From Rhodospirillales bacterium (GTDB lineage Bacteria; Pseudomonadota; Alphaproteobacteria; Rhodospirillales; Shumkoniaceae): a stretch of 64,000 nt of DNA. This document shows positions 1 through 64,000 of the stretch, piece by piece. Position 1 is the first letter of the stretch. Every line of letters starts with the position of its first letter. The notes below the pieces were generated by a model. It was not told where the DNA came from and did no database searches. It saw nothing but the letters and a program-made list of their open reading frames with translations. A program made the position numbers and the translations under genes. Where the stretch lies: assembly GCA_016776725.1 (NCBI GenBank), contig JADHSV010000011.1, positions 1-64,000 of the forward strand. The letters run 5' to 3'.

Positions 1-7
1 TTGGGGC

Positions 8-35
8 TTGCAAACCGGTGCGCATTGCGTATGAT
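8..35 (+). promoter_or_regulatory. Candidate sigma-70 promoter of tRNA-Gly
   Basis: A -35-like TTGCAA (8-13) and a -10-like TATGAT (30-35) are separated by 16 bases. The predicted start lies near position 42, about 20 bases before the mature tRNA. The placement fits, but it is a pattern match only. Confidence 0.45.
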
Positions 36-61
36 CCCGGCCCCGTAAGTTGAGTGCCCGG

Positions 62-136
62 GCGGGCGTAACTCAGCGGTAGAGTGCGACCTTGCCAAGG
101 TCGAAGTCGGGAGTTCGAATCTCCTCGCCCGCTCCA
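62..136 (+). tRNA. tRNA-Gly (GCC)
   Basis: A complete cloverleaf can be drawn. The acceptor arm pairs GCGGGCG (62-68) with CGCCCGC (126-132), followed by discriminator T and an encoded CCA. The anticodon stem CGACC/GGTCG closes the loop TTGCCAA, giving anticodon GCC (glycine). The T arm carries the usual GTTCGAATC. Confidence 0.97.
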
Positions 137-502
137 TTTCCTTCCTGATTTTTTCTACCGCAAATGTGCCGTCGGGCTGCCAAGCGGCCTGCCTGCGATG
201 GCGCTAAACAGATCCCCACGTGTTTCTGCGCGAACAGATTGTCCGGGAGCGTCCCGAGCGTCGCATTCGGGATTCCAAGACGTTGCCGCGCGATCTTAAA
301 GTAACACTCGAAAAATATAAAAACCCCACGATTCCGCGGGTTTTGATATTAGGGAAAACCCTTATAAGAATGCCTTTTTCTCTTGCGGCAAAAGGCGCAT
401 CGCACTATTTATTATGCTCAGGAATCGGCTTGAAAAATGATCAGCCGTGGTGCTCGTCGCAAAATAATCAGCGGCGGCATTGGCTCGGAGGGATACGCGG
501 AT
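137..502. other. 366-bp intergenic stretch without a gene
   Basis: No convincing reading frame with a ribosome site is visible. The part from about 295 to 385 is AT-rich compared with its surroundings and probably holds the promoter of the following gene. A weak hairpin (AAACCC 321-326 with GGGTTT 338-343) could help end the tRNA-Gly transcript. Nothing else is recognisable. Confidence 0.4.
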
Positions 503-1567
503 ATGGGGCGTCTAAAGGGCGTGATGGATTCCGTCTTCGGCGGCGGTTCGAAGAACGGTAAAAAAGGCAAAGGGGCCTCGTCCAAAAAATCGAAGGAACC
601 GGCCTACCAGCCTGGGAAGACGGTCGACTCGACGGATGTGCTGCATCAGGACGAGGGGCTTGAAGGGCTTGAAGGAACGGTCTTCGTTCTTAGCCTGGTA
701 GAATTCTACGACGCCATTGGCGGACGCAATGGTCGCATCGCCGAAGGTTTGCCGATTATGTGCGAAACGGTCTTCGAGGACCAGATCGCCAATCAGGGCA
801 CCTTTGTCAGGGTCGGTGACGATCAGTTCGTGTTCAAGTTCCGTGGCCTTGATGAACGCCAATCGCTCCTTAAATCCGCAAAAATCATCGAAATCATCGG
901 ATGCAAGCTGCTTGGCGAAAATTTCCTGAAATCGGGCAAATTCAAAGCGCTACTTACCGCCATGGGGATGGATGACATCACTGATGGCGACGGGAACCTG
1001 GACAAGGACAAGGTCGACCACGCGGTCGGATTGGCACGCGCCGTGCCGCCTGAGCCGACGGCGCCGGAAGATCCCGTCTGGGTTAGCCTCAGTTACGTTG
1101 GGCTTGACGATGATGATCGTTGGGCGGCCGTTGCCGGTAGCGAGAAAGACGATATCCAATGGGTCAGCCTGACGGTCGAAAAGAAAAAGACCGACGTCCA
1201 GTGGACGACCCTGGAACGCGGAGAGAAGAAGGAGGATTCCACGTCCCAGTGGACAACTCTGGAGCGCGGCGAGAAGAAGCAAGATTCCACAGATCAGTGG
1301 ACGACCCTGGAACATAAGAAAGATAAAAACGAGGCCCAGTGGGAATTCTCCGAACATAAAAAAAAAGATAACGGATTCGATTGGCAGGCCCTAGAGGCGA
1401 AAAAACAGTCCGAACGCCAGAAGAAGCTTATGGAAGAGGGCGTTAAACGCTTTCGTGAGCGCCGGGCGAAAGAATCGGACCGCCGCGCGCGCCGTTCCGT
1501 TCAGCTTGGACAAGCGGAACGCCGGGAACAAAATGGGCGTCGTGTTGAAGACAGGCGTGTCAGTTAA
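503..1567 (+). CDS. Repeat protein with a possible degenerate GGDEF-like domain
   Basis: This encodes 354 residues. The ATG at 503 is preferred because GGAGGGA (487-493) stands 9 bases upstream; an in-frame ATG at 437 has no such site. Three parts are visible: a Lys/Ser/Gly-rich linker (about residues 12-45); a globular part (about 55-160) whose segment RVGDDQFVFKF resembles the GGDEF signature (RYGGDEF) of diguanylate cyclases but lacks the GGDEF residues; and a highly charged C-terminal half. That half has at least six imperfect tandem units of about 14-16 residues built on QW-TTLE-(basic), nt about 1157-1420. It ends in a basic, probably helical tail. Catalytic c-di-GMP synthesis is unlikely; a binding or scaffold role is a guess. 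The GGDEF relationship is inferred by eye. A terminator follows. Confidence 0.7.
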   Translation: MGRLKGVMDSVFGGGSKNGKKGKGASSKKSKEPAYQPGKTVDSTDVLHQDEGLEGLEGTVFVLSLVEFYDAIGGRNGRIAEGLPIMCETVFEDQIANQGTFVRVGDDQFVFKFRGLDERQSLLKSAKIIEIIGCKLLGENFLKSGKFKALLTAMGMDDITDGDGNLDKDKVDHAVGLARAVPPEPTAPEDPVWVSLSYVGLDDDDRWAAVAGSEKDDIQWVSLTVEKKKTDVQWTTLERGEKKEDSTSQWTTLERGEKKQDSTDQWTTLEHKKDKNEAQWEFSEHKKKDNGFDWQALEAKKQSERQKKLMEEGVKRFRERRAKESDRRARRSVQLGQAERREQNGRRVEDRRVS

Positions 1568-1600
1568 TTCGACCCGCCGCATTCTGTCTCAATAAATTCG

Positions 1601-1637
1601 AAAACCCGGTTTTCTCATGGGAAATCGGGTTTTTTTG
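1601..1637 (+). terminator. Rho-independent terminator
   Basis: ACCCGGTTTTC and GGAAATCGGGT form a stem with one mismatch around the loop TCATG, followed by a run of seven T. It stands 34 bases after the stop codon of the repeat-protein gene and separates it from the DUF2336 gene. Confidence 0.8.
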
Positions 1638-1774
1638 ATTCTTCCCTCCGTGTCCCCATATTTCTCTTGTTTGCACGACGTTATTTGCAACGATTGACGT
1701 TGCGTACGCCTGCGGTTGGGAATAGGCTTTTCCTTTGGGTGCGCAGCCCTCTGAGCGTGTGGGTGAGAAGGACC

Positions 1775-2884
1775 ATGGGTAAGGTCGAAAGCATGTATCT
1801 GGTGCGCCTCGCGCGGGATCGTTCCGTGAACGGCCGCAAGGCGTTTGCCGACGCCCTGTCTGACCTTTTCCTGGCCGACGGAACCGAGATGACCGCCGAT
1901 GAACGGGCGATTATTTTCGAAATCCTCCACAGAGTCATCCAGGATATCGAAGCAGCCGTGAGGGCCGATGTAAGTCGCTATTTGGCGGAACTCACCGATA
2001 CTCCCCACGAACTGGCCAGAATTCTTGCCGGCGACGAAATTGACGTCGCCTACCCAATTCTCACGCTCAGTACGGTTCTTCTCGACGAGGACCTGATCGA
2101 GATTGCGCGCAACCGCACAATCGAACATCAGGTTGCCATTGCGGAACGGCCCGAACTTGGCGAATCGGTATCGGGCGTTCTTGTTGATCTCGGTGAGGAA
2201 ACGGTGATTACGGCCCTGCTGAAAAATCCCAGCGCCAAAATCGCCAGCGCGACCCTCGAATACGTGGTTGAGGAATCAAGGCGCGTGGACGCCTATCAGG
2301 AACCCATTCTGCGGCGTGCCGACCTGCCCCCGGCGTTGGCGGCGCGCATGGTTTTATGGGTCTCGGCGGCCTTGCGGCAATACATTCTCGACAATTTTGA
2401 AATGGACGAACAAGTCATTGACGACGCCCTTGAATCGACGGCGATGGAAATCATCAACTCGCCGACGCAGTCGGCGTCAAAGAAATCCCGGGAGCTTGCC
2501 GATGTTCTGGCGAGTGAGGGGGAGGTTTCTCCCGATCTTCTGATATCGGCTTTGCACGACGGTGAAATGAGCCTGTTCGTAGCTCTTTTCGAGCGGATGA
2601 CCGGCCTTGGTGAGAATTTGATCATGGACATTCTGCTTGAACCCGGCGGCGAGGGCCTGGCGATCGCGTGCAAGGCGACGGGTATCGGCAAAGCCTATTT
2701 CCTGGCAATTTTCTCCCTGATCCGGCAAACCCGGGCGGGTAACGAACACAAGCTTCGCAAAGAAATCCAGGCCGCCATGACGCTGTTTGACCGAATGTCG
2801 GTGGAGGCCGCTCGCGAGGTGGCAACGCGCTGGCGCCGAAACGTCGGATACCTTGTGGCGATTCGGGATTTAAAAATCGGATGA
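1775..2884 (+). CDS. DUF2336 domain protein
   Basis: This encodes 369 residues. The start at 1775 has GAGAAGGA (1765-1772) just upstream and gives MGKVESMYLVRLARDRS, close to the usual beginning of DUF2336 proteins. The N-terminal LARD...GRKAFADALSDLFL segment and the helical-repeat pattern (DEDLIEIARNRT, ...VAIAERPEL) are typical of this alphaproteobacterial family of HEAT-like proteins. The biochemical role is unknown; some members are linked to signalling or stress. It stands between a GGDEF-like repeat protein and NAD-glutamate dehydrogenase, separated from the former by a terminator. The family call is fairly secure, the function is not. Confidence 0.82.
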   Translation: MGKVESMYLVRLARDRSVNGRKAFADALSDLFLADGTEMTADERAIIFEILHRVIQDIEAAVRADVSRYLAELTDTPHELARILAGDEIDVAYPILTLSTVLLDEDLIEIARNRTIEHQVAIAERPELGESVSGVLVDLGEETVITALLKNPSAKIASATLEYVVEESRRVDAYQEPILRRADLPPALAARMVLWVSAALRQYILDNFEMDEQVIDDALESTAMEIINSPTQSASKKSRELADVLASEGEVSPDLLISALHDGEMSLFVALFERMTGLGENLIMDILLEPGGEGLAIACKATGIGKAYFLAIFSLIRQTRAGNEHKLRKEIQAAMTLFDRMSVEAAREVATRWRRNVGYLVAIRDLKIG

Positions 2885-2982
2885 TACCCTCACAACGTTT
2901 ATTCGTAACCGGCTTGGCAAAGGCGGCGCCATGAGCCGTTCGCCGATAATATTTCGCTGCTGCAAAACGAAAGGACTGGAAA

Positions 2983-5900
2983 ATGATCCGCAGTGCCGAT
3001 GAACAAAAAAATGAACTTATTCGAGGTCTCGTTGAAGAAACAAAAGATCGCCTGGGCGGTCAAAAAGGAGCGCTCGCCGCGCAATTCGTCGGACTGTATT
3101 TTGACCGGGTACCGCCGGCGGATATCGTTGAACACGGGCATACGGCGCTTTATGGATCGGCGCTCGCCCACTGGAAATTTGCCACGCAGCGATCCCCCAA
3201 TGTTGCCAAGGTGCGGGTCTACAACCCCAGTCTGGAAGAACACGGCTGGAAGTCCGATCACACGGTGATCGAAATTTCCAATGACGATATGCCGTTTCTG
3301 GTCGATTCCGTTGCTGCCGAAATTGGCCGCCGCGAAATCCCCATTTATCTAATTATCCACCCGGTCATCAATGTTCAGCGCAAAGACGGCGCCATTGTTG
3401 CACTCGAAGGCGTGGACGAAGAATCCACCAATATGGCGGGCGAATCCTTCCTGCACATCGAAATCAGCCGCCAATCGTCGTCGCGTCTCGATGAAATACG
3501 CAGCGGAATCGAGGGTGTGCTGCGTGATGTGCGCACCACTGTTGGCGATTGGCAGGAATCGCGGGAAAAAGTGCTTGCCGTCGCGACAGAGCTGGAAAAA
3601 CGGTCCGGGCCCCTGGCCGCAGACGAAGCACGCGAAGTTTGTGAATTCCTGCGCTGGATTCACGACAACAATTTCACATTATTGGGTTATCGCCAGTTCT
3701 CGGTCAGTGGCGCCGGCGCGACCGCCAAGGTCAAAATCGTTTCCGAAGGCGGTCTCGGTCTGCTTCGTGACCCGGACGACTACGTCTACGATGAATTCAC
3801 CGACCTTGATAATTTGCGGCCCGAGGTTCGGGCCTTCGTCAGCCGGCCCGAGGCGCTCGCCATCAACAAGACCGACCGGGTGTCCACGGTTCACCGGCCG
3901 GTGTACATGGACGCAATTTCCATTCGCCGCTTCGGCCCCAAAGGCAATGTCGTCGGCCAGCATACGTTCGTCGGCTTATTCACCTCTTCGGCCTATAACC
4001 TAAGCCCACGCGCGATTCCGCTTCTGCGGCGCAAAATTGAGCGCGTCATCGAACGCGCCGGCCTGCCGCCCAACAGCCACGATGGTAAGGCGCTCAGCAA
4101 TATCCTTGAGAATTTCCCCCGCGACGAATTGTTTCAGGTTTCCGAAGATCACCTGTTGAACACCAGCCTGGGGGTGCTGAACCTTCAGGAACGCCGCCGC
4201 GTGGCCCTGTTCCTGCGCCGTGACGATATTGAACGGTTTGTGTCGTGCCTCGTGTATATTCCACGGGATCGATTCGACACCGACCTGCGTCGCCGTATGC
4301 AAGGGATCATCGAAAAGGCGTTCGACGGCCAACGGGCCGACTGGTACGTCCAGCTAAGCGATTCGCCCCTGGCCCGCGTTCACATGTTCTTTCGCACCAC
4401 CCCCGGCGCTCTTCCCGACTACGACGCCGACGAGATCGAGGGTGAACTGGTTGCCGCCGCGCGCTCGTGGACCGATCAGATGGAAGACGCCCTGGTCGCG
4501 GCCCATGGCGAGGAAAAGGGTCTGGCACTGAACCAGCGATATCACCGGGCGTTCCGCTCGGGTTATCGCGAGCGCTTCGACGCCGAAGCCGCGGTTGGCG
4601 ATATCGAATTGGTCGAGGCGGCACTGGCCGGCGATGATCTTTGCATGAGTCTGCGCCGTCCGCTGGAAGCTTCTGAAAACGAGGTTCGTTTCAAGCTTTA
4701 TCACCCGGACACGCCCATACCGCTTTCCGATGTTTTGCCCATGCTCGAACACATGGGCCTCAAGGTGGTTGACGAAATTCCCTTTGCCATTCGCCCCGAG
4801 GACGGGCGCATGGCGATGATGCATGATTTCGGACTGGAAAGCCGTGATGGGCGGCCCATCGATCTGGGTGCAGTGCGCGATAAATTCCAGGGTGCGTTCG
4901 AAGGCGTGTGGCGTGGCGAGATTGAAAGCGACGCCTTCAACGGCCTGGTCGTACGCTCCGGACTATCGGCACGCGAAATCGTTATTATCAGGGCATATTG
5001 CAAATACCTGCAGCAGGCGGGCATTGCCTTTTCGCAGTCCTATATGCAGCAGACGCTGCTCGAAAACCCCAGCCTTGCGGCTCTGATTGTGCAGCTTTTC
5101 ACAGCTCGTTTCGATCCGGCCGGTGGCAAGGGTGCGGCGAAAAAGGCGGCGGCGATTCTCAAGAATCTCAATGCCGGACTCGACGCTGTCACCAATGCCG
5201 ATCAGGACCGCATCCTGCGCCGCTTTATCAATCTGGTCCAATCGACCCAGCGCACCAACTTCTTCCAACCGGGCGCGGACGGCGAACCCAAGTCCTACGT
5301 TTCGTTCAAACTGGATAGCCGGGCTATCGACGAATTGCCCCTGCCCCGGCCGCTGGTTGAAATCTGGGTCTATTCGCCGCGCATGGAAGGTGTTCATCTG
5401 CGCGGCGGCCGCGTTGCGCGCGGCGGCATTCGCTGGTCGGACCGGCCGGAAGATTTCCGCACCGAAATTCTTGGCCTGATGAAGGCCCAGATGGTCAAAA
5501 ACGCGGTCATCGTTCCGGTCGGATCGAAGGGCGGGTTCATTCTCAAACGCACGACGCCCCCGGGTGACCGCGAGGCGTGGCTTGCCGAAGGAATCGCGTG
5601 CTACAAGATCCTCATGCGCGGTCTCCTTGATGTCACCGACAATCTCAAGGGCCAGGATCTGATCGCGCCTCCCGAAGTCGTTCGGCACGACAACGACGAT
5701 CCCTATCTGGTTGTCGCCGCCGACAAGGGCACTGCGACATTTTCCGATATCGCCAACGGCGTATCGATCGAATACGGTTTCTGGCTGGATGATGCCTTCG
5801 CTTCGGGCGGCAGCCAGGGCTACGATCACAAGGAAATGGGCATTACCGCCCGCGGCGCGTGGGAATCGGTCATGCGCCATTTCCGCGAAATTGGCATGAA

Positions 5901-7824
5901 CACTCAGGAAGAGGATTTCACGGTCGTCGGTGTCGGCGATATGTCGGGCGATGTTTTCGGCAACGGCATGCTGTTATCGCAACACATCCGACTGCTTGCC
6001 GCGTTCAACCATCTGCATATTTTCGTCGATCCCGATCCCGATGCGGCGAAATCCTTTGCCGAGCGCCAGCGGATGTATGATTTGCCGCGCTCGACCTGGG
6101 CCGATTACGATCAAAAGCTCCTGTCAAAGGGCGGGGCCGTCTTCGATCGAGGCGCCAAAACCCTGAAACTCTCCAAGCAAATCCAAACTCGTTTCGGTAT
6201 CGAAACAGATACGGTGACGCCCAATGAATTGCTGGTCGTGATTCTGAAGGCCGAGGTCGATCTGTTGTGGTTCGGCGGGATCGGAACCTACGTCAAGGCG
6301 TCCCAGGAATCGCACCTTGAAGCCGGGGACCGGGCCAACGACGCCATTCGGGTGAACGCGCCCGAGCTTCGCTGCAAGGTTCTGGGCGAAGGCGCCAACC
6401 TGGGTGTCACTCAGCGCGGGCGCATCGAGTTCGCGCTTGCGGGCGGGCGGCTCAATACCGACGCCATCGACAATTCCGCAGGCGTCGATTGCTCGGATCA
6501 CGAGGTCAATATCAAGGTTCTGCTGGGCGCGGTCGTGGCCCAGGGCGATATGACCATGAAGCAGCGCAACAAATTGCTGGAAAAGATGACCGACGAGGTT
6601 GGCCTGCTGGTGTTGCGCGATAATTACCTGCAAACCCAGGCGATTTCGCGGGGCGAATCCCAGGGAGCCGAATATCTGGACGATCAAGCGCGCTTCATGC
6701 GCTTCCTGGAACGTGACGGGCTGCTGAACCGGGCGGTCGAATTCCTGCCCGACGAAGAAGCTCTGGCGGAACGTCGGGCGGCCAAACTGGGTCTGACGCG
6801 CCCCGAACTTTCGGTCCTTGTTCCGTATGCCAAACTGTGGCTTTACGAGGAACTTTTGGCGTCCGACCTGCCCGATGATCCGCGTCTGGTGAACGATCTG
6901 GTGCGCTATTTCCCAGAACCGTTGCAGGACACATACCGCCCGTTCATCGAGAGCCACCGACTGCGCCGTGAAATCATCGCCACGATTATCACCAACAGCA
7001 TGGTCAATCGGGTGGGCGGTACGTTCGTCATGCGGCTGATGGAGGAAACCGGCATGCCGCCCGCGGAAATCGCGCGGGCTTACACGATTGTTCGCAAGGT
7101 ATTTAACCTGAGAGAACTGTGGAACCAGGTCGAAGGGCTGGATTTCAAGGTTCCGGCATCCGGTCAGATCGCCATGCTGCACGAAATCAACCGGTTGGTG
7201 GAGCGGGCGACGCTTTGGTTCCTGCGCAGTGGAACCCAGCCGTTGGATATCGGCGCACAGGTTGCCGCCTTCCAGGGTGGCATGGCGGCGTTGGGCGAAA
7301 ACCTCTCCGAAACCCTGACGTCTGCGTATCTGGCAGATTTGGAGGAACGGGCCGGGGTCTTTGTGGAACAGGGTGCGCCCGAGGAACTGGCGATTCGCGT
7401 CGCGGCCCAGGTCAATCTGTTCTCGGGGTTGGATATCATTCGCCTGGCGGGAGCGCGCAAATTGGATGTGGTCGAGGTGTCGCGTATCTACTTCTCGCTG
7501 GGCGGCCGATTCCGTCTTGGCAGATTGCGGGCCGCGGCGGAAAGTCTGGGTTCCGATACCCACTGGCAGAAGCTGGCGGTACGTGCTCTTGTCGAGGAAA
7601 TTTACACTCATCAAAGCGCCCTGGCTGGCCACGTGCTGGACAGTGGCGGAAAAGGGAAGGACCCTGCGCTCGTCATCGAAAAATGGGTTGGCGCCAACGA
7701 GGTTGCCGTTGCCCGGACCGAAGCGATGCTAGCTGAACTTTGGACCGGTGAGGTGGACGACCTTTCCATGATTGCGGTGGCCAGCCGTCAACTTCGGAGT
7801 TTGGCGACCGTGCAGGGGTCGTAA
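2983..7824 (+). CDS. gdhB: NAD-specific glutamate dehydrogenase, large (180 kDa) class
   Basis: This enzyme oxidises L-glutamate to 2-oxoglutarate and ammonium with NAD+, usually for catabolism of glutamate and arginine. The 1613-residue length is that of the large single-chain class (Caulobacter GdhZ, Pseudomonas GdhB), with a long N-terminal regulatory part of ACT-like domains, a central catalytic part and a long C-terminal helical part. Visible catalytic-core motifs are RGGIRWSDR (about residues 811-819), KAQMVKNAVIVPVGSKGGF (about 833-851) and GEGANLGVTQ (about 1133). AAAGGA lies about 8 bases before the ATG. The gene stands alone on its transcript or reads into the MFS gene 10 bases later. 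No frame damage is seen. Confidence 0.96.
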   Translation: MIRSADEQKNELIRGLVEETKDRLGGQKGALAAQFVGLYFDRVPPADIVEHGHTALYGSALAHWKFATQRSPNVAKVRVYNPSLEEHGWKSDHTVIEISNDDMPFLVDSVAAEIGRREIPIYLIIHPVINVQRKDGAIVALEGVDEESTNMAGESFLHIEISRQSSSRLDEIRSGIEGVLRDVRTTVGDWQESREKVLAVATELEKRSGPLAADEAREVCEFLRWIHDNNFTLLGYRQFSVSGAGATAKVKIVSEGGLGLLRDPDDYVYDEFTDLDNLRPEVRAFVSRPEALAINKTDRVSTVHRPVYMDAISIRRFGPKGNVVGQHTFVGLFTSSAYNLSPRAIPLLRRKIERVIERAGLPPNSHDGKALSNILENFPRDELFQVSEDHLLNTSLGVLNLQERRRVALFLRRDDIERFVSCLVYIPRDRFDTDLRRRMQGIIEKAFDGQRADWYVQLSDSPLARVHMFFRTTPGALPDYDADEIEGELVAAARSWTDQMEDALVAAHGEEKGLALNQRYHRAFRSGYRERFDAEAAVGDIELVEAALAGDDLCMSLRRPLEASENEVRFKLYHPDTPIPLSDVLPMLEHMGLKVVDEIPFAIRPEDGRMAMMHDFGLESRDGRPIDLGAVRDKFQGAFEGVWRGEIESDAFNGLVVRSGLSAREIVIIRAYCKYLQQAGIAFSQSYMQQTLLENPSLAALIVQLFTARFDPAGGKGAAKKAAAILKNLNAGLDAVTNADQDRILRRFINLVQSTQRTNFFQPGADGEPKSYVSFKLDSRAIDELPLPRPLVEIWVYSPRMEGVHLRGGRVARGGIRWSDRPEDFRTEILGLMKAQMVKNAVIVPVGSKGGFILKRTTPPGDREAWLAEGIACYKILMRGLLDVTDNLKGQDLIAPPEVVRHDNDDPYLVVAADKGTATFSDIANGVSIEYGFWLDDAFASGGSQGYDHKEMGITARGAWESVMRHFREIGMNTQEEDFTVVGVGDMSGDVFGNGMLLSQHIRLLAAFNHLHIFVDPDPDAAKSFAERQRMYDLPRSTWADYDQKLLSKGGAVFDRGAKTLKLSKQIQTRFGIETDTVTPNELLVVILKAEVDLLWFGGIGTYVKASQESHLEAGDRANDAIRVNAPELRCKVLGEGANLGVTQRGRIEFALAGGRLNTDAIDNSAGVDCSDHEVNIKVLLGAVVAQGDMTMKQRNKLLEKMTDEVGLLVLRDNYLQTQAISRGESQGAEYLDDQARFMRFLERDGLLNRAVEFLPDEEALAERRAAKLGLTRPELSVLVPYAKLWLYEELLASDLPDDPRLVNDLVRYFPEPLQDTYRPFIESHRLRREIIATIITNSMVNRVGGTFVMRLMEETGMPPAEIARAYTIVRKVFNLRELWNQVEGLDFKVPASGQIAMLHEINRLVERATLWFLRSGTQPLDIGAQVAAFQGGMAALGENLSETLTSAYLADLEERAGVFVEQGAPEELAIRVAAQVNLFSGLDIIRLAGARKLDVVEVSRIYFSLGGRFRLGRLRAAAESLGSDTHWQKLAVRALVEEIYTHQSALAGHVLDSGGKGKDPALVIEKWVGANEVAVARTEAMLAELWTGEVDDLSMIAVASRQLRSLATVQGS

Positions 7825-7834
7825 CGAAATTACG

Positions 7835-9115
7835 ATGGTAAACGACAGGACATCGATCGAAGGGCGCGGGAACTTATCCCGCGCCCTTTTCGGCTGGTGT
7901 CTGTTCGATTGGGCCAATTCGGCTTTTCCGACCGTCATAACGACCTTTGTTTTCTCGGCCTATTTTACTAAGGCGATTGCCCCCGATGCGGTAACCGGCA
8001 CCGCCTTTTGGGGTTACGCCATGAGCGCGTCAGCCCTTGCCGTGGCGCTGGCTGGCCCGATCCTGGGGGCGGTTGCCGATCACGCGGGGCGGCGCAAGCC
8101 CTGGATTTTGGCTTTCACGATGCTTTGTGTCGTGACCAGTGCGGCCCTGTGGTTCGCCCGTCCCGAGGCGTCTTTCGTTGTTTTTGCGCTGGTCTTGGCG
8201 GCGTTTGCCAATTTCGCGTTCGAGATGGGCGTGGTTTTCTACAACGCCATGCTGCCCGATTTGACCCCTCAAGAGCGTTTGGGCCGGGTGTCGGGCTGGG
8301 CGTGGGGATTGGGGTACGCGGGGGGTCTTTCTTGTCTGGCCATCGGCCTGGTTCTGTTCGTGCAGCCCGAGCAGCCGCTTTTCGGACTGGACCGCGAGGC
8401 GGCTGAACACGTGCGCATTACCGCACCACTGGTGGCGGTGTGGTTCGCGCTTTTCTCGGTGCCGCTGTTTTTGTGGACGCCAGATACCCCATCGTCCGGC
8501 GTGGGCCTCACGCAGTGTGTCAAACACGGGCTCTCCACCCTGGCCTCGACCTTGAAAAGTGTTCGTGAATACAAAGTGATTGCCCGCTTTTTGCTGGCCC
8601 GCATGATCTATACCGATGGCCTGAACACCTTGTTTGCATTCGGCGGCATTTACGCCGCCGGCACCTTCGGCATGAGCTTCACCGAGATCATGATTTTCGG
8701 CATCGGCCTTAACGTGACGGCCGGACTGGGCGCGGCCGCCTTTGGCTGGGTGGACGATGGCATCGGTTCCAAGCCGACCATCCTGATTTCGCTGGCGGGG
8801 TTGACCGTGTTTGGCGCTGCCATGCTGATCATCGAGTCCAAGATGCTTTTTTGGTTCTTCGGGCTGGGCCTGGGGGTTTTCGTCGGACCGGCCCAGGCGG
8901 CCAGCCGAACCTTCATGGCGCGGCTGGCGCCCGCGCATCTGCGCACGGAAATGTTCGGGCTTTATGCCCTTTCGGGCAAGGCTACGGCCTTCATTGGCCC
9001 GGCCCTGCTGGGATGGGTGACCGTGGCCATGAACAGCCAGCGCTGGGGCATGGCCACGGTTGTTGTCTTCTTCGCCGTCGGCGGGCTTCTCTTATTGCCG
9101 GTCCGCCAACCTTAG
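7835..9115 (+). CDS. MFS transporter, UMF1/Atg22-like
   Basis: This encodes 426 residues of integral membrane protein with about 12 hydrophobic segments. The beginning [15 protein letters not shown] and the loop [10 protein letters not shown] are characteristic of the UMF1 (Atg22-like) branch of the major facilitator superfamily, whose substrates are mostly unknown; amino-acid export is shown for yeast Atg22. The ATG at 7835 lies 10 bases after the glutamate dehydrogenase stop; the ribosome site is weak. Its stop overlaps the stop of convergent purH by a few bases. An amino-acid substrate would fit the neighbouring glutamate enzyme, but that is only an inference. Confidence 0.85.
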
Positions 9116-10683
9116 TGGCGGAAATGGCGCATCCCGGTCATGACCATGGCCAGACCTTTTTCATCTGCCGCCGCAATCACTTCGTTATCGCGCATGGATC
9201 CGCCGGGCTGGATGACTGCCGTGGCACCCGCTTCGGCCGCCGCCAGCAGACCATCGGCAAACGGGAAGAAGGCATCGGAGGCGACCACCGAACCCAACGT
9301 ACGGGTCTGGGCCTCACCGGCGGCCTCGGACGCTTCCTTCGATTTCCAGGCGGCGATGCGGGCTGAATCGACACGGCTCATCTGCCCGGCGCCCCCGCCG
9401 ACCAGCGCGCCGTCCTTGACGTAGACGATGGCGTTGGATTTGACGTGCTTGCAGATGGCGAAGGCGAACATCAGATCGCGCATTTCGGCGTCGGTTGGCG
9501 CGCGCTTGGTGACCACCCGCAATTCCTCCGACGTCACCGCGTTGTCGCGGTTTTGCAACAAATATCCGCCGGACAGCGAGCGTAACGTCATGCCCGGCAG
9601 CGTGGGATCGGGCATGCCGCCGGTTCGCAGAACGCGCAGGTTCTTCTTAGCGGCCAGAATTTCGCTGGCCTCGGGGCTGATTTCGGGCGCGATCACCACT
9701 TCCGCGAACAGCTTGGCGATTTCTTCCGCCGTGCCGCCGTCAAGCGCGCGGTTCAGCGCAATGATGCCGCCGAACGCGCTGACGGGATCGCAGGCCAAAG
9801 CTTTCAAATAGGCGTCGGTCAGGCTGTTTCCTTGCGCGCAGCCACATGGGTTGGCGTGTTTGATGATGGCGCACGCCGTTTCATCGAATTCGCCGACCAG
9901 CTCAAAGGCGGCGTCGGTGTCGTTGAAGTTGTTGAAGCTAAGTTCTTTGCCCTGCAACTGCTCGGCGGTGGCCACGCCGGGGCGGGCTTCGCCGGTCACA
10001 TAAAACGCAGCCTGCTGGTGCGGGTTCTCGCCGTAGCGCAAGGTCTGCTTCAATTCACCGGCGAACGCCGCGCGCCGCGGGAATGGCTCGTTCAGTTCGC
10101 CCGAGAACCAAGTCGAAATGGCGGCGTCGTAGGCCGCCGTGCGGGAATAGGCGGTGGCGGCCAGTTTGCGGCGGAATTCAGCGCTCGTGGCGCCGCCGTT
10201 GGCTTTCATTTCCTCAATGACCGCCGCGTAATCGGCGGCATCCACCACCACCGTCACGCCGTCGTGGTTTTTGGCGGCGGCGCGGATCATGCCGGGGCCG
10301 CCGATATCAATGTTTTCGATGCAGGTTTCAAAATCGGCGCCCTTGGCCACGGTTTCCTCGAACGGATACAGGTTCACGCACAACAGATCGATGGGCGCGA
10401 TGCCGTGCTGTTCCATGGCCGCTTCGTGATCGGCATTGCCGCGCATGGCCAGCAGCCCACCGTGGATTTTCGGATGAAGGGTTTTGACGCGGCCGTCCAT
10501 GATTTCGGGAAAGCCCGTATGTTCGGAAACCTCTTTCACCGGGATACCGGCATCGCTAAGTGCTTTGGCCGAGCCGCCGGTTGACAGAATCTCGACACCG
10601 CTGTCGGCCAGAAACCTGGCGAATTCAACAAGGCCGGATTTATCGGAAACGGAAATCAGGGCGCGGCGGATGGGGGTGGACAT
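9112..10683 (-). CDS. purH: Bifunctional AICAR formyltransferase / IMP cyclohydrolase
   Basis: This catalyses the last two steps of de novo purine synthesis: formylation of AICAR with 10-formyl-THF, then ring closure to IMP. The 523 residues are the normal length. The N-terminal MGS-like cyclohydrolase domain begins [17 protein letters not shown] and contains [13 protein letters not shown]; the C-terminal transformylase domain has KHANPCGCA and [14 protein letters not shown]. The end GMRHFRH is the family norm. GGAGAGAT precedes the ATG. It starts only 13 bases after the dehydratase gene of the polysaccharide run, so it is probably co-transcribed with it. Confidence 0.97.
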
Positions 10684-10696
10684 CAGATCTCTCCAG

Positions 10697-12589
10697 TTAT
10701 TTTCTTGGACGACTATATTCGGGCACGAGGGCGTGAATGCCTTCGATCAGCGCCGCTTCGTTGGCGTCGGCGCAGGCTTGGGTAAGGGCCTCCATAACCC
10801 TTGAAATCTCGCTGGCGTCCGGCGAACGCGGTGTTCCCACCATGATGCCTTCGTATTCGGTGGCGACCAGGGCTTCGCCGCCGTGGAACAATTCTTCATG
10901 CAGCTTTTCGCCGGGGCGCAGGCCGACAATTTTGATGGCTATGTCTTCACCTGCGCGTAGCCCCGCAAGCCGGATCATCTGGCGCGCCAGATCAAGAATT
11001 TTTACCGGTTCGCCCATTTCAAGGACGAAAATACGTCCGGCGTAATCGGTTCTTGCCGAACCGGCAACCGAGGCCTCCAGCACCAGTTCCACGGCTTCGC
11101 GGATGGTCATGAAGTAACGGGTCATGTCCGCGTGGGTCACGCTCAGCGGCCCGCCTGCGGCCAGTTGGCGCTGGAACAGCGGCACCACCGACCCGGTCGA
11201 GCCCAGTACGTTTCCAAAACGCACGGTGACATAGCGCGTACCGTCGCCTTCGGCGCGTTGCAGATCCATGGCCTGACAGACCTGTTCGGCGATGCGCTTG
11301 GTCGCGCCCATGACGTTGGTGGGGTTGACCGCCTTGTCGCTGGAGATCAGCACCATCATTGAAACGGCCGCGGCGCGGCAGGCGTTTGCAACGTTGGAGG
11401 TGCCAATCACGTTAGTCCTCACGCCTTCAAAGTGATTGGCTTCGACCAGGGGCACATGTTTCAGGGCGGCGGCGTGAAATACCAGTTCCGGCGCATGGTC
11501 GGCGAAAATTTGCTTCAGGCGGCGCGCGTCGCGCACGTCGGCGATGACCGCGCGACGGGCCAGATCGGGGAACTTTTCAAAAACCTCAAGATCGATTTGG
11601 TAAAGGTGGTATTCCGAATTGTCCAAAAGAACGATTTCGGCGGGCCCGAAGCCACAAATCTGTCGCACCAGTTCGCTGCCGATGCTGCCGCCCGCACCGG
11701 TTACCAGCACCCGTTTGCCGGTGATCAGTCCGGCCATGGCGTCGCGGTCCAGGGGCATTTGCGGTCGGCCCAGCAAATCCTCGACGGCAATGGGCCGGAT
11801 ATCGGTCTTGTCTTCGATGCCCGCCTTGAAGTCGGTCAGGCTGGGGGTGCGCGCCAGCGTCATGCCAAGCTTGTCGGCGTCGTCCAGAAGGTGTCGAACG
11901 CGGGTTCCGTCCATGTTCTCAGCCGTCAGAACCAGGCGTTGCGGGCGATGACCGTCAGCCGAAAGCCGCTCGACCACGTCGGCCAATTCCTCCGTAGACC
12001 CCATCACCTCGATGCCGTGAATAACGCGGCCTACCCTGCCAGCCCGTTCGGAAACGATGCCGACAACTTGATAAGCGGCGTCGCGGCCCCGCGACACGGC
12101 GCGGATGAATAACTCGGCGGCATCGTCGGAGCCGACCAGAAGGACGGGAATGCGATTGATCCCGCTGGCTTCCATCTTGAAGTCGATACGCCGGTCCTTA
12201 TACAGCCGGTACAGGAAACGCGGGCCGCCCAGCAGGGCCATCAGCACGAACCAGGTGATGAAGGGTAACGAGCGCGGCAGGCCGTCAAGGCGCGTCCAAA
12301 GGAACATCACCATCAGAAAAATCAGGATGACCAGCGTTGTCGCGCGCGCAATCGCCCACAAATCCTCAAGGGACGCGTAGCGCCAGATGCCGCGGTAAAG
12401 GCCCATGAACCAGAAGACAAAGGCGGCGATGACACTAAGGGTAATGGTCCCGCTGACAAACAGATCGGTTGAATAAAAGTAGGTCGAGTCGCCCAGGCGC
12501 AGATAAACCGCAAGCACAAACGCAACCGCCGCCATCACGATATCGTGGACAAACGCGATCATGCCTCTCGCGGAAATTCGGGCGAGCAT
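10697..12589 (-). CDS. Membrane UDP-HexNAc 4,6-dehydratase (WbpM/PglF/CapD-like)
   Basis: This encodes 630 residues. Four hydrophobic segments in the first about 130 residues are followed by a Rossmann-like domain and then an extended SDR domain with [14 protein letters not shown]. The active-site region [17 protein letters not shown] has the Met-x-x-x-Lys variant that marks the WbpM/PglF/FlaA1 dehydratases. The expected reaction is UDP-GlcNAc to UDP-2-acetamido-4-keto-2,6-dideoxyhexose at the cytoplasmic membrane. The reductase-like gene lies 3 bases upstream, and an initiating transferase is in the same run. This is the P. aeruginosa WbpM-WbpV-WbpL set and suggests UDP-QuiNAc (or FucNAc) production. 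The substrate itself is inferred. Confidence 0.9.
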
Positions 12590-12592
12590 CGG

Positions 12593-13561
12593 TTAACCTT
12601 TCAGGACGTCCCCTTGCTGCCCATACCAGGCAGCCGTTTCGCGCAGACCTTCTATCATGGAGATGGGCGGATGCCACGCTAGAATTTCTCGTATTTTCCG
12701 ATCATCCACGGCCAGCGAACCGATCAGGCGCTCGGCCATCGCTGATTTTCCAAGGGCGCCAGCCGCCCCGCGAAGCAGGGTTTCGGGCATGGGGAACAGA
12801 CGCGCCCGCGTTCCCAGGGCCGCGGCAATTCCGCGCACCAAATCCGGTGTCGAGACGGGCTCGCCATCGCTGACCAGAAACGTTTCACCGGCGGCCGCTT
12901 CATGATCCAGGCTGATTTGCAGGGCGTTCGCCAGATTGCCCACATAAATCAGGCTGCGGGCATTTCGTATGGTGGAAAGGGGCAAGGGAAGCCCGTTGCT
13001 GCAAATTCCCAACAGGCGCAGGAAATTGCCCTTTACGCCAGGGCCATAGGCAAGCGGTGATCGAAGAATGACCGCTTCCATGCCGAATTGGTTGGCGGCG
13101 GCGGCCAGAGCCTGCTCGGCTTCAAGCTTGGTGATGCCATAGGCATCTTCCGGCGCGGGAACAAAGGCTTCATTGAACGGGCAACCCTCGGTTCGCTCGC
13201 CGTTGACCTTGATGGAACTGAGAAAGACGAAGCGGCGCACCCCGGCCCGGCCAGCCGCTTCGGCCAGCCGCGTTGTGCCCTCGGTGTTGACGTGGCGGTA
13301 CAGGGCCAACGGATCGCTCGACGTTTCGTTCATGACATGGGCACGCGCAGCCAGATGGATGATACCCTCAACACCTTCCAACGCCTCGTCCCAGTTGGTT
13401 TCGGGACCGATATCGCCGACCTCGATGGCTTGGGCCCCGTCGGCCAGATCACCGCCCAGATCGGACCACACGGCGGCGCGCACGGAATGACCGGCGCGCA
13501 GAAGCTCCGGCAGCAGTGCGTTGCCGACGAACCCCGTCGCTCCGGTCACCAGCACGCGCAT
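12593..13561 (-). CDS. NAD-dependent epimerase/reductase (WbpV/WbpK-like SDR)
   Basis: This encodes 322 residues of an extended short-chain dehydrogenase: the GATGFVGNAL nucleotide-binding motif is at the N-terminus, FLSSIKVNG holds the catalytic Ser, and YGITK is the Tyr-x-x-x-Lys pair. Length and context fit WbpV/WbpK-type enzymes that reduce the 4-keto sugar made by the dehydratase to UDP-QuiNAc or UDP-FucNAc. The start overlaps the stop of the upstream glycosyltransferase by one base (TGATG), implying translational coupling. The C4 stereochemistry cannot be read from the sequence. A generic UDP-glucose 4-epimerase is the alternative but fits the neighbours less well. Confidence 0.82.
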   Translation of the reverse strand: MRVLVTGATGFVGNALLPELLRAGHSVRAAVWSDLGGDLADGAQAIEVGDIGPETNWDEALEGVEGIIHLAARAHVMNETSSDPLALYRHVNTEGTTRLAEAAGRAGVRRFVFLSSIKVNGERTEGCPFNEAFVPAPEDAYGITKLEAEQALAAAANQFGMEAVILRSPLAYGPGVKGNFLRLLGICSNGLPLPLSTIRNARSLIYVGNLANALQISLDHEAAAGETFLVSDGEPVSTPDLVRGIAAALGTRARLFPMPETLLRGAAGALGKSAMAERLIGSLAVDDRKIREILAWHPPISMIEGLRETAAWYGQQGDVLKG

Positions 13562-14823
13562 CAGCCCACTCCCTTAATGCGCAATCCGGCTTCGCCGCCC
13601 TTGCCGGATGCGGCCAGTTCCAGAACCTCGATCATTTCGCGGGCCTGACGTTCGCGCGAATAAAGGGGTGCTGCGGCCAGGCTGTTTCCGGCCAGGGATT
13701 TTCGCAAGTCCGTGTTTTCGGACAGATTGCGCACGGCATTGGCCAGGGCGTCGGCGTCCTGGGCTGCGACGTGAAGCCCTGCCTTACTGGTGGTGACGAT
13801 GCGGCTGGCCTCGCCCGCTGGCGCGGCCAGCAACACCGGCAAGCCCATGCCCATGGCCTCGAAAATCTTGGACGGGATGACGCCCGCGAACACGCTTGAA
13901 TCCTTGAGATGCACGAGCGCTACGTCGCACAGGCTCCAGACCGCCGGCATTCGTTCTTTCGGCTGCGGCGGAATAAAAACGACATTGTCGAGATTTCGCC
14001 GCGCCGCGTCGGCAATCAGCGCGTCGCGTTCCGCGCCGCCACCGACCAGCACAAAGCGCACGTTCGGCAGATCGCGAACGCGCTCTGCTGCATCCAATAC
14101 GTTGCTGAGCGCGTGGGCCATGCCGTGGGTTCCCACATAACCGACAACGGTTTTTCCGCTCAACCCCCATTCAGCGGCAAGGGCTTCGTCACGCACTCGC
14201 GGTTCATAGCGCGGCAAATCGACGCCATTGATCACCACGGCGATTTTGTCGCCCTTGATACCCCGGCTTACCAAATCGTCCTTGAATGAACGCGTCAGCG
14301 CCGCCACCGCCGCCGAACGCCGGTACAAAAACAGCTCCAACGCCTCGACGGCCCTAAGTGCCGGGTTGCGCCCCATGGCGCCCACGGCGGCGATGGAGGC
14401 GGGCCACAAATCGCCCAGTTCGAAAACGAAGGGCACGCGGCGGATCGCGCCGACGGCCCATCCGGCAACGGCCGAAAAAAACTGGGGCGAGGTGGCTGCG
14501 ACCACATCGGGTCGCGGCTGACCAATCCCGGCGGCGAACCCGGTTACCATGAAGCTCAGGAAATCGAGCGTGCGCAGCGCAATTCCGCGGTTGGCCGCGA
14601 TATAGGTTTTGACCCGCACGACCTTGATCCCGGCCATTTCCTCGGTTTGCCGCCAGCGGTTTTCGTAGCCCGCGAACAAGCGCCCCCCCGGGAAATTCGG
14701 CGCGCAGGTGATTACGGTCACGTCGTGCCCCCACTTGGCCCAGTAGCAGGCGCGTTCGAACACACGGGTTGCGGCGGCATTGGTTTCGGGCGGGAAGTTC
14801 TCGGTGAGAAAAAGAATTTTCAT
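13561..14823 (-). CDS. Glycosyltransferase family 4, WbuB-like
   Basis: This encodes 420 residues, begins MKILFLTENFPPETNAAATR, and carries the GT4 two-domain layout, with the acceptor domain first and the nucleotide-sugar domain later (GYVGTHGMAHAL, then SKIFEAMGMGLPVL with the conserved Glu). It likely adds the second sugar to the lipid-linked primer made by the neighbouring transferase. An open frame extends 405 bases further upstream through the previous gene, but the ATG at 14823 forms a 4-base ATGA overlap with that gene's stop and gives the family's normal start, so I use it. Donor and acceptor sugars are unknown. Confidence 0.88.
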   Translation of the reverse strand: MKILFLTENFPPETNAAATRVFERACYWAKWGHDVTVITCAPNFPGGRLFAGYENRWRQTEEMAGIKVVRVKTYIAANRGIALRTLDFLSFMVTGFAAGIGQPRPDVVAATSPQFFSAVAGWAVGAIRRVPFVFELGDLWPASIAAVGAMGRNPALRAVEALELFLYRRSAAVAALTRSFKDDLVSRGIKGDKIAVVINGVDLPRYEPRVRDEALAAEWGLSGKTVVGYVGTHGMAHALSNVLDAAERVRDLPNVRFVLVGGGAERDALIADAARRNLDNVVFIPPQPKERMPAVWSLCDVALVHLKDSSVFAGVIPSKIFEAMGMGLPVLLAAPAGEASRIVTTSKAGLHVAAQDADALANAVRNLSENTDLRKSLAGNSLAAAPLYSRERQAREMIEVLELAASGKGGEAGLRIKGVG

Positions 14824-15824
14824 GGAACCGCGCCCGCGCCGCCGCGAAGGAAAATCAAAAGCCCGGCGACGACGGCGAGCATGCCTGCCAACGCTGGCCA
14901 GATCCAGCCCAACGCGGCCAATACCGCCAATGCGATCAAAACCAGATTTGCGGCAAGGATACAAAGGGAAACGCGCGCATGGCTTGCGCCCTTTTGCACC
15001 GCCTGCTGATAGTAGTGTTCGCGGTGTGGGCGCCACACTTTCTCGCCCCGCATGGCGCGGCGAAACAGTGTCACGGTGGCATCGGCCAAATAGTAGGCCG
15101 GAAGGATAAGGGCGGCCGCCCATTGGCCCTGGGCAGCCATGTCCAGCAAAAGCCAGCCCAGTAAGAACCCCAGCGGAACGCTCCCGATATCGCCCAGAAA
15201 AATTTTCGCCGGGTGCCAGTTCCACCACAAAAAAGCGATTGCGGCGCAGGCGGCGACCAATCCAAAGGCCGTTTCGGTTCCCGCCATGCCCGAAACGATA
15301 GCAACCAGCGCGACACCCAACCCGGTGCAGGCGGTCTCAATTCCGGTGATTCCGTCGATTCCATCCATGAAATTGAACAGATTGATGTACCAGATCCACA
15401 ACAGGGCCGCCGCAATTGGGTCAAGCGCCCCTGGCAGCAATCCGCCGAAATAAGGAGCAGACGGTGCGGCTGCCACCAGCGCGACGGCCACCGCAATCGC
15501 CTGTCCCAAAAGGCGGATGACCGGCGACAGCCCACGCAGATCGTCCAGCCAGGAAATTGCGCCCAAGGCCACGGCCAGGGCGCAAATCCACCAGACCGGG
15601 GCCGAAAGGGCTCCTAGCGCGTTGGCGGCGGCCAGCCATCCGGCCAGCAATATGGGAATAATGCTCCAGCCCGCGCCGCGCGGCGTGGCGATTGTGTGGC
15701 TGCTTCGTTCGTTGGGTTGATCCAGGATGGCCCGGCGTTCAAGAATACGCACCACCAGCCCGGTCGCCACCAAAACGGCGGCGAATACGCTTAAACAGAG
15801 TGTGGCGAGCGCGGGCAATGTCAT
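14820..15824 (-). CDS. Undecaprenyl-phosphate sugar-1-phosphate transferase (WbpL/WecA, MraY family)
   Basis: This encodes 334 residues with about ten membrane segments. The motifs SWLDDLRGL, NLFNFMDGIDGI and the cytoplasmic HREHYYQ loop are diagnostic of the polyprenyl-phosphate HexNAc-1-P transferases (WecA, WbpL, TagO). It transfers a HexNAc-1-phosphate to undecaprenyl phosphate on the inner face of the membrane and so starts a surface polysaccharide repeat. With the dehydratase and reductase in the same operon, the WbpL-type substrate UDP-QuiNAc/FucNAc is more likely than UDP-GlcNAc. It starts 14 bases after asnB and overlaps the GT4 gene by 4 bases. Confidence 0.92.
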   Translation of the reverse strand: MTLPALATLCLSVFAAVLVATGLVVRILERRAILDQPNERSSHTIATPRGAGWSIIPILLAGWLAAANALGALSAPVWWICALAVALGAISWLDDLRGLSPVIRLLGQAIAVAVALVAAAPSAPYFGGLLPGALDPIAAALLWIWYINLFNFMDGIDGITGIETACTGLGVALVAIVSGMAGTETAFGLVAACAAIAFLWWNWHPAKIFLGDIGSVPLGFLLGWLLLDMAAQGQWAAALILPAYYLADATVTLFRRAMRGEKVWRPHREHYYQQAVQKGASHARVSLCILAANLVLIALAVLAALGWIWPALAGMLAVVAGLLIFLRGGAGAVP

Positions 15825-15838
15825 AACGCGAGTTTAGC

Positions 15839-17701
15839 TTATGCGACGCTTGTCCGCCATGCATCCAGAACCAGCAAGGCCCAGATTTTCAAGGCGTGAT
15901 CGCGCCGTCCGCCGTGGTGTTCGTCAAGCAGGGCTTTGACCGCCGTCCAATTGAGCCCAACGGCGTGCATGGATTGGCGGTTGATCCGTTCGGCGACCAT
16001 GGGGGCCAGATCGGATTTCAGCCAAATTCCCATGGGCGGGTTGAACCCGCGCTTCGGCATGTTGAGCACTTCGGCTGGCAAAAGCCGGTCGGCGGCGGCC
16101 TTTAGAAGGGTCTTCAGGCCGTCGTGAAAGCGAAGTTCCGGAGCCAGCCGCCCGACCGCTTCGATCAGGCGATGGTCGATCAAGGGAAGGCGCAGTTCCA
16201 GCGCGTGCTGCATACTCATGGCGTCACCGTATGCCAGCAGGTTTCCGGGCAGGAAGGACTGAAGATCGGTTTGCTGCATGGCGTCCAGCGGATCAGACGA
16301 TGGCGCGGTCTCGTAAAGACGGGCGATGGGGCGCTCGGGCGGCGTTCCGGCTCCGCCCATCAAGGCCTGACGTTCCTCGGGCGAGAAGTACTCGACCCAG
16401 GAAGCGTACATTTCGGCGTCAGGCAGGTTGGCCCCGGTCAGGAATTCCCGCGCCCGGCGCAAGCCATGGCGCCCGCGTGAGCTTTCGGGAATCAGCTCGG
16501 CCAGCGGCGCAATCAGCTTTCGCCGCAGGCCGCCGGGAACGCGCCGATAGCGCTGGGCCATGCGGCCGCCTGCGTAACGCGGATATCCGGCGAAAACCTC
16601 GTCGCCGCCATCGCCCACCAGGGCCACCGTGACGTGCTCGCGGGCTTTTCTGGAAAGATCGTCGATCAGCAGCGCCGTGGGGTTTCCAAAGGGTTCGCCA
16701 AAGGCCCGGACATAGTCGTCCAGCCTGTCAACAAAGGCCGAACCGGCAGGTAATTCCGTATGTGTGCTGCTGATATGACCGGCAACCCGCCGGGCCGCGT
16801 CGCGCTCGTCATAGGCCTTTTCCTCGAAGGTCATGGTAAAGCTGCGTATGGGCGGTGCGCCCTGCGATGCCGCTTCCTCGGCCATAATCGCCGCGATGAC
16901 CGAGCTATCAATGCCGCCCGACAAAAAACAGCCAAGGGGAACATCGGCGACCATGCGGTCGACCACCGCGCGCTTGAGCAGCGGCAGGATTTCCTCCACC
17001 GCTTCATCAAGGCCGATTTCCCGCTCACCCGCAATGCGGGGCTGCCAATAGGGTTTTATCTCGGTTTTTCCGTTGCGCCATTTCAGCACATGACCCGGCG
17101 CCAATTTGCGGATGCCAACGTGAATGGTTCGCGGCGCGGGAACGTACAGACAAGCCAGGTATTCAGAAACGGCCTCGAAATCGAGGCTGACATTAATTTG
17201 CGGGTGCGCGCGCAGGGCATGGATTTCGGAAGCGAAGGCCAACTGCCCGCCGCTTAACGGCGCATAGACCAGCGGCTTAATGCCCAGCCGGTCGCGCGCG
17301 ATCAGCAGGGACCGTTCCTTGGTATCCCAGAAGGCGAAGGCGAACATGCCGATCAGGCGCGACAGGGCGGCCTCGCCGTCGCGGCGCAGGAGTTTAAGCA
17401 GAACCTCGGTGTCGCTTTCCGACCTGAAGCGCTCGCCAAGGGCCTCAAGTTCCCTTCTTAGTTCCCTGAAATTATAAATCTCGCCGTTATGGACCAGGAC
17501 ATAGCGCCCGCAGTCCGAGACCATGGGCTGGGCGGCGGCGGGGCTTAGGTCGATGACGGCAAGGCGGCGATGGGCGAACCCGGCCTTGGCCGTATCATCG
17601 CGCCAAATTCCGGAGCTGTCGGGGCCGCGATGGGCCAGCCGCTCGGCCATCTCTTCAAGCAGCCCTGGTCGGTCCTGGGTTAGTCCGGCGATTCCACACA
17701 T
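15839..17701 (-). CDS. asnB: Asparagine synthase (glutamine-hydrolysing)
   Basis: This encodes 620 residues. Cys2 (MCGIAG) is the N-terminal nucleophile of the class II glutamine amidotransferase half, with NGEIYNFRELR following. The synthetase half has the pyrophosphate loop LSGGIDSSVIAA and GDGGDEVFAGY. Known function: ATP-dependent amidation of aspartate using glutamine. Inside polysaccharide loci such paralogues are thought to amidate uronic acids or other carboxyl sugars, which would fit the HexNAc dehydrogenase nearby, but this is an inference. It starts 8 bases after the oxidoreductase gene. Confidence 0.9.
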   Translation of the reverse strand: MCGIAGLTQDRPGLLEEMAERLAHRGPDSSGIWRDDTAKAGFAHRRLAVIDLSPAAAQPMVSDCGRYVLVHNGEIYNFRELRRELEALGERFRSESDTEVLLKLLRRDGEAALSRLIGMFAFAFWDTKERSLLIARDRLGIKPLVYAPLSGGQLAFASEIHALRAHPQINVSLDFEAVSEYLACLYVPAPRTIHVGIRKLAPGHVLKWRNGKTEIKPYWQPRIAGEREIGLDEAVEEILPLLKRAVVDRMVADVPLGCFLSGGIDSSVIAAIMAEEAASQGAPPIRSFTMTFEEKAYDERDAARRVAGHISSTHTELPAGSAFVDRLDDYVRAFGEPFGNPTALLIDDLSRKAREHVTVALVGDGGDEVFAGYPRYAGGRMAQRYRRVPGGLRRKLIAPLAELIPESSRGRHGLRRAREFLTGANLPDAEMYASWVEYFSPEERQALMGGAGTPPERPIARLYETAPSSDPLDAMQQTDLQSFLPGNLLAYGDAMSMQHALELRLPLIDHRLIEAVGRLAPELRFHDGLKTLLKAAADRLLPAEVLNMPKRGFNPPMGIWLKSDLAPMVAERINRQSMHAVGLNWTAVKALLDEHHGGRRDHALKIWALLVLDAWRTSVA

Positions 17702-17709
17702 GAATTATT

Positions 17710-18636
17710 CTACTCAATCAGGGCGGTTTGGCATCGTTCAAGGACCTCGACCACCTGGACGGCAAATTTCAAGGGGGCAATATCCTTGGAATTCGTCCGG
17801 ACAGCCTCGGCAAAGGCCTGCACGGCGCAAGATAGCGGAGGATCGTCGGCGATGGCAACGGGTTCAAATTTTCCGGCTCCCGTCCGGCGGACCAGTTTGT
17901 CGGCGGCGATGTCGTCCAGAAGGAACATTTGATCGCCGAAGTCGACCTGCAGGCTGCGGCGTTTTTGGCGATATAGGTTGCCGATTTCGATGGTCGCCCG
18001 CACGCCAGGTTCAAACGTCAATTCAACGGCCAAATTCTCGCCCCACCCTTCCGGCGTTTCCTTTTTTTCCAGACACCGGGCTTTCACCGTGAGGGGCGAT
18101 TTGCCCATCAGGTCTACACAGAGCGCCACATCGTGTGGCCCCCAATCCCACAAAACCGACGTTTTTTCGCGGAACGGCCCCCAGTTGCCGCCCCCACTTT
18201 GCAGCGCCAACGGCGACCCCAAAGGTGCGGCCATTTCCTTTAGCTTGGCGTACCCCGGATGAAACAAGTGTGTATGATCGACCAGAACGTAACCGTTGTG
18301 CGCTTCAACGAACGCCGACAAATCGCGGGCGGTCCGGCCCGAAAGAACCAGCGGTTTTTCGACCAGTACCGGCACCCCCCGGGCGACCGCCTCGCGAATA
18401 TCGTCATCGTGGCAATGCGGTGGCGAGGCAACGATAACGCCATCGACGGCCTCGCTTTGAAAAGCAGCGCGGCGGTTGTCGAACAACGGGCATGGCGGCG
18501 CGATCGCGGGGTTGGGATCGGCGATCCAGGCCAGTTCGATCCCGTTCACGCCCTCAATGGTGCTGACAAAATTCCGGCCCCACCGGCCGGCGCCGATGAG
18601 ACCGAAACGCAGGACGCCCACGCCCACCAAGCTCAT
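17710..18636 (-). CDS. Gfo/Idh/MocA family oxidoreductase
   Basis: This encodes 308 residues. The N-terminal Rossmann domain begins with LIGAGRWGRN, and VLVEKPLVLSG is the family's conserved EKP motif that contributes the catalytic lysine. The start at 18636 forms an ATGA overlap with the upstream epimerase stop; a longer open frame upstream runs through that gene and is rejected. Members act on sugars, inositols or nucleotide sugars; within this locus a 3-keto nucleotide-sugar step (WlbA/WbpB type) is possible. The substrate is not determined. Confidence 0.83.
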   Translation of the reverse strand: MSLVGVGVLRFGLIGAGRWGRNFVSTIEGVNGIELAWIADPNPAIAPPCPLFDNRRAAFQSEAVDGVIVASPPHCHDDDIREAVARGVPVLVEKPLVLSGRTARDLSAFVEAHNGYVLVDHTHLFHPGYAKLKEMAAPLGSPLALQSGGGNWGPFREKTSVLWDWGPHDVALCVDLMGKSPLTVKARCLEKKETPEGWGENLAVELTFEPGVRATIEIGNLYRQKRRSLQVDFGDQMFLLDDIAADKLVRRTGAGKFEPVAIADDPPLSCAVQAFAEAVRTNSKDIAPLKFAVQVVEVLERCQTALIE

Positions 18637-19694
18637 TGCTCGCCGGTGTAGACGCCGTCGGCCCAGGTCAGGAAGCGCGTCAACCCGTCGTTCAAGTCCA
18701 CCTTGGGCTCGTAGTCGAGCTGCAAGCGGGCCTTTTTGATATCGGGACAGCGCCGGTTGGGTTCGTCGGCCGGGTAGCTGTCGGGGTATTCGATGGTGTT
18801 GCAGGCGATTTTCTTGCCCGTGACGCCTTCGATATTGCCGACCAGATCCAGCATGGAAATTTCCGGCTTGGGATTGCCGATGTTGTAGGCCTCGCCGGCC
18901 ACGCCTTTCAGGATGACCAGCAAAAAGCCGACCATGGCGTCGGTGATGTAGCAGAACGTGCGCGTCTGATCGCCCGAACCATAAACGTTCAGCGGCATAC
19001 CGGCCTTGATGCGATTGGCGAAGTTGGGCAGCACCCTGTAATCGGTTTCCTGCATGCCCGGCCCGAAAACGTTGAACGGACGAATAACGTTGGTGTGGGT
19101 GCCGTTCTTGGTGTGGAAAATATAGCAAAGGGTCTCGCCGACCCGCTTGCTTTCGTCATAGCACGCGCGCGGTCCCTGGCACGACACGTTGCCCCGGTAG
19201 CTTTCGGGCGTGGGCACATGTTTGGCGTCGGGATCGCCGTAAATCTCGCTGGACGAAAAGAAACTGAACCGTGCGTCATGCTGGTCGGCCAGACCCAGCA
19301 TCAGGCGCGCGCCGGTGATGGCCACCTGCAAGGTTTCCAGCGGATATGCGCGGTAATAATAAGGGCTGGCGATACCGGCGGCATGAATGACGTAATCCAG
19401 CGGACCTTCCCATTCATAAGGTTCGATGACGTTATGGTTGATGAACGTTACGTGCTCGGACTCGGGAATAATCGCCCCCTCCTTGCCTGCCGAGATCAGG
19501 TTGTCCATGGAAACCAGCTTGACCGGCGTATCCAGGTGCTTGGCGTTCAACTCGTCGAAGATGGCCATGAAATAGCGGCCAAGAAACCCGCGCCCGCCGG
19601 TCAAAAGAACCGTTTTTCCGGCAAAATCCTGAGCCGCATCGCTGATGCGCTCGGCAATCTCGGTGATGTCTGACTGAAGCAAAAAAGAAGTCAT
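18633..19694 (-). CDS. UDP-glucuronate decarboxylase-like SDR epimerase
   Basis: This encodes 353 residues of extended SDR. VLLTGGRGFLGRYF is the NAD-binding motif, FFSSSEIYGD holds the catalytic Ser, and CYDESK is Tyr-x-x-x-Lys. The stretches HAAGIASPYYY and GPRACYDESKRVGET closely follow the UXS (UDP-xylose synthase) subgroup, so oxidation and decarboxylation of UDP-glucuronate to UDP-xylose is the best guess; dTDP-glucose 4,6-dehydratase-like activity is the alternative. It is the first gene of the minus-strand polysaccharide run and faces a UDP-HexNAc dehydrogenase across a 264-bp shared upstream region. Confidence 0.8.
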   Translation of the reverse strand: MTSFLLQSDITEIAERISDAAQDFAGKTVLLTGGRGFLGRYFMAIFDELNAKHLDTPVKLVSMDNLISAGKEGAIIPESEHVTFINHNVIEPYEWEGPLDYVIHAAGIASPYYYRAYPLETLQVAITGARLMLGLADQHDARFSFFSSSEIYGDPDAKHVPTPESYRGNVSCQGPRACYDESKRVGETLCYIFHTKNGTHTNVIRPFNVFGPGMQETDYRVLPNFANRIKAGMPLNVYGSGDQTRTFCYITDAMVGFLLVILKGVAGEAYNIGNPKPEISMLDLVGNIEGVTGKKIACNTIEYPDSYPADEPNRRCPDIKKARLQLDYEPKVDLNDGLTRFLTWADGVYTGEQ

Positions 19695-19958
19695 TGGCCA
19701 AAGTGTCCGTTAAAAGGGTTGTTTCATTCAATTGCCGCCCTTATGGAACAAAGCTGCGCGTGGAGATTACTAAACGGGATCATAAGGAAACCAACAAAAA
19801 CCTGATGACAGTGCCGGGACGGCGGCACAGCCGAACCTAATCCATCACACAACCGTAGAAAACCACAATCTGCCTTGGTATTACAGTATTACTGCCGTAG
19901 CTGGCAATCGGCCCGGTGGGCCACAGAGCATCACAAACTCAATACAAGCGAGAGAACA

Positions 19959-21230
19959 TTGAACAATCGCAAAATTGCCGTCATCGGCCTGGGTTATGTG
20001 GGTATTCCCCTTGGTGTGGCTCTGGCCCGGCATTTCCCGGTCGTTGGGTTCGATATCAAGTCTGAACGCGTTTCCCAGCTTAAAAAGGGTTGGGACGCGA
20101 CCGGCGAAGTTGAAACGGATGCGCTGCGGGCCAGTTCGCTGGTGGTGACGGACACCATTGACGATGTGGCCGCGTCGGACATTTTTATCGTTACCGTACC
20201 GACGCCGGTGGACGCCGATGACCGCCCGGATTTGGGGGCTGTTCGCTCGGCCTGCGAAATGGTTGGCGGGGTGATGGCGAAAGGCGCGATCATTGTTCTT
20301 GAAAGCACCGTGTATCCGGGAGTTACCGAAGAGGTTTGCGGGCCCATCCTGGAGGATGTGTCGGGCCTCGTTTGTGGCGCCGATTTCTTCCTTGGCTATT
20401 CTCCGGAGAGGGTCAATCCGGGGGACCGGGAAAATACCGTCGAGCGAATCACCAAGGTGGTTGCCGGTCAAAACGAACAGGTTACCGACACGTTGGCCGA
20501 ACTTTACGGAGCGATCACCACGGGCGGCATTTTCCGGGCGCGCGATATTCGCACCGCCGAAGCCGCCAAGGTTATCGAAAACGCCCAACGCGACATCAAC
20601 ATCGCTTTTGTCAACGAGGTGACGCAGATTTTCCAGAAAACCGGATTGTCGGTTTACGATGTTTTGGAGGCGGCTTCGACCAAGTGGAATTTCCTGGGCT
20701 TCCAGCCCGGTCTGGTGGGCGGGCATTGCATCGGCATCGATCCGTTTTACCTGGCCCGATGGGCGCAGGATATGGGCCACGAGCCGGAAATCATTCTGGC
20801 AGGACGGCGCATTAACGACGGCATGGGAGCGTTCGTGGCTGATCGGGTCGACGGGATGATCGCCGGGAGTGGCAAGGGCGATATTCTTGTCCTCGGTCTG
20901 ACCTTCAAGGAAGACGTCCCGGACCTTCGCAACTCGCGCGTTATCGATATCGTCAACAGGCTCAAGGAACTGGGATACGGCGTGCAGGTTCACGATCCTC
21001 TGGCTGACCCAGTCGAGGCCAAAGAGTTGTATGGCGTCGAATTGCTCGAAAACCTGGGTCAGGCCAACGGTTACACATGTGTGATCGGCGCCGTCGCCCA
21101 TCGCGCCTATCGTGATTTTACCCCCGCCTCATTGACCAAACTCCTGGCGCCCGGCGGATTGGTTGCCGACGTAAAGGGAATATGGCGGAAATTGGAGCTT
21201 CCGGACGGGGTGCAACGCTGGGAATTGTGA
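19959..21230 (+). CDS. UDP-N-acetyl-hexosamine 6-dehydrogenase (TviB/WbpO-like)
   Basis: This NAD-dependent enzyme oxidises the C6 hydroxyl of a UDP-HexNAc to the uronate. The 423 residues contain GLGYVGIPLGVALA (NAD binding), EAASTKWNF and GGHCIGIDPFYL with the catalytic Cys257, the pattern of the TviB/WbpO/WbpA group. The chosen start is TTG at 19959, preceded by GCGAGAGA and giving the family start (LNNRKIAVIGLGYVG); an in-frame ATG at 19875 would add 28 residues unlike the family. It is divergent from the polysaccharide run and ends 5 bases before the convergent rsmB stop. Confidence 0.9.
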   Translation: MNNRKIAVIGLGYVGIPLGVALARHFPVVGFDIKSERVSQLKKGWDATGEVETDALRASSLVVTDTIDDVAASDIFIVTVPTPVDADDRPDLGAVRSACEMVGGVMAKGAIIVLESTVYPGVTEEVCGPILEDVSGLVCGADFFLGYSPERVNPGDRENTVERITKVVAGQNEQVTDTLAELYGAITTGGIFRARDIRTAEAAKVIENAQRDINIAFVNEVTQIFQKTGLSVYDVLEAASTKWNFLGFQPGLVGGHCIGIDPFYLARWAQDMGHEPEIILAGRRINDGMGAFVADRVDGMIAGSGKGDILVLGLTFKEDVPDLRNSRVIDIVNRLKELGYGVQVHDPLADPVEAKELYGVELLENLGQANGYTCVIGAVAHRAYRDFTPASLTKLLAPGGLVADVKGIWRKLELPDGVQRWEL

Positions 21231-21235
21231 ACCCC

Positions 21236-22588
21236 CTACTCCGGCATGCGCCTGAGCCTTGCGGCGAAAAAGCCGTCCATGCCACCCAGGTCCGCCATGT
21301 GACTGGGCAGGCAGCGAAGCTCGCCTTCCGCGTTTATCCAATTGTCCTCGGCGCCGATTTCTGCGGCGTCAATGGGAACACGTTCAATGGGCGCGCCCAA
21401 GGCAATGGCGTGGGCAATCACGTGCGGGCCTTCCTCGGGTTGCAGCGAACACGCGCAATACACAAACAGGCCGCCGGGCGTAACCATTTTCCAGGCAGCT
21501 TCCAGTAGGCGGGATTGAAGCAATGCCAAATCGGTCACGTTGCCGGGCGATTTCAGGTAGGCGACATCCGGATGGCGGCGCAACGTTCCCGTGGCCGAGC
21601 AAGGGGCGTCCAGCAGCACGGCGTCGGACGCCTGCCCGGGCCGCCATAACGTCCCGTCGGCGACTTCGGTTTTGATCTTCAAACCGAGGCGCTTCATGTT
21701 CGATTGCAGGCGCTTCAATCGTCCGGCTGCCCGATCGATGGCCGTTACATTGGCGCCCATGGCCGCCAACTGGGCGGTTTTTCCGCCGGGCGCGGCGCAA
21801 AGATCAACGATATTTTTTCCGGCGACGTCACCCAAAAGGCGCGCGGGGATTGCTGCGGCGGCGTCCTGAACCCACCACGCGCCTTCGCCAAAGCCGGGCA
21901 AATCGGTTATGGGGCCGCGTGGCCAAAGACGCAGGCTACCGCCCGGCAATTCCTTGGCATCCAGTTGCGCGGCCCAGTTTTCTTTATCGCCTTTTAGCGT
22001 CACATCGAGGGGCGGTTCGCCCAGATGAGCCCCAGCAATGGCCCGGCAGGTTTCGGGGCCATAGGCTTCGCTCCAGCTTTCCCACAACCAGTCGGGCGTG
22101 TTGAGGCGGGCGGCGTCCTGCACGCCCAGCATTTCCTCGCCCTCGCGCCCCATGCGCCGCAGCACGGCATTTATCAGTCCGGCGAATGCGCTGGCCCGGC
22201 GTTTTCGGGCAAGTTGCACGGAAGTATTTACGGCGGCGTGCGGTGGCGTTTGCAAAAAGACAAGCTGGCAAACGCCGAGACGCAGGACGTTTTTGGCGAT
22301 TTCCGCATCGGCCTTGTCGGCGAGCGGGCGCTCCAGACAAGCGTCGATCAAGGCGTCGATCTGGCCCAGCCGGCGCAAGGTGGTCGCACACAAATTATGA
22401 ACGAAAGCCCGGTCCCGCCCCGACAGACGGGAAAATCCGTCATGGCCGTCGAGCGCCTCGTCGAAAGGCTGGGCCCGCGCTGTTACCGCCGCCAGAAGAT
22501 CAAGGGCGACGAAACGGCTGGCGAGGGGAGACGGAGCTGCATAGCGATGCGGCTTTTTTGGGTTCGAGCGTGGTTTTCTGTCGGCCAT
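21236..22588 (-). CDS. rsmB: 16S rRNA (cytosine-967-C5)-methyltransferase
   Basis: This SAM-dependent enzyme makes m5C967 of 16S rRNA. The 450 residues show an N-terminal NusB-like helical RNA-binding domain (about 20-160) and a C-terminal methyltransferase with VDLCAAPGGKTAQLA (SAM loop), DAPCSATGTLRRHPD and YCACSLQPEEG, which carry the two cysteines of the family. The start overlaps the upstream cyclase stop by one base (TGATG). A basic N-terminal tail (MADRKPRSNPKKPHRYA) is seen. In many alphaproteobacteria rsmB lies near purH; here the polysaccharide locus separates them. Confidence 0.95.
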   Translation of the reverse strand: MADRKPRSNPKKPHRYAAPSPLASRFVALDLLAAVTARAQPFDEALDGHDGFSRLSGRDRAFVHNLCATTLRRLGQIDALIDACLERPLADKADAEIAKNVLRLGVCQLVFLQTPPHAAVNTSVQLARKRRASAFAGLINAVLRRMGREGEEMLGVQDAARLNTPDWLWESWSEAYGPETCRAIAGAHLGEPPLDVTLKGDKENWAAQLDAKELPGGSLRLWPRGPITDLPGFGEGAWWVQDAAAAIPARLLGDVAGKNIVDLCAAPGGKTAQLAAMGANVTAIDRAAGRLKRLQSNMKRLGLKIKTEVADGTLWRPGQASDAVLLDAPCSATGTLRRHPDVAYLKSPGNVTDLALLQSRLLEAAWKMVTPGGLFVYCACSLQPEEGPHVIAHAIALGAPIERVPIDAAEIGAEDNWINAEGELRCLPSHMADLGGMDGFFAARLRRMPE

Positions 22589-23229
22589 CAGTTTTCAATC
22601 AGGGCGACGCGGGCCGGGGCTCCGTCGCAATCCTTCAGTTTCAAGGGCATGCAAATAAGTTCGTAATTCCCCGGCTCGATCCCGCGCAAATCCAGGCCTT
22701 CAACGACGGCGACCTCGGCCCCCAGCAGGGCCACGTGGGTCGCGGCACCCGGTTCCTCGTAGCGTTCGATGGAGAAGTAATCGATGCCGACCAGGGAAAT
22801 GCCACGCTCAACGATCCAGTTTGCGGCGTCCGGCGTCAGGGCAACAAAGTTTTTGTCGAAGCCCTGGGAATGATCGTCGAACAGTTGGCAATTGCGCGTT
22901 TGGATGATTAGCCGTTCGGTCGCTTTCGGAATGCCCGCGGCCTCTAAATCTTCACGCGAGATGGCGTCGACATCCGGGAAACTAACCACCACGCACGGGC
23001 CGATCAGGGTTTCAAGGGGCATTTGGTCGATGGGCCGCGCGCCGTCCACGAAGTGTAGGGGCGCGTCCACATGGGTTCCGAAATGAACGAAGGTGTCTAA
23101 CTGCGAAATGTTGTTCGCCCCGCCGTCGGACATGGAGCGCAGGCGAAAAAGTTTCGGCGCCTGCTGGCCGGGCCACGCCGGAACCTCGGGCGAAAGGGTA
23201 AGGGTAACGTCGTGAATAATCCGGCTCAT
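22588..23229 (-). CDS. Cyclase family protein (KynB-like metal-dependent hydrolase)
   Basis: This encodes 213 residues. The signature H-x-G-T-H-x-D-x-P-x-H is complete (H49, H53, D55, H59), the metal-binding set of the kynurenine formamidase / cyclase family. The ATG at 23229 is chosen because GGAGGATTT stands directly upstream; a longer frame starting at 23268 is rejected. The exact substrate (N-formylkynurenine, isatin or another amide/lactone) cannot be told. It is followed by rsmB with a one-base overlap, an unusual functional pairing that looks like simple operon packing. Confidence 0.88.
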   Translation of the reverse strand: MSRIIHDVTLTLSPEVPAWPGQQAPKLFRLRSMSDGGANNISQLDTFVHFGTHVDAPLHFVDGARPIDQMPLETLIGPCVVVSFPDVDAISREDLEAAGIPKATERLIIQTRNCQLFDDHSQGFDKNFVALTPDAANWIVERGISLVGIDYFSIERYEEPGAATHVALLGAEVAVVEGLDLRGIEPGNYELICMPLKLKDCDGAPARVALIEN

Positions 23230-23403
23230 CAAATCCTCCGCAGGGAAAAACACGTCTCGATGTCTCAACCCATTGCATAAACCCTTCTTGTGGCATTTGC
23301 CAGATGGCGACGAATGTTCTTTTTATGTTCTTGTTTCGAATTTTATGTCTAATATGAGCCGGCTCCGGCCGCCTTCGCCGTCGGTCGGGGTTGAAACGTA
23401 TAT

Positions 23404-23426
23404 TTAGTTGTAGTACGATCAACTAA
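23404..23426. promoter_or_regulatory. Operator-like inverted repeat
   Basis: TTAGTTG and CAACTAA form a perfect 7-bp inverted repeat with a 9-base spacer. It lies 41 bases before the nuclease start and about 175 bases before the divergent cyclase start. This is the size and symmetry of a dimeric regulator site. No regulator gene is adjacent, so the binding protein is unknown. Confidence 0.35.
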
Positions 23427-23467
23427 GACACGTGAAAAGAGAATATTTCCGGGGAGACGGTATTCAG

Positions 23468-23920
23468 ATGAATATCCGGACCTACTGTTTATTGGCGGGA
23501 TTGGTCGTTTCACTGGGCTTTTTCGGCGAAGCGATTTCGGCTGATCGACTGAGCGGCCCTTTGGCCGCCCGGGTTGTTCGGGTGATTGACGGTGACACCC
23601 TGGTTGTCAGGGTCCGTATCTGGCTGGACCAGGAAGTTGAAACGCGGGTACGTCTCTTTGGCGTGGACACTCCGGAAATTCGTGGAAAATGCCCGGAAGA
23701 GAGGCGCATGGCCCTTGAAGCCCGCACGTTGATCGAACAAATCGGCGGTGACAAGGTGTTTCTTCATGACGTGCGCTACGGGAAATTCGCCCGACGTGTC
23801 GTCGCCCGTGTCTCTTCAATCCGTTCCGCCGATTTCGCAACGGCCCTTCTTAAATCGGGGCTTGCCCGCCCTTATGATGGAAAAAAGCGACAATCGTGGT
23901 GTGATACCAAGGCTCATTGA
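23468..23920 (+). CDS. Secreted thermonuclease (SNase) family protein
   Basis: This encodes 150 residues. A signal peptide (hydrophobic core about 7-20, probable cut after AISA, residue 25) is followed by one SNase domain: VIDGDT (D41, D43, T44), RVRLFGVDTPE (R62, D67, T68, E70), matching the calcium and catalytic residues of staphylococcal nuclease. The distal catalytic arginine falls in a less clear region (YGKFARRV). The start at 23468 follows GGGGAGACGG; an ATG at 23432 would only prolong the protein ahead of the signal peptide. A periplasmic or extracellular nuclease is likely. Confidence 0.87.
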   Translation: MNIRTYCLLAGLVVSLGFFGEAISADRLSGPLAARVVRVIDGDTLVVRVRIWLDQEVETRVRLFGVDTPEIRGKCPEERRMALEARTLIEQIGGDKVFLHDVRYGKFARRVVARVSSIRSADFATALLKSGLARPYDGKKRQSWCDTKAH

Positions 23921-23993
23921 TCGGGAACTGGTGCAAGGAATCAAACCTATGGTACCATGTGCCGGGGCGTGAACCGGAAAAAAACGGAATTCA

Positions 23994-25352
23994 ATGGTCA
24001 AAGATATTTTCGGGAAGTTAATCAATCCGTTGACGGGCGCGGGGGAGCTGCCCAGCGATGTTTCTCTCCCGGTTTCTTCGGAACCGGTTGCCGTGGTCAT
24101 ACTGATTGCCGATCTGGAAGGGTTGAACGGGCGGGATATTTCGTCGCAGGTTGGCCAGGTCATGGCTTCGTGGCCGGGGGTCGAGGTTCGTCTCGCCCGC
24201 AAACGGCTGAAAACGCAGGGCGAATTCACATATGTCGAAAAGCTGGCGGAAGCCGGCACGATCGGAAGACTCTGGCTTTCCGACGAAAAGGCCGACGTTC
24301 TTGTGTGGGGGGAAACCCTGGGAACCGAGGGCGCTGCGTTGGTCCGCTTCTTGTCGGCTGCGGTAGACGGTGACGCCAAAACAGGAACATTCGGGCTGGG
24401 TGATGCGCTGGAGTTGCCGGTGCGTTTTGGCAATGAATTCAACGATATTATCGGCGCTTGCGCCATTGCCACGGCCTTGGCCGCAAAACAGCCCAATGAC
24501 GAGGCGTTTGCTAGCGTTTTGACACGCGCGATAAGCCGGGTCAGCGGTTTCGTCGAGGCCCCGCCGCCGGGATTGTCGTCGACCCAGAATGTGTCGCTCA
24601 TGACCTGTCTGGGCAATTGTTTCGCAGCACTTTGGCGGACCAGCGGCGAAGACAAACATTTCGAACGGGCCAGTCGAATTTACAAAATGGCCCTGGGTGC
24701 GGGCTCGTCCGGCGGATCGTCGGTCGCACAGGCCCTGATCCATAATCATATGGCAGCGGCCTATGAGGCAATGGCCGGGCGCGAGGCGGGAACCGAGAGC
24801 CTGCAAGCCGCGGCCGACGCCTACCGCGCGGTGACCGCTTTGGTTGGCCGGGCCGAGCACCCGCAGGACTGGGCCTTCGCCATGAACCGGCAGGGGTTGG
24901 TGTATTACCGGCTGGCGGTTCGCAGCGACAACACCGCGTCGCACCTGATGTCCGCGATCAAGGCCTTTGAGGCCGCGCGGACGGTCTTTACCCAGGACGA
25001 TTCCCCGGATCAATGGGGCGAGGTCACCAATCAGCTTGGCGTCGCCCTGATGGTTTTGGGCGGTCAGGTAGCGGGAACGGAGGCGCTGGAGCGCTCGATC
25101 ATCGCGTTCGAGCAGGCCCATGAAGTGCGCCTTCGGTCCTTGTCTCCGCTTCTGTGGGCGCAAACCGCAAATAATCTTGGTGCGGCTTCTTTCTCGTTAT
25201 TCCGGCGGAAGAACACGCCGCAACTGCTTGAAGACGCGATCAGGAATTTTGAAGGCGCGCGCGAGATTTATACTCGATATCGGCAGAGCCGGACGGTTGC
25301 CGTCATCGAAAAAAATCTGAAGCGGGCGCGGGAGTTACTGGCGCGTCGATAG
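23994..25352 (+). CDS. TPR-repeat protein of unknown function
   Basis: This encodes 452 residues. The N-terminal about 140 residues form an alpha/beta-looking domain (VAVVILIADLEGLNGRDISSQ, then VLVWGETLGTEGAALVRFLSA) that I do not recognise. From about residue 200 on there are several 34-40 residue helical repeats with TPR character (WAFAMNRQGLVYYRLAV, WGEVTNQLGVALMVLGG, WAQTANNLGAASFSLFR). No signal peptide or membrane segment is seen, so it is probably a cytoplasmic scaffold. The channel gene starts 28 bases downstream on the same strand. Confidence 0.72.
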   Translation: MVKDIFGKLINPLTGAGELPSDVSLPVSSEPVAVVILIADLEGLNGRDISSQVGQVMASWPGVEVRLARKRLKTQGEFTYVEKLAEAGTIGRLWLSDEKADVLVWGETLGTEGAALVRFLSAAVDGDAKTGTFGLGDALELPVRFGNEFNDIIGACAIATALAAKQPNDEAFASVLTRAISRVSGFVEAPPPGLSSTQNVSLMTCLGNCFAALWRTSGEDKHFERASRIYKMALGAGSSGGSSVAQALIHNHMAAAYEAMAGREAGTESLQAAADAYRAVTALVGRAEHPQDWAFAMNRQGLVYYRLAVRSDNTASHLMSAIKAFEAARTVFTQDDSPDQWGEVTNQLGVALMVLGGQVAGTEALERSIIAFEQAHEVRLRSLSPLLWAQTANNLGAASFSLFRRKNTPQLLEDAIRNFEGAREIYTRYRQSRTVAVIEKNLKRARELLARR

Positions 25353-25380
25353 GGACAATCCAGCCCGCAGGTAAAAAGTA

Positions 25381-26550
25381 ATGCCGCGCTCGTTCAGAAA
25401 ACAGGTTTACGAGTTTCTTGAGCCGCAAGGGACGGACAATCGCCCCGGTACCCTTTTTGCCCGTTTCATGGTCTTTCTGATTGTCACCAACGTTGTGGCG
25501 ATCATCCTCGAAAGCATTCAGGAAGTTCACGACGCCCATTCCGTCTTTTTCACGGGCTTCGAGCTGATATCGATCATCATTTTCTCCGCCGAGTATATGG
25601 CCAGGGTGTGGTCGGCGCCGGAAGATCCCGTTTATATTGAGGATTCCGCGCTGGTCGGCCGCTGGCGATATGCGATTACGCCGCTTGCGCTGGTCGACCT
25701 GATCGCCATTCTCCCCTTCTACCTTGCTTTTTTCGTGGTCATCGACTTGAGGTTCATGCGGGTATTCAGGTTACTCCGATTGTTCAAACTGACCCGCTAT
25801 TCCCCGGCCCTGGCCACGGTCGGGGCCGTTCTCGTGGCCCAGCGCCGCCAGCTTGGCGCCGCTCTCGTCATTATGCTGACGCTTCTGGTGTTTTCGTCCA
25901 GTGTCGCTTACCTGCTGGAAAAAGACGCCCAACCGGAATATTTCGGCTCCATCCCCCATTCCATGTGGTGGACCATGGCGACCCTGACCACGGTGGGTTT
26001 TGGCGATGTCACCCCGATTACCCCGCTGGGAAAAATATTTGGAACGGTGCTGATGGTCCTGGGTGTCGGCATGTACGCGCTTCCCGCCGGAATTCTGGCC
26101 AGCGGCTTCGCCCACGAATTCAAAAAGCGCGAATTTGCCGTCACCTGGCGAATGGTTGCCTCCATACCCGTCTTCGCCGATCTGGACGCCATTACCATCG
26201 CCGACATTTCCGGCATTTTAAGGCCGGTGCTGGTGCCGGCGCATTATACGATCGTGCACCGCGGCGACGCCGCCGATGCCATGTATTTCGTCGTCATGGG
26301 GGAAGTTGTGGTGGACTTGCACCCGACGCCCCGCCGCCTGAGTCAAGGCGATTTTTTCGGCGAAATCGCCCTGCTTGAAAACCGAAAACGCACGGTCAGC
26401 GTAAGCGCAACGACCGAATGCCAGCTTCTGGCCCTTGATAGAGAGGCCTTCCTCGATTTGGTGGACCGGCTGCCAAAGCTAAAGGAATACTTCGAGACCG
26501 TCGCCGTGCAGCGCCTAAACGAGGTCGAACGGCAGGGTAATTTGTATTAG
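25381..26550 (+). CDS. Cyclic-nucleotide-binding potassium channel
   Basis: This encodes 389 residues with the architecture of bacterial CNG channels such as MlotiK1. There are six membrane segments; S4-like basic residues lie in RFMRVFRLLRLFKLTRYS; the pore helix and filter TTVGFGD (residues 203-209) predict K+ selectivity. A C-terminal cyclic-nucleotide-binding domain (about 265-380) contains the phosphate cassette GEIALLENRKRTVSVS, with the Glu and Arg that contact the ligand. AGGTAAAAAG precedes the ATG. It is expected in the inner membrane and gated by cAMP or cGMP; no cyclase gene is in the window. Confidence 0.92.
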   Translation: MPRSFRKQVYEFLEPQGTDNRPGTLFARFMVFLIVTNVVAIILESIQEVHDAHSVFFTGFELISIIIFSAEYMARVWSAPEDPVYIEDSALVGRWRYAITPLALVDLIAILPFYLAFFVVIDLRFMRVFRLLRLFKLTRYSPALATVGAVLVAQRRQLGAALVIMLTLLVFSSSVAYLLEKDAQPEYFGSIPHSMWWTMATLTTVGFGDVTPITPLGKIFGTVLMVLGVGMYALPAGILASGFAHEFKKREFAVTWRMVASIPVFADLDAITIADISGILRPVLVPAHYTIVHRGDAADAMYFVVMGEVVVDLHPTPRRLSQGDFFGEIALLENRKRTVSVSATTECQLLALDREAFLDLVDRLPKLKEYFETVAVQRLNEVERQGNLY

Positions 26551-26719
26551 GTCCTGTATCCATAAACGGGAATTACGGAGCGGCCAGGGAGTCCGCTTGT
26601 CGAGGAATTCCGGCCACGCGAATAGCGCTGAGCATTAGTCCGGGTTTAGCCAAAACCGGAAATGCCGAGTAGCGTGAGCCTGCAACCTGACCGGCGCATC
26701 AACGCCTCTGGAGACTTTC

Positions 26720-27004
26720 CTACGGAGCGCGGCAAGTGTAGTGGACGGCCTGGCGCCCATCCCTAACAGCGGTATCGTCGACGAATACCATAGCCCCTGG
26801 CTTGACACCTTGGCAGTGCTGCCGAGCAACTACGGCCATACGATTGACACCTCGTGCCGTTTCGTGGCCCGGTCCGGCCAGCCATATCCCGTTTGCGTCG
26901 GATGACAGAACGTCTACAGGTGTGCCCGCAGCCACGCATCCAGACAGGACCATAACGGCGCCAACCAGAGCGGCGGGACGGCAAGTAGGCAGGACAGCTT
27001 TCAT
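26720..27004 (-). CDS. Small putative lipoprotein
   Basis: This encodes 94 residues. The leader MKAVLPTCRPAALVGAVMVLSGC ends in a lipobox (LSGC, Cys23), so the mature protein is about 72 residues, probably lipid-anchored. The remainder (HCQGVKPGAMVFVDDTA...AVHYTC) has two cysteines that could form a disulphide. I do not recognise the family. It starts 16 bases after the papain-like protease gene and is probably co-transcribed. A longer frame running into the protease gene is rejected because the lipoprotein leader gives a natural start. Confidence 0.65.
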   Translation of the reverse strand: MKAVLPTCRPAALVGAVMVLSGCVAAGTPVDVLSSDANGIWLAGPGHETARGVNRMAVVARQHCQGVKPGAMVFVDDTAVRDGRQAVHYTCRAP

Positions 27005-27020
27005 TGCAATGGTCCCTTGT

Positions 27021-27917
27021 TCAGTTGATAGGCGTCCATCCGCCGGACGCTGGTGGGGCCGGAAATTCTTCCTTTTTCGGGGGCTTGGGAGCTTGCTCGT
27101 CGATGGTAACGTAGGCCTCCTTGATGAATTTCCCACTCTGCACCAGGTCGTAAGAGACCCAAACAAAACCCGAGTCGCCCCATTTTCTGCCCCATGAATT
27201 GATCAGGCGCAGGGCTTTGCGCTCATCGTCGTAACCGACGATCACCATCGCATGCCCTCCGACGCGGCGGCCCTCTTGGGCTTTGTAAATGGCAGACGAA
27301 TTCCAGCGCATGAAATTCTTATAAATCGTGGCGCCAACGGTGATGGGGTAGCCGGCGGCGAGGAAACCCTTGATGTCGTTCAGATCGTCGAATTCTACCC
27401 GGCCCCAGTCGTGGATTTGGAATTCCTTGGCCGCGTCGCGAACATTTGCCGAGGGCTTGCGATCACAGGCCTTGTCCGAATACGGGAAAGAAGCCCAGGT
27501 CGCCACACCCTGCTTCTTCAGTAATTTGAGGGCGTCACTGATATAGCTTCCCTCGTCGCAACCCTCTGGTTTGATCTGGTTGTAGACGTATGCGGGGCTG
27601 AAGACAGTGCGGCCCGTATTTCGCTTCCAGTCCCGCTCCGCCTTTTCCTGGTACGACTTCATCGCATAGGCAACTGCCCATGCAACGCAGGAGGCCTGGC
27701 CCCCTTGGCTTCCGACTCTGGGGAAGTAGCCCGACAAATCGGTTTTGACCGGCACCGCCTTGTTGAACGGCGGTGAGAAGGACTTGAAAGAAAGGTATAG
27801 GTCAGTGCTTTGGAAGATCAGCCCGAGGCTGTATTTACCTGTCGAATCCTGCGCATTCACGTCGACCGAAACCAGCTGAATCGCAATCACCAAGGGGAGA
27901 ACAACTGCCTGTTTCAT
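27021..27917 (-). CDS. Secreted papain-like (C1 family) cysteine protease
   Basis: This encodes 298 residues. A signal peptide (about 1-22, ...VDVNA) is followed by a complete papain fold signature: oxyanion Gln71 and nucleophile Cys77 in GSQGGQASCVAWA, His222 in GGHAMVIVGY, and Asn240 in INSWGRKWGDSGF. The spacing Q-to-C of six residues is that of papain. There is little room for an inhibitory propeptide (about 45 residues before the catalytic Gln), and a Pro-rich tail follows the domain. The ATG at 27917 is chosen because GAAGGGAACGG precedes it. It sits in a minus-strand cassette between an exported unknown protein and a small lipoprotein. Confidence 0.88.
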   Translation of the reverse strand: MKQAVVLPLVIAIQLVSVDVNAQDSTGKYSLGLIFQSTDLYLSFKSFSPPFNKAVPVKTDLSGYFPRVGSQGGQASCVAWAVAYAMKSYQEKAERDWKRNTGRTVFSPAYVYNQIKPEGCDEGSYISDALKLLKKQGVATWASFPYSDKACDRKPSANVRDAAKEFQIHDWGRVEFDDLNDIKGFLAAGYPITVGATIYKNFMRWNSSAIYKAQEGRRVGGHAMVIVGYDDERKALRLINSWGRKWGDSGFVWVSYDLVQSGKFIKEAYVTIDEQAPKPPKKEEFPAPPASGGWTPIN

Positions 27918-27944
27918 TCCGTTCCCTTCCATGATTTCTGGTTA

Positions 27945-28442
27945 TTATGGCGCGTCGACACTCAGTGGCGTGTCAGTCGGGCACGAGCTTAGCCGTATGC
28001 CCATACCGTAATCGGCCAGGACAAAGCCTTTCTCCGTCCTGTTCAGATAAACTTCGATGAAGGGGCTTTCATTCAATTCGCGCACGGCGAACACCGCATC
28101 CGGCCCGACGAGGATTTCGTCGTCGGTGTCGTCATCTAGCCGGCATGACACGGGGAACGCCACTTCGTCCTCCAGCGCCATGCGGCCAGGTGGAGATCTG
28201 AATATGCTGACAACCCGTCCCCGCACCGTGCAGGACCGCTTACGCTTTCCGTCGGTCGGAGCGGTTACCTCGACCACCCGGATTTGCAAATGGTAGCCCG
28301 CCATGGCGCGCATTGCTTTGTACTGGTCCGGCGGAAGGATCGCGGATGCCATCGACGCCGCAGCAATGACCATGAGCATGACCATCGCCGCAACCGCAGC
28401 CACTTTTATGAAACTTTCGTTGGAACCAGAGTGCGAAATCAT
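27945..28442 (-). CDS. Exported protein of unknown function
   Basis: This encodes 165 residues. A short polar start is followed by a hydrophobic stretch (about 12-33) ending ASMASA, which reads as a signal peptide or single anchor. The remainder (ILPPDQYKAMR...SCTVRGRVVSIFRS...DEVAFPVSC...) looks like a small beta-rich domain that could be OB-like, judged only from the strand pattern. No family is recognised. It is the first gene of the cassette and ends 27 bases before the papain-like protease gene. Confidence 0.6.
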   Translation of the reverse strand: MISHSGSNESFIKVAAVAAMVMLMVIAAASMASAILPPDQYKAMRAMAGYHLQIRVVEVTAPTDGKRKRSCTVRGRVVSIFRSPPGRMALEDEVAFPVSCRLDDDTDDEILVGPDAVFAVRELNESPFIEVYLNRTEKGFVLADYGMGIRLSSCPTDTPLSVDAP

Positions 28443-28830
28443 TGGGTGCTATCCCATTTCGCGATATTAGGCGCCAGCGCCCCCTTGGCAACTCGGGTTG
28501 CTTCCCGAAGTTCTTTGAAAATGTACGTAATTCTAACCAAAATAGCTGCGCGATACAACTGACTGTCAGCACCGGAAACCGCTTGCCACACGCAGCTGGT
28601 CAGGCTTACGCCCACCGTTCAATTCTCTGCCGTCTCATCGGGAATAACGCCCCAAACGTCCGAGTTGGGTCAAAAGCGGTAATCAATCGCCTTCCCAATT
28701 TGGGGCTGCTTCTCCGTCAACTGCTGAAGTTCTTTTTACTTGGGCACTTGCGTATCGCCGCTATTCGAGGCGGTTTGTCAGTGAAGAAACCCGCGTCGCC
28801 GACTCGATCTGGTTTGTTCTGACAATGCCC
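28443..28830. other. 388-bp stretch without a supported gene
   Basis: It probably carries the promoter of the minus-strand cassette. An open frame on the plus strand (28442-28822) has no ribosome site and no recognisable domain. At 28656-28683 lies a sequence resembling the imperfect palindrome built on GTCCG...GGGTCAAAAGCGG that I associate with degenerate intergenic repeats in some alphaproteobacteria; this is recollection, not a search result. Confidence 0.35.
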
Positions 28831-29760
28831 TCACGCGTTCTCGGACAACGGCGCCGCCTGTTCATCGACATCCACATCGATCCATACCGGCTGGTGGTCC
28901 GAAGCGTCGGCCGTGCCGTCAATGTTGACGCCGCGCACCCGACGCGCCAGATCGACGGTGACGAAGCAGTAATCCAGGCAGGTATCGGTATCCAAGCCCT
29001 CTTCGGCGGCGTTGACCACGGCCGGCGAGGTCACCCTGTCGTTTTCTCCATGGCCGGCCACCACCCAGGCATCGAGGAAGCCGTCGCGCTGAACGAGCCG
29101 GCCGTGGTTCGGCGACAAGGGGCCGGCGATCATGTCGTACTGAGTGGAGCCCGGAACGAAGTTCAAGTCGCCCATTAACATCGCGGGGCGAGGCATCGGA
29201 GGCTCTTCACCCTCGGTCCAGCCGGCGTCGGGGTTGGGATGGCCACCGCACCAGGCGCCGCCCTCCGACGGCGCCCGGTCGATAATGTCGAGCAGCGCCT
29301 CGATTTGGGGTACGCGGGTTTCCGCCGACAGGTGACTGAGATGGGTCGAATAGACGCGGATCGGTCCGGCGGGAGTATCGATCACCCCTTCCAGCAGGGC
29401 CTGCTGGATGCTGTGCTGTTGCAGGGCGCCGAACTTCGGAAGAGGAAAAACACGGCTCGAAATGATCGGCAATCGCGACATCAGCATGGTGCCGAACTGA
29501 CGGCGGCGGTTGATCAAGCGGCCGCCCTCGTCGCGATAGCTGGCGTCAATGTCGAGACCGGGTGCGTAGACCCAGTGGAAATCGGGAAGACGCTCGGCCA
29601 GCCCGGCAACCTCGTCCACGTTTCCCGAGCGTTTCCAGAACCGTTCCACCTCCTGCAGGGCGATGACGTCGGCTCCCTCGACCACCTTCGCGGTGCGGTC
29701 CAGATCGTATTGCCCGTCCCGGCCCAGTCCGTATTGGATGTTGTAGGTGACGAACTTCAC
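28831..29760 (-). CDS. Endonuclease/exonuclease/phosphatase (EEP) family hydrolase
   Basis: This encodes 309 residues. The EEP metallohydrolase motifs appear in order: TYNIQYG with the catalytic Asn, LQEVE (metal Glu), STHLSH, GDLNFVPGS (catalytic Asp/Asn) and ASDHQPVW (Asp-His). No signal peptide is present, so it is cytoplasmic. The family includes DNases, sphingomyelinases and inositol-phosphate phosphatases. It begins 26 bases after the ABC ATPase stop in the same direction, and diester hydrolases lie on the other side of the transporter, so a phosphodiester or sugar-phosphate substrate is more likely than DNA. That is an inference. Confidence 0.85.
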   Translation of the reverse strand: MKFVTYNIQYGLGRDGQYDLDRTAKVVEGADVIALQEVERFWKRSGNVDEVAGLAERLPDFHWVYAPGLDIDASYRDEGGRLINRRRQFGTMLMSRLPIISSRVFPLPKFGALQQHSIQQALLEGVIDTPAGPIRVYSTHLSHLSAETRVPQIEALLDIIDRAPSEGGAWCGGHPNPDAGWTEGEEPPMPRPAMLMGDLNFVPGSTQYDMIAGPLSPNHGRLVQRDGFLDAWVVAGHGENDRVTSPAVVNAAEEGLDTDTCLDYCFVTVDLARRVRGVNIDGTADASDHQPVWIDVDVDEQAAPLSENA

Positions 29761-29786
29761 AACTTAATTATCTCCAGCGCGGGCCG

Positions 29787-30845
29787 TTATATCCGGTCCC
29801 CTTTTTCATCGAAGAAGAAAGCGGAATTCACGTCGATACCCCAACGAATTCGATCGCCGAACTTGCAAACCTGTTCACCGGTCTGGATCGACCGGAACAC
29901 TTGTCCGCCGGCCAGTGTGATGTCGTAGAGAACTTCCCGGCCCTGGCTTTCAATAAAGGTGACCTCGCCTTCGATGGGCGTTGCGAAGTCCGGCTGCAGG
30001 TATTCGGGTCTGACGCCGACGGTGATATTCTGTCCCGCCGCCACCGACGCTTTCTTGATTCGGTCGGGCAATTCGAAACGCAGACCCGGGGTGACGAAAG
30101 AACCGTCCTCGACCTTGCCGTCGGCGAACGATATGGGCGGACTGCCGATGAAACCGGCGATGAATCGGTTCTCCGGCCGATGGTACATATCGTTCGGTGA
30201 ACCGATCTGCTGAATCTTTCCGTCGTTCATCAAGGCAATGCGATCGCACATGCTCATGGCCTCGACCTGATCGTGGGTAACCAGGATGGAGGTGCATCCG
30301 GTTTCTCGCTGAATGCGGCGGATTTCGCTGCGCATCTCGAGCCGCAGGCCGGCATCGAGGTTGGCCAGGGGCTCGTCCATCAACAGTACGTCCGGTTTGC
30401 GCACCAGGGCGCGGGCCAAGGCGACCCGCTGCTGCTGGCCACCCGAGAGCTGACCGGGCCGGCGGTCCAGAAGCGTCTCCATGTGCAGGACGCCGGCCAC
30501 TTCATCGACCTTCTTCTTGATGTCGGCGTTGCTCTCCTTGCGGATCCGCAAGGGAAAGGCGATGTTCTCGTAGATGGTGAGGTGCGGATACAGCGCGAAG
30601 GACTGAAAGACGACGCCGACGTTCTTTTTCTGTGGAGGCAGGGCGGTCACGTCTTTGTCGCCGAACCAGATCCGCCCCGAGGTGACCTTGTGGATGCCGC
30701 AGACGGCGTAGAGGGTGGTGGTCTTGCCGCACCCGGACGGGCCCAACAGGGCAATCATTTCGCAATCGCCGATGGTCAGGTCCATGTCCTCGATCACCTT
30801 GACCGGGCCGAAGGACTTGGAGAATTTTTCCAGTCTGATTTCCAT
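29787..30845 (-). CDS. ABC transporter ATPase, CUT1 family (UgpC/MalK-like)
   Basis: This encodes 352 residues. Walker A GPSGCGKTTT, Q-loop FQSFALYPH, signature LSGGQQQRVALARAL, Walker B VLLMDEPLANLDA and switch His in VTHDQVEA are all intact. The C-terminal about 115 residues form the OB-type TOBE region typical of MalK/UgpC (ITVGVRPEYL). It energises uptake through the two permeases just upstream. The start overlaps the permease stop by one base (TAATG). An open frame continuing upstream through the permease is rejected. Confidence 0.95.
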   Translation of the reverse strand: MEIRLEKFSKSFGPVKVIEDMDLTIGDCEMIALLGPSGCGKTTTLYAVCGIHKVTSGRIWFGDKDVTALPPQKKNVGVVFQSFALYPHLTIYENIAFPLRIRKESNADIKKKVDEVAGVLHMETLLDRRPGQLSGGQQQRVALARALVRKPDVLLMDEPLANLDAGLRLEMRSEIRRIQRETGCTSILVTHDQVEAMSMCDRIALMNDGKIQQIGSPNDMYHRPENRFIAGFIGSPPISFADGKVEDGSFVTPGLRFELPDRIKKASVAAGQNITVGVRPEYLQPDFATPIEGEVTFIESQGREVLYDITLAGGQVFRSIQTGEQVCKFGDRIRWGIDVNSAFFFDEKGDRI

Positions 30846-31669
30846 TATCCTTTGGTCCCCCCGCCATAGATGTTCATTAGTTTGTCCTGGGTGAAGAAAT
30901 AGAAGATCATCACCGGAATGATGTAGAACAGCCCCACCGCCTTGAACAGGCCGAAGTCCGACAGATAGTCGTCGTTTACCAAGCCGGCGAGATAGACCGA
31001 CATGAGCTTCATTTCGGCGCTCGGGGCCAGAATCAGCGGCAGCACGAACTCGCTCCACCCGGCCATGAACGAAAATATGGACAGGGCGGCGATGCCGGGC
31101 ATGATCTGGGGCAGGACCAGCTTGTACCAGACCTGAAAGCGGCTGGCGCCATCCTGAACCCCGGCCATCTCGATCTCCCACGGCACGGTGTCGTAGAACC
31201 CCTTCATGATCCAGATTCCAAACGGCAGCTCGAGGGAAGCCTTGACCAGAATGACGCCGATCAGCGTGTCGAACAGCCCGATCATGCGCAGCATGAGAAA
31301 AATCGAAATGATCAAGGTAACGCTGGGGAAGGAATGGAGCAGCAGCACCATGCCCAGGAATTGGGCACGGTAGGGAAATTTCAGGCGCGACAGCGCGTAG
31401 CCGGCGGTGGAAGACAGAATGACGACGATGGCGACCACGCTGGAGGCGAAAACAGTGGTATTGAAAAGCGCCGTCCAGACGCTGCCGTGCCCTGGGATCT
31501 CTTCGACCAGGAAACGCCAGTTGCGGAGGGTGAACTCCGTCGGCCAGATGCTGTCGGTGTTGATTTCCGATATGGAATCGACGAACAGCCACACGTACAT
31601 GATCAGGATCGGCGCCGAGACGATCAGCAGGAAAATGGTCAGCGGCCAGTTGGTTTTGCGTTCTATCAT
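30845..31669 (-). CDS. ABC transporter permease, MalG/UgpE type
   Basis: This encodes 274 residues with six membrane segments. The conserved EAA loop that docks to the ATPase reads EMAGVQDGASRFQVWYKLVLP. It is the second permease of a CUT1 importer (carbohydrate, polyol or glycerol-phosphate class). It lies 9 bases after the first permease and overlaps the ATPase gene by one base, so the three are one transcript. Confidence 0.93.
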   Translation of the reverse strand: MIERKTNWPLTIFLLIVSAPILIMYVWLFVDSISEINTDSIWPTEFTLRNWRFLVEEIPGHGSVWTALFNTTVFASSVVAIVVILSSTAGYALSRLKFPYRAQFLGMVLLLHSFPSVTLIISIFLMLRMIGLFDTLIGVILVKASLELPFGIWIMKGFYDTVPWEIEMAGVQDGASRFQVWYKLVLPQIMPGIAALSIFSFMAGWSEFVLPLILAPSAEMKLMSVYLAGLVNDDYLSDFGLFKAVGLFYIIPVMIFYFFTQDKLMNIYGGGTKG

Positions 31670-31678
31670 GGCTACCCA

Positions 31679-32983
31679 CTAGTTCTCAATCTGCGGTTCG
31701 GCGACCAGCTTCTTGAAGTCGAACAGTCGAAGATAGAGTAGCGACATTGCGATTCCGACCCCCACCAACATCACCGCAAGCGTCGCCCCGAAACCGTAAC
31801 GCAGGTTGCCGAAGTAGTTGGACAGCGCGGTGTGGTAGGCGTTCAGCGCCCAGACCTCGGTGGTGAAGAAGCCCGGACCGCCGTCGGTGAGCAACAAAAT
31901 ATACTCGAACGAGGTCATCAGGCTCAGGGTCTGGTAAGTGGTGATAAACAGGATCGGCCAGGCCATCAAAGGCAGTATGATGCGCCGAATTTGCTGCCAC
32001 TTGTAGGCCCCGTCGACCTCGGCCGCGTGCAGCACGTCGCTGGGAATCGCCACCACGGCGCTGGCAAAAATGATCATGCCCATGGAGGCCCCGACGAAAC
32101 CGTTGGCGAAGATGACAAAGGTCCACGGATACTCGTTCAGCCAATTTTCCGGTTCGACCCCGAAAAACCCAAGGACGTAGCTCATGAAGCCGTTGTCGAA
32201 GGAAAGCCACCTCCACAGCATGATGTAGATCACCGAGGGGCTGACGCGCGGAATCAGCCACACGGCGCGGAAGAACTTGGACTGTCCCGACGGCATGTAA
32301 AAGGTGGCCAACGCCAGCAGCAGCGCAAAACCGACGTTGAAAAACAACGTAAAAAATACGTAAAACGCAGTGTTGGCCAGTATCTTTCCCGTGAAGTCGC
32401 TGGCCATAAGTTCCGAGTAGTTGCTCGTGGTCCACTTCCAGCTCATGTTCGCCGCGTCGAGCAAATTCTCGAATACGTCTTCCGCGACCTCTACCCCGAT
32501 GGAGGCGAGGCCGGCGCGGAATTCCTCCGCCGTCTTAAATTCGCGGTTTTTTAATGTCTGTACGATGGATCTCGAAACCGATTTTCGGTCTTTGAAGGAT
32601 CGTGGGCGGTTATTCAGCCTCTTCAGGGCGTTGAAAAGTTTCTTCTCCGAGGTATAGACCTTTCCGGAAAGCTTTTCGGCGATCTCCTTCACCACGGCCG
32701 GTTTCAGGTTGCTCTTGCGTAGCGCCGCAAGACCCGCTTCGTCGAAGGTGAAGATGCGGCTGCCCAGCTTCTCCAGCAAGGCGGCGTCCATGCCGCTGCC
32801 CTTGAGGGTTCGTATCGTGTCGTCGCTGACGACGTAGCGGCTGCCGAGGATGCCGGTATCGGAACTCATCGTCGTGAAGCTGAAGACGAAGGTCATGAAT
32901 ACCGGGATTAAGAAGAACAGGGCCACCGCCACCGACGCAGGCAGCATGAACCAAAGGGGGAGATAGGACCGAATTCTTTCCAT
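31679..32983 (-). CDS. ABC transporter permease, MalF/UgpA type, with a large periplasmic insertion
   Basis: This encodes 434 residues, well above the roughly 290-320 of ordinary CUT1 first permeases. The first membrane segment (about 8-32) is followed by about 150 residues before the second; the usual family sequence there is about 40, ending in a motif here seen as WTTSNYSELMASDF. The extra part (about 40-170) is charged and apparently all-helical (DDTIRTLKGSGMDAALLEKL, VVKEIAEKLSGK, SEKKLFNALKRLN). The remainder is standard, including the EAA loop (HAAEVDGAYKWQQIRRIILP). E. coli MalF also has a large periplasmic loop, but between later segments. A role in contacting the binding protein is an inference. 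Confidence 0.9.
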   Translation of the reverse strand: MERIRSYLPLWFMLPASVAVALFFLIPVFMTFVFSFTTMSSDTGILGSRYVVSDDTIRTLKGSGMDAALLEKLGSRIFTFDEAGLAALRKSNLKPAVVKEIAEKLSGKVYTSEKKLFNALKRLNNRPRSFKDRKSVSRSIVQTLKNREFKTAEEFRAGLASIGVEVAEDVFENLLDAANMSWKWTTSNYSELMASDFTGKILANTAFYVFFTLFFNVGFALLLALATFYMPSGQSKFFRAVWLIPRVSPSVIYIMLWRWLSFDNGFMSYVLGFFGVEPENWLNEYPWTFVIFANGFVGASMGMIIFASAVVAIPSDVLHAAEVDGAYKWQQIRRIILPLMAWPILFITTYQTLSLMTSFEYILLLTDGGPGFFTTEVWALNAYHTALSNYFGNLRYGFGATLAVMLVGVGIAMSLLYLRLFDFKKLVAEPQIEN

Positions 32984-33037
32984 CGATCACTTCATCCTTT
33001 GCATTGATCACTTCTGCAACAGGCTACCCCCGGCTTG

Positions 33038-33069
33038 CCCCGTCCGGCACAACGCAATGCCGGACGGGG
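33038..33069 (-). terminator. Intercistronic hairpin between binding-protein and permease genes
   Basis: CCCCGTCCGGCA (33038-33049) pairs perfectly with TGCCGGACGGGG (33058-33069), a 12-bp stem with an 8-base loop and no U-run after it on the minus strand. It lies between the binding-protein stop and the first permease start. The likely effect is partial termination or 3' protection, so that the binding protein is made in excess, as known for other importers. Confidence 0.6.
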
Positions 33070-33088
33070 ACGCGCCGAGTTAACGGAG

Positions 33089-34447
33089 CTAACGGATGAT
33101 GACCTTGTCCGCCATGGTGGCTTGCATTTCCTTGACCACCGTGTTCACCGCGTCCTGCGGCGAAACGCCGCCACTCCAGGCAGCGGTCAGCCCCTTCCAG
33201 ACGAGGGTGTCGTATTGCCCGAAATCGGTGCTGTTGGGCAACGCGAAGGCGCTTTGCAGCAGGGCCGTCGCTTCCGCCGTCCAGCGGTCGTCGGCGTACT
33301 GCGAGACCTTGGTCTGGGCTTTGGTGATTCCTAAGTGAGCCGAGGCGATGGCATGGAGCGTATTCAGCCTGGGCTCGGAAGCGATGGTGATCAACCGCGC
33401 CGCCAGTTCAATTTCCTCTCCCTTGGCCCGCTTGGAAATCAGGTAGGTCAGCGGGTGGGTAAGCGTGGTTGCCTTGCCGCCCGAACCGCCGGACGGAATC
33501 AGCGAGAACATGACCTTGTCGAAGAAGTCGGTGAGACCTTCACGACGGGTGTAGCGGGCGTAATGCCAAGTGCCGCCGTGCCACAGGCCGGCCTTACCGT
33601 TGGCCACTTCGTTGTACCACTGGTCCCATTCCATGCCGATGTGGTTCTTTTTGGTGACTCCGTACTTGTACACGGCATCATTAAAGAACTGGTAGTATCC
33701 AAGCAGGGCGCCCTTATCCAGGATCAGCTTGCCGCTCTTGGGGTCGTACATGTCGCCGCCTTTCTGGACGGCGTAGAACTGCCAGTAGTCGCCGCCCTTG
33801 GTGGCGCGGGGATAGAAGCCGTAACCCTTCTCGACCAGGCCCTTATCCTGAATTTTCTTGGCGTCTTCCAGGACGTTTTGCAGGGTGTACTGGCCGCTCT
33901 TGACCTTGTCCGGAAGGGCCGCGATGTCGGCGTCGGAATAACCGATCGCCTTCAGATGCGGATTCCAGGCGAAGAAAGGCCTGGACTCGGCGTCCTGAGG
34001 GGCGCCCCAGACCTGCCCGTTCCACGACATGATCGGCCACAGGCTGGGAAAGAGGTCGGAAAAAGGCCAGGCCTCAAGGTCGGTGTAGTCCTCGATCGGA
34101 TGGATAAGGCCGGCGCTTCCCCACACCGGGATATCTTCGTGGCCGCCGACGATGATGTGGGGCCCCTTGCCGGCTTCGACAGCCAGCGAGAACCCCTGCT
34201 TCAACTGTGCCCACCCCTGCGAGCCGGAGAAGGACGTTCCTTTCTTGACAACGACCCGGGTGTCGCTGCCCTCAATCTTCAGTTCCTCGTTGAGAACGTT
34301 GCCGGCCAGTGTGATGGCCTCGAAGCGATAGCGCTCGTTCTTGTCCGCCGGCGCCCAGACTTCGATCTCAATTTCCGCAGCCTGCGCCGTCGGTAAGGCA
34401 AACAGGCCGGCTGCAACCGCAGCCATCGTCAAACGCTTGAAACTCAT
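33089..34447 (-). CDS. ABC transporter substrate-binding protein (CUT1-type, family 1)
   Basis: This encodes 452 residues with a clear signal peptide (MSFKRLTMAAVAAGLFALPTAQA) and the two-lobed family 1 layout: IEIEVWAPADKNERYR at the start of the mature protein, GPHIIVGGHEDIPVWGSAGLI, then aromatic-rich stretches (WNGQVWGAPQD, WDQWYNEVANGKAGLWHGGTWHY) typical of sugar- or polyol-binding sites. GGGGAGGAG precedes the ATG and a sigma-70-like promoter lies upstream. The ligand is unknown; the flanking diester hydrolases suggest a glycerophosphodiester or related phosphate ester. Confidence 0.9.
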   Translation of the reverse strand: MSFKRLTMAAVAAGLFALPTAQAAEIEIEVWAPADKNERYRFEAITLAGNVLNEELKIEGSDTRVVVKKGTSFSGSQGWAQLKQGFSLAVEAGKGPHIIVGGHEDIPVWGSAGLIHPIEDYTDLEAWPFSDLFPSLWPIMSWNGQVWGAPQDAESRPFFAWNPHLKAIGYSDADIAALPDKVKSGQYTLQNVLEDAKKIQDKGLVEKGYGFYPRATKGGDYWQFYAVQKGGDMYDPKSGKLILDKGALLGYYQFFNDAVYKYGVTKKNHIGMEWDQWYNEVANGKAGLWHGGTWHYARYTRREGLTDFFDKVMFSLIPSGGSGGKATTLTHPLTYLISKRAKGEEIELAARLITIASEPRLNTLHAIASAHLGITKAQTKVSQYADDRWTAEATALLQSAFALPNSTDFGQYDTLVWKGLTAAWSGGVSPQDAVNTVVKEMQATMADKVIIR

Positions 34448-34509
34448 GATCTCCTCCCCGAAAAATTCAAGATGGGATACAGATGGGATTTGCGTATGGT
34501 TAACAAAAA

Positions 34510-34538
34510 ATGCTACCCGCACAATTGGCAACGGTCAA
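34510..34538 (-). promoter_or_regulatory. Candidate sigma-70 promoter of the ABC operon
   Basis: On the minus strand TTGACC (34538-34533) and TAGCAT (34515-34510) are separated by 17 bases. The expected transcript start is near 34503, giving a leader of about 56 bases to the binding-protein ATG. The surrounding region to about 34600 is markedly AT-rich and is shared with the divergent phosphodiesterase gene. Confidence 0.5.
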
Positions 34539-34727
34539 ATCAATTGTAGATTTTTTTTTCCAGTTATAGATATTTCTTGAATATTTATTCCAATTTGTTT
34601 TGTTTGGCAGGACCGTTTCCGGTAATAGTGAAGTCGAAGGGTATCCCGGCCTGCTTCGAGATCAACCTTGAAGACTCGGAGCCGAGGCTCGCGGGATGGT
34701 GGGTTGGTGGGGGCTTTGCGCCGTTCC

Positions 34728-35438
34728 ATGATCAAATACGCAATCGCTCACCGGGGCGCCAGTGACTATGCTCCCGAGAACACGTTGCGCGCCTTTCGCA
34801 AAGCCAGCGAACTCGGCGCCAATATGTGGGAGCTTGACGTCCACCTCACCAAAGACGGCGCCTGTGCCGTTTGTCACGATCACTTGGTCGACCGCATGAC
34901 GAACGGTTCCGGAGCCATTTCGGACATGACCCTGGAGGCCGTGCAGGCCTTTCAAATCCGAGGCGGCGAGCGAATTCCGGCGTTTACGGAAGTCGTTCAA
35001 CTCGCCCAGGAACTATCGGCTGGATTGTATGTCGAAATCAAAGGCGACGGGGCGGGACAAAGAGCCGTTCGCGACATGGAGGCGATGGGGTTCGAGCATG
35101 CCATTGTCGGTTCGTTTCGCGCCGATTGGATAAAAGCCCTGCACGACGATGGTTGCCGATTTGCGCTGTCCGTCCTGGTCCCGAAGGGTGCCGATCCGTT
35201 TGAAGCGGCGCGAAAGTCGAGCGCCCAAATCATTCATCTTTGTTGGGAAGGCGCGTCCGACCGGCCGCAGGATCTGGTTACGCCCGAGCTGATAAAGCAG
35301 GCCCGGGATAAAGGGCTGGATATCGTGCTTTGGCACGAAGAACGACCGGATGTTCTGGCGGATATTCTCAAGCTTCCGGTTCTTGGGATTTGTAGCAATC
35401 GCCCCGAAATGCTGGTCGGCGCGATTTCCCGATCCTGA
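34728..35438 (+). CDS. Glycerophosphodiester phosphodiesterase
   Basis: This encodes 236 residues and has the GDPD motif set: AHRG with H8-R9, PENT (E17), WELDVHL (E35, D37 metal ligands) and VCHDH with H50. It hydrolyses glycerophosphodiesters to glycerol-3-phosphate and an alcohol. No signal peptide is seen from ATG 34728, so it is cytoplasmic, UgpQ-like. An upstream in-frame ATG at 34668 would add 20 residues without family similarity; the ribosome site before 34728 is weak, so the start is less certain. It is divergent from the ABC operon, and the paralogue starts 19 bases later. Confidence 0.88.
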   Translation: MIKYAIAHRGASDYAPENTLRAFRKASELGANMWELDVHLTKDGACAVCHDHLVDRMTNGSGAISDMTLEAVQAFQIRGGERIPAFTEVVQLAQELSAGLYVEIKGDGAGQRAVRDMEAMGFEHAIVGSFRADWIKALHDDGCRFALSVLVPKGADPFEAARKSSAQIIHLCWEGASDRPQDLVTPELIKQARDKGLDIVLWHEERPDVLADILKLPVLGICSNRPEMLVGAISRS

Positions 35439-35457
35439 AGAAAAAAGGCGGCGCTCG

Positions 35458-36354
35458 ATGGAATCAAAAGGGATCAGCCTGGCGGCAAACGGCCGCCACG
35501 TCAGACTGAAGTGGCACCAGCTTCGCCGCACCGGCGACGATCCGCTTTTCGCCATTGACAATCTGGTTACGGGCCTGCGGCAAGGGGCCAGCGTTGAAAT
35601 CGATGCCGAGATTCTGAAAGACGGCCGCTTGGTCGTTCTTCATGGCCCCATGCTTGAGAAGGAAACGACCGGTAGCGGTCGAATCGACACGGTCGATCCC
35701 GAGGCCGTCCTGTCGGCGCGCATGGTCCACCCCGATGGTCATGCGATGGACAACGGCCCGATTCTCCTGTCGGATTTGTTGCATGCCGTTCGCGAAGTTG
35801 CGCCTGATCTTCCGCGCGCGGGGCTGGAAACCGGCCCGTTGCTGCAGCTGGACATAAAGGCGCGCTCGGAATTGATTTCGGAAAACGTGAGCCGCGAGTT
35901 CGCAAGGCAAATCGAACCGATCAGCGATTACATTTGCTTAGGCGCAACGGACTATCGCCAGGTTCAACACCTCGGCCGTCATTGCCCGCAGGTCTTGCGT
36001 GGTTTCGATCCGGAAGAGGTGATGCTGGATCCAAGATGGTCGCGGGATTTCGATATCGGTTGGGTGGTTGAAACCGTTATCTCGATAGCGCCGGATGCGC
36101 GGATCGCTTACCTCCCGCTTGAGTTGGTCGTTCCTGGAATTCGTGCCGGAAAGAACTTGATTGCAGCTATCCGAGAGCGCGGTTATTTCGTCGATTGCTG
36201 GCGACTTGAAGCCGATGATCCGGACGCGGAGGACATATTGAATTTGATTGTCGAGGCCGGTGCCGATCAAATTACAACCAACAGCGCACTCGCGATCGAA
36301 CGGCTTTGGCTGCCTGAGGTGAGAAAATCCCTAACGCAGCGAACGCTGCCATGA
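35458..36354 (+). CDS. Divergent GDPD-like protein
   Basis: This encodes 298 residues. It follows the layout of the preceding phosphodiesterase: WHQLR (H20), SVEIDAEIL (E47, D49), VVLHGPML (H62), then a TIM-barrel-like body ending ADQITTNSALAIERL. The two catalytic His and the acidic metal ligands appear kept, but the Arg of the HRG motif is replaced by Gln (HQL), and spacing differs from GDPD1. It may hydrolyse another ester or be altered in specificity. AAGGCGG precedes the ATG. It is probably co-transcribed with the preceding gene. A longer frame overlapping that gene is rejected. Confidence 0.72.
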   Translation: MESKGISLAANGRHVRLKWHQLRRTGDDPLFAIDNLVTGLRQGASVEIDAEILKDGRLVVLHGPMLEKETTGSGRIDTVDPEAVLSARMVHPDGHAMDNGPILLSDLLHAVREVAPDLPRAGLETGPLLQLDIKARSELISENVSREFARQIEPISDYICLGATDYRQVQHLGRHCPQVLRGFDPEEVMLDPRWSRDFDIGWVVETVISIAPDARIAYLPLELVVPGIRAGKNLIAAIRERGYFVDCWRLEADDPDAEDILNLIVEAGADQITTNSALAIERLWLPEVRKSLTQRTLP

Positions 36355-36744
36355 AAATGCGGTGTGGCTGATAGCGGTGCGGCCATGTCCGAGATGGGGC
36401 AAATCCAGCCGAAATCGCTGGCCTGGGAGATGGCCCGCTTTCCCCCTGAAAGCAGCCGATAACGCCAAAAACTTCGCCTTACCGTATGAAAGCGGTCGTC
36501 GATCAGTGCCGTGCCAGACGGCTGGCTTTGGCCAGGAGCCGCCCTTAGGAAATGGCCGCGCAGCACCTCTAGCGCGTCAAAGAATGCCTGTCGCACGTCG
36601 TGCTGCCTGTCGAAATCTGGAGGCCGCGAATGAGATGAGTCAGATCCTCCATTATGAAACAGACTCAGGCGTCCCAAATGTTTTGAAGACGGACAAGCAA
36701 CTTTTTCATGGTAGTTTTATCGTAGCCGTCGGATGAGGCAGGAA
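36355..36744. other. 390-bp stretch without a supported gene
   Basis: Short open frames on both strands lack ribosome sites and known domains. The sequence reads like decayed coding DNA (several frames interrupted by stops), but I cannot assign a source. The last part must hold the promoter of the serine hydrolase gene. Confidence 0.35.
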
Positions 36745-37962
36745 ATGTTTGCTCGACGCATCTCTCTGTCGATTGCCATTCTGTTCTCGGTGCTCTGCGC
36801 TGCATGCGTTACCGAGCCGCAGGACAGAAGTGGCCTTGCCGAGCTTCCCACCGATTATTCGATCAACATCCATAATTGGCATCACGAGAACAAAGCGGTT
36901 TCCGCCTTCAGCGGTGGCATGGAAAGAATTTTCAAGTTCCGGGTGGTGAAAAAGGGTCTTGGCGCGACGCCGTTGCCGTATTCGGAAAACCAGTACGTCT
37001 TCGAAGACGTCGATAACTACCTGACCCGTAATCGCGTAATGGGCGTGTTGATCATAAAGGACGGAAACATTGTTCTTGAGAAATATGCGTTCGATCGGAG
37101 CGAATCACACCGATTTCAGTCAAAATCGATGGTCAAGTCGGTTGTCTCGTTGCTCATCGGCATGGCGATCGAGGAAGGTAAGATCGCGTCCATCGACGAC
37201 TTAGCGAAGCGTTATCTTCCTGATCTCGACGAACACCCTTATGGAAATACATCAATCCGTCATCTGTTGCAGATGTCTTCGGGTGTGAAATTCAAAAACA
37301 TGACGGACTATCCCAAAACAAGTGATACGGAAACCTTGGAAAGAGTGTCCTGGAGAGGATATGGCCCCGGAGGTTTGAGCACGGTAATGCCGTTCAAGAA
37401 TCGCCCTCGAATTTCTACCCCTGGCACGAAGTTTTATTACTCCTCTGCTGAAACCCAGGTCCTCGGTCTAATTCTTCGTGAAACGACGGGAATGCCGCTT
37501 TCCGATTATTTGAGTGAGAAAATTTGGCGGCCGATGGGTGCCGAATCCAGTGCCACATGGTGGGTTGATAAGAGCGGCCAGGAGCCTGCGTACGATGGTT
37601 TGGGCGCGACTTTGCGTGATTACGCGCGGTTGGGAGTTCTTCTCGCCAATGACGGTGCTATCGGCGGCAATCAAATCGTTCCAAAAAAATGGGTCCTGGA
37701 AGCGACGCAACCGACACCCGGCTATCCCCACCTGAAGCCCGGTCGAGCAACCTCTTATCATGGATACGGTTATCAATTTTGGATTATGCCGACCCACGGT
37801 CGGCAATTCGCCATGCTAGGCGGGCGAGGACAGGCTGTTTTCGTTGACCCAAACCTCAAATTGGTGATGGCTCAAAATTCGGCTTTCAAAAAAGGCGATG
37901 ACACATCGCCTCGGGAATTGCATGAATTGTGGCGTGACGTTGTAAGGAAGTATCAACGCTAG
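36745..37962 (+). CDS. Serine hydrolase, class C beta-lactamase/PBP family
   Basis: This encodes 405 residues. A leader with Cys21 (SVLCAAC) suggests a lipoprotein, although the lipobox is not canonical. The catalytic S-x-x-K is S128-M-V-K131 (SKSMVKSVV); the second motif is Tyr-Ser-Ser in FYYSSAE; the third region is GGRGQAVFV. This pattern belongs to the esterase / 6-aminohexanoate-hydrolase-like branch rather than true AmpC. AGG (36736-36738) fits a start at 36745; an ATG at 36733 is the alternative. Base composition looks lower in GC than its neighbours by eye, and it is flanked by gene-free DNA, so acquisition is possible. Confidence 0.82.
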   Translation: MFARRISLSIAILFSVLCAACVTEPQDRSGLAELPTDYSINIHNWHHENKAVSAFSGGMERIFKFRVVKKGLGATPLPYSENQYVFEDVDNYLTRNRVMGVLIIKDGNIVLEKYAFDRSESHRFQSKSMVKSVVSLLIGMAIEEGKIASIDDLAKRYLPDLDEHPYGNTSIRHLLQMSSGVKFKNMTDYPKTSDTETLERVSWRGYGPGGLSTVMPFKNRPRISTPGTKFYYSSAETQVLGLILRETTGMPLSDYLSEKIWRPMGAESSATWWVDKSGQEPAYDGLGATLRDYARLGVLLANDGAIGGNQIVPKKWVLEATQPTPGYPHLKPGRATSYHGYGYQFWIMPTHGRQFAMLGGRGQAVFVDPNLKLVMAQNSAFKKGDDTSPRELHELWRDVVRKYQR

Positions 37963-38174
37963 AAAGGGGAGCCATCAAGAATAGCTCCCAACCAGTTCGG
38001 ATCGCCGAAGCCACTTTGCTGGCGTCGAAGTACACCCGGGTGCAACTATTCGCCGTCGGCACCAACGACATGATCGGAGCACCTTACAAACATATGAGCA
38101 GGTCGAAGGTCCGAATTGCGCCACCAAGCGGAAGTCGGAATCAGTCGCTTCACTGACCTAGATTACGTTCCCGC

Positions 38175-38215
38175 AAAAAAAAACGGCGGGGCCATTTGGC
38201 CCCGCCGCTTCTTTT
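38175..38215 (-). terminator. Terminator of acs, probably bidirectional
   Basis: A 10-bp GC stem (38184-38193 with 38198-38207, loop ATTT) is followed on the minus strand by nine T, and on the plus strand by CTTCTTTTT. It lies 17 bases after the acs stop codon. The rest of the 37963-38231 gap shows no gene. Confidence 0.9.
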
Positions 38216-38231
38216 TGGTACTTCGTGAACC

Positions 38232-40166
<1,935 letters not shown>

Positions 40167-40355
40167 AGATTATTGCCTCTTGCTTGCGATGAATTCTGCT
40201 TGGACGTTTTTTCGATTGAGTGCCTTTTCCTGCGAGCGGGGCCGAAATGGCACGGAAAAGCCCACAAAAATGCGCGGGAACATTTATCCGAAAATTCGTT
40301 CGGAGACAAGCCCGTCACCACGATTTGACGACAATGTATTCAAAGATTTCAAAAA

Positions 40356-40694
40356 CTACCGCGTTAGGTAAACGATTCCATCATTCACCAACGTCGATAC
40401 CGGTTCCAGCGCGTCGCCGACACACGGTCCTTGAACGCATTTTCCGTTTTCTATGGCGAAAAGCGCGCCGTGATTCGCGCACTGAATGTGGGTACCCTCG
40501 GCATTCAGGAATTTTCCGGCAATGAAGTCCAGCGGCGCGCCCACATGCGGGCACGAATTGATGTAGGCGAACACGCGATCCCCCGTGCGAACGGCCAACA
40601 GCGGATGGGGTTTTCCGTCGATTTCGGCGCTGAAGCGTTGCGAGCCTCCGTCCTCGATATCGTCGAGGCGGCACAGGATTGAGTTTTCAGTCAT
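40356..40694 (-). CDS. Rieske [2Fe-2S] ferredoxin-like protein
   Basis: This encodes 112 residues with one Rieske domain: C48-P-H50-V-G and C72-A-N-H75-G ligate the cluster. There is no membrane segment or signal, so it is a soluble electron carrier or the ferredoxin part of an oxygenase system; no oxygenase is adjacent. Its start overlaps the upstream gene's stop by 4 bases (ATGA). It is the last gene of the run that starts around tsaD. Confidence 0.9.
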   Translation of the reverse strand: MTENSILCRLDDIEDGGSQRFSAEIDGKPHPLLAVRTGDRVFAYINSCPHVGAPLDFIAGKFLNAEGTHIQCANHGALFAIENGKCVQGPCVGDALEPVSTLVNDGIVYLTR

Positions 40695-41212
40695 TCCTCA
40701 GGCTCCAACCCGTTGCTGTCCACGGGCTCAAGCCCGAGCGGAATCATCGACCATTCTTCCCACACCCGCGCCTCAAACGGCTTGCCGACGCGCTCCTGGC
40801 CTTCGTCCAGTGCTTCTTCGGCGTGGGGAAAGCCGCGCTTGAGTTCAGCCCACATTTCCCCGCCCAGGGGACGCAATTCGGGCACGTTCAGGCAGCGCAG
40901 GGAATAAGACCAGATCATGGCTCCGGTGGCGTCGGCGGCGTTGCGCATTTTTCGGAACTGGCGGGCGGTTTCGTTGATGCGCATCTGCATCACGCCAAGC
41001 TCGTTCGTCGATGGAAGGGTGTCGGTCTGGAATATGCGCTCGGGGATGACGCCGTGGACTTCCATGTTGATCCTGATAACGGTGGCGATGCCCACGATAA
41101 CGCCCATATCCCGGTCCGGCGTTCTGCGCAAACCTTCGATAAAGCGCGTGACTTCCCTGCCGGCGCTTTTCTGTGCCGGACCCTGCATCAGGTCCATCAG
41201 CCAGTTTTTCAT
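40691..41212 (-). CDS. Conserved-looking protein of unknown function
   Basis: This encodes 173 residues, soluble, mixed helix. It contains WLMDLMQGPAQKSAGREV at the start and IWSYSLRCLNVPELRPLG in the second half. I do not recognise a named domain. It is tied by overlaps to the EVE gene upstream (TGATG) and to the Rieske gene downstream (ATGA), so it is certainly translated with them. A GTG one codon earlier (41215) is an equally close start. Confidence 0.75.
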   Translation of the reverse strand: MKNWLMDLMQGPAQKSAGREVTRFIEGLRRTPDRDMGVIVGIATVIRINMEVHGVIPERIFQTDTLPSTNELGVMQMRINETARQFRKMRNAADATGAMIWSYSLRCLNVPELRPLGGEMWAELKRGFPHAEEALDEGQERVGKPFEARVWEEWSMIPLGLEPVDSNGLEPEE

Positions 41213-41625
41213 CACGCCTCAATTCCGCCCATGGCGCACAGGATGGTCCAGGCCTCATCATCGATGGGTGTCACCGACAGCCGCGACTGGCGAATCAGCG
41301 CCAGATGATCCAGCCTTCCGTCGGCCTTGATATCGGCCAGGGACACAGGGCTGACCAACGGCATAAGGGCCTTGAAATTAACCATGCCGAATCGCCCCGA
41401 GGGATCGGTCGGGTCGGCGTAGTATTCCTTGGCGACCTCGAGAACACCGACGATGCATTTTTCGTTGACGGAATGATAAAAGAAGGCGCGATCACCCAGA
41501 TGCATGGCCTTCATGTTGTTGCAGGCCTGATAGTTGCGCACGCCGTCCCATTCGGCGACGCCCGCGGCCGCGTGATCGTCCCACGACCAGGCGCCGGGTT
41601 CGGATTTCACCAGCCAGAAAGCCAT
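41212..41625 (-). CDS. EVE domain protein
   Basis: This encodes 137 residues comprising a single EVE (PUA-like) domain: FWLVKSEP at the start, WDGVRNYQACNNMKAMHLGDRAFFYHS and VGVLEV are the typical strands. Family members bind modified bases or RNA; the role here is unknown. GGAGGGG precedes the ATG. It lies 12 bases after the YciI gene. Confidence 0.93.
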   Translation of the reverse strand: MAFWLVKSEPGAWSWDDHAAAGVAEWDGVRNYQACNNMKAMHLGDRAFFYHSVNEKCIVGVLEVAKEYYADPTDPSGRFGMVNFKALMPLVSPVSLADIKADGRLDHLALIRQSRLSVTPIDDEAWTILCAMGGIEA

Positions 41626-41637
41626 GTCATCCCCTCC

Positions 41638-41916
41638 TTACGGCAAAACCTTTTTCCAGGGCCGGATGGAAACGCTCTCGAACAATCCCGCCTTATTGTA
41701 GGGATCGTTGTCGGCAAAGTTTTGCGCGTCGGCGGCGCTATCGAATTCCATGATAATGACGCTGCCGTTCATGCCTTCGCCGTCATCGGTCAGGGTCGGC
41801 CCGGCGGCGAATATCTGATCCAGGAAACTGCGAAGGTAGTCCACATGCGCCGGCCGGTTGGCGGCGCGAACCTCGAAATGATCGGCCTTGTCGATACAGG
41901 AGATCACGAAAAGCAT
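41638..41916 (-). CDS. YciI family protein
   Basis: This encodes 92 residues of YciI/DGPF-like ferredoxin-fold protein, with LFVISCIDKAD at the start, RPAHVDYLRSF carrying the conserved His, and a terminal segment NDPYNKAGLFESVSIRPW that matches the family end. The biochemical role is generally unknown. AAAGGAAAT precedes the ATG. It lies 12 bases after gpsA and 12 before the EVE gene. Confidence 0.92.
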   Translation of the reverse strand: MLFVISCIDKADHFEVRAANRPAHVDYLRSFLDQIFAAGPTLTDDGEGMNGSVIIMEFDSAADAQNFADNDPYNKAGLFESVSIRPWKKVLP

Positions 41917-41928
41917 TCTTATTTCCTT

Positions 41929-42930
41929 TCATCCGGTAACGGGTGATTCAGCCCGCAACGGGCGGGCCAGCAATGCAGAAATGGTTTCGCCGATATCGGC
42001 GCCCGTATTCAAGATATCGTTGACCGCTTGGGCGATGGGCATTTCAACGCCCAGCGATCTTGCCAGCTCACAAACCGATGAGGCCGTGAACACACCTTCG
42101 GCCACGGAATTGCGCGCCCCCAAAACGGCGTCAAGCGCCTCGCCTTTGCCCAGGGCCACGCCCAGCGAAAAATTCCGAGACTGCATGGCGTTGCAGGTCA
42201 GCGTGATGTCACCCAGACCGCATAGCCCCAGAAATGTTTCTGGCTTCGCGCCTTTGGCGATGCCCAGGCGAACAATTTCCGCCAACCCCCGTGTAATCAA
42301 CGCGGCCCGTGCGTTGTCGCCCAGCCCGCGCCCCTCGACGATGCCGCAGGCGATGGCCAGCACATTCTTGACCGCGCCGCCCACTTGCGCGCCGACCATG
42401 TCGCGTGACTGGTAAATTCTGAACTCGGGCGTTCGCAGGGCTTGCGATAGAGCCTCGCCAAGATGGTCGTCGGCGCAAGCCAGAGTGAGTGCGGCGGGCA
42501 GCTTGCGGGCAACTTCGGAAGCAAACGTGGGGCCGGTTAGGATCGAGATCGGTGCGCCCGGAAGGGCTTCGGCCACCACTTCGCTCATGAGCGCACCCGA
42601 TTTTTGTTCGATCCCCTTGGCGCAAATCACGACCGGGTTCGGCGTATCGAACAGGGCGCAGACGTCGCGAAGCCGTTGCGATGGAGCTGCCAGAAGGATG
42701 GCATCGGCGTCGACGGCCTGTTTAATGTCGCTGGTGGCCCGAATCGCCGGATCCAATGCCACGCCCGAAAGGTAGGCCGTATTTTCGTGACGGCTGTTGA
42801 TCGCATCGGCGACATCGGTTTCATACGCCCACACAACGACCTCGCGCCCGGCTCTGCGGGCGGCGGCGGCCAGCGCCGTTCCCCAGGCTCCGGCTCCAAT
42901 GACGCCGATTCGCTTCAAGTCCGGTCCCAC
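41929..42930 (-). CDS. gpsA: NAD(P)H-dependent glycerol-3-phosphate dehydrogenase
   Basis: This makes sn-glycerol-3-phosphate from dihydroxyacetone phosphate for phospholipids. The 333 residues carry GVIGAGAWGTALA (dinucleotide loop), CAKGIE, LTGPTFASEVA and GLGDITLTC in family order. The start is GTG at 42930, whose bases overlap the upstream gene's stop (TAGTG); no ATG lies nearby. The tsaD-gpsA-YciI-EVE order is common in alphaproteobacteria. Confidence 0.96.
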   Translation of the reverse strand: MGPDLKRIGVIGAGAWGTALAAAARRAGREVVVWAYETDVADAINSRHENTAYLSGVALDPAIRATSDIKQAVDADAILLAAPSQRLRDVCALFDTPNPVVICAKGIEQKSGALMSEVVAEALPGAPISILTGPTFASEVARKLPAALTLACADDHLGEALSQALRTPEFRIYQSRDMVGAQVGGAVKNVLAIACGIVEGRGLGDNARAALITRGLAEIVRLGIAKGAKPETFLGLCGLGDITLTCNAMQSRNFSLGVALGKGEALDAVLGARNSVAEGVFTASSVCELARSLGVEMPIAQAVNDILNTGADIGETISALLARPLRAESPVTG

Positions 42931-43676
42931 TAGGCTTCAGCCAGAAACGCGCGGTACGCGTCACCGATGGCTTCGACGGATTTTGCGTACAGCCGCTCGC
43001 CCTTCTCCGGGGACGCCAACGCCGAATTCGAACCTATACGCCCGTCGGGGAACCGCTCGCGGAAGGTGTCGGCGCCGAAGAACGATCCCTGGGGCGCCAC
43101 CTCGGGATCCAGCTTGCCGTCGCGGATGTTGGCGGCGTCGGCGAACTGGGCGACGGCCACTTCGGAGGCGGATGCGTGCGAGCCATCGGCCGTGCCGAAC
43201 ATTTCGCGCCCCATGGCTGGCAGCGGATCGAACTGCCACCAGTTCAGGGCCTTGCACCGCAGATCCGGCGTGTCGGCGGCGCCTGCCTGGCGCACGTCGC
43301 CATAAATTTCCGAAAAAGCCGCCTGCAGCGAGGCCAGATTTCCGCCATGCCCGTTGACGAACAGGAAACGACGGAAGCCGTGCGCGGCCAGCGACAACAC
43401 GTAATCGCGAACCACCAAAACCAAAGTCGAGGGCTTAAGCGTCATGGAGCCGGGAAAGCGCATGTGATGCTCGGACATACCGACACCGATGGTCGGTCCG
43501 ACCATGGCGTTTTCGGCCTCGCCCACGCCCTTGGCGATAACGTCGGCGCAAATGGTATCGGTGCCGATCATGCCGATGGGACCGTGTTGTTCGGTCGACC
43601 CGATGGGCATGATGATGCCGTTCTTGTCGCGTAAGTAAGTTTCTACCTCGGCCCACGTGCTTTGATGCAGAAGCAA
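42930..43676 (-). CDS. Creatininase family amidohydrolase
   Basis: This encodes 248 residues. The metal-site motifs are STEQHGP (E29, H31), GTD (D40), and VNGHGGN further on, the full set of the creatininase/MftE superfamily. The start is TTG at 43676 with a strong AAAGGAGGA 5 bases upstream; no ATG fits. Substrates in the family vary (creatinine, formamides, peptide tails); nothing here specifies one. It stands between tsaD and gpsA and overlaps gpsA by one base. Confidence 0.88.
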   Translation of the reverse strand: MLLHQSTWAEVETYLRDKNGIIMPIGSTEQHGPIGMIGTDTICADVIAKGVGEAENAMVGPTIGVGMSEHHMRFPGSMTLKPSTLVLVVRDYVLSLAAHGFRRFLFVNGHGGNLASLQAAFSEIYGDVRQAGAADTPDLRCKALNWWQFDPLPAMGREMFGTADGSHASASEVAVAQFADAANIRDGKLDPEVAPQGSFFGADTFRERFPDGRIGSNSALASPEKGERLYAKSVEAIGDAYRAFLAEA

Positions 43677-43742
43677 TGCTTTTTCCTCCTTTATCCCCTG
43701 GCTAGGCTGTTATGGCTCGTTTCGGCGGCGACGCGCAATACC

Positions 43743-44801
43743 TCACGCCTTGACCCCCGCACCCGCCGCCGGCGGCGCATCCGGGTCCAGCGGCCAGCGG
43801 GGCCGGGGCCTGAAGTCCAGTCCGTCGGTTAATCCGCGGCGCAGGCGTTCCAGCCCGGCCCAGGCGATCATGGTTCCGTTGTCGGTGCACAGCCGTTGTG
43901 GCGGCGCCACCAGTTCCATGCCTTCGGTTTCGGCCAGTGCGGCCAGCTCGCCCCGCAAGTACGTATTGGCCGCCACGCCGCCCGCCACCACCAGGGCCTT
44001 TGCCTGCGGATGGGTTTGGTGAACCATGCGAATGGCGCGGGCGCAGCGGTCGCGCAGGACATCCCCCGCGGCGGCCTGAAAGGAGGCGCAAATATCGGCA
44101 ACGTCGGCGTCGCGCAGCGGTCCCTCGGGCAGCGCCAAAATCGTCTGACGCACCGCCGTTTTCAGACCCGAAAAAGAAAAGTGGCAGCCGGGACGCCCGC
44201 GCAAGGGACGAGGCAGGGCAAAGCGTTCGGGATCGCCGCCTGCGGCGGCGGCTTCGACGGCGGGTCCGCCCGGGTAGCCGAGCCCCAGCATCTTGGCCGT
44301 TTTGTCGAAGGCCTCGCCCAGCGAATCGTCAATTGTGGTGCCCAGCCGCTTGTACTTGCCCACCGCTTCCACCACGAGAAGCTGGCAATGGCCGCCCGAA
44401 ACCAGCAGCAGCAGGTAGGGAAATTCCACACCGCCCGTGAGGCGCGCGCTCAGCGCGTGACCTTCCAGATGATTGACGGCCATAAACGGAAGTCCGTGGA
44501 CGGCGGCAATGGCCTTGGCCGTCATCACGCCGACCATAACCCCGCCGATAAGTCCGGGGCCGGCAGTTGCGGCGACTCCGTCCAGCTGATCAAACGCCAG
44601 GCCGGCGCTTTGCATGGCCCGCTTGACCTGATCATCGGCATTTTCCAGATGCGCGCGCGCTGCAATCTCCGGAACGACACCGCCGTAGGGCCGGTGAAAT
44701 TCCGTTTGCGACAGCAGGGATTCGGCCAGAATTTCGCGCCCGTCGTTTACCAGCGCGGCGGCGGTTTCATCGCAACTGCTCTCGATGCCGAGAACGATCA
44801 T
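43743..44801 (-). CDS. tsaD: tRNA N6-threonylcarbamoyladenosine synthase, TsaD subunit
   Basis: This transfers the threonylcarbamoyl group to A37 of ANN-decoding tRNAs together with TsaB/TsaE, which are not in the window. The 352 residues include [28 protein letters not shown] (metal His), [11 protein letters not shown] (second metal site), [11 protein letters not shown] and [13 protein letters not shown], all typical. The last about 25 residues are Pro/Arg-rich. It is divergent from hemC, with 82 bases between the starts. Confidence 0.97.
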
Positions 44802-44883
44802 AAAAAATCCTCTTGTCGAATCGGTGCGGAACTTTACTCTGTCGATCCGTCGTAAACCACAGTTCCGAACAATTGCAGCAAAT

Positions 44884-45819
44884 ATGGCATCTCATCCCGT
44901 CGTTCGCATAGGCACCCGCGGAAGCCCTCTTGCCTTGGCTCAGACCCACGAAACCCGTGACCGGCTGATGGCTGCCGATCCGGCGCTGGCCGATCCCGGT
45001 GCGCTCGACATCGTCGTTATCAAGACGACGGGCGACAAGGTGCAGGATCGCGCGCTTTCCGAAATTGGCGGCAAGGGCCTTTTCACCAAGGAAATTGACG
45101 AGGCCATGCTGGATGGCCGAATCGATCTGGCCGTCCATTCGGTAAAGGACGTACCAACCTGGCTGCCCGACGGTATTGAACTGGCTTGTATTCTGCCGCG
45201 CGAGGATCCGCGCGATGTGTTCCTCAGCCGCAAGGCCGATGGAATTGACGGGTTGGCGCCGGGAAGCGTCGTCGGCACGGCATCCCTGCGCCGTCAGGCG
45301 CAAATCCTGAATTTGCGTCCCGATCTGAAGGTCAGCGTCTTTCGCGGCAATGTCCAAACCCGTATGCGAAAACTGGACGAAGGCGAGGTTGACGCCACTT
45401 TGCTGGCATTGGCCGGATTGAAGCGCCTGGGGCTGGCGGATATGGCCACATCGATCATCGACGTGAGTGACATCCTACCCGCCGTGGGGCAAGGCGCGGT
45501 CGGCATCACATGCCGGGCGGACGATGCGCGCGCCCGCGACCTGCTGGCCAAAATTCATGATGCCGAAACGGCTGCCTGCGTGGCTGCCGAGCGGGGATTG
45601 CTTGAAGAACTGGATGGATCGTGCCGAACGCCGATTGCAGCGCTTGCAACCGTGTCGAAAGACGGGGTTCTGGCTTTGGACGGGTTGCTGGCCCGTCCCG
45701 ACGGAAGTACGGTCCTGCGGGCGCGCCGGGAAGGCGACCCCGCGAACGGTATCGAGCTTGGCCGTGACGCCGGGCGTGAACTTGCCCAGCGTGCCGGTCC
45801 CGGGTTTATTGATTGGTGA
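44884..45819 (+). CDS. hemC: Hydroxymethylbilane synthase
   Basis: This polymerises four porphobilinogen molecules to hydroxymethylbilane. The 311 residues carry [13 protein letters not shown] at the start, [21 protein letters not shown] and [11 protein letters not shown], in which C247 holds the dipyrromethane cofactor. I use ATG 44884; an in-frame ATG at 44785 overlaps the divergent tsaD start. The ribosome site is weak. It is followed by the hemD-containing gene, whose start lies 11 bases after the hemC stop. Confidence 0.96.
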
Positions 45820-45830
45820 AGACGCGACCC

Positions 45831-47768
45831 ATGCACGTTCTCGTAACCCGACCGGTTCTGGATGCCGGCCCCCTGATCGCACTGCTCGGCGAACGTGGCA
45901 TCGAAGCCAGCGCCGAGCCGCTGATTTCCATTGAAATAAAGGAAAACGCCAAGCCGAAACTTTCCGGCGTGCAGGGGCTTCTGGCGACCAGCGCCAATGG
46001 AATTCGGGCCTTTGCGGCGCTTGAGCCATCGCGCAGCCGTATTGTTTATGCCGTCGGCGATGCCACGGCCAAGGCCGCCGCCGAAGCCGGATTCGAGAGG
46101 ATCGAAAGCGCAGGCGGTGACGTTGAAACGCTTGCCGCACTCGTGGTCAAACGTGCCGATCCCTCGGCCGGGGCGCTTTTGCACATTGCCGGTACGAAGC
46201 TTTCCGGAAATCTGGGAAAGATGCTCACGGAAAAAGGGTTTACCTATCGCCGTTCGGTTATGTATGAAGCGACCGCCGTTGACAGATTTACCTCCGAGAC
46301 GGTGGATGCGATACGCCAGGGGCGGATTGACGGTGTTCTCTTTTTCTCTCCCCGCACGGCGGAAACATTTGTTACTCTGGTGCGAAAATCACGATTGGTG
46401 CGGGCCTGCGGCGCAATTAGCGCCTATTGCCTTAGCCAAGCCGTTGCCGAACGCGCCGGTGCGATACCTTGGCGTGACGTTCATGTTGCCAAGCGGCCCG
46501 ATCAGGGCGCGCTTCTCGACTTGTTCGGTACGAAAACTGATGGATTCTTGAGCGAAATGTCCGATTCTCAAAAGAAAGCCGAAAAGGCCAAAATCATCGA
46601 TGACGCGGCGCCGGTTACGCCGGACACGAAAACGTCTGCGGATGATCAACCCGCCGCCGTCGATGTGGCGCGAACCCTCAGCCGGCGCAGCATCGTTCCG
46701 GCGATCATTATCTGGTCGCTGTTGGTGGTTGCCGTCCTTGCCGGAGCGACCTACGCCGCAAGGCCTTTCTGGGAACCCTATACCGATGCCTATTTTCAGG
46801 CACTGCAGAAGGATCCGTTCCAGGATCCGCGCATGAGCAGTCTTTCGGACCGTCTCGCGGCGCTTGAAAACCTGGCCGAGGAAAGCAAGAAATCCAATGA
46901 CGCGTTAACGGAACTTGAGGGCCGCCGGGCCGAGATAAGTGATCGGGTGGGGGCTTTGGTCGCCCGCGTCGGCGACCTGGAAGGATCGCTGGCCGCCGTC
47001 AAAACCATGGTCGAGGCGACGACGTTGCCCCTGGAAGCCGATGATGCGCGTAAATCCCTTGATGAACTGCAAAAGCGGATTGCGCGGCTGGAAAGTTCGG
47101 AGACGGTCTCCGTGCTGGAGGCGGACGTAGAAAAAATTGGCGTCGAAAGCGACCGAATTTCGGCTTCGGTCAAGGACATTGCTTCGCGTATCCAGGGTCT
47201 TGAAAAAGCTGATGATTTGGCGGTGGGCGCGAGCGGCAAGGCGCGCGATACGATCCTTGCCGCCGGACGGCTTCGTGAAGTTTTGAGGACGGCGTCGCCG
47301 TTTGCCGACGAACTTCAGGTGTTTCGCGATGCGGTGGCCGATCAGGTCGATCTTACCAAGGTGGCCGACGATCTAGCTCCGTTCGCGGCATCCGGAATTC
47401 CGCAGCTGGCAACTCTGCGTGAGCGTTTCGGCGGGGTCGCCAGAAAAATCGTCGTGTCCGACCTGCTTATGGAAGGTGAAGGATGGATGGCGACGGTGGT
47501 CAATCGACTTTCTTCACTGGTCAGCGTTCGGCGTACCGGCGCCGATGCGGGCGAAGACACCATTGACGGGGCGGTGGCCGCGGCTGAACGTGCGGTCGGG
47601 GAAGGTGACCTGATGGGGGCCGTTGCCGCGCTTCAGTCCCTGAAAGGGGCTGCGGCTGAGGCGGCGGCGCCGTGGTTGGCCGATGCCCGCGCCCGAACGA
47701 TTGCCGAGCGTTCAATGGTTGTCCTGCACGTCCACGCGGTCTCTTTGATGTCTCCGGCCGGGAAGTGA
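45831..47768 (+). CDS. hemD: Fused uroporphyrinogen-III synthase (HemD) and mitofilin/Mic60-like membrane protein
   Basis: One uninterrupted frame of 645 residues. Residues 1 to about 238 form HemD (MHVLVTRP, LLATSANGIRAF, VYAVGDATA, LFFSPRTAETF), the enzyme closing hydroxymethylbilane to uroporphyrinogen III. After about five residues comes MSDSQKKAEKAK (Met243), a charged linker, one membrane segment (about 288-310), a long coiled coil (about 340-470) and a C-terminal helical domain as in alphaproteobacterial mitofilin homologues. Normally these are two neighbouring genes between hemC and hemY. Internal initiation at Met243 (46557) is possible but the upstream GAGCGAA is weak. A start at GTG 45816, overlapping the hemC stop, is an alternative. 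The fusion could also result from an indel near 46530. Confidence 0.85.
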   Translation: MHVLVTRPVLDAGPLIALLGERGIEASAEPLISIEIKENAKPKLSGVQGLLATSANGIRAFAALEPSRSRIVYAVGDATAKAAAEAGFERIESAGGDVETLAALVVKRADPSAGALLHIAGTKLSGNLGKMLTEKGFTYRRSVMYEATAVDRFTSETVDAIRQGRIDGVLFFSPRTAETFVTLVRKSRLVRACGAISAYCLSQAVAERAGAIPWRDVHVAKRPDQGALLDLFGTKTDGFLSEMSDSQKKAEKAKIIDDAAPVTPDTKTSADDQPAAVDVARTLSRRSIVPAIIIWSLLVVAVLAGATYAARPFWEPYTDAYFQALQKDPFQDPRMSSLSDRLAALENLAEESKKSNDALTELEGRRAEISDRVGALVARVGDLEGSLAAVKTMVEATTLPLEADDARKSLDELQKRIARLESSETVSVLEADVEKIGVESDRISASVKDIASRIQGLEKADDLAVGASGKARDTILAAGRLREVLRTASPFADELQVFRDAVADQVDLTKVADDLAPFAASGIPQLATLRERFGGVARKIVVSDLLMEGEGWMATVVNRLSSLVSVRRTGADAGEDTIDGAVAAAERAVGEGDLMGAVAALQSLKGAAAEAAAPWLADARARTIAERSMVVLHVHAVSLMSPAGK

Positions 47769-47773
47769 CGGCG

Positions 47774-49153
47774 ATGCTGCGAACCTTCGGATTTGTCATC
47801 GTTATTGCCGTCCTTGCGTTTGGCGCAGTGTGGTTTGCCGAAAGCCCCGGCGAGGTCAGCCTGGAATGGCAGGGCTGGCGGGTGGATACGTCATTTGCGA
47901 TTTTGTTCGCGGCGGTGGCCGTTATCGCCATCATCGTCGCGTTCGTTTACCGGATGTGGATGTTTTTGCGTTCGGCGCCGGGACGGATGTCGGCGTCCCG
48001 CCGGGAAGCTCGGCGGCGGCGTGGATATCTTGCCCTGACCCGTGGCATGGTCGCCGTTGCCGCCGGTGACGCGGGTGAAGCGAAAAAACAGGTTCGCCGT
48101 GCCGATGGGTTGCTGAGCGATCCGCCCATTACCATGCTTCTTTCGGCTCAGGCGTCGCAGTTGGCGGGCGACGAGGCGGCCGCCGGGAAGTTTTTTTCGG
48201 CCATGCTGACGCGGCCCGAAACAGAATTTCTGGGGATCAGGGGACTTCTGACACATGCCCTGAAGGGCAATAATCGGAAAAAGGCTCGGGAACTGGCGGA
48301 AAGGGCTTTTCGTCTGCAGCCGAAAAGCGACTGGGTGGCGTCCAATTTACTTGATCTGCAAGTGCGCGGTTCGGCCTGGGCCGATGCCCGCGACACCCTG
48401 GAACGCTCGGTCAAAAACAAATTGGTGGACGCCAATGACGCCAAACACCGGTTGACGGTGCTGGATTATCTGCTGGGTCTGGAAGCCTTGGGGGATGGCA
48501 ACGAAGGCGAGGCCCTGAAAATTCTGAAAAAGGCGTGTGACCGGGAACCCGGGTTCATTCCGGCCGTTGTTTGCATGGCCGGGCATCTTGTTGACCGGAG
48601 CCGTGCGGGGCGCGCCGCGACGCTAATCGAACGGGCATGGTCCCACAACCCGCATCCCGACCTTGTCGCTGTATACTGCCGCGCCCGCGGGGCCGACGAT
48701 CCGCTGGAGAAGGTCAAAGTGTGCGAGCGTCTGGCCAAATCCAACCCGGATCACCCGGAAAGCCATTTGACCATCGCCGCGGCGGCGCTGGAGGCGAAGC
48801 TGTGGGGCGAAGCCCGCCGCCACCTGGAAAACGCGGTTGGTGTCGATGCGTCGGCACGCGTTTGCCGACTGATGGCGGAACTGGAGGAATCGGAACACGC
48901 GAACGCGCAGGCGGCCCGCGAATGGCTGGTGCGCGCCTCGAAAGCCGATCCCGATCCGGCCTGGGTGTGCGGCGATTGCGGAAATGCGGTTTCGGAGTGG
49001 ACGGCGCTGTGTGCCAATTGCGATACGTTCGCCGGTTTTTCCTGGATTACGCCGCCCCATGTGGTGCGGTTGCTTGAAGGGGCCAAGGAGGCTGCGCAGG
49101 CCCTTTCGGGGCCCGATGGCGCGCCCGATACAAACCAGACTGCCGAGTCCTAG
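47774..49153 (+). CDS. hemY: HemY-type TPR membrane protein
   Basis: This encodes 459 residues. Two N-terminal membrane segments (about 5-22 and 40-62) bear the HemY_N pattern (VSLEWQGWRVDTS between them), followed by TPR-like helices. The C-terminus has a Cys4 cluster, WVCGDCGNAVSEWTALCANCD, probably a zinc ribbon, seen in alphaproteobacterial HemY proteins. It is not the protoporphyrinogen oxidase that shares the name. The role is unclear; it accompanies heme-synthesis genes and may organise enzymes at the membrane. ATG 47774 lies 5 bases after the preceding stop; a longer upstream frame overlaps that gene and is rejected. Confidence 0.9.
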   Translation: MLRTFGFVIVIAVLAFGAVWFAESPGEVSLEWQGWRVDTSFAILFAAVAVIAIIVAFVYRMWMFLRSAPGRMSASRREARRRRGYLALTRGMVAVAAGDAGEAKKQVRRADGLLSDPPITMLLSAQASQLAGDEAAAGKFFSAMLTRPETEFLGIRGLLTHALKGNNRKKARELAERAFRLQPKSDWVASNLLDLQVRGSAWADARDTLERSVKNKLVDANDAKHRLTVLDYLLGLEALGDGNEGEALKILKKACDREPGFIPAVVCMAGHLVDRSRAGRAATLIERAWSHNPHPDLVAVYCRARGADDPLEKVKVCERLAKSNPDHPESHLTIAAAALEAKLWGEARRHLENAVGVDASARVCRLMAELEESEHANAQAAREWLVRASKADPDPAWVCGDCGNAVSEWTALCANCDTFAGFSWITPPHVVRLLEGAKEAAQALSGPDGAPDTNQTAES

Positions 49154-49160
49154 CAGGGCG

Positions 49161-49189
49161 TTGACGGCTGGGTTTTTGCGCTGTAGTAA
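49161..49189 (+). promoter_or_regulatory. Candidate promoter of tRNA-Thr
   Basis: TTGACG (49161-49166) and TAGTAA (49184-49189) are separated by 17 bases. The predicted start is near 49196, 14 bases before the mature tRNA. The -35 is good and the -10 is mediocre. Confidence 0.45.
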
Positions 49190-49209
49190 AGGCCCTCGTT
49201 TTTCGATGT

Positions 49210-49285
49210 GCCGCCTTAGCTCAGTTGGTAGAGCACAGCATTCGTAATGCTGGGGTCGTAAGTTCGAGTCTTACAGGCGGCACCA
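49210..49285 (+). tRNA. tRNA-Thr (CGT)
   Basis: The acceptor arm pairs GCCGCCT with AGGCGGC, followed by A and an encoded CCA. The anticodon stem CAGCA/TGCTG encloses TTCGTAA, giving anticodon CGT (threonine). D and T arms (GTTCGAGTC) are regular. Confidence 0.97.
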
Positions 49286-49381
49286 CCCCTCCCTGCCCGA
49301 ATATTTTTCAGCATGTCCGCTGCCGGTGATAAAATCCGCCTGCGACAGATTCTTCGGGTGCATTGAGCATAGGGGGAAGCC

Positions 49382-49759
49382 ATGGGTCGGGTCGCTCGTA
49401 TATTCATTGGTTTTGCGGTTGCCGTTAGCATCGTGCAATCGGCGCAGGCAAATTCTCTGCGGACTGATCGGTTGCTGGAAAAATGCAACGGCGCGGACGG
49501 AAAACCGCAGGTGAGTGCTGCCTATTGTGTCGGATGGATGTCCGGCTTTGTGGATGCGTTGAAGGCCGTTCGCCGTGCAGTCCCTGCGTCGACCCCTGAA
49601 ACAGCGCAAGCCCTCGTGTGCCCTCCCCCACCGGGGATTTCAACCCATCTGGCTATTCAACTATTCCTGAAATACGCTGCCGACCATCCGCACGACCGGC
49701 ATGAGGACGCCGGCACAACGGTGCTCATGGCGCTGCGCAAGGCGTTTCCGTGCGCATAA
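49382..49759 (+). CDS. Rap1a/Tai-like secreted small protein
   Basis: This encodes 125 residues. A signal peptide (about 1-23, ...QSAQA) is followed by a small helical domain with paired cysteines: C...YCVGWMSGFVDAL in the first half and CPPPPGISTH...FLKYAADHPHDRHEDAGTTVLMALRKAFPC at the end. This matches the Rap1a/Tai family, whose founding members are periplasmic immunity proteins against type VI amidase effectors. GGGGGAAG precedes the ATG. No effector or T6SS gene is nearby, so an immunity role is doubtful here. Confidence 0.78.
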   Translation: MGRVARIFIGFAVAVSIVQSAQANSLRTDRLLEKCNGADGKPQVSAAYCVGWMSGFVDALKAVRRAVPASTPETAQALVCPPPPGISTHLAIQLFLKYAADHPHDRHEDAGTTVLMALRKAFPCA

Positions 49760-49948
49760 TCGCATTGGCGCTGTAAATGGGTGAATTCAGCACGAAAATG
49801 GAGATCAGATTCCCTTCGGTCAATGGGGCGGCCTATACAAACCCAGTCCCATGGACTCGTGATTATTTGTGACGATGTCTGTGTTATAACGGCAAAGAAC
49901 GCAATTCATATTCAAAAGACAACCTGGGAACGCTTCTTGGTAAACCAT

Positions 49949-52747
49949 ATGAAGCCGGAATTGAACAAGCGTAATACCACGGTGACCGTCAAGCGCTATT
50001 GGTTTGCTTTGGTTGTTGTTGTCGGACTTCTAATCGCCGCTGTCATTTACATCGAACATAACGATACCAATCGTTTCCAACAGGAGGAAAGGCTAACCGT
50101 CTTAAATAAACTGAGTACGGTTCGCGCTCGCCTGGAAGGTGTCATTAACGGCAACTTACTTTTGGTAACCGGCCTTACCGCGGAATTCTCGCTAAATCCT
50201 GAAATCACTCAAGAGGACTTTTCCCGGCGTGCCCGTTTGATCCTCGCGGAGAACACGCAAATACGTAACATCGGGGCTGCCCGCGATCTAGTGATCACCC
50301 ATATGTACCCGATGAAGGGAAATGAAAAGGCACTTGGACTTGATTACCGAAAAAACGAGGATCAGAGGGACGCGGCACTAAAGGCCAAAGAGGTCGGCGG
50401 CATTTTCGTCGCCGGCCCTGTAAATTTGGTGCAAGGCGGGCGCGGCTTCGTCGCGCGAACACCCGTATTCGAAGCGCCAAAGGATAGTACACGAGACCGG
50501 GGTCAATTCTGGGGATTGGTTTCGACCGTTATTGACGAAGATCGTCTTTACAACGCCGCGGGATTGTCCGATCCGAACCTGCCTATCGAAATAGCTATTC
50601 GTGGACAAGACAGTTCGGGGAGCGAGGGGGATGTCTTTTTCGGTCGCCCCGGTTTGTTTGAAGGCGCGCAGGTATTGTTGGACGTTTCTCTGGTGAATGG
50701 CTCGTGGCAGCTTGCCGGTGCGCCGAAAGGCGGTTGGACGCAAGAAACGCCGAATGCGCCGATCATTAGGAGCGTCTCCTTCGTCATTCTGCTCCTCATT
50801 ATTTGGGTGACATTCTATCGTGCAAGGCAAAAGAGGGAAAAGGCGCTTGTCGAGATAGCCGTTCGAGGGAGCGAGGAGAAACTCTTGTGGGCTGAAAGCG
50901 TCGCTCACTTGGGGCACTGGCGCTTTTCATTGGATGACGGGGTCCTCGACCTTTCCCCCGAGGTGTGCCGCATTTTCGGTTACGACCCGGAAAAATACCG
51001 TCCGACGGTCGAGGAAAGTATCAAATGCTATCACCCCGACGATCAGAACGAGGTAACGCGCTTGGTGGGGGAAGCGATCGAAACCGGCCAAGAGTTCGAG
51101 TTCGAACTACGCATTGTGCGACCCGACGGCGCTGTGAGAACCGTTTTCGCAAAAGGCGAATGTGAGATTGGCGATGGTGGAAAGACGACGGGCCTGTTCG
51201 GCATCTTCCAGGACATCACCGAGCGCAAGCAGGTCGAAGAAACACTACGCAAACAAGCTCTGGTCTGGGAGCAAATGTCCGAAGGCGTGGTCGCCTTGGA
51301 TATTGATGGTCGAATCCTCGACATGAACCCCGCCGCCGAAGGGTTATTTGGATATTCGACGGACGAGGTGCGGGGCAAATCGGGCGCTATCTTCCATAGG
51401 GAAGAGATCCCGGGCACGCTTGTTGCGCAGGTTTCCGAACGTGTTCGTCGCGATGGATATTGGTCCGGGGAGGTCGATATCGTCCGTAAGGATGGAAGTG
51501 CGGGTGTTGTCGAAGCTACCGCAATGCCGCTCCGCGATGAAAATGGCAATTACATCGGCGGGATTGCCGTAAATCGCGACATCACCGAACGCAAGGCCAT
51601 GGAAAGCCAGTTGCTTCAGGCTCAGAAAATGGAAACCGTGGGCCAGTTGACCGGTGGTGTTGCCCATGACTTCAACAATCTTCTGCAGATTGTCCAGGGC
51701 AATCTGGAAATGGCGAAGGACACCATTCCGGAAGGATCCAGAACGAAAGAACTGGTCAACGGCGCCCTTCGAGCCGGACACCGTGGTGCGAAACTGACCC
51801 AGCAACTTTTGGCCTTTTCGCGCAAACAGACCCTGCGCCCGGAAAACCTTGACGCCCGTTCGTTGGTTGGAGGAATGACCGCCCTTCTGGCGCGAACCCT
51901 GGGTGAAGATATCTCCATTGAGACCCAATTCGCCGACGGTATTGCGAATATCATTGTGGATGAGAACGGTCTGACCAATGCGCTTCTAAATCTGGCCCTC
52001 AATGCCAGGGCGGCTATGCCTAGGGGCGGAACCCTGACAGTGGCCGTCGACAAAAGGCATTTTAATGCGGATGTCGCGATCGAAAACGACGTACTTCCCA
52101 TGGGCGACTACGTTGAAATCACGGTAACCGATACCGGGTTTGGGATGTCAGCGGAAACCCTGGCTCACGCCTTCGAGCCGTTCTTTACCACCAAGGAAGT
52201 CGGAGAGGGCAGCGGTTTGGGGCTTAGTTTGGTCTATGGCTTCGCGCGGCAGTCCGGCGGCAACGCGACCATCGAAAGCGAACCCAGCAAGGGTACGACG
52301 GTGCGCCTTATGCTGCCCGCCGCCGAAGGTGATGCTGTATCGGCAAACCACGCGCAGTTGGACGGAAAGGATGTGCGGCACGCGATCAGGGTGCTGCTGG
52401 TTGAAGACGATGCGGACGTAAGGGGGTCTACCGTCATGCTCCTTAAGGCCCTCGGCTGCGAGGTTATCGAAGCCGACAATGCCGCGCCCGTTCCTGGCAT
52501 TCTCGAACAGGACGACAGAATTGACCTCCTGCTCAGCGATGTTGTTTTGCCGGGTGGAAAAACCGGCATTGAACTGGCACAGGAAGCGGTGCGTCTGCGC
52601 CCCGGTCTCAAGGTGATTTTGGTTTCCGGCTATCCGGAAGGAACGTTGGAAGGGGCCGGTCTGAAGGACGCGGGGTTCCCTCTGCTTAGTAAACCGTTCT
52701 CGAAAGCGGCCCTGTCCGAGGCGCTTGCCTCGATGAGGACGTGGTGA
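49949..52747 (+). CDS. Hybrid sensor histidine kinase (CHASE - PAS - PAS - HisKA - HATPase - REC)
   Basis: This encodes 932 residues. Membrane segment about 15-35, a periplasmic CHASE domain (about 60-275, with FSRRARLIL and IGAARDLVITHMYP), and a second membrane segment about 277-300. Two PAS domains follow, each ending in a DITERK motif, then the phosphoacceptor His573 in GQLTGGVAHDFNN, an ATPase domain with TDTGFGMS and GLGLSLVYG, and a receiver domain with VLLVEDDADV and Asp864 in LLLSDVVLPGG. ATG 49949 gives a normal N-terminus; an ATG at 49781 would add 56 unlike residues. No separate response regulator follows; the phosphate probably passes on through an unlinked phosphotransfer protein. 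The ligand is unknown. Confidence 0.93.
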   Translation: MKPELNKRNTTVTVKRYWFALVVVVGLLIAAVIYIEHNDTNRFQQEERLTVLNKLSTVRARLEGVINGNLLLVTGLTAEFSLNPEITQEDFSRRARLILAENTQIRNIGAARDLVITHMYPMKGNEKALGLDYRKNEDQRDAALKAKEVGGIFVAGPVNLVQGGRGFVARTPVFEAPKDSTRDRGQFWGLVSTVIDEDRLYNAAGLSDPNLPIEIAIRGQDSSGSEGDVFFGRPGLFEGAQVLLDVSLVNGSWQLAGAPKGGWTQETPNAPIIRSVSFVILLLIIWVTFYRARQKREKALVEIAVRGSEEKLLWAESVAHLGHWRFSLDDGVLDLSPEVCRIFGYDPEKYRPTVEESIKCYHPDDQNEVTRLVGEAIETGQEFEFELRIVRPDGAVRTVFAKGECEIGDGGKTTGLFGIFQDITERKQVEETLRKQALVWEQMSEGVVALDIDGRILDMNPAAEGLFGYSTDEVRGKSGAIFHREEIPGTLVAQVSERVRRDGYWSGEVDIVRKDGSAGVVEATAMPLRDENGNYIGGIAVNRDITERKAMESQLLQAQKMETVGQLTGGVAHDFNNLLQIVQGNLEMAKDTIPEGSRTKELVNGALRAGHRGAKLTQQLLAFSRKQTLRPENLDARSLVGGMTALLARTLGEDISIETQFADGIANIIVDENGLTNALLNLALNARAAMPRGGTLTVAVDKRHFNADVAIENDVLPMGDYVEITVTDTGFGMSAETLAHAFEPFFTTKEVGEGSGLGLSLVYGFARQSGGNATIESEPSKGTTVRLMLPAAEGDAVSANHAQLDGKDVRHAIRVLLVEDDADVRGSTVMLLKALGCEVIEADNAAPVPGILEQDDRIDLLLSDVVLPGGKTGIELAQEAVRLRPGLKVILVSGYPEGTLEGAGLKDAGFPLLSKPFSKAALSEALASMRTW

Positions 52748-52884
52748 TACATGCCGCCATGCGTGCTGACGAGATGTTAGCGAAGGGCGATATGGACGGT
52801 TTGGCGGCGTGGAAGCGGATCGTGAAAGCGGTTGAGGAGCTGCTTAGTGAGGCGACGCCGACCAAGGACTACACGGTGCATTAG
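52744..52884 (+). CDS. Small unannotated protein, 46 residues
   Basis: A GTG at 52744 shares four bases with the stop of the kinase gene (GTGA), and GAGGA (52735-52739) stands upstream. The product begins VIHAAMRADEMLAKGDMDG and continues AAWKRIVKAVEELL. It is amphipathic, and I recall similar short proteins from other alphaproteobacteria, though no search was made. An internal ATG (52759) would give 41 residues but lacks a ribosome site. Its coupling to the sensor kinase suggests co-expression; function is unknown. Confidence 0.62.
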   Translation: MIHAAMRADEMLAKGDMDGLAAWKRIVKAVEELLSEATPTKDYTVH

Positions 52885-52933
52885 TGCTGCCCTCAATAAG
52901 ACGGGTATAAGAAGCAATTTGCTACCCCAAAAC

Positions 52934-52966
52934 AAAAAAGACTTAGCCGAATAAAGCTAAGTCCTT
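52934..52966 (-). terminator. Terminator of tRNA-Arg
   Basis: On the minus strand GGACTTAGC and GCTAAGTC form an 8-bp stem around TTTATTCG, followed by six T. It lies 9 bases after the 3' end of the tRNA. Confidence 0.85.
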
Positions 52967-52974
52967 GATAACAA

Positions 52975-53051
52975 TGGCGCGCCCGGGAGGACTCGAACCC
53001 CCAACCTCCTGATCCGTAGTCAGACGCTCTATCCAATTGAGCTACGGGCGC
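52975..53051 (-). tRNA. tRNA-Arg (ACG)
   Basis: The acceptor arm pairs GCGCCCG with CGGGCGC, followed by discriminator G and an encoded CCA. The anticodon loop CTACGGA gives anticodon ACG, whose A34 is normally converted to inosine. The T arm carries GTTCGAGTC. A terminator follows. Confidence 0.97.
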
Positions 53052-53067
53052 GTACTTTGGCTTGCAT

Positions 53068-53100
53068 CTTGGCGACGCCGCTAAACAGGTTGTCGCCAAG
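53068..53100. repeat. 9-bp inverted repeat upstream of tRNA-Arg
   Basis: CTTGGCGAC (53068-53076) and GTCGCCAAG (53092-53100) are perfect inverted copies with a 15-base spacer, 17 bases upstream of the tRNA 5' end on its strand. It overlaps the place where the tRNA promoter should be. Confidence 0.5.
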
Positions 53101-53313
53101 GCCGGGGAACCTACTGCACCCGCGCGGCGAACGCAAGGCCTTCTGAAACAGACTTTCGAGTCTCGAAAAACGCAAAGAAAATCAAGCCTTGTCCGGCCTT
53201 TAGGCATTGTTTAATATCCCCACAAAGTGAGAAAGGCTTCTTACAAAACCTCGGGAATAGTCAAAACGGTTTTGACCATGGGTCTTTTCTGCAACCAGGG
53301 GCAATCAAGCAAA

Positions 53314-54501
53314 ATGATTTCATGGAAATATAAAGTAGCGGTCGTGGGGGCGACTTTGCTGCTGCCGGCATGTGCGTTTACCGAAGAGGCCTTGTGGCCG
53401 TCTTTGACGGGCGAAGATCCGGCGGGAGGAAACACCCAACAAACTCAACAGCAAGCGGCGGCTCCCGGTTCGGCCCAGGCGGTTCCCGGCGCGGCGCCAG
53501 CCGGCATGGCGGCCGGTGCGCAACCGCCGTTAGGCACGACCGATTTCTCGCCCCCGGGGGTAACGCCCGGTCAGGAAACCGGCACGTTTGTCGGCAAGAA
53601 AGCGATTGAATTGCGCGGTGAGCTGAACCGGCTTCAGGCTTCGATCGGCCAGCACAACGGCGTACTTCAGCAGTTGCGGGCAAAAATCGTTCAGGATTCG
53701 CAGCGCTATCACACGACCGTTGGCGCCATCAATGCGCGCCTGCAGGTGGGAACCACGCCGGGCAACCCGATCTTGGTGCAGCAGTTCAACAGCTCGCAAG
53801 CCGATCTCGATCGGTTGTCGGCGGATATCGCCGAAATGAACTCGCTTGCCACCAACGTGGCCGGCAGTTCGACCATGTCGGCGTTCCTTTCCGAATCGGC
53901 CCGCGCGGCGTTCGGGATTTCGGGCGCCGTTGATGAAGACCATCGCCAACTGACCATCCTGGAAGACGAAGTCAACCGCACGGTGGTTTTGATTGACCGG
54001 CTGCTCAAGGAAGTGGCTGACGACGTTCGCCGCCAGACCAACTATGTCGCGACCGAACGCTCGAACCTCAATCTGCTGTCGACGGGCATTAAAAGCGGCG
54101 AAATTTATGGCGCAAGCCTGGTTAACAAGGCGATGGTTTCGGTTGCAGGCCGAGGGTCGCCCGTTGCCAGTTCAGCCGCCAAGGCCGCCGATATTACCGG
54201 CCGCAGGCCATTGGTCGTCATTCGTTTCGACAAGCCGAACGTGCCATTCCAGCAAGCGGTTTACAATGCCGTCAGCCGGGTACTCGAACGCAGGCCGGCG
54301 GCCATGTTCGACCTGGTGGCGGTTGCGCCCACGGCCGGTGGCCCGGCGCGCATCGCGGTCAACACCAACAAGTCGCGCCGTTACGCCGAAAGCGTCCTTC
54401 GCTCGTTGGTGGAAATGGGCTTGCCGCCGAATCGCGTGGCCATCGCCGGTACGACAAGCGGCGGCGCGCGGTCGAACGAGGTGCATATTTATCTGCGCTG
54501 A
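53314..54501 (+). CDS. Putative outer-membrane lipoprotein with coiled coil
   Basis: This encodes 395 residues. The leader MISWKYKVAVVGATLLLPAC ends in a lipobox-like LPAC (Cys20). A Gln/Ala/Pro/Gly-rich linker (about 35-90) is followed by long helices with coiled-coil character (ELRGELNRLQASIGQHNGVL, about 105-260) and a C-terminal alpha/beta domain (about 300-395: PLVVIRFDKPNVPFQQ, NKSRRYAESVLRSLVEMGL, NEVHIYLR). That last part has the strand-helix look of OmpA-type peptidoglycan-binding domains, but I do not see their signature clearly. ATG 53314 is preferred for the leader; a frame from 53227 would bury it. A strong terminator follows. Confidence 0.72.
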   Translation: MISWKYKVAVVGATLLLPACAFTEEALWPSLTGEDPAGGNTQQTQQQAAAPGSAQAVPGAAPAGMAAGAQPPLGTTDFSPPGVTPGQETGTFVGKKAIELRGELNRLQASIGQHNGVLQQLRAKIVQDSQRYHTTVGAINARLQVGTTPGNPILVQQFNSSQADLDRLSADIAEMNSLATNVAGSSTMSAFLSESARAAFGISGAVDEDHRQLTILEDEVNRTVVLIDRLLKEVADDVRRQTNYVATERSNLNLLSTGIKSGEIYGASLVNKAMVSVAGRGSPVASSAAKAADITGRRPLVVIRFDKPNVPFQQAVYNAVSRVLERRPAAMFDLVAVAPTAGGPARIAVNTNKSRRYAESVLRSLVEMGLPPNRVAIAGTTSGGARSNEVHIYLR

Positions 54502-54524
54502 CCGGCGCGGTTTAATAACGCAAG

Positions 54525-54550
54525 ACCGGCGCCTAGCGGCGCCGGTTTTC
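54525..54550 (+). terminator. Rho-independent terminator
   Basis: ACCGGCGCC (54525-54533) and GGCGCCGGT (54538-54546) form a perfect 9-bp stem with loop TAGC, followed by TTTC. It lies 23 bases after the lipoprotein gene's stop. Confidence 0.85.
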
Positions 54551-54647
54551 GTTTCAACGGAAAGCGGGAATTGCCTCGGGGACCGACCGTTGCTATAGAA
54601 CGCGCCCGGGCAATCGATAACCTGAATTAGAGATAGAAAAACAGATC

Positions 54648-55151
54648 ATGGCGAAATTCAGAGACGACGTCATCAATCACTCCGTCACCTGGGTCGAGGT
54701 TCATCGCGACACCAAGCAACTGGCGCGCATGCTAATGGACCACGGGCCGTGGAAGGGAATCATCGCGCTCACCCGTGGCGGGCTGGTTCCCGCCGCCATC
54801 GTTGCGCGCGAGCTGAACATCTTCATCGTCGATACGCTGTGCATCTCCAGCTACGACGAACAGGTGATCGAAGACACCGTGGTTCTGAAAATGCCGCAGC
54901 AGGCGGTCGAGGAAAAGGGCGAAGGGTGGCTGCTTGTCGACGATCTGGTCGATACCGGCACCACGGCGCGCGAGGCGCGGCGTATTCTTCCGAACGTTCA
55001 TTTCGCCACCGTATTCGCCAAACCCAAGGGCCGCCAATTCGTCGATACCGTGGTCAGCGAGGTCAGCCAGGATACCTGGATCTACTTCCCCTGGGATACC
55101 GAGCCGCAATACGTCACGCCCATTGCCGACGGCCCGCGCAAAGCCCGGTAG
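54648..55151 (+). CDS. gpt: Xanthine phosphoribosyltransferase
   Basis: This purine-salvage enzyme converts xanthine or guanine plus PRPP to XMP or GMP. The 167 residues match the E. coli Gpt type: GIIALTRGGLVPAAIVARELN, the PRPP loop LLVDDLVDTGTTAREAR, and the C-terminal IYFPWDTE. A short palindrome GCCCGG-TAG-CCGGGC surrounds the stop codon. The EamA transporter gene starts 22 bases later. Confidence 0.94.
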   Translation: MAKFRDDVINHSVTWVEVHRDTKQLARMLMDHGPWKGIIALTRGGLVPAAIVARELNIFIVDTLCISSYDEQVIEDTVVLKMPQQAVEEKGEGWLLVDDLVDTGTTAREARRILPNVHFATVFAKPKGRQFVDTVVSEVSQDTWIYFPWDTEPQYVTPIADGPRKAR

Positions 55152-55173
55152 CCGGGCGGCCGGACCAAAACCC

Positions 55174-56067
55174 ATGGACAACCGACTTCCTCGTCTGGGG
55201 CTGGTATTGCTGGTCCTGGTGACGCTGGCCTGGGGTGTGTCGTGGCCGGCGATGAAGATCGTTCTTCTGGAAATGTCTCCGTGGACGTTCCGCGTGATCT
55301 CGGTGCCCATCGCGGGCCTGATCATGATGGGGCTTGTTCGCCTGTCGGGGCTGCCCTTGGGCGTTCGGCGCGATAAATGGGCGGCCCTGATTGCCGTTTC
55401 GTTGATCAACGTCGGCGGCTGGCAGATGTTCAGCGCCCTGGGTCTGGCCAACCTTTCTTCGGGCCGTGCCGTTCTGGTCGCCTATACCATGCCGGTGTGG
55501 GCGTCGTTGTTCAGCGCGCTCATTCTGGGCGAATCGCTGAATTTCCGCCTGATCGTGGCGCTGGTTCTGGGCATGGCCGGTGTCGGCACGCTGATGTGGG
55601 GCGACATCGAAGTGTTTGGGGCTTCAAAGCTGGGCATTGCCTATATGCTGACGGCGGCCATTAGCTGGGGATTGGGCATAGTGCTCATGAAAAAGGTCGA
55701 TTGGGGCATGCCGACCCTGTCGCTGGCCGCGTGGCAGCTCATTATCGCCTCGGTTCCCATCGTCGCCGCCGGCTGGGTCGCGGGCGGAGCCGTCGTTCCG
55801 CAGCTAACACCGCTGGCTCTGGGAATGCTGATTTTCGTGATTCTTATTCCCATCTGTTTTTGCTCTTACGCATTTTTCAAGGTGGTCAGCCTGTTTCCCG
55901 CCAATATTTCGGCGATCGGCACGCTGATGATTCCCGTGATCGGGGTTGTCAGCGGCAGCCTGGCGTTGGGGGAAGCCATCGGCTGGCGCGAACTGGCCGC
56001 CATGGTCATGATCGGTTCGGCGATGGTCCTGACCCTGATTTCGCCAAGGCAAAAAAAACGCGCGTGA
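55174..56067 (+). CDS. EamA/DMT family transporter
   Basis: This encodes 297 residues, ten hydrophobic segments in two repeated EamA halves (VTLAWGVSWPAMKIVLLEM and AISWGLGIVLMKKVDWGM start the halves). Each half ends with the family's LxGExL-type sequence (LILGESLNFR, LALGEAIGWR). It is a metabolite exporter of the drug/metabolite transporter superfamily with unknown substrate. A longer open frame reading through gpt is rejected. Confidence 0.9.
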   Translation: MDNRLPRLGLVLLVLVTLAWGVSWPAMKIVLLEMSPWTFRVISVPIAGLIMMGLVRLSGLPLGVRRDKWAALIAVSLINVGGWQMFSALGLANLSSGRAVLVAYTMPVWASLFSALILGESLNFRLIVALVLGMAGVGTLMWGDIEVFGASKLGIAYMLTAAISWGLGIVLMKKVDWGMPTLSLAAWQLIIASVPIVAAGWVAGGAVVPQLTPLALGMLIFVILIPICFCSYAFFKVVSLFPANISAIGTLMIPVIGVVSGSLALGEAIGWRELAAMVMIGSAMVLTLISPRQKKRA

Positions 56068-56089
56068 TTTAGGGTCCGCCCGCCCCCAT

Positions 56090-57187
56090 ATGGCGCTCAT
56101 GATGCGCCGCTCCTTTTTATTGGTCCTGATGCTCCTTCTCCTGCCCACGCCGGGCCAGGGCGCCGAGTCCGATCGCCTGATCGTTGCGCCCGGTTTCAAG
56201 GTTGAGGTGTTTGCAAAAGTTCCGAGGGCCCGGTCGCTGGCGGTGGCCAATGGGTTGGGCGTCGTTTTCGTCGGCACGCGGGGCCCGCGCGTTTATGCCG
56301 TCGAGTTCCGCCCCCGTGCGCCCAAGGCCGACAAGGTTTCGATCGTTCGGCGAAACCTGAAGGTGGCCAACGGCATCGCCTGGAAGGACGGCCATCTTTA
56401 TGTGGCCGAACAGCACCGTGTGATCCGATTTGCGGGAAACAGCCTCAAAGCGCTGGCCCGTGCCCGACCGGAAATTCTTAGCCGACGACTTCCCGACAAA
56501 CGCCACCACGGTTGGCGGTACGCGAAGTTCGGCCCCGACGGCAGGCTATATGTGACCATCGGCGCGCCTTGTAACGTGTGCGAGGTCGAGGGACTGGAAG
56601 GAACAATCATTCGCCTGTTCGCCAGCGGCGGAAAACCCGAGATTTTCGCGCGCGGGATCCGCAACTCCGTCGGCTTGGACTTTCACCCAAAAACGGGTCA
56701 GCTTTTTTTCACCGACAACGGGGCTGATTATATGGGCGACGATTCGCCGCCCGACGAGCTGAACCACGCGCCCGGCGCGGGACTTCATTTCGGCTATCCC
56801 TGGTTTGGCGGCGGAACGGACAGAACTCCGGCGTTTCGTTCAAGTGAACCGCCGCCGGGTGTGACGTTCCCGGTCGTTTCGTTTGGCGCGCATGTTGCTG
56901 CCTTGGGTGTACATTTCTATCGTGGCCGTATGTTTCCCGCCGAATTTACGAACGATGCCTTCGTCGCTCAGCACGGGTCGTGGAACCGTTCCGTTCCCGA
57001 CGGCTATCGCGTCGTCAGGGTGCGCTTCGACAATGTGGGAAATGCTATCGGCTATGAACCCTTTATCGAAGGATGGCTGCGGGACGGAAAAGCGTGGGGC
57101 CGCCCTGTGGATGTGGCCGAACTTGCCGACGGATCGCTTCTCGTATCCGACGACGCGTCGGGAACGATCTGGCGTATTACGCACTAA
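56090..57187 (+). CDS. PQQ-dependent sugar (sorbosone-type) dehydrogenase family protein
   Basis: This encodes 365 residues. A signal peptide (LLVLMLLLLPTPGQG, cut near 24) leads into a six-bladed beta-propeller: KVEVFAKVPRARSLAVANG at the start, GRLYVTIGAPCNVC, GIRNSVGLDFHPKTGQLFFTDNG, PDELNHAPGAGLHFGYPW and DDASGTIWRI at the end. This is the soluble-glucose/L-sorbosone dehydrogenase family acting in the periplasm with PQQ. No PQQ synthesis gene is in the window. It starts 22 bases after the EamA gene. Confidence 0.88.
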   Translation: MALMMRRSFLLVLMLLLLPTPGQGAESDRLIVAPGFKVEVFAKVPRARSLAVANGLGVVFVGTRGPRVYAVEFRPRAPKADKVSIVRRNLKVANGIAWKDGHLYVAEQHRVIRFAGNSLKALARARPEILSRRLPDKRHHGWRYAKFGPDGRLYVTIGAPCNVCEVEGLEGTIIRLFASGGKPEIFARGIRNSVGLDFHPKTGQLFFTDNGADYMGDDSPPDELNHAPGAGLHFGYPWFGGGTDRTPAFRSSEPPPGVTFPVVSFGAHVAALGVHFYRGRMFPAEFTNDAFVAQHGSWNRSVPDGYRVVRVRFDNVGNAIGYEPFIEGWLRDGKAWGRPVDVAELADGSLLVSDDASGTIWRITH

Positions 57188-57379
57188 CGCTCTCAAAAAA
57201 CCCGAATCATCAAAAAGAACGCTTGGCAACGGGTATTCGTTACATTAGAAACTTCGCAATTAGATATCCCTAATATATTCATGGGAAATATGAGGGAGTG
57301 GCCCGAGAACCCTGCGATCCGGAAAAAACCGGGGGACAAGAGGAAGCGGACCCAACCAAAAAAAACGCGGAGAAAACGA

Positions 57380-57768
57380 ATGCAAATTACGTCCTTGAAA
57401 TCGATCGGCCTTGTGGCCGTCGTCGCGGCTTCGGCTGGGAAAGCAAGCCGGTCTTCACCATCGGCGCGCAGCACCGTCTGAACGACGCGCTCACCCTGCG
57501 CGCCGGGTATAATTACGGCCCCTCGCCGATTCCCGACGATAAGGTTTTCGCCAACGCGCTGTTCCCCGCTATCACGGAACATCACGTAGCCGCAGGCCTC
57601 AGCTACGGCATCGACGAGAACTGGGAAGTTTCGGCCAGCGGGTTCTACGCGTTCGAGAATGAACAGACCGACGACGGCACCGGCGATTATTTCAGCTATG
57701 CCGGTGAAGGCGTGCGTGTCGATATGTGGCAGATGGGTGCACAGGTTGGCCTGAGCTACAACTTCTAA
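57380..57768 (+). pseudogene. FadL/OMPP1 family outer-membrane porin, internally deleted
   Basis: GGAGAAA (57369-57375) precedes an ATG and a signal-peptide start (MQITSLKSIGLVAVVAASA). The frame then turns to unrelated sequence and stops at 57481. From about 57435, in the next frame, the C-terminal strands of a FadL-type barrel appear: GFGWESKPVFTIGAQHRL, LTLRAGYNYG, HHVAAGLSYGI and a terminal GAQVGLSYNF ending in Phe. About 300 codons of the barrel are absent and the two parts are out of frame. The joint falls in GCGGCTTCGGCTGG, which could belong to either side, so a deletion between short repeats is likely. The original would have imported fatty acids or hydrocarbons. Confidence 0.85.
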
Positions 57769-57796
57769 GCGGGATTTACCCAGTTCTGCCTTTTAG

Positions 57797-57831
57797 GGCG
57801 CGACGCTTCCTCCTGCGTCGCGCCTTTTTTT
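57797..57831 (+). terminator. Rho-independent terminator
   Basis: GGCGCGACGC (57797-57806) and GCGTCGCGCC (57815-57824) form a perfect 10-bp stem with an 8-base loop, followed by seven T. It ends the FadL-remnant transcript just before the convergent panC stop. Confidence 0.92.
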
Positions 57832-57834
57832 GGT

Positions 57835-58689
57835 CTATACCGCGATGTTGTCGATCAGGCGGGCTCTGCCCAGGGTGGCGGCGGCCAGAACGCGTGCGGG
57901 TTCGTCATTGGCGGCCACGGGCTCCAAAGTTTCGGCGTTACGCACGGTGACGTAATCCACCTTGGAAAAACCGGCGCTCAGCAATTTCTCGGCCGCAAAC
58001 GCTGCCTGGCTGGCGGGATCGGCCCCCCCACGCACGGCCTCGGCCAGGGAACGGATGGCCGCGTACAGGGTCGGCGCGATAGCACGCTCCTGCGCGCTCA
58101 GGTAGGCGTTGCGCGATGACATGGCCAGGCCGTCGGCCTCGCGGATGGTCGGCGCGCCGCAGATGCGCACCGGTATATCCAGATCGGCGGTCATGCGTTT
58201 GATAACCTGAAGCTGCTGGTAATCCTTCTCGCCGAAAAAAGCGGCGTCGGGAAGCGCCTGCAACAACAGCTTGGCGACGATGGTGGCGACACCGGTGAAA
58301 AATCCGGCGCGGTATTCGCCTTCCAGAATATCGCCGATGCCCGGAACGCTGATCTGCGTTGCCGCGCCGGGTGGATACATCTCAGCGACTTCGGGGGCGA
58401 ATAACAGATCGGCGCCCGCCGATTTCAGTTTGGCCACGTCCCCCGCCTCGTCACGCGGATAGGCGGCCAGATCTTCGTTGGGATTGAACTGTTTGGGATT
58501 AATAAACAGCGTGGCGCACGTTCGTTTGGTTTCGCCCACCGATTGCCGCACCAAAGACAGATGGCCATCGTGCAGCGCCCCCATGGTGGGAACCAGGCCG
58601 ACCGACAAACCGGCTGCCCGCCACGACCCAACCCGCGCACGCAAATCGGCAACCGTGCGCACGATTTCTATACCGCCAGCTTGCGTCAT
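57835..58689 (-). CDS. panC: Pantoate-beta-alanine ligase (pantothenate synthetase)
   Basis: This joins pantoate and beta-alanine with ATP to make pantothenate, the coenzyme A precursor. The 284 residues contain [15 protein letters not shown] (with the HxGH nucleotide motif), [23 protein letters not shown] and MSSRNAYLS, all family norms. The ATG at 58689 overlaps the panB stop by 4 bases (ATGA), so both are translated together. Confidence 0.96.
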
Positions 58690-59513
58690 GTCTTTTTCGC
58701 AGGCCCGAAACAATGTTCAGGGCCGGGAAAGCGCCGGGCGCGAACGTCATCGGCAAAGGCCTGAGCCGCTTTTCCGACCTCGTCGCCCAGTTCGGCGTAC
58801 CGCTTGACGAACTTCGGCTGGAAATCGGTAAACAGTCCGGTGACGTCCTCGGTTACCAGAATTTGGCCGTCACACGCCGCCGATGCGCCGATACCGATGG
58901 TGGGAATGGCGACCGCTTCGGTAATTTCGCGGGCAACGGATTCGATGGTTCCCTCAATAACGACGGCGAATGCGCCCGCGTCGGCCACCGCGCGGGCGTC
59001 GGCCAGCATGGTTTCCGCTTCTTTTTCCTCGCGGCCATGCGCCCGATAGCCGCCGTCGGCATGTAGCGACTGGGGCGTCAATCCGATGTGACCCATGACC
59101 GGAATGCCGCGTGTGGTCAAAAAGGCAATGGTTTCGGCCATTTCGGCGCCGCCTTCGAGCTTAACCCCGCTGGCCCCGGTTTCGGCCATGACGCGGGCTC
59201 CCGCCCGGTAGGCGACTTCAGGCGATTCTTTATAGGAACCGAAGGGAAGGTCGACGATGACACAGGATCGCTCGGCTCCGCGCATGACGGCGGTCCCGTG
59301 GTCGATCATCATATCGAGCGTCACGCCCAAAGTGGTTTTCATGCCGTAAAGAACCATGCCCAGCGAATCGCCAACCAAAATCAGATCGACGAACGGGTCG
59401 AGAAACTTGGCCATCGGGGTTGAGTATGCCGTAAGGCAAACCAACGGTTCCGCGTCCTTGCGCGCCCGAATCTGCGGAATCGTCATTCCGCCTTTTTTGA
59501 TCGTTGTGCTCAA
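58686..59513 (-). CDS. panB: 3-methyl-2-oxobutanoate hydroxymethyltransferase
   Basis: This makes ketopantoate from 2-oxoisovalerate and 5,10-methylene-THF, the first pantothenate step. The 275 residues show [53 protein letters not shown] and VVIEGTIE. The start is probably TTG at 59513, with AGGAG 8 bases upstream and an N-terminus of usual length; ATG 59486, preceded by AAGGCGGA, is the alternative. An open frame reaching further upstream has no support. Confidence 0.94.
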
Positions 59514-59792
59514 ACCATCTGCTCCTGCGTAACGGGGGTCATTATACCCCGCCCCGCATAACTTAATAAATCTGGCGAAAAAAAAGCCGATTTCGCCGTT
59601 CGCGCGCCACATTTGCGTGTTAGCCAGCTCAGGCCTCAAAAATCGGTGGCGCACTATAGGCTCGGCGACGGCCTTCGGCAATCGGTTCGTTAACGATGTG
59701 GCGTGCAAACCGATTCTCGGGCATTATTTTGCCCCCTTGGGGCGAATGACGCGAATCCAATAAAGGGTTTCGGTGAAAGACGGGGAAAAACG

Positions 59793-61631
59793 ATGATCCA
59801 TTGGCCATACGCGCGCTTGGTTCTGGTTTCGGCAGGCATTTTGCTGGCGATCGCTTCGGGTTGCGGCCCTGCCAAGAAAGACGGCGCGACGCCCGTTGCC
59901 ACGACCGCGCAGGACGCCGCCGCGTCACCTGCCGTTACATCCGCCGCGATGCCCGAAGCCAAGCCCCAGCCCGAAGAGCCGGGCGGCGGCAAGGTCACGC
60001 AATTGGCGCGCGCCAAGCGGCACATGGTGGCTGCCGCCAATCCGCTGGCCGCCGAGGCGGGCCGCCAGATCCTTCGCGACGGCGGCAGCGCGGTGGATGC
60101 CGCCATCGCCGCGCAGATGGTTTTGAACCTTGTCGAGCCGCAATCGTCGGGCATCGGCGGCGGCGGCTTCATGATGCATTTCGCTGCCGAATCGGGTGAA
60201 ATCGCCGCCTATGACGGTCGCGAAACGGCGCCGGCCGGGGCCACGCCGGGCATGTTCCTGAACGCCGAGGGAAAAGCGAAAAAGTTCTATGACGCCGTTG
60301 TCGGCGGTCAATCGGTGGGTGTGCCGGGGCTTTTGCGCATGTTGGAGGCGGCCCACAAGGAACATGGAAAGCTTCCGTGGGCGAAACTGTTCGAGGCAGC
60401 TATCGGTATGGCCGAGGAAGGGTTCGAGGTTTCGCAGCGATTGCATACCCTGATTGCCAAAGACAAATATCTGAGGACCTTCCCCGATACCGCCGCTTAC
60501 TTCCACGATGCCTCGGGCGAGGCGCTGCCGGTGGGTCATAGACTGGTTAACAAGGCCTTTGCCGCCACCTTGCGCGAAATCGCGGAAAAAGGCGCAGATG
60601 CATTCTATTTCGGACCGATATCGGTCGATATCGCCAAAAAGGTTCGCACCGCGTCGCGTAATCCTGGTTCGATGTATCGGGCGGATGTTGGTATTTATGA
60701 GGCCGTGAAGCGCGATCCCGTCTGCCTGTTCTATCGTTTGTGGATGGTCTGCGGGATGCCGCCGCCATCGTCGGGCGGCGTGACCACGCTGCAAATGATT
60801 GGCCTCTTGCAGGGACACGATCTTTCCCAGCTTGCACCCGATTCGGCCGAGGCCGTGCACCTGATTGCCGAGGCCGGCCGTCTGGCCTTTGCCGATCGCA
60901 ATACCTACATCGCCGACCCCGATTTCATCCCGGTTCCCACCGAAGGCATGCTCGATCCGGCGTATCTGGAATTGCGCGCCAAGGAAATCTCGACGGAAAA
61001 AACCATGGGACCGGCATTTCCCGGAATGCCCGGTATCAGCGCCGCCGCCCGTTTTGCGCCTGATGCGTCGGTTGCCGGGGTGTCAACGACGCACCTGAGC
61101 GTGATCGACGAGGCGGGCAACGCCGTTTCCATGACCACCAGCATCGAAAGCGCGTTCGGCTCGCGCCTGATGGTGCGCGGGTTCCTGCTGAACAATCAGT
61201 TGACCGATTTCTCGTTTGCGCCTGAAAAAGACGGTGTGCCGGTGGCCAACGCGGTCGCGCCGCGCAAGCGCCCGCGCAGTTCCATGGCCCCGACCCTGGT
61301 CTTCGGCGGCGATGGCAAGGTGATCATGGCCGTGGGCTCGCCCGGTGGCTCGCGCATCATCGGTTATGTGGCGAAAACGCTGATTGCGGCGCTGGACTGG
61401 GGACTGGATATGCAGCAAGCCATCGAGTTGCCCCATTTCGTCAACCGCAACGGCAAAACCGACCTGGAAAAAGGTACCGCCATCGAGACCGTGGCCCCCG
61501 CCTTGAAAGCCATGGGTCACGAGGTCAACATCCGCGACCTGACCAGCGGCCTGCACGGCATCAAGGTCGATGATGGCGACCTAACCGGCGGCGCCGACCC
61601 CCGCCGCGAGGGCGTTGCGTTGGGAGATTAA
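59793..61631 (+). CDS. ggt: Gamma-glutamyltransferase, lipoprotein form
   Basis: This encodes 612 residues. The leader ends in a lipobox (IASGC, Cys24), then an Ala/Pro-rich linker to about residue 68, then the Ntn-hydrolase fold: VAAANPLAAEAGRQIL, SSGIGGGGFMMHF, GRETAPAGA, and the cleavage site before Thr432 in GVSTTHLSVIDEAGNAVSMTTS, the nucleophile of the small subunit. LLNNQLTDFSF follows. It is expected to be lipid-anchored in the periplasm and to hydrolyse glutathione or gamma-glutamyl peptides. GGGGAAAAA precedes the ATG. Most relatives use an ordinary signal peptide, so the lipid anchor is a mild oddity. Confidence 0.92.
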   Translation: MIHWPYARLVLVSAGILLAIASGCGPAKKDGATPVATTAQDAAASPAVTSAAMPEAKPQPEEPGGGKVTQLARAKRHMVAAANPLAAEAGRQILRDGGSAVDAAIAAQMVLNLVEPQSSGIGGGGFMMHFAAESGEIAAYDGRETAPAGATPGMFLNAEGKAKKFYDAVVGGQSVGVPGLLRMLEAAHKEHGKLPWAKLFEAAIGMAEEGFEVSQRLHTLIAKDKYLRTFPDTAAYFHDASGEALPVGHRLVNKAFAATLREIAEKGADAFYFGPISVDIAKKVRTASRNPGSMYRADVGIYEAVKRDPVCLFYRLWMVCGMPPPSSGGVTTLQMIGLLQGHDLSQLAPDSAEAVHLIAEAGRLAFADRNTYIADPDFIPVPTEGMLDPAYLELRAKEISTEKTMGPAFPGMPGISAAARFAPDASVAGVSTTHLSVIDEAGNAVSMTTSIESAFGSRLMVRGFLLNNQLTDFSFAPEKDGVPVANAVAPRKRPRSSMAPTLVFGGDGKVIMAVGSPGGSRIIGYVAKTLIAALDWGLDMQQAIELPHFVNRNGKTDLEKGTAIETVAPALKAMGHEVNIRDLTSGLHGIKVDDGDLTGGADPRREGVALGD

Positions 61632-61640
61632 CAGCTTCTA

Positions 61641-61697
61641 TGTTTCGGTACAGTATACTAAATTATTTCTAATAATTTAGTATACTGTACCGAAACA
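61641..61697. repeat. 27-bp perfect palindrome with 3-base loop
   Basis: Positions 61641-61667 are the exact reverse complement of 61671-61697, leaving a loop of three bases (TCT). The arms start TGTTTCGGTACAGTATAC and are AT-rich towards the centre. It fills the gap between the convergent ggt and glnD stops. It could act as a bidirectional terminator but lacks the GC-rich stem; other options are a fused pair of inverted terminal repeats or a regulator site. Confidence 0.9.
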
Positions 61698-61703
61698 GGA
61701 GGT

Positions 61704-64000
61704 TTATGATTTCGTTTTGGCATTGGCGGTGTCCGGGGCCAGGGCTTTGAGCAGGCGTTCTTCAACGCGTTTCAGCTTGGCCTCGCCGTCAATCTTTAGG
61801 CCGAACACGTCCTTCACGTAAAAAACATCGACCACGCGTTCGCCGTAGGTGGTGATGTGGGCGCTGGCGATTTGCAGGCCGAGCGCCGTGATGGCGCTGG
61901 TGATGTCGAACAAAAGCCCCGTGCGGTCGCGGCCGTTAAGCTCGATCACCGTGTGCTTGTTGCTGGCCTGATTGTCGATGATGACGTGGGGCGGAACCTT
62001 GAACACGCGGGTCCGGCTGGGCAGCGCGTTTTTGCGCTGACGCTCCAATTCGCGCCCCAAGTGGATTTTTCCGGTGATCGCTTCTTCTATGCGCTTCCAA
62101 AGATTCCTGAGGGACCGGGCCTCGTCGAACACACCGCGCCCGGCGCTTTGAATCCAGAACGTATCGAGCGCCATGCCGTTGGCCAGGGTGGAGATTTTGG
62201 CATCCACGATGGAGGCTCGGGAAAGAGCCATGGCCCCGGCAATTTGTGAAAATAGACCGGCATGGTCGGGCGTGTAGACGATGATCTCGGTGACGCCCTG
62301 ATCGGGGGATATGCGCGTTTCGATATGCAGCTTGCGCTTCTCGCGTTCGGCCTTGGCGATAAAATCGGCATGATGCGCGTGAGTGTCCGTATCGAAAGAC
62401 AACCAATAGGCCGACGATCCGCGCGCCATGTGGGCCTCGATGTCGCCCTTGCTCCAATCAGCATTTTCCGCCAGCCGCTTACGCAACTTATTGGCGGCCT
62501 CTTCAACCCGAGCTGCCTTGCGCTCGGCCGGCAGACCGCCGCTTAGCACCTCGGTTGCCCGGTAATAGAGCTCGCGCAGCAACGTTGCTTTCCACGCATT
62601 CCAGACATCCGGGCCGACGGCACGAATATCTGCGACACTGAGAACCAGCAACAGCCGCAAGCGTTCCGGCGACTGCACGAATTCAACAAAATCGGCGACG
62701 GTCTTGTAGTCGTCGATATCACGCTTGAAGGCGGTTTCGCACATGCGCAGATGATGAAGCACCAGCCACGAAGCGGTCTCGGTTTCCCATTCGGAGAGGC
62801 CAAACCGGGGTCCCAGATTGCGCGCGATTTTAGCCCCTTTTTTCGAATGCTCGCCGCCTCGGCCCTTGGCGATATCGTGAAGAAGAACGGCCACGTAGAG
62901 GGCGCGCAAAGACTGGATTTCACCAATCACCGAACAAGCCACCGGATGATCGGCGGCCAGCGCGCCGCTGCGGATGCCATCGACAATACCAATGGCCCGG
63001 ATGGTGTGCTCGTCGACCGTATAGACGTGGTACATGTCGTATTGCATCTGGGCGACGACGCGGCCGAAATCGGGAACGAAGCGGCCCAGGACACCGGCTT
63101 CATTGAGCCGCGTCAACGCCTCCTCGGGATCGTGCTCGGAACACAGAATTTCCATGAACAGGCGATTGGCTTGTTCATCGTTGCGAAGCTGCGCGTTGAT
63201 CAAGGAAAGGTTCTGCCGGGCCAGCCGCAGGGCGTGCGGATGAATGTCAAGGCGTTCGCGCTGGGCCTCAAAGAATAAGCGGATCAGTTTGACGGGATCA
63301 TGCGCAAATGCGTCGTCGGCCTCCACATTCAGGCGGTCGCCGTCAAGCTTGAACCCGTCAACCTTTCTGCGGTTGAGGCGCAGACTTGGCAGGCGGAACC
63401 TCCTGCGGCCCTTTTTGTGTTCGTCTTCCCACACCGCGCACAGGATGCGCGTCAGATCGCCGACGTCCTTGGCGACCAGAAAATAGTGTTTCATGAAGCG
63501 CTCGACCCCGCGTACGCCTTCGCGGTCAACGTATCCCATGCGCTTTCCGACCTGATCCTGGATATTGAAGGCCAGCCGTTCTTCGGGGCGGTTGGCCAGG
63601 TAATGCAGGTTGCAGCGCACGGTCCACAGGAAGTTGCGCACTTTCTTGAAGCGGCGGCCATCGGCGGCGGTCAGTGCGCCGCGTTTGACCAGGTCGCGCA
63701 CATGATCGACGCCGTACAGAAATTTGGCGATCCAGAACAGCGTCTGAAGGTCGCGCAGACCACCCTTGCCTTCCTTGACGTTGGGCTCCAGAACGTAGCG
63801 GCTGTCGCCCATGCGTTCGTGGCGCACATCGCGTTCATTCAGCTTTGCCTCGACGAAATCAGCGCCGAAGGGGTCCACGATATCCGCCTGGAAGCGCGTC
63901 TGAAACTGCTCGAACAGGGCCGTATCGCCGTGCAGATGGCGGGCGTCCAGAAGGCTGGTGCGAATGGTCAGATCCTCGCGCGCCAGCCGCACGCATTCGT
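61704..64000 (-). CDS. glnD: [Protein-PII] uridylyltransferase/uridylyl-removing enzyme, 5' end outside window
   Basis: This nitrogen-sensing enzyme adds and removes UMP on PII proteins according to glutamine. About 765 codons lie in the window and the frame is open to the right edge, so the N-terminus with the nucleotidyltransferase signature is missing. Visible are AREDLTIRTSLLDAR (end of the transferase core), the HD hydrolase motif VLLHDIAKGRGGEHSKKGA, and two C-terminal ACT domains (TEIIVYTPDHAGLFSQIAGAM and TVIELNGRDRTGLLFDITSAI). The domain order and spacing are normal. Convergent with ggt. Confidence 0.95.
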   Translation of the reverse strand, partial: ECVRLAREDLTIRTSLLDARHLHGDTALFEQFQTRFQADIVDPFGADFVEAKLNERDVRHERMGDSRYVLEPNVKEGKGGLRDLQTLFWIAKFLYGVDHVRDLVKRGALTAADGRRFKKVRNFLWTVRCNLHYLANRPEERLAFNIQDQVGKRMGYVDREGVRGVERFMKHYFLVAKDVGDLTRILCAVWEDEHKKGRRRFRLPSLRLNRRKVDGFKLDGDRLNVEADDAFAHDPVKLIRLFFEAQRERLDIHPHALRLARQNLSLINAQLRNDEQANRLFMEILCSEHDPEEALTRLNEAGVLGRFVPDFGRVVAQMQYDMYHVYTVDEHTIRAIGIVDGIRSGALAADHPVACSVIGEIQSLRALYVAVLLHDIAKGRGGEHSKKGAKIARNLGPRFGLSEWETETASWLVLHHLRMCETAFKRDIDDYKTVADFVEFVQSPERLRLLLVLSVADIRAVGPDVWNAWKATLLRELYYRATEVLSGGLPAERKAARVEEAANKLRKRLAENADWSKGDIEAHMARGSSAYWLSFDTDTHAHHADFIAKAEREKRKLHIETRISPDQGVTEIIVYTPDHAGLFSQIAGAMALSRASIVDAKISTLANGMALDTFWIQSAGRGVFDEARSLRNLWKRIEEAITGKIHLGRELERQRKNALPSRTRVFKVPPHVIIDNQASNKHTVIELNGRDRTGLLFDITSAITALGLQIASAHITTYGERVVDVFYVKDVFGLKIDGEAKLKRVEERLLKALAPDTANAKTKS

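Follow-up and report, generated by a model that had tools for sequence, protein, structure and literature searches.

A fused hemD-mic60 gene in a Rhodospirillales genome belongs to a recurrent alphaproteobacterial arrangement with a putative internal Mic60 start

In heme synthesis, the uroporphyrinogen-III synthase HemD acts after HemC. The product of HemC, hydroxymethylbilane, forms the wrong isomer by spontaneous ring closure if it is not taken up by HemD. Mic60 is the core of MICOS that was inherited from alphaproteobacteria; it shapes membranes and builds the cristae of mitochondria. A fused HemD is known from betaproteobacteria, where the enzyme is joined to HemX, a coiled-coil protein that crosses the membrane once and is encoded at the corresponding position of the operon. 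For Alphaproteobacteria, the passages of PMC7641849 on this locus describe an operon hemC-hemD-mitofilin-hemY whose genes are adjacent and separate, as well as a conserved unit tsaD-gpsA-yciI-EVE with adjoining tsaD and gpsA. Ferrochelatase is bound by MICOS in yeast and in mammals, where MICOS also supports heme synthesis, and in yeast that overexpresses ferrochelatase this synthesis is disturbed by the loss of Mic60 (PMC9133952, PMC9163361). SpaO in Salmonella is an example of an internal in-frame start that gives two isoforms (PMC13059759). In the literature searched, we found no explanation for the presence of mic60 in the bacterial heme operon.

Here, we analysed a locus on a 64,000 nucleotide stretch of a Rhodospirillales genome (hereafter the window) in which hemD and mic60 share one reading frame (Table 1). 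Genes, order and domains correspond to the operon in PMC7641849: a hemC / hemD-mic60 / hemY cluster lies head to head with tsaD-gpsA. However, hemD and mic60 are separate in that operon but form one frame in the window, and the operon passages of that paper do not mention a fusion. The adjacency of hemD and the mitofilin gene in the alphaproteobacterial heme cluster, stated in a preliminary description of this DNA, agrees both with these passages and with the relatives that keep separate genes. In the window, hemC ends 11 bases before the fused gene, and the hemY-type gene probably starts near position 47774, while its longest frame begins at 47672. A creatininase-family gene (42930-43676) is located between tsaD and gpsA, and a scan of two frames of the window beyond gpsA detected no EVE domain. 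On the other side of the cluster, a small protein (49382-49759) matches Rap1a immunity proteins (8e-18) and adjoins a large hybrid histidine kinase.

Table 1. Features of the hemD-mic60 locus (coordinates refer to the window)
Feature	Coordinates	Strand	Basis
tsaD	43743..44801	-	Pfam TsaD 1.4e-93; divergent from hemC
hemC (porphobilinogen deaminase)	44785..45819	+	Pfam Porphobil_deam 1.8e-81, Porphobil_deamC
hemD-mic60 fused gene, 645 aa	45831..47768	+	open frame; HEM4 and Mitofilin matches
HemD domain, residues 1-232	45831..46526	+	HEM4, pLDDT, Foldseek
A-run 46533-46536 and out-of-frame TGA 46538-46540	46533..46540	+	sequence
disordered linker, residues 236-287 (~52 residues)	46536..46691	+	pLDDT < 50
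internal in-frame ATG, residue 243	46557..46559	+	matches the start of Mic60 proteins from separate genes; ribosome-binding site weak
single membrane helix, residues 289-309	46695..46757	+	hydropathy, AlphaFold2 helix
coiled-coil region, residues 333-460	46827..47210	+	long helices in AlphaFold2 model
mitofilin domain, helical, residues 467-640	47229..47750	+	Pfam Mitofilin 443-636; 7pv1
hemY-type TPR membrane protein	47774..49153	+	Pfam HemY_N 1.9e-26, TIGR00540 3e-38

The fused frame runs without interruption from an ATG at 45831 to a TGA ending at 47768 and encodes 645 amino acids; at most, the frame could extend upstream to a TTG at 45813. Pfam matches above the cut-off were obtained for HEM4 (residues 15-229, 9.4e-36), whose profile is covered over its full length (positions 3-230 of 231), and for Mitofilin (residues 443-636, 3.9e-13). 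In an AlphaFold2 model built with 35 fused homologues, HemD residues 1-230 reached pLDDT values mostly above 90, and Foldseek detected the two-domain fold of solved HemD structures (4es6, 3re1 and 1jr2; 2e-10). When a profile of the fused proteins was compared with the MIC60-MIC19 crystal construct 7pv1, the mitofilin part matched (5.4e-10). The protein thus has the layout of Mic60, with one helix N-terminal to a coiled coil and a mitofilin domain at the C-terminus. RR directly precedes the membrane helix, and according to the positive-inside rule the N-terminus of Mic60 should lie in the cytoplasm. That is, the frame, the HEM4 and Mitofilin matches, AlphaFold2 and Foldseek confirmed the proposed single frame for HemD and a mitofilin-type protein, and hydropathy, AlphaFold2, Pfam and 7pv1 supported the proposed succession of linker, one membrane helix, coiled coil and C-terminal domain. 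The two parts had further been described as joined almost without a linker. While there is indeed no break in the frame, about 50 disordered residues separate HemD from the membrane helix.

The fusion is not confined to the genome of the window and recurs across Alphaproteobacteria. We drew an even sample of 60 relatives over the order, 54 of which had a HemD that was readable in its surroundings. With the window included, 17 of the 55 HemD-bearing genomes encoded HemD and Mic60 in one frame, and these belonged to eight families. We added 60 further loci of the order, which were picked partly for long frames and give no frequency estimate, and 80 named loci; among 168 distinct loci, the genes were fused in 73 and separate in 84, with 11 loci undecided. 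In a phylogenetic tree built from HemC, HemD and the mitofilin domain, fused and separate states changed 19 times, and at least 13 of these changes are forced by well-supported branches, while the direction (gain versus loss) is not given by the tree. Outside the order, about 19 fused genomes were found among 153 Alphaproteobacteria sampled over many families. Fused genes are also present in cultured strains, namely Rhodospira trueperi ATCC 700224, Terasakiella brassicae, Magnetospirillum moscoviense, Sneathiella litorea, S. chungangensis, S. sedimenti, Dongia deserti and Ferruginivarius sediminum. In the family of the window, two genomes are fused (G001 and G003) and one has separate genes (G002), so the fusion is dispensable even there. 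Where the genes are separate, hemD and mic60 nearly always adjoin; Mic60 often follows the stop directly and in the HemD frame, or there is a four-base overlap, and a lost stop or a small indel therefore suffices for fusion.

The draft metagenome-derived genome SI053_bin87 contains two different HemD-Mic60 fused genes (L151 and L152), which are either a true pair or the result of a mixed bin. In the one-contig genome G323, the hemD region (L253, 1969-3875) is seen as an inverted pair where the contig starts and once more close to its other end; this pattern resembles a palindromic end or a fold-back of the assembly.

Each fused genome of the even sample contains a single HemD; this includes the one-contig genome G019, which retains HemE. 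A second, free HemD was found neither in these fused genomes nor in the window genome; weak second matches in G007 and G052 stayed below the cut-off. In addition, the fused HemD domains rank among the best HEM4 scores of the even sample. With only one HemD per fused genome of this sample and such high scores, the fused HemD must work, unless a protease frees it, and we infer that the fused form probably is the functional enzyme in these genomes. HemE (uroporphyrinogen decarboxylase) is retained in eight of eight near-complete genomes checked. It gave no match in the 74% complete window genome (G000), where its absence is probably a gap in the assembly.

Most fused frames retain an in-frame ATG at the position of the free Mic60 start, followed by similar sequence. 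In the window, the stretch from 46557 reads MSDSQKKAEK, compared with MTEESKKDEK and MAEEPKKPED at the starts of the separate Mic60 proteins of L211 and G002, respectively. Across 38 genomes, pairing with the 16S tail was stronger for linker ATGs than for other linker codons (-5.19 versus -3.20 kcal/mol, p = 5e-5), and the same was found in a second, separate set of 19 genomes (-5.14 versus -2.95, p = 5e-5), but related genomes are not independent, and both p values overstate the evidence. The best linker ATG per genome (-6.03) was as strong as the hemD starts (-6.15). If the internal start were a mere relic, the bases upstream of it should resemble the rest of the linker; the stronger pairing observed instead argues against this. 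A site that contains GGGAG is kept at a fixed spacing before the ATG (GTG in one) of nine Sneathiella-group frames, and the neighbouring codons vary. For a putative internal start, this fixed site is cleaner evidence than the p values. The Sneathiella-group frame with GTG (L208, frame 3355-5530) retains the ribosome-binding site, and its eight relatives have ATG.

Among 49 fused frames, an internal ATG is preceded by a good site in 25 and by a weak site in 13; in five, a good site is present but only before GTG or TTG, and six lack a usable internal start. The window belongs to those with a weak site (pairing energy -3.1), and the use of its internal start is uncertain. In the six frames that have lost the start, Mic60 can come only from the fusion. 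One product or two had been put forward as alternatives, whereas the sequences of many relatives argue for both a fused protein and free Mic60. We read one frame as giving a membrane-tethered HemD-Mic60 and, often, free Mic60 as well, and the loci read as a putative series from separate genes via a fused frame with a second start to a fused frame only.

We therefore consider it probable that hemD-mic60 is a genuine fusion whose product is a membrane-tethered HemD-Mic60, accompanied in many lineages by free Mic60. The flexible linker would connect HemD with the N-terminus of Mic60 on the cytoplasmic side, and the single helix of Mic60 would span the inner membrane and place coiled coil and mitofilin domain in the periplasm. 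In this way, Mic60 would hold HemD at the inner face of the membrane, with the enzyme in the cytoplasm. The former Mic60 start would persist in frame, together with its ribosome-binding site, in many fused lineages, so that free Mic60 is also made, while in others the internal start would be lost and the fusion be the only product. The likely gain would be that HemD, and perhaps its operon partners, are kept at defined places of the membrane, close to the late steps that are bound to it. We infer one stable protein with this topology and an active HemD; a tethering of heme synthesis to the membrane would follow from this anatomy.

Could the fusion be an artefact? One added A in the run at 46533-46536 would bring the TGA at 46538-46540 into the HemD frame. 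This TGA is present one frame off, as the preliminary description had noted, and the separate HemD of the relative L211 ends at the corresponding place. Since the window genome is an incomplete, metagenome-derived draft, an assembly or sequencing indel in the A-run might have joined two genes, as had also been suggested. We regard this as very improbable. The comparison with related HemD/Mic60 loci, proposed earlier as a check, revealed fusions in both G001 and G003, and the codon distance from HemD to the internal ATG in G001 is exactly that of the window, in frame. The three genomes cluster on the tree, albeit with a support of 77-79 only, long frames cover 94% of the window, and cultured strains have fused genes as well. 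The identical junction length in G001 and the grouping with G001 and G003 thus make an indel unlikely, and the fusion in the window appears to be genuine. Long frames might also arise by chance read-through in high-GC DNA. We rejected this explanation since, among relatives' frames closing within the fetched DNA, the tails after the HemD domain were bimodal: they were either short (3-28 aa) or continued in frame into Mic60 (313-547 aa), with none between, and the fused frame is therefore more than chance.

A genuine fused frame might still exist on paper only if a protease cuts the disordered linker and leaves HemD and Mic60 as two proteins in the cell. The length, variability and disorder of the linker would suit such cleavage, as would the Mic60 starts retained in most fused genes, but the six of 49 fused genes without a usable internal start do not, and inspection of the linkers by eye revealed no conserved cleavage motif; we judge this reading improbable. 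Neutral read-through, in which co-transcribed neighbours occasionally lose a stop and the fusion is tolerated, with tethering of no benefit, is possible but on balance rather unlikely. It would be favoured by the adjacency of hemD and mic60 in nearly all relatives with separate genes, where Mic60 often follows the stop in the HemD frame, and by the frequent switches between fused and separate states. However, the fusion is retained in about one third of the relatives and across whole groups such as Sneathiella, and the cell must at minimum tolerate that an essential enzyme is tethered to the membrane.

A genuine fusion that tethers HemD to the membrane, the reading we favour, is a variant of a known operon arrangement, and the combination of its Pfam domains is plain to see. 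We found no report of the fusion, its recurrence or the internal start in the literature searched, to which the principal Mic60 papers did not belong, and a prior mention is possible. The recurrence and the retained internal start bear more on the relation between Mic60 and heme synthesis than the fusion alone: many gains or losses of the fusion suggest that HemD and Mic60 work together, and if the internal start is used, annotated protein lengths conceal a second product. The fused frame is predicted to link an essential heme-making enzyme physically to a membrane organiser.

Compared with known systems, the window protein shares with alphaproteobacterial Mic60 and with the mitochondrial MIC60 of MICOS a helix near the N-terminus, a coiled coil and a C-terminal mitofilin domain. 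But unlike in these proteins, its cytoplasmic N-terminus bears a whole enzyme. By analogy, the bacterial fusion may be a covalent counterpart of the link between MICOS and ferrochelatase. More speculatively, Mic60 might have been a heme-synthesis scaffold before it became a crista organiser, with one gene giving both tethered HemD-Mic60 and free Mic60 in many alphaproteobacteria and with early tetrapyrrole synthesis at Mic60-shaped membrane sites prefiguring the MICOS-ferrochelatase link; we put this forward only tentatively. The betaproteobacterial HemD-HemX fusion differs in its partner, which is HemX (PF04375) there and mitofilin in the window, and HemX gave no match in the genome of the window. 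The profile comparison of HemX with Mic60 yielded 95% for the full length but only 7% without the coiled coil, and a kinship of the two is at most possible. With the SpaO gene, the fused hemD-mic60 has in common a long and a short product that share the C-terminal part, the short one being a prediction here. In contrast to SpaO, the short product would itself be an entire second protein, and two pathways would be united in the long one.
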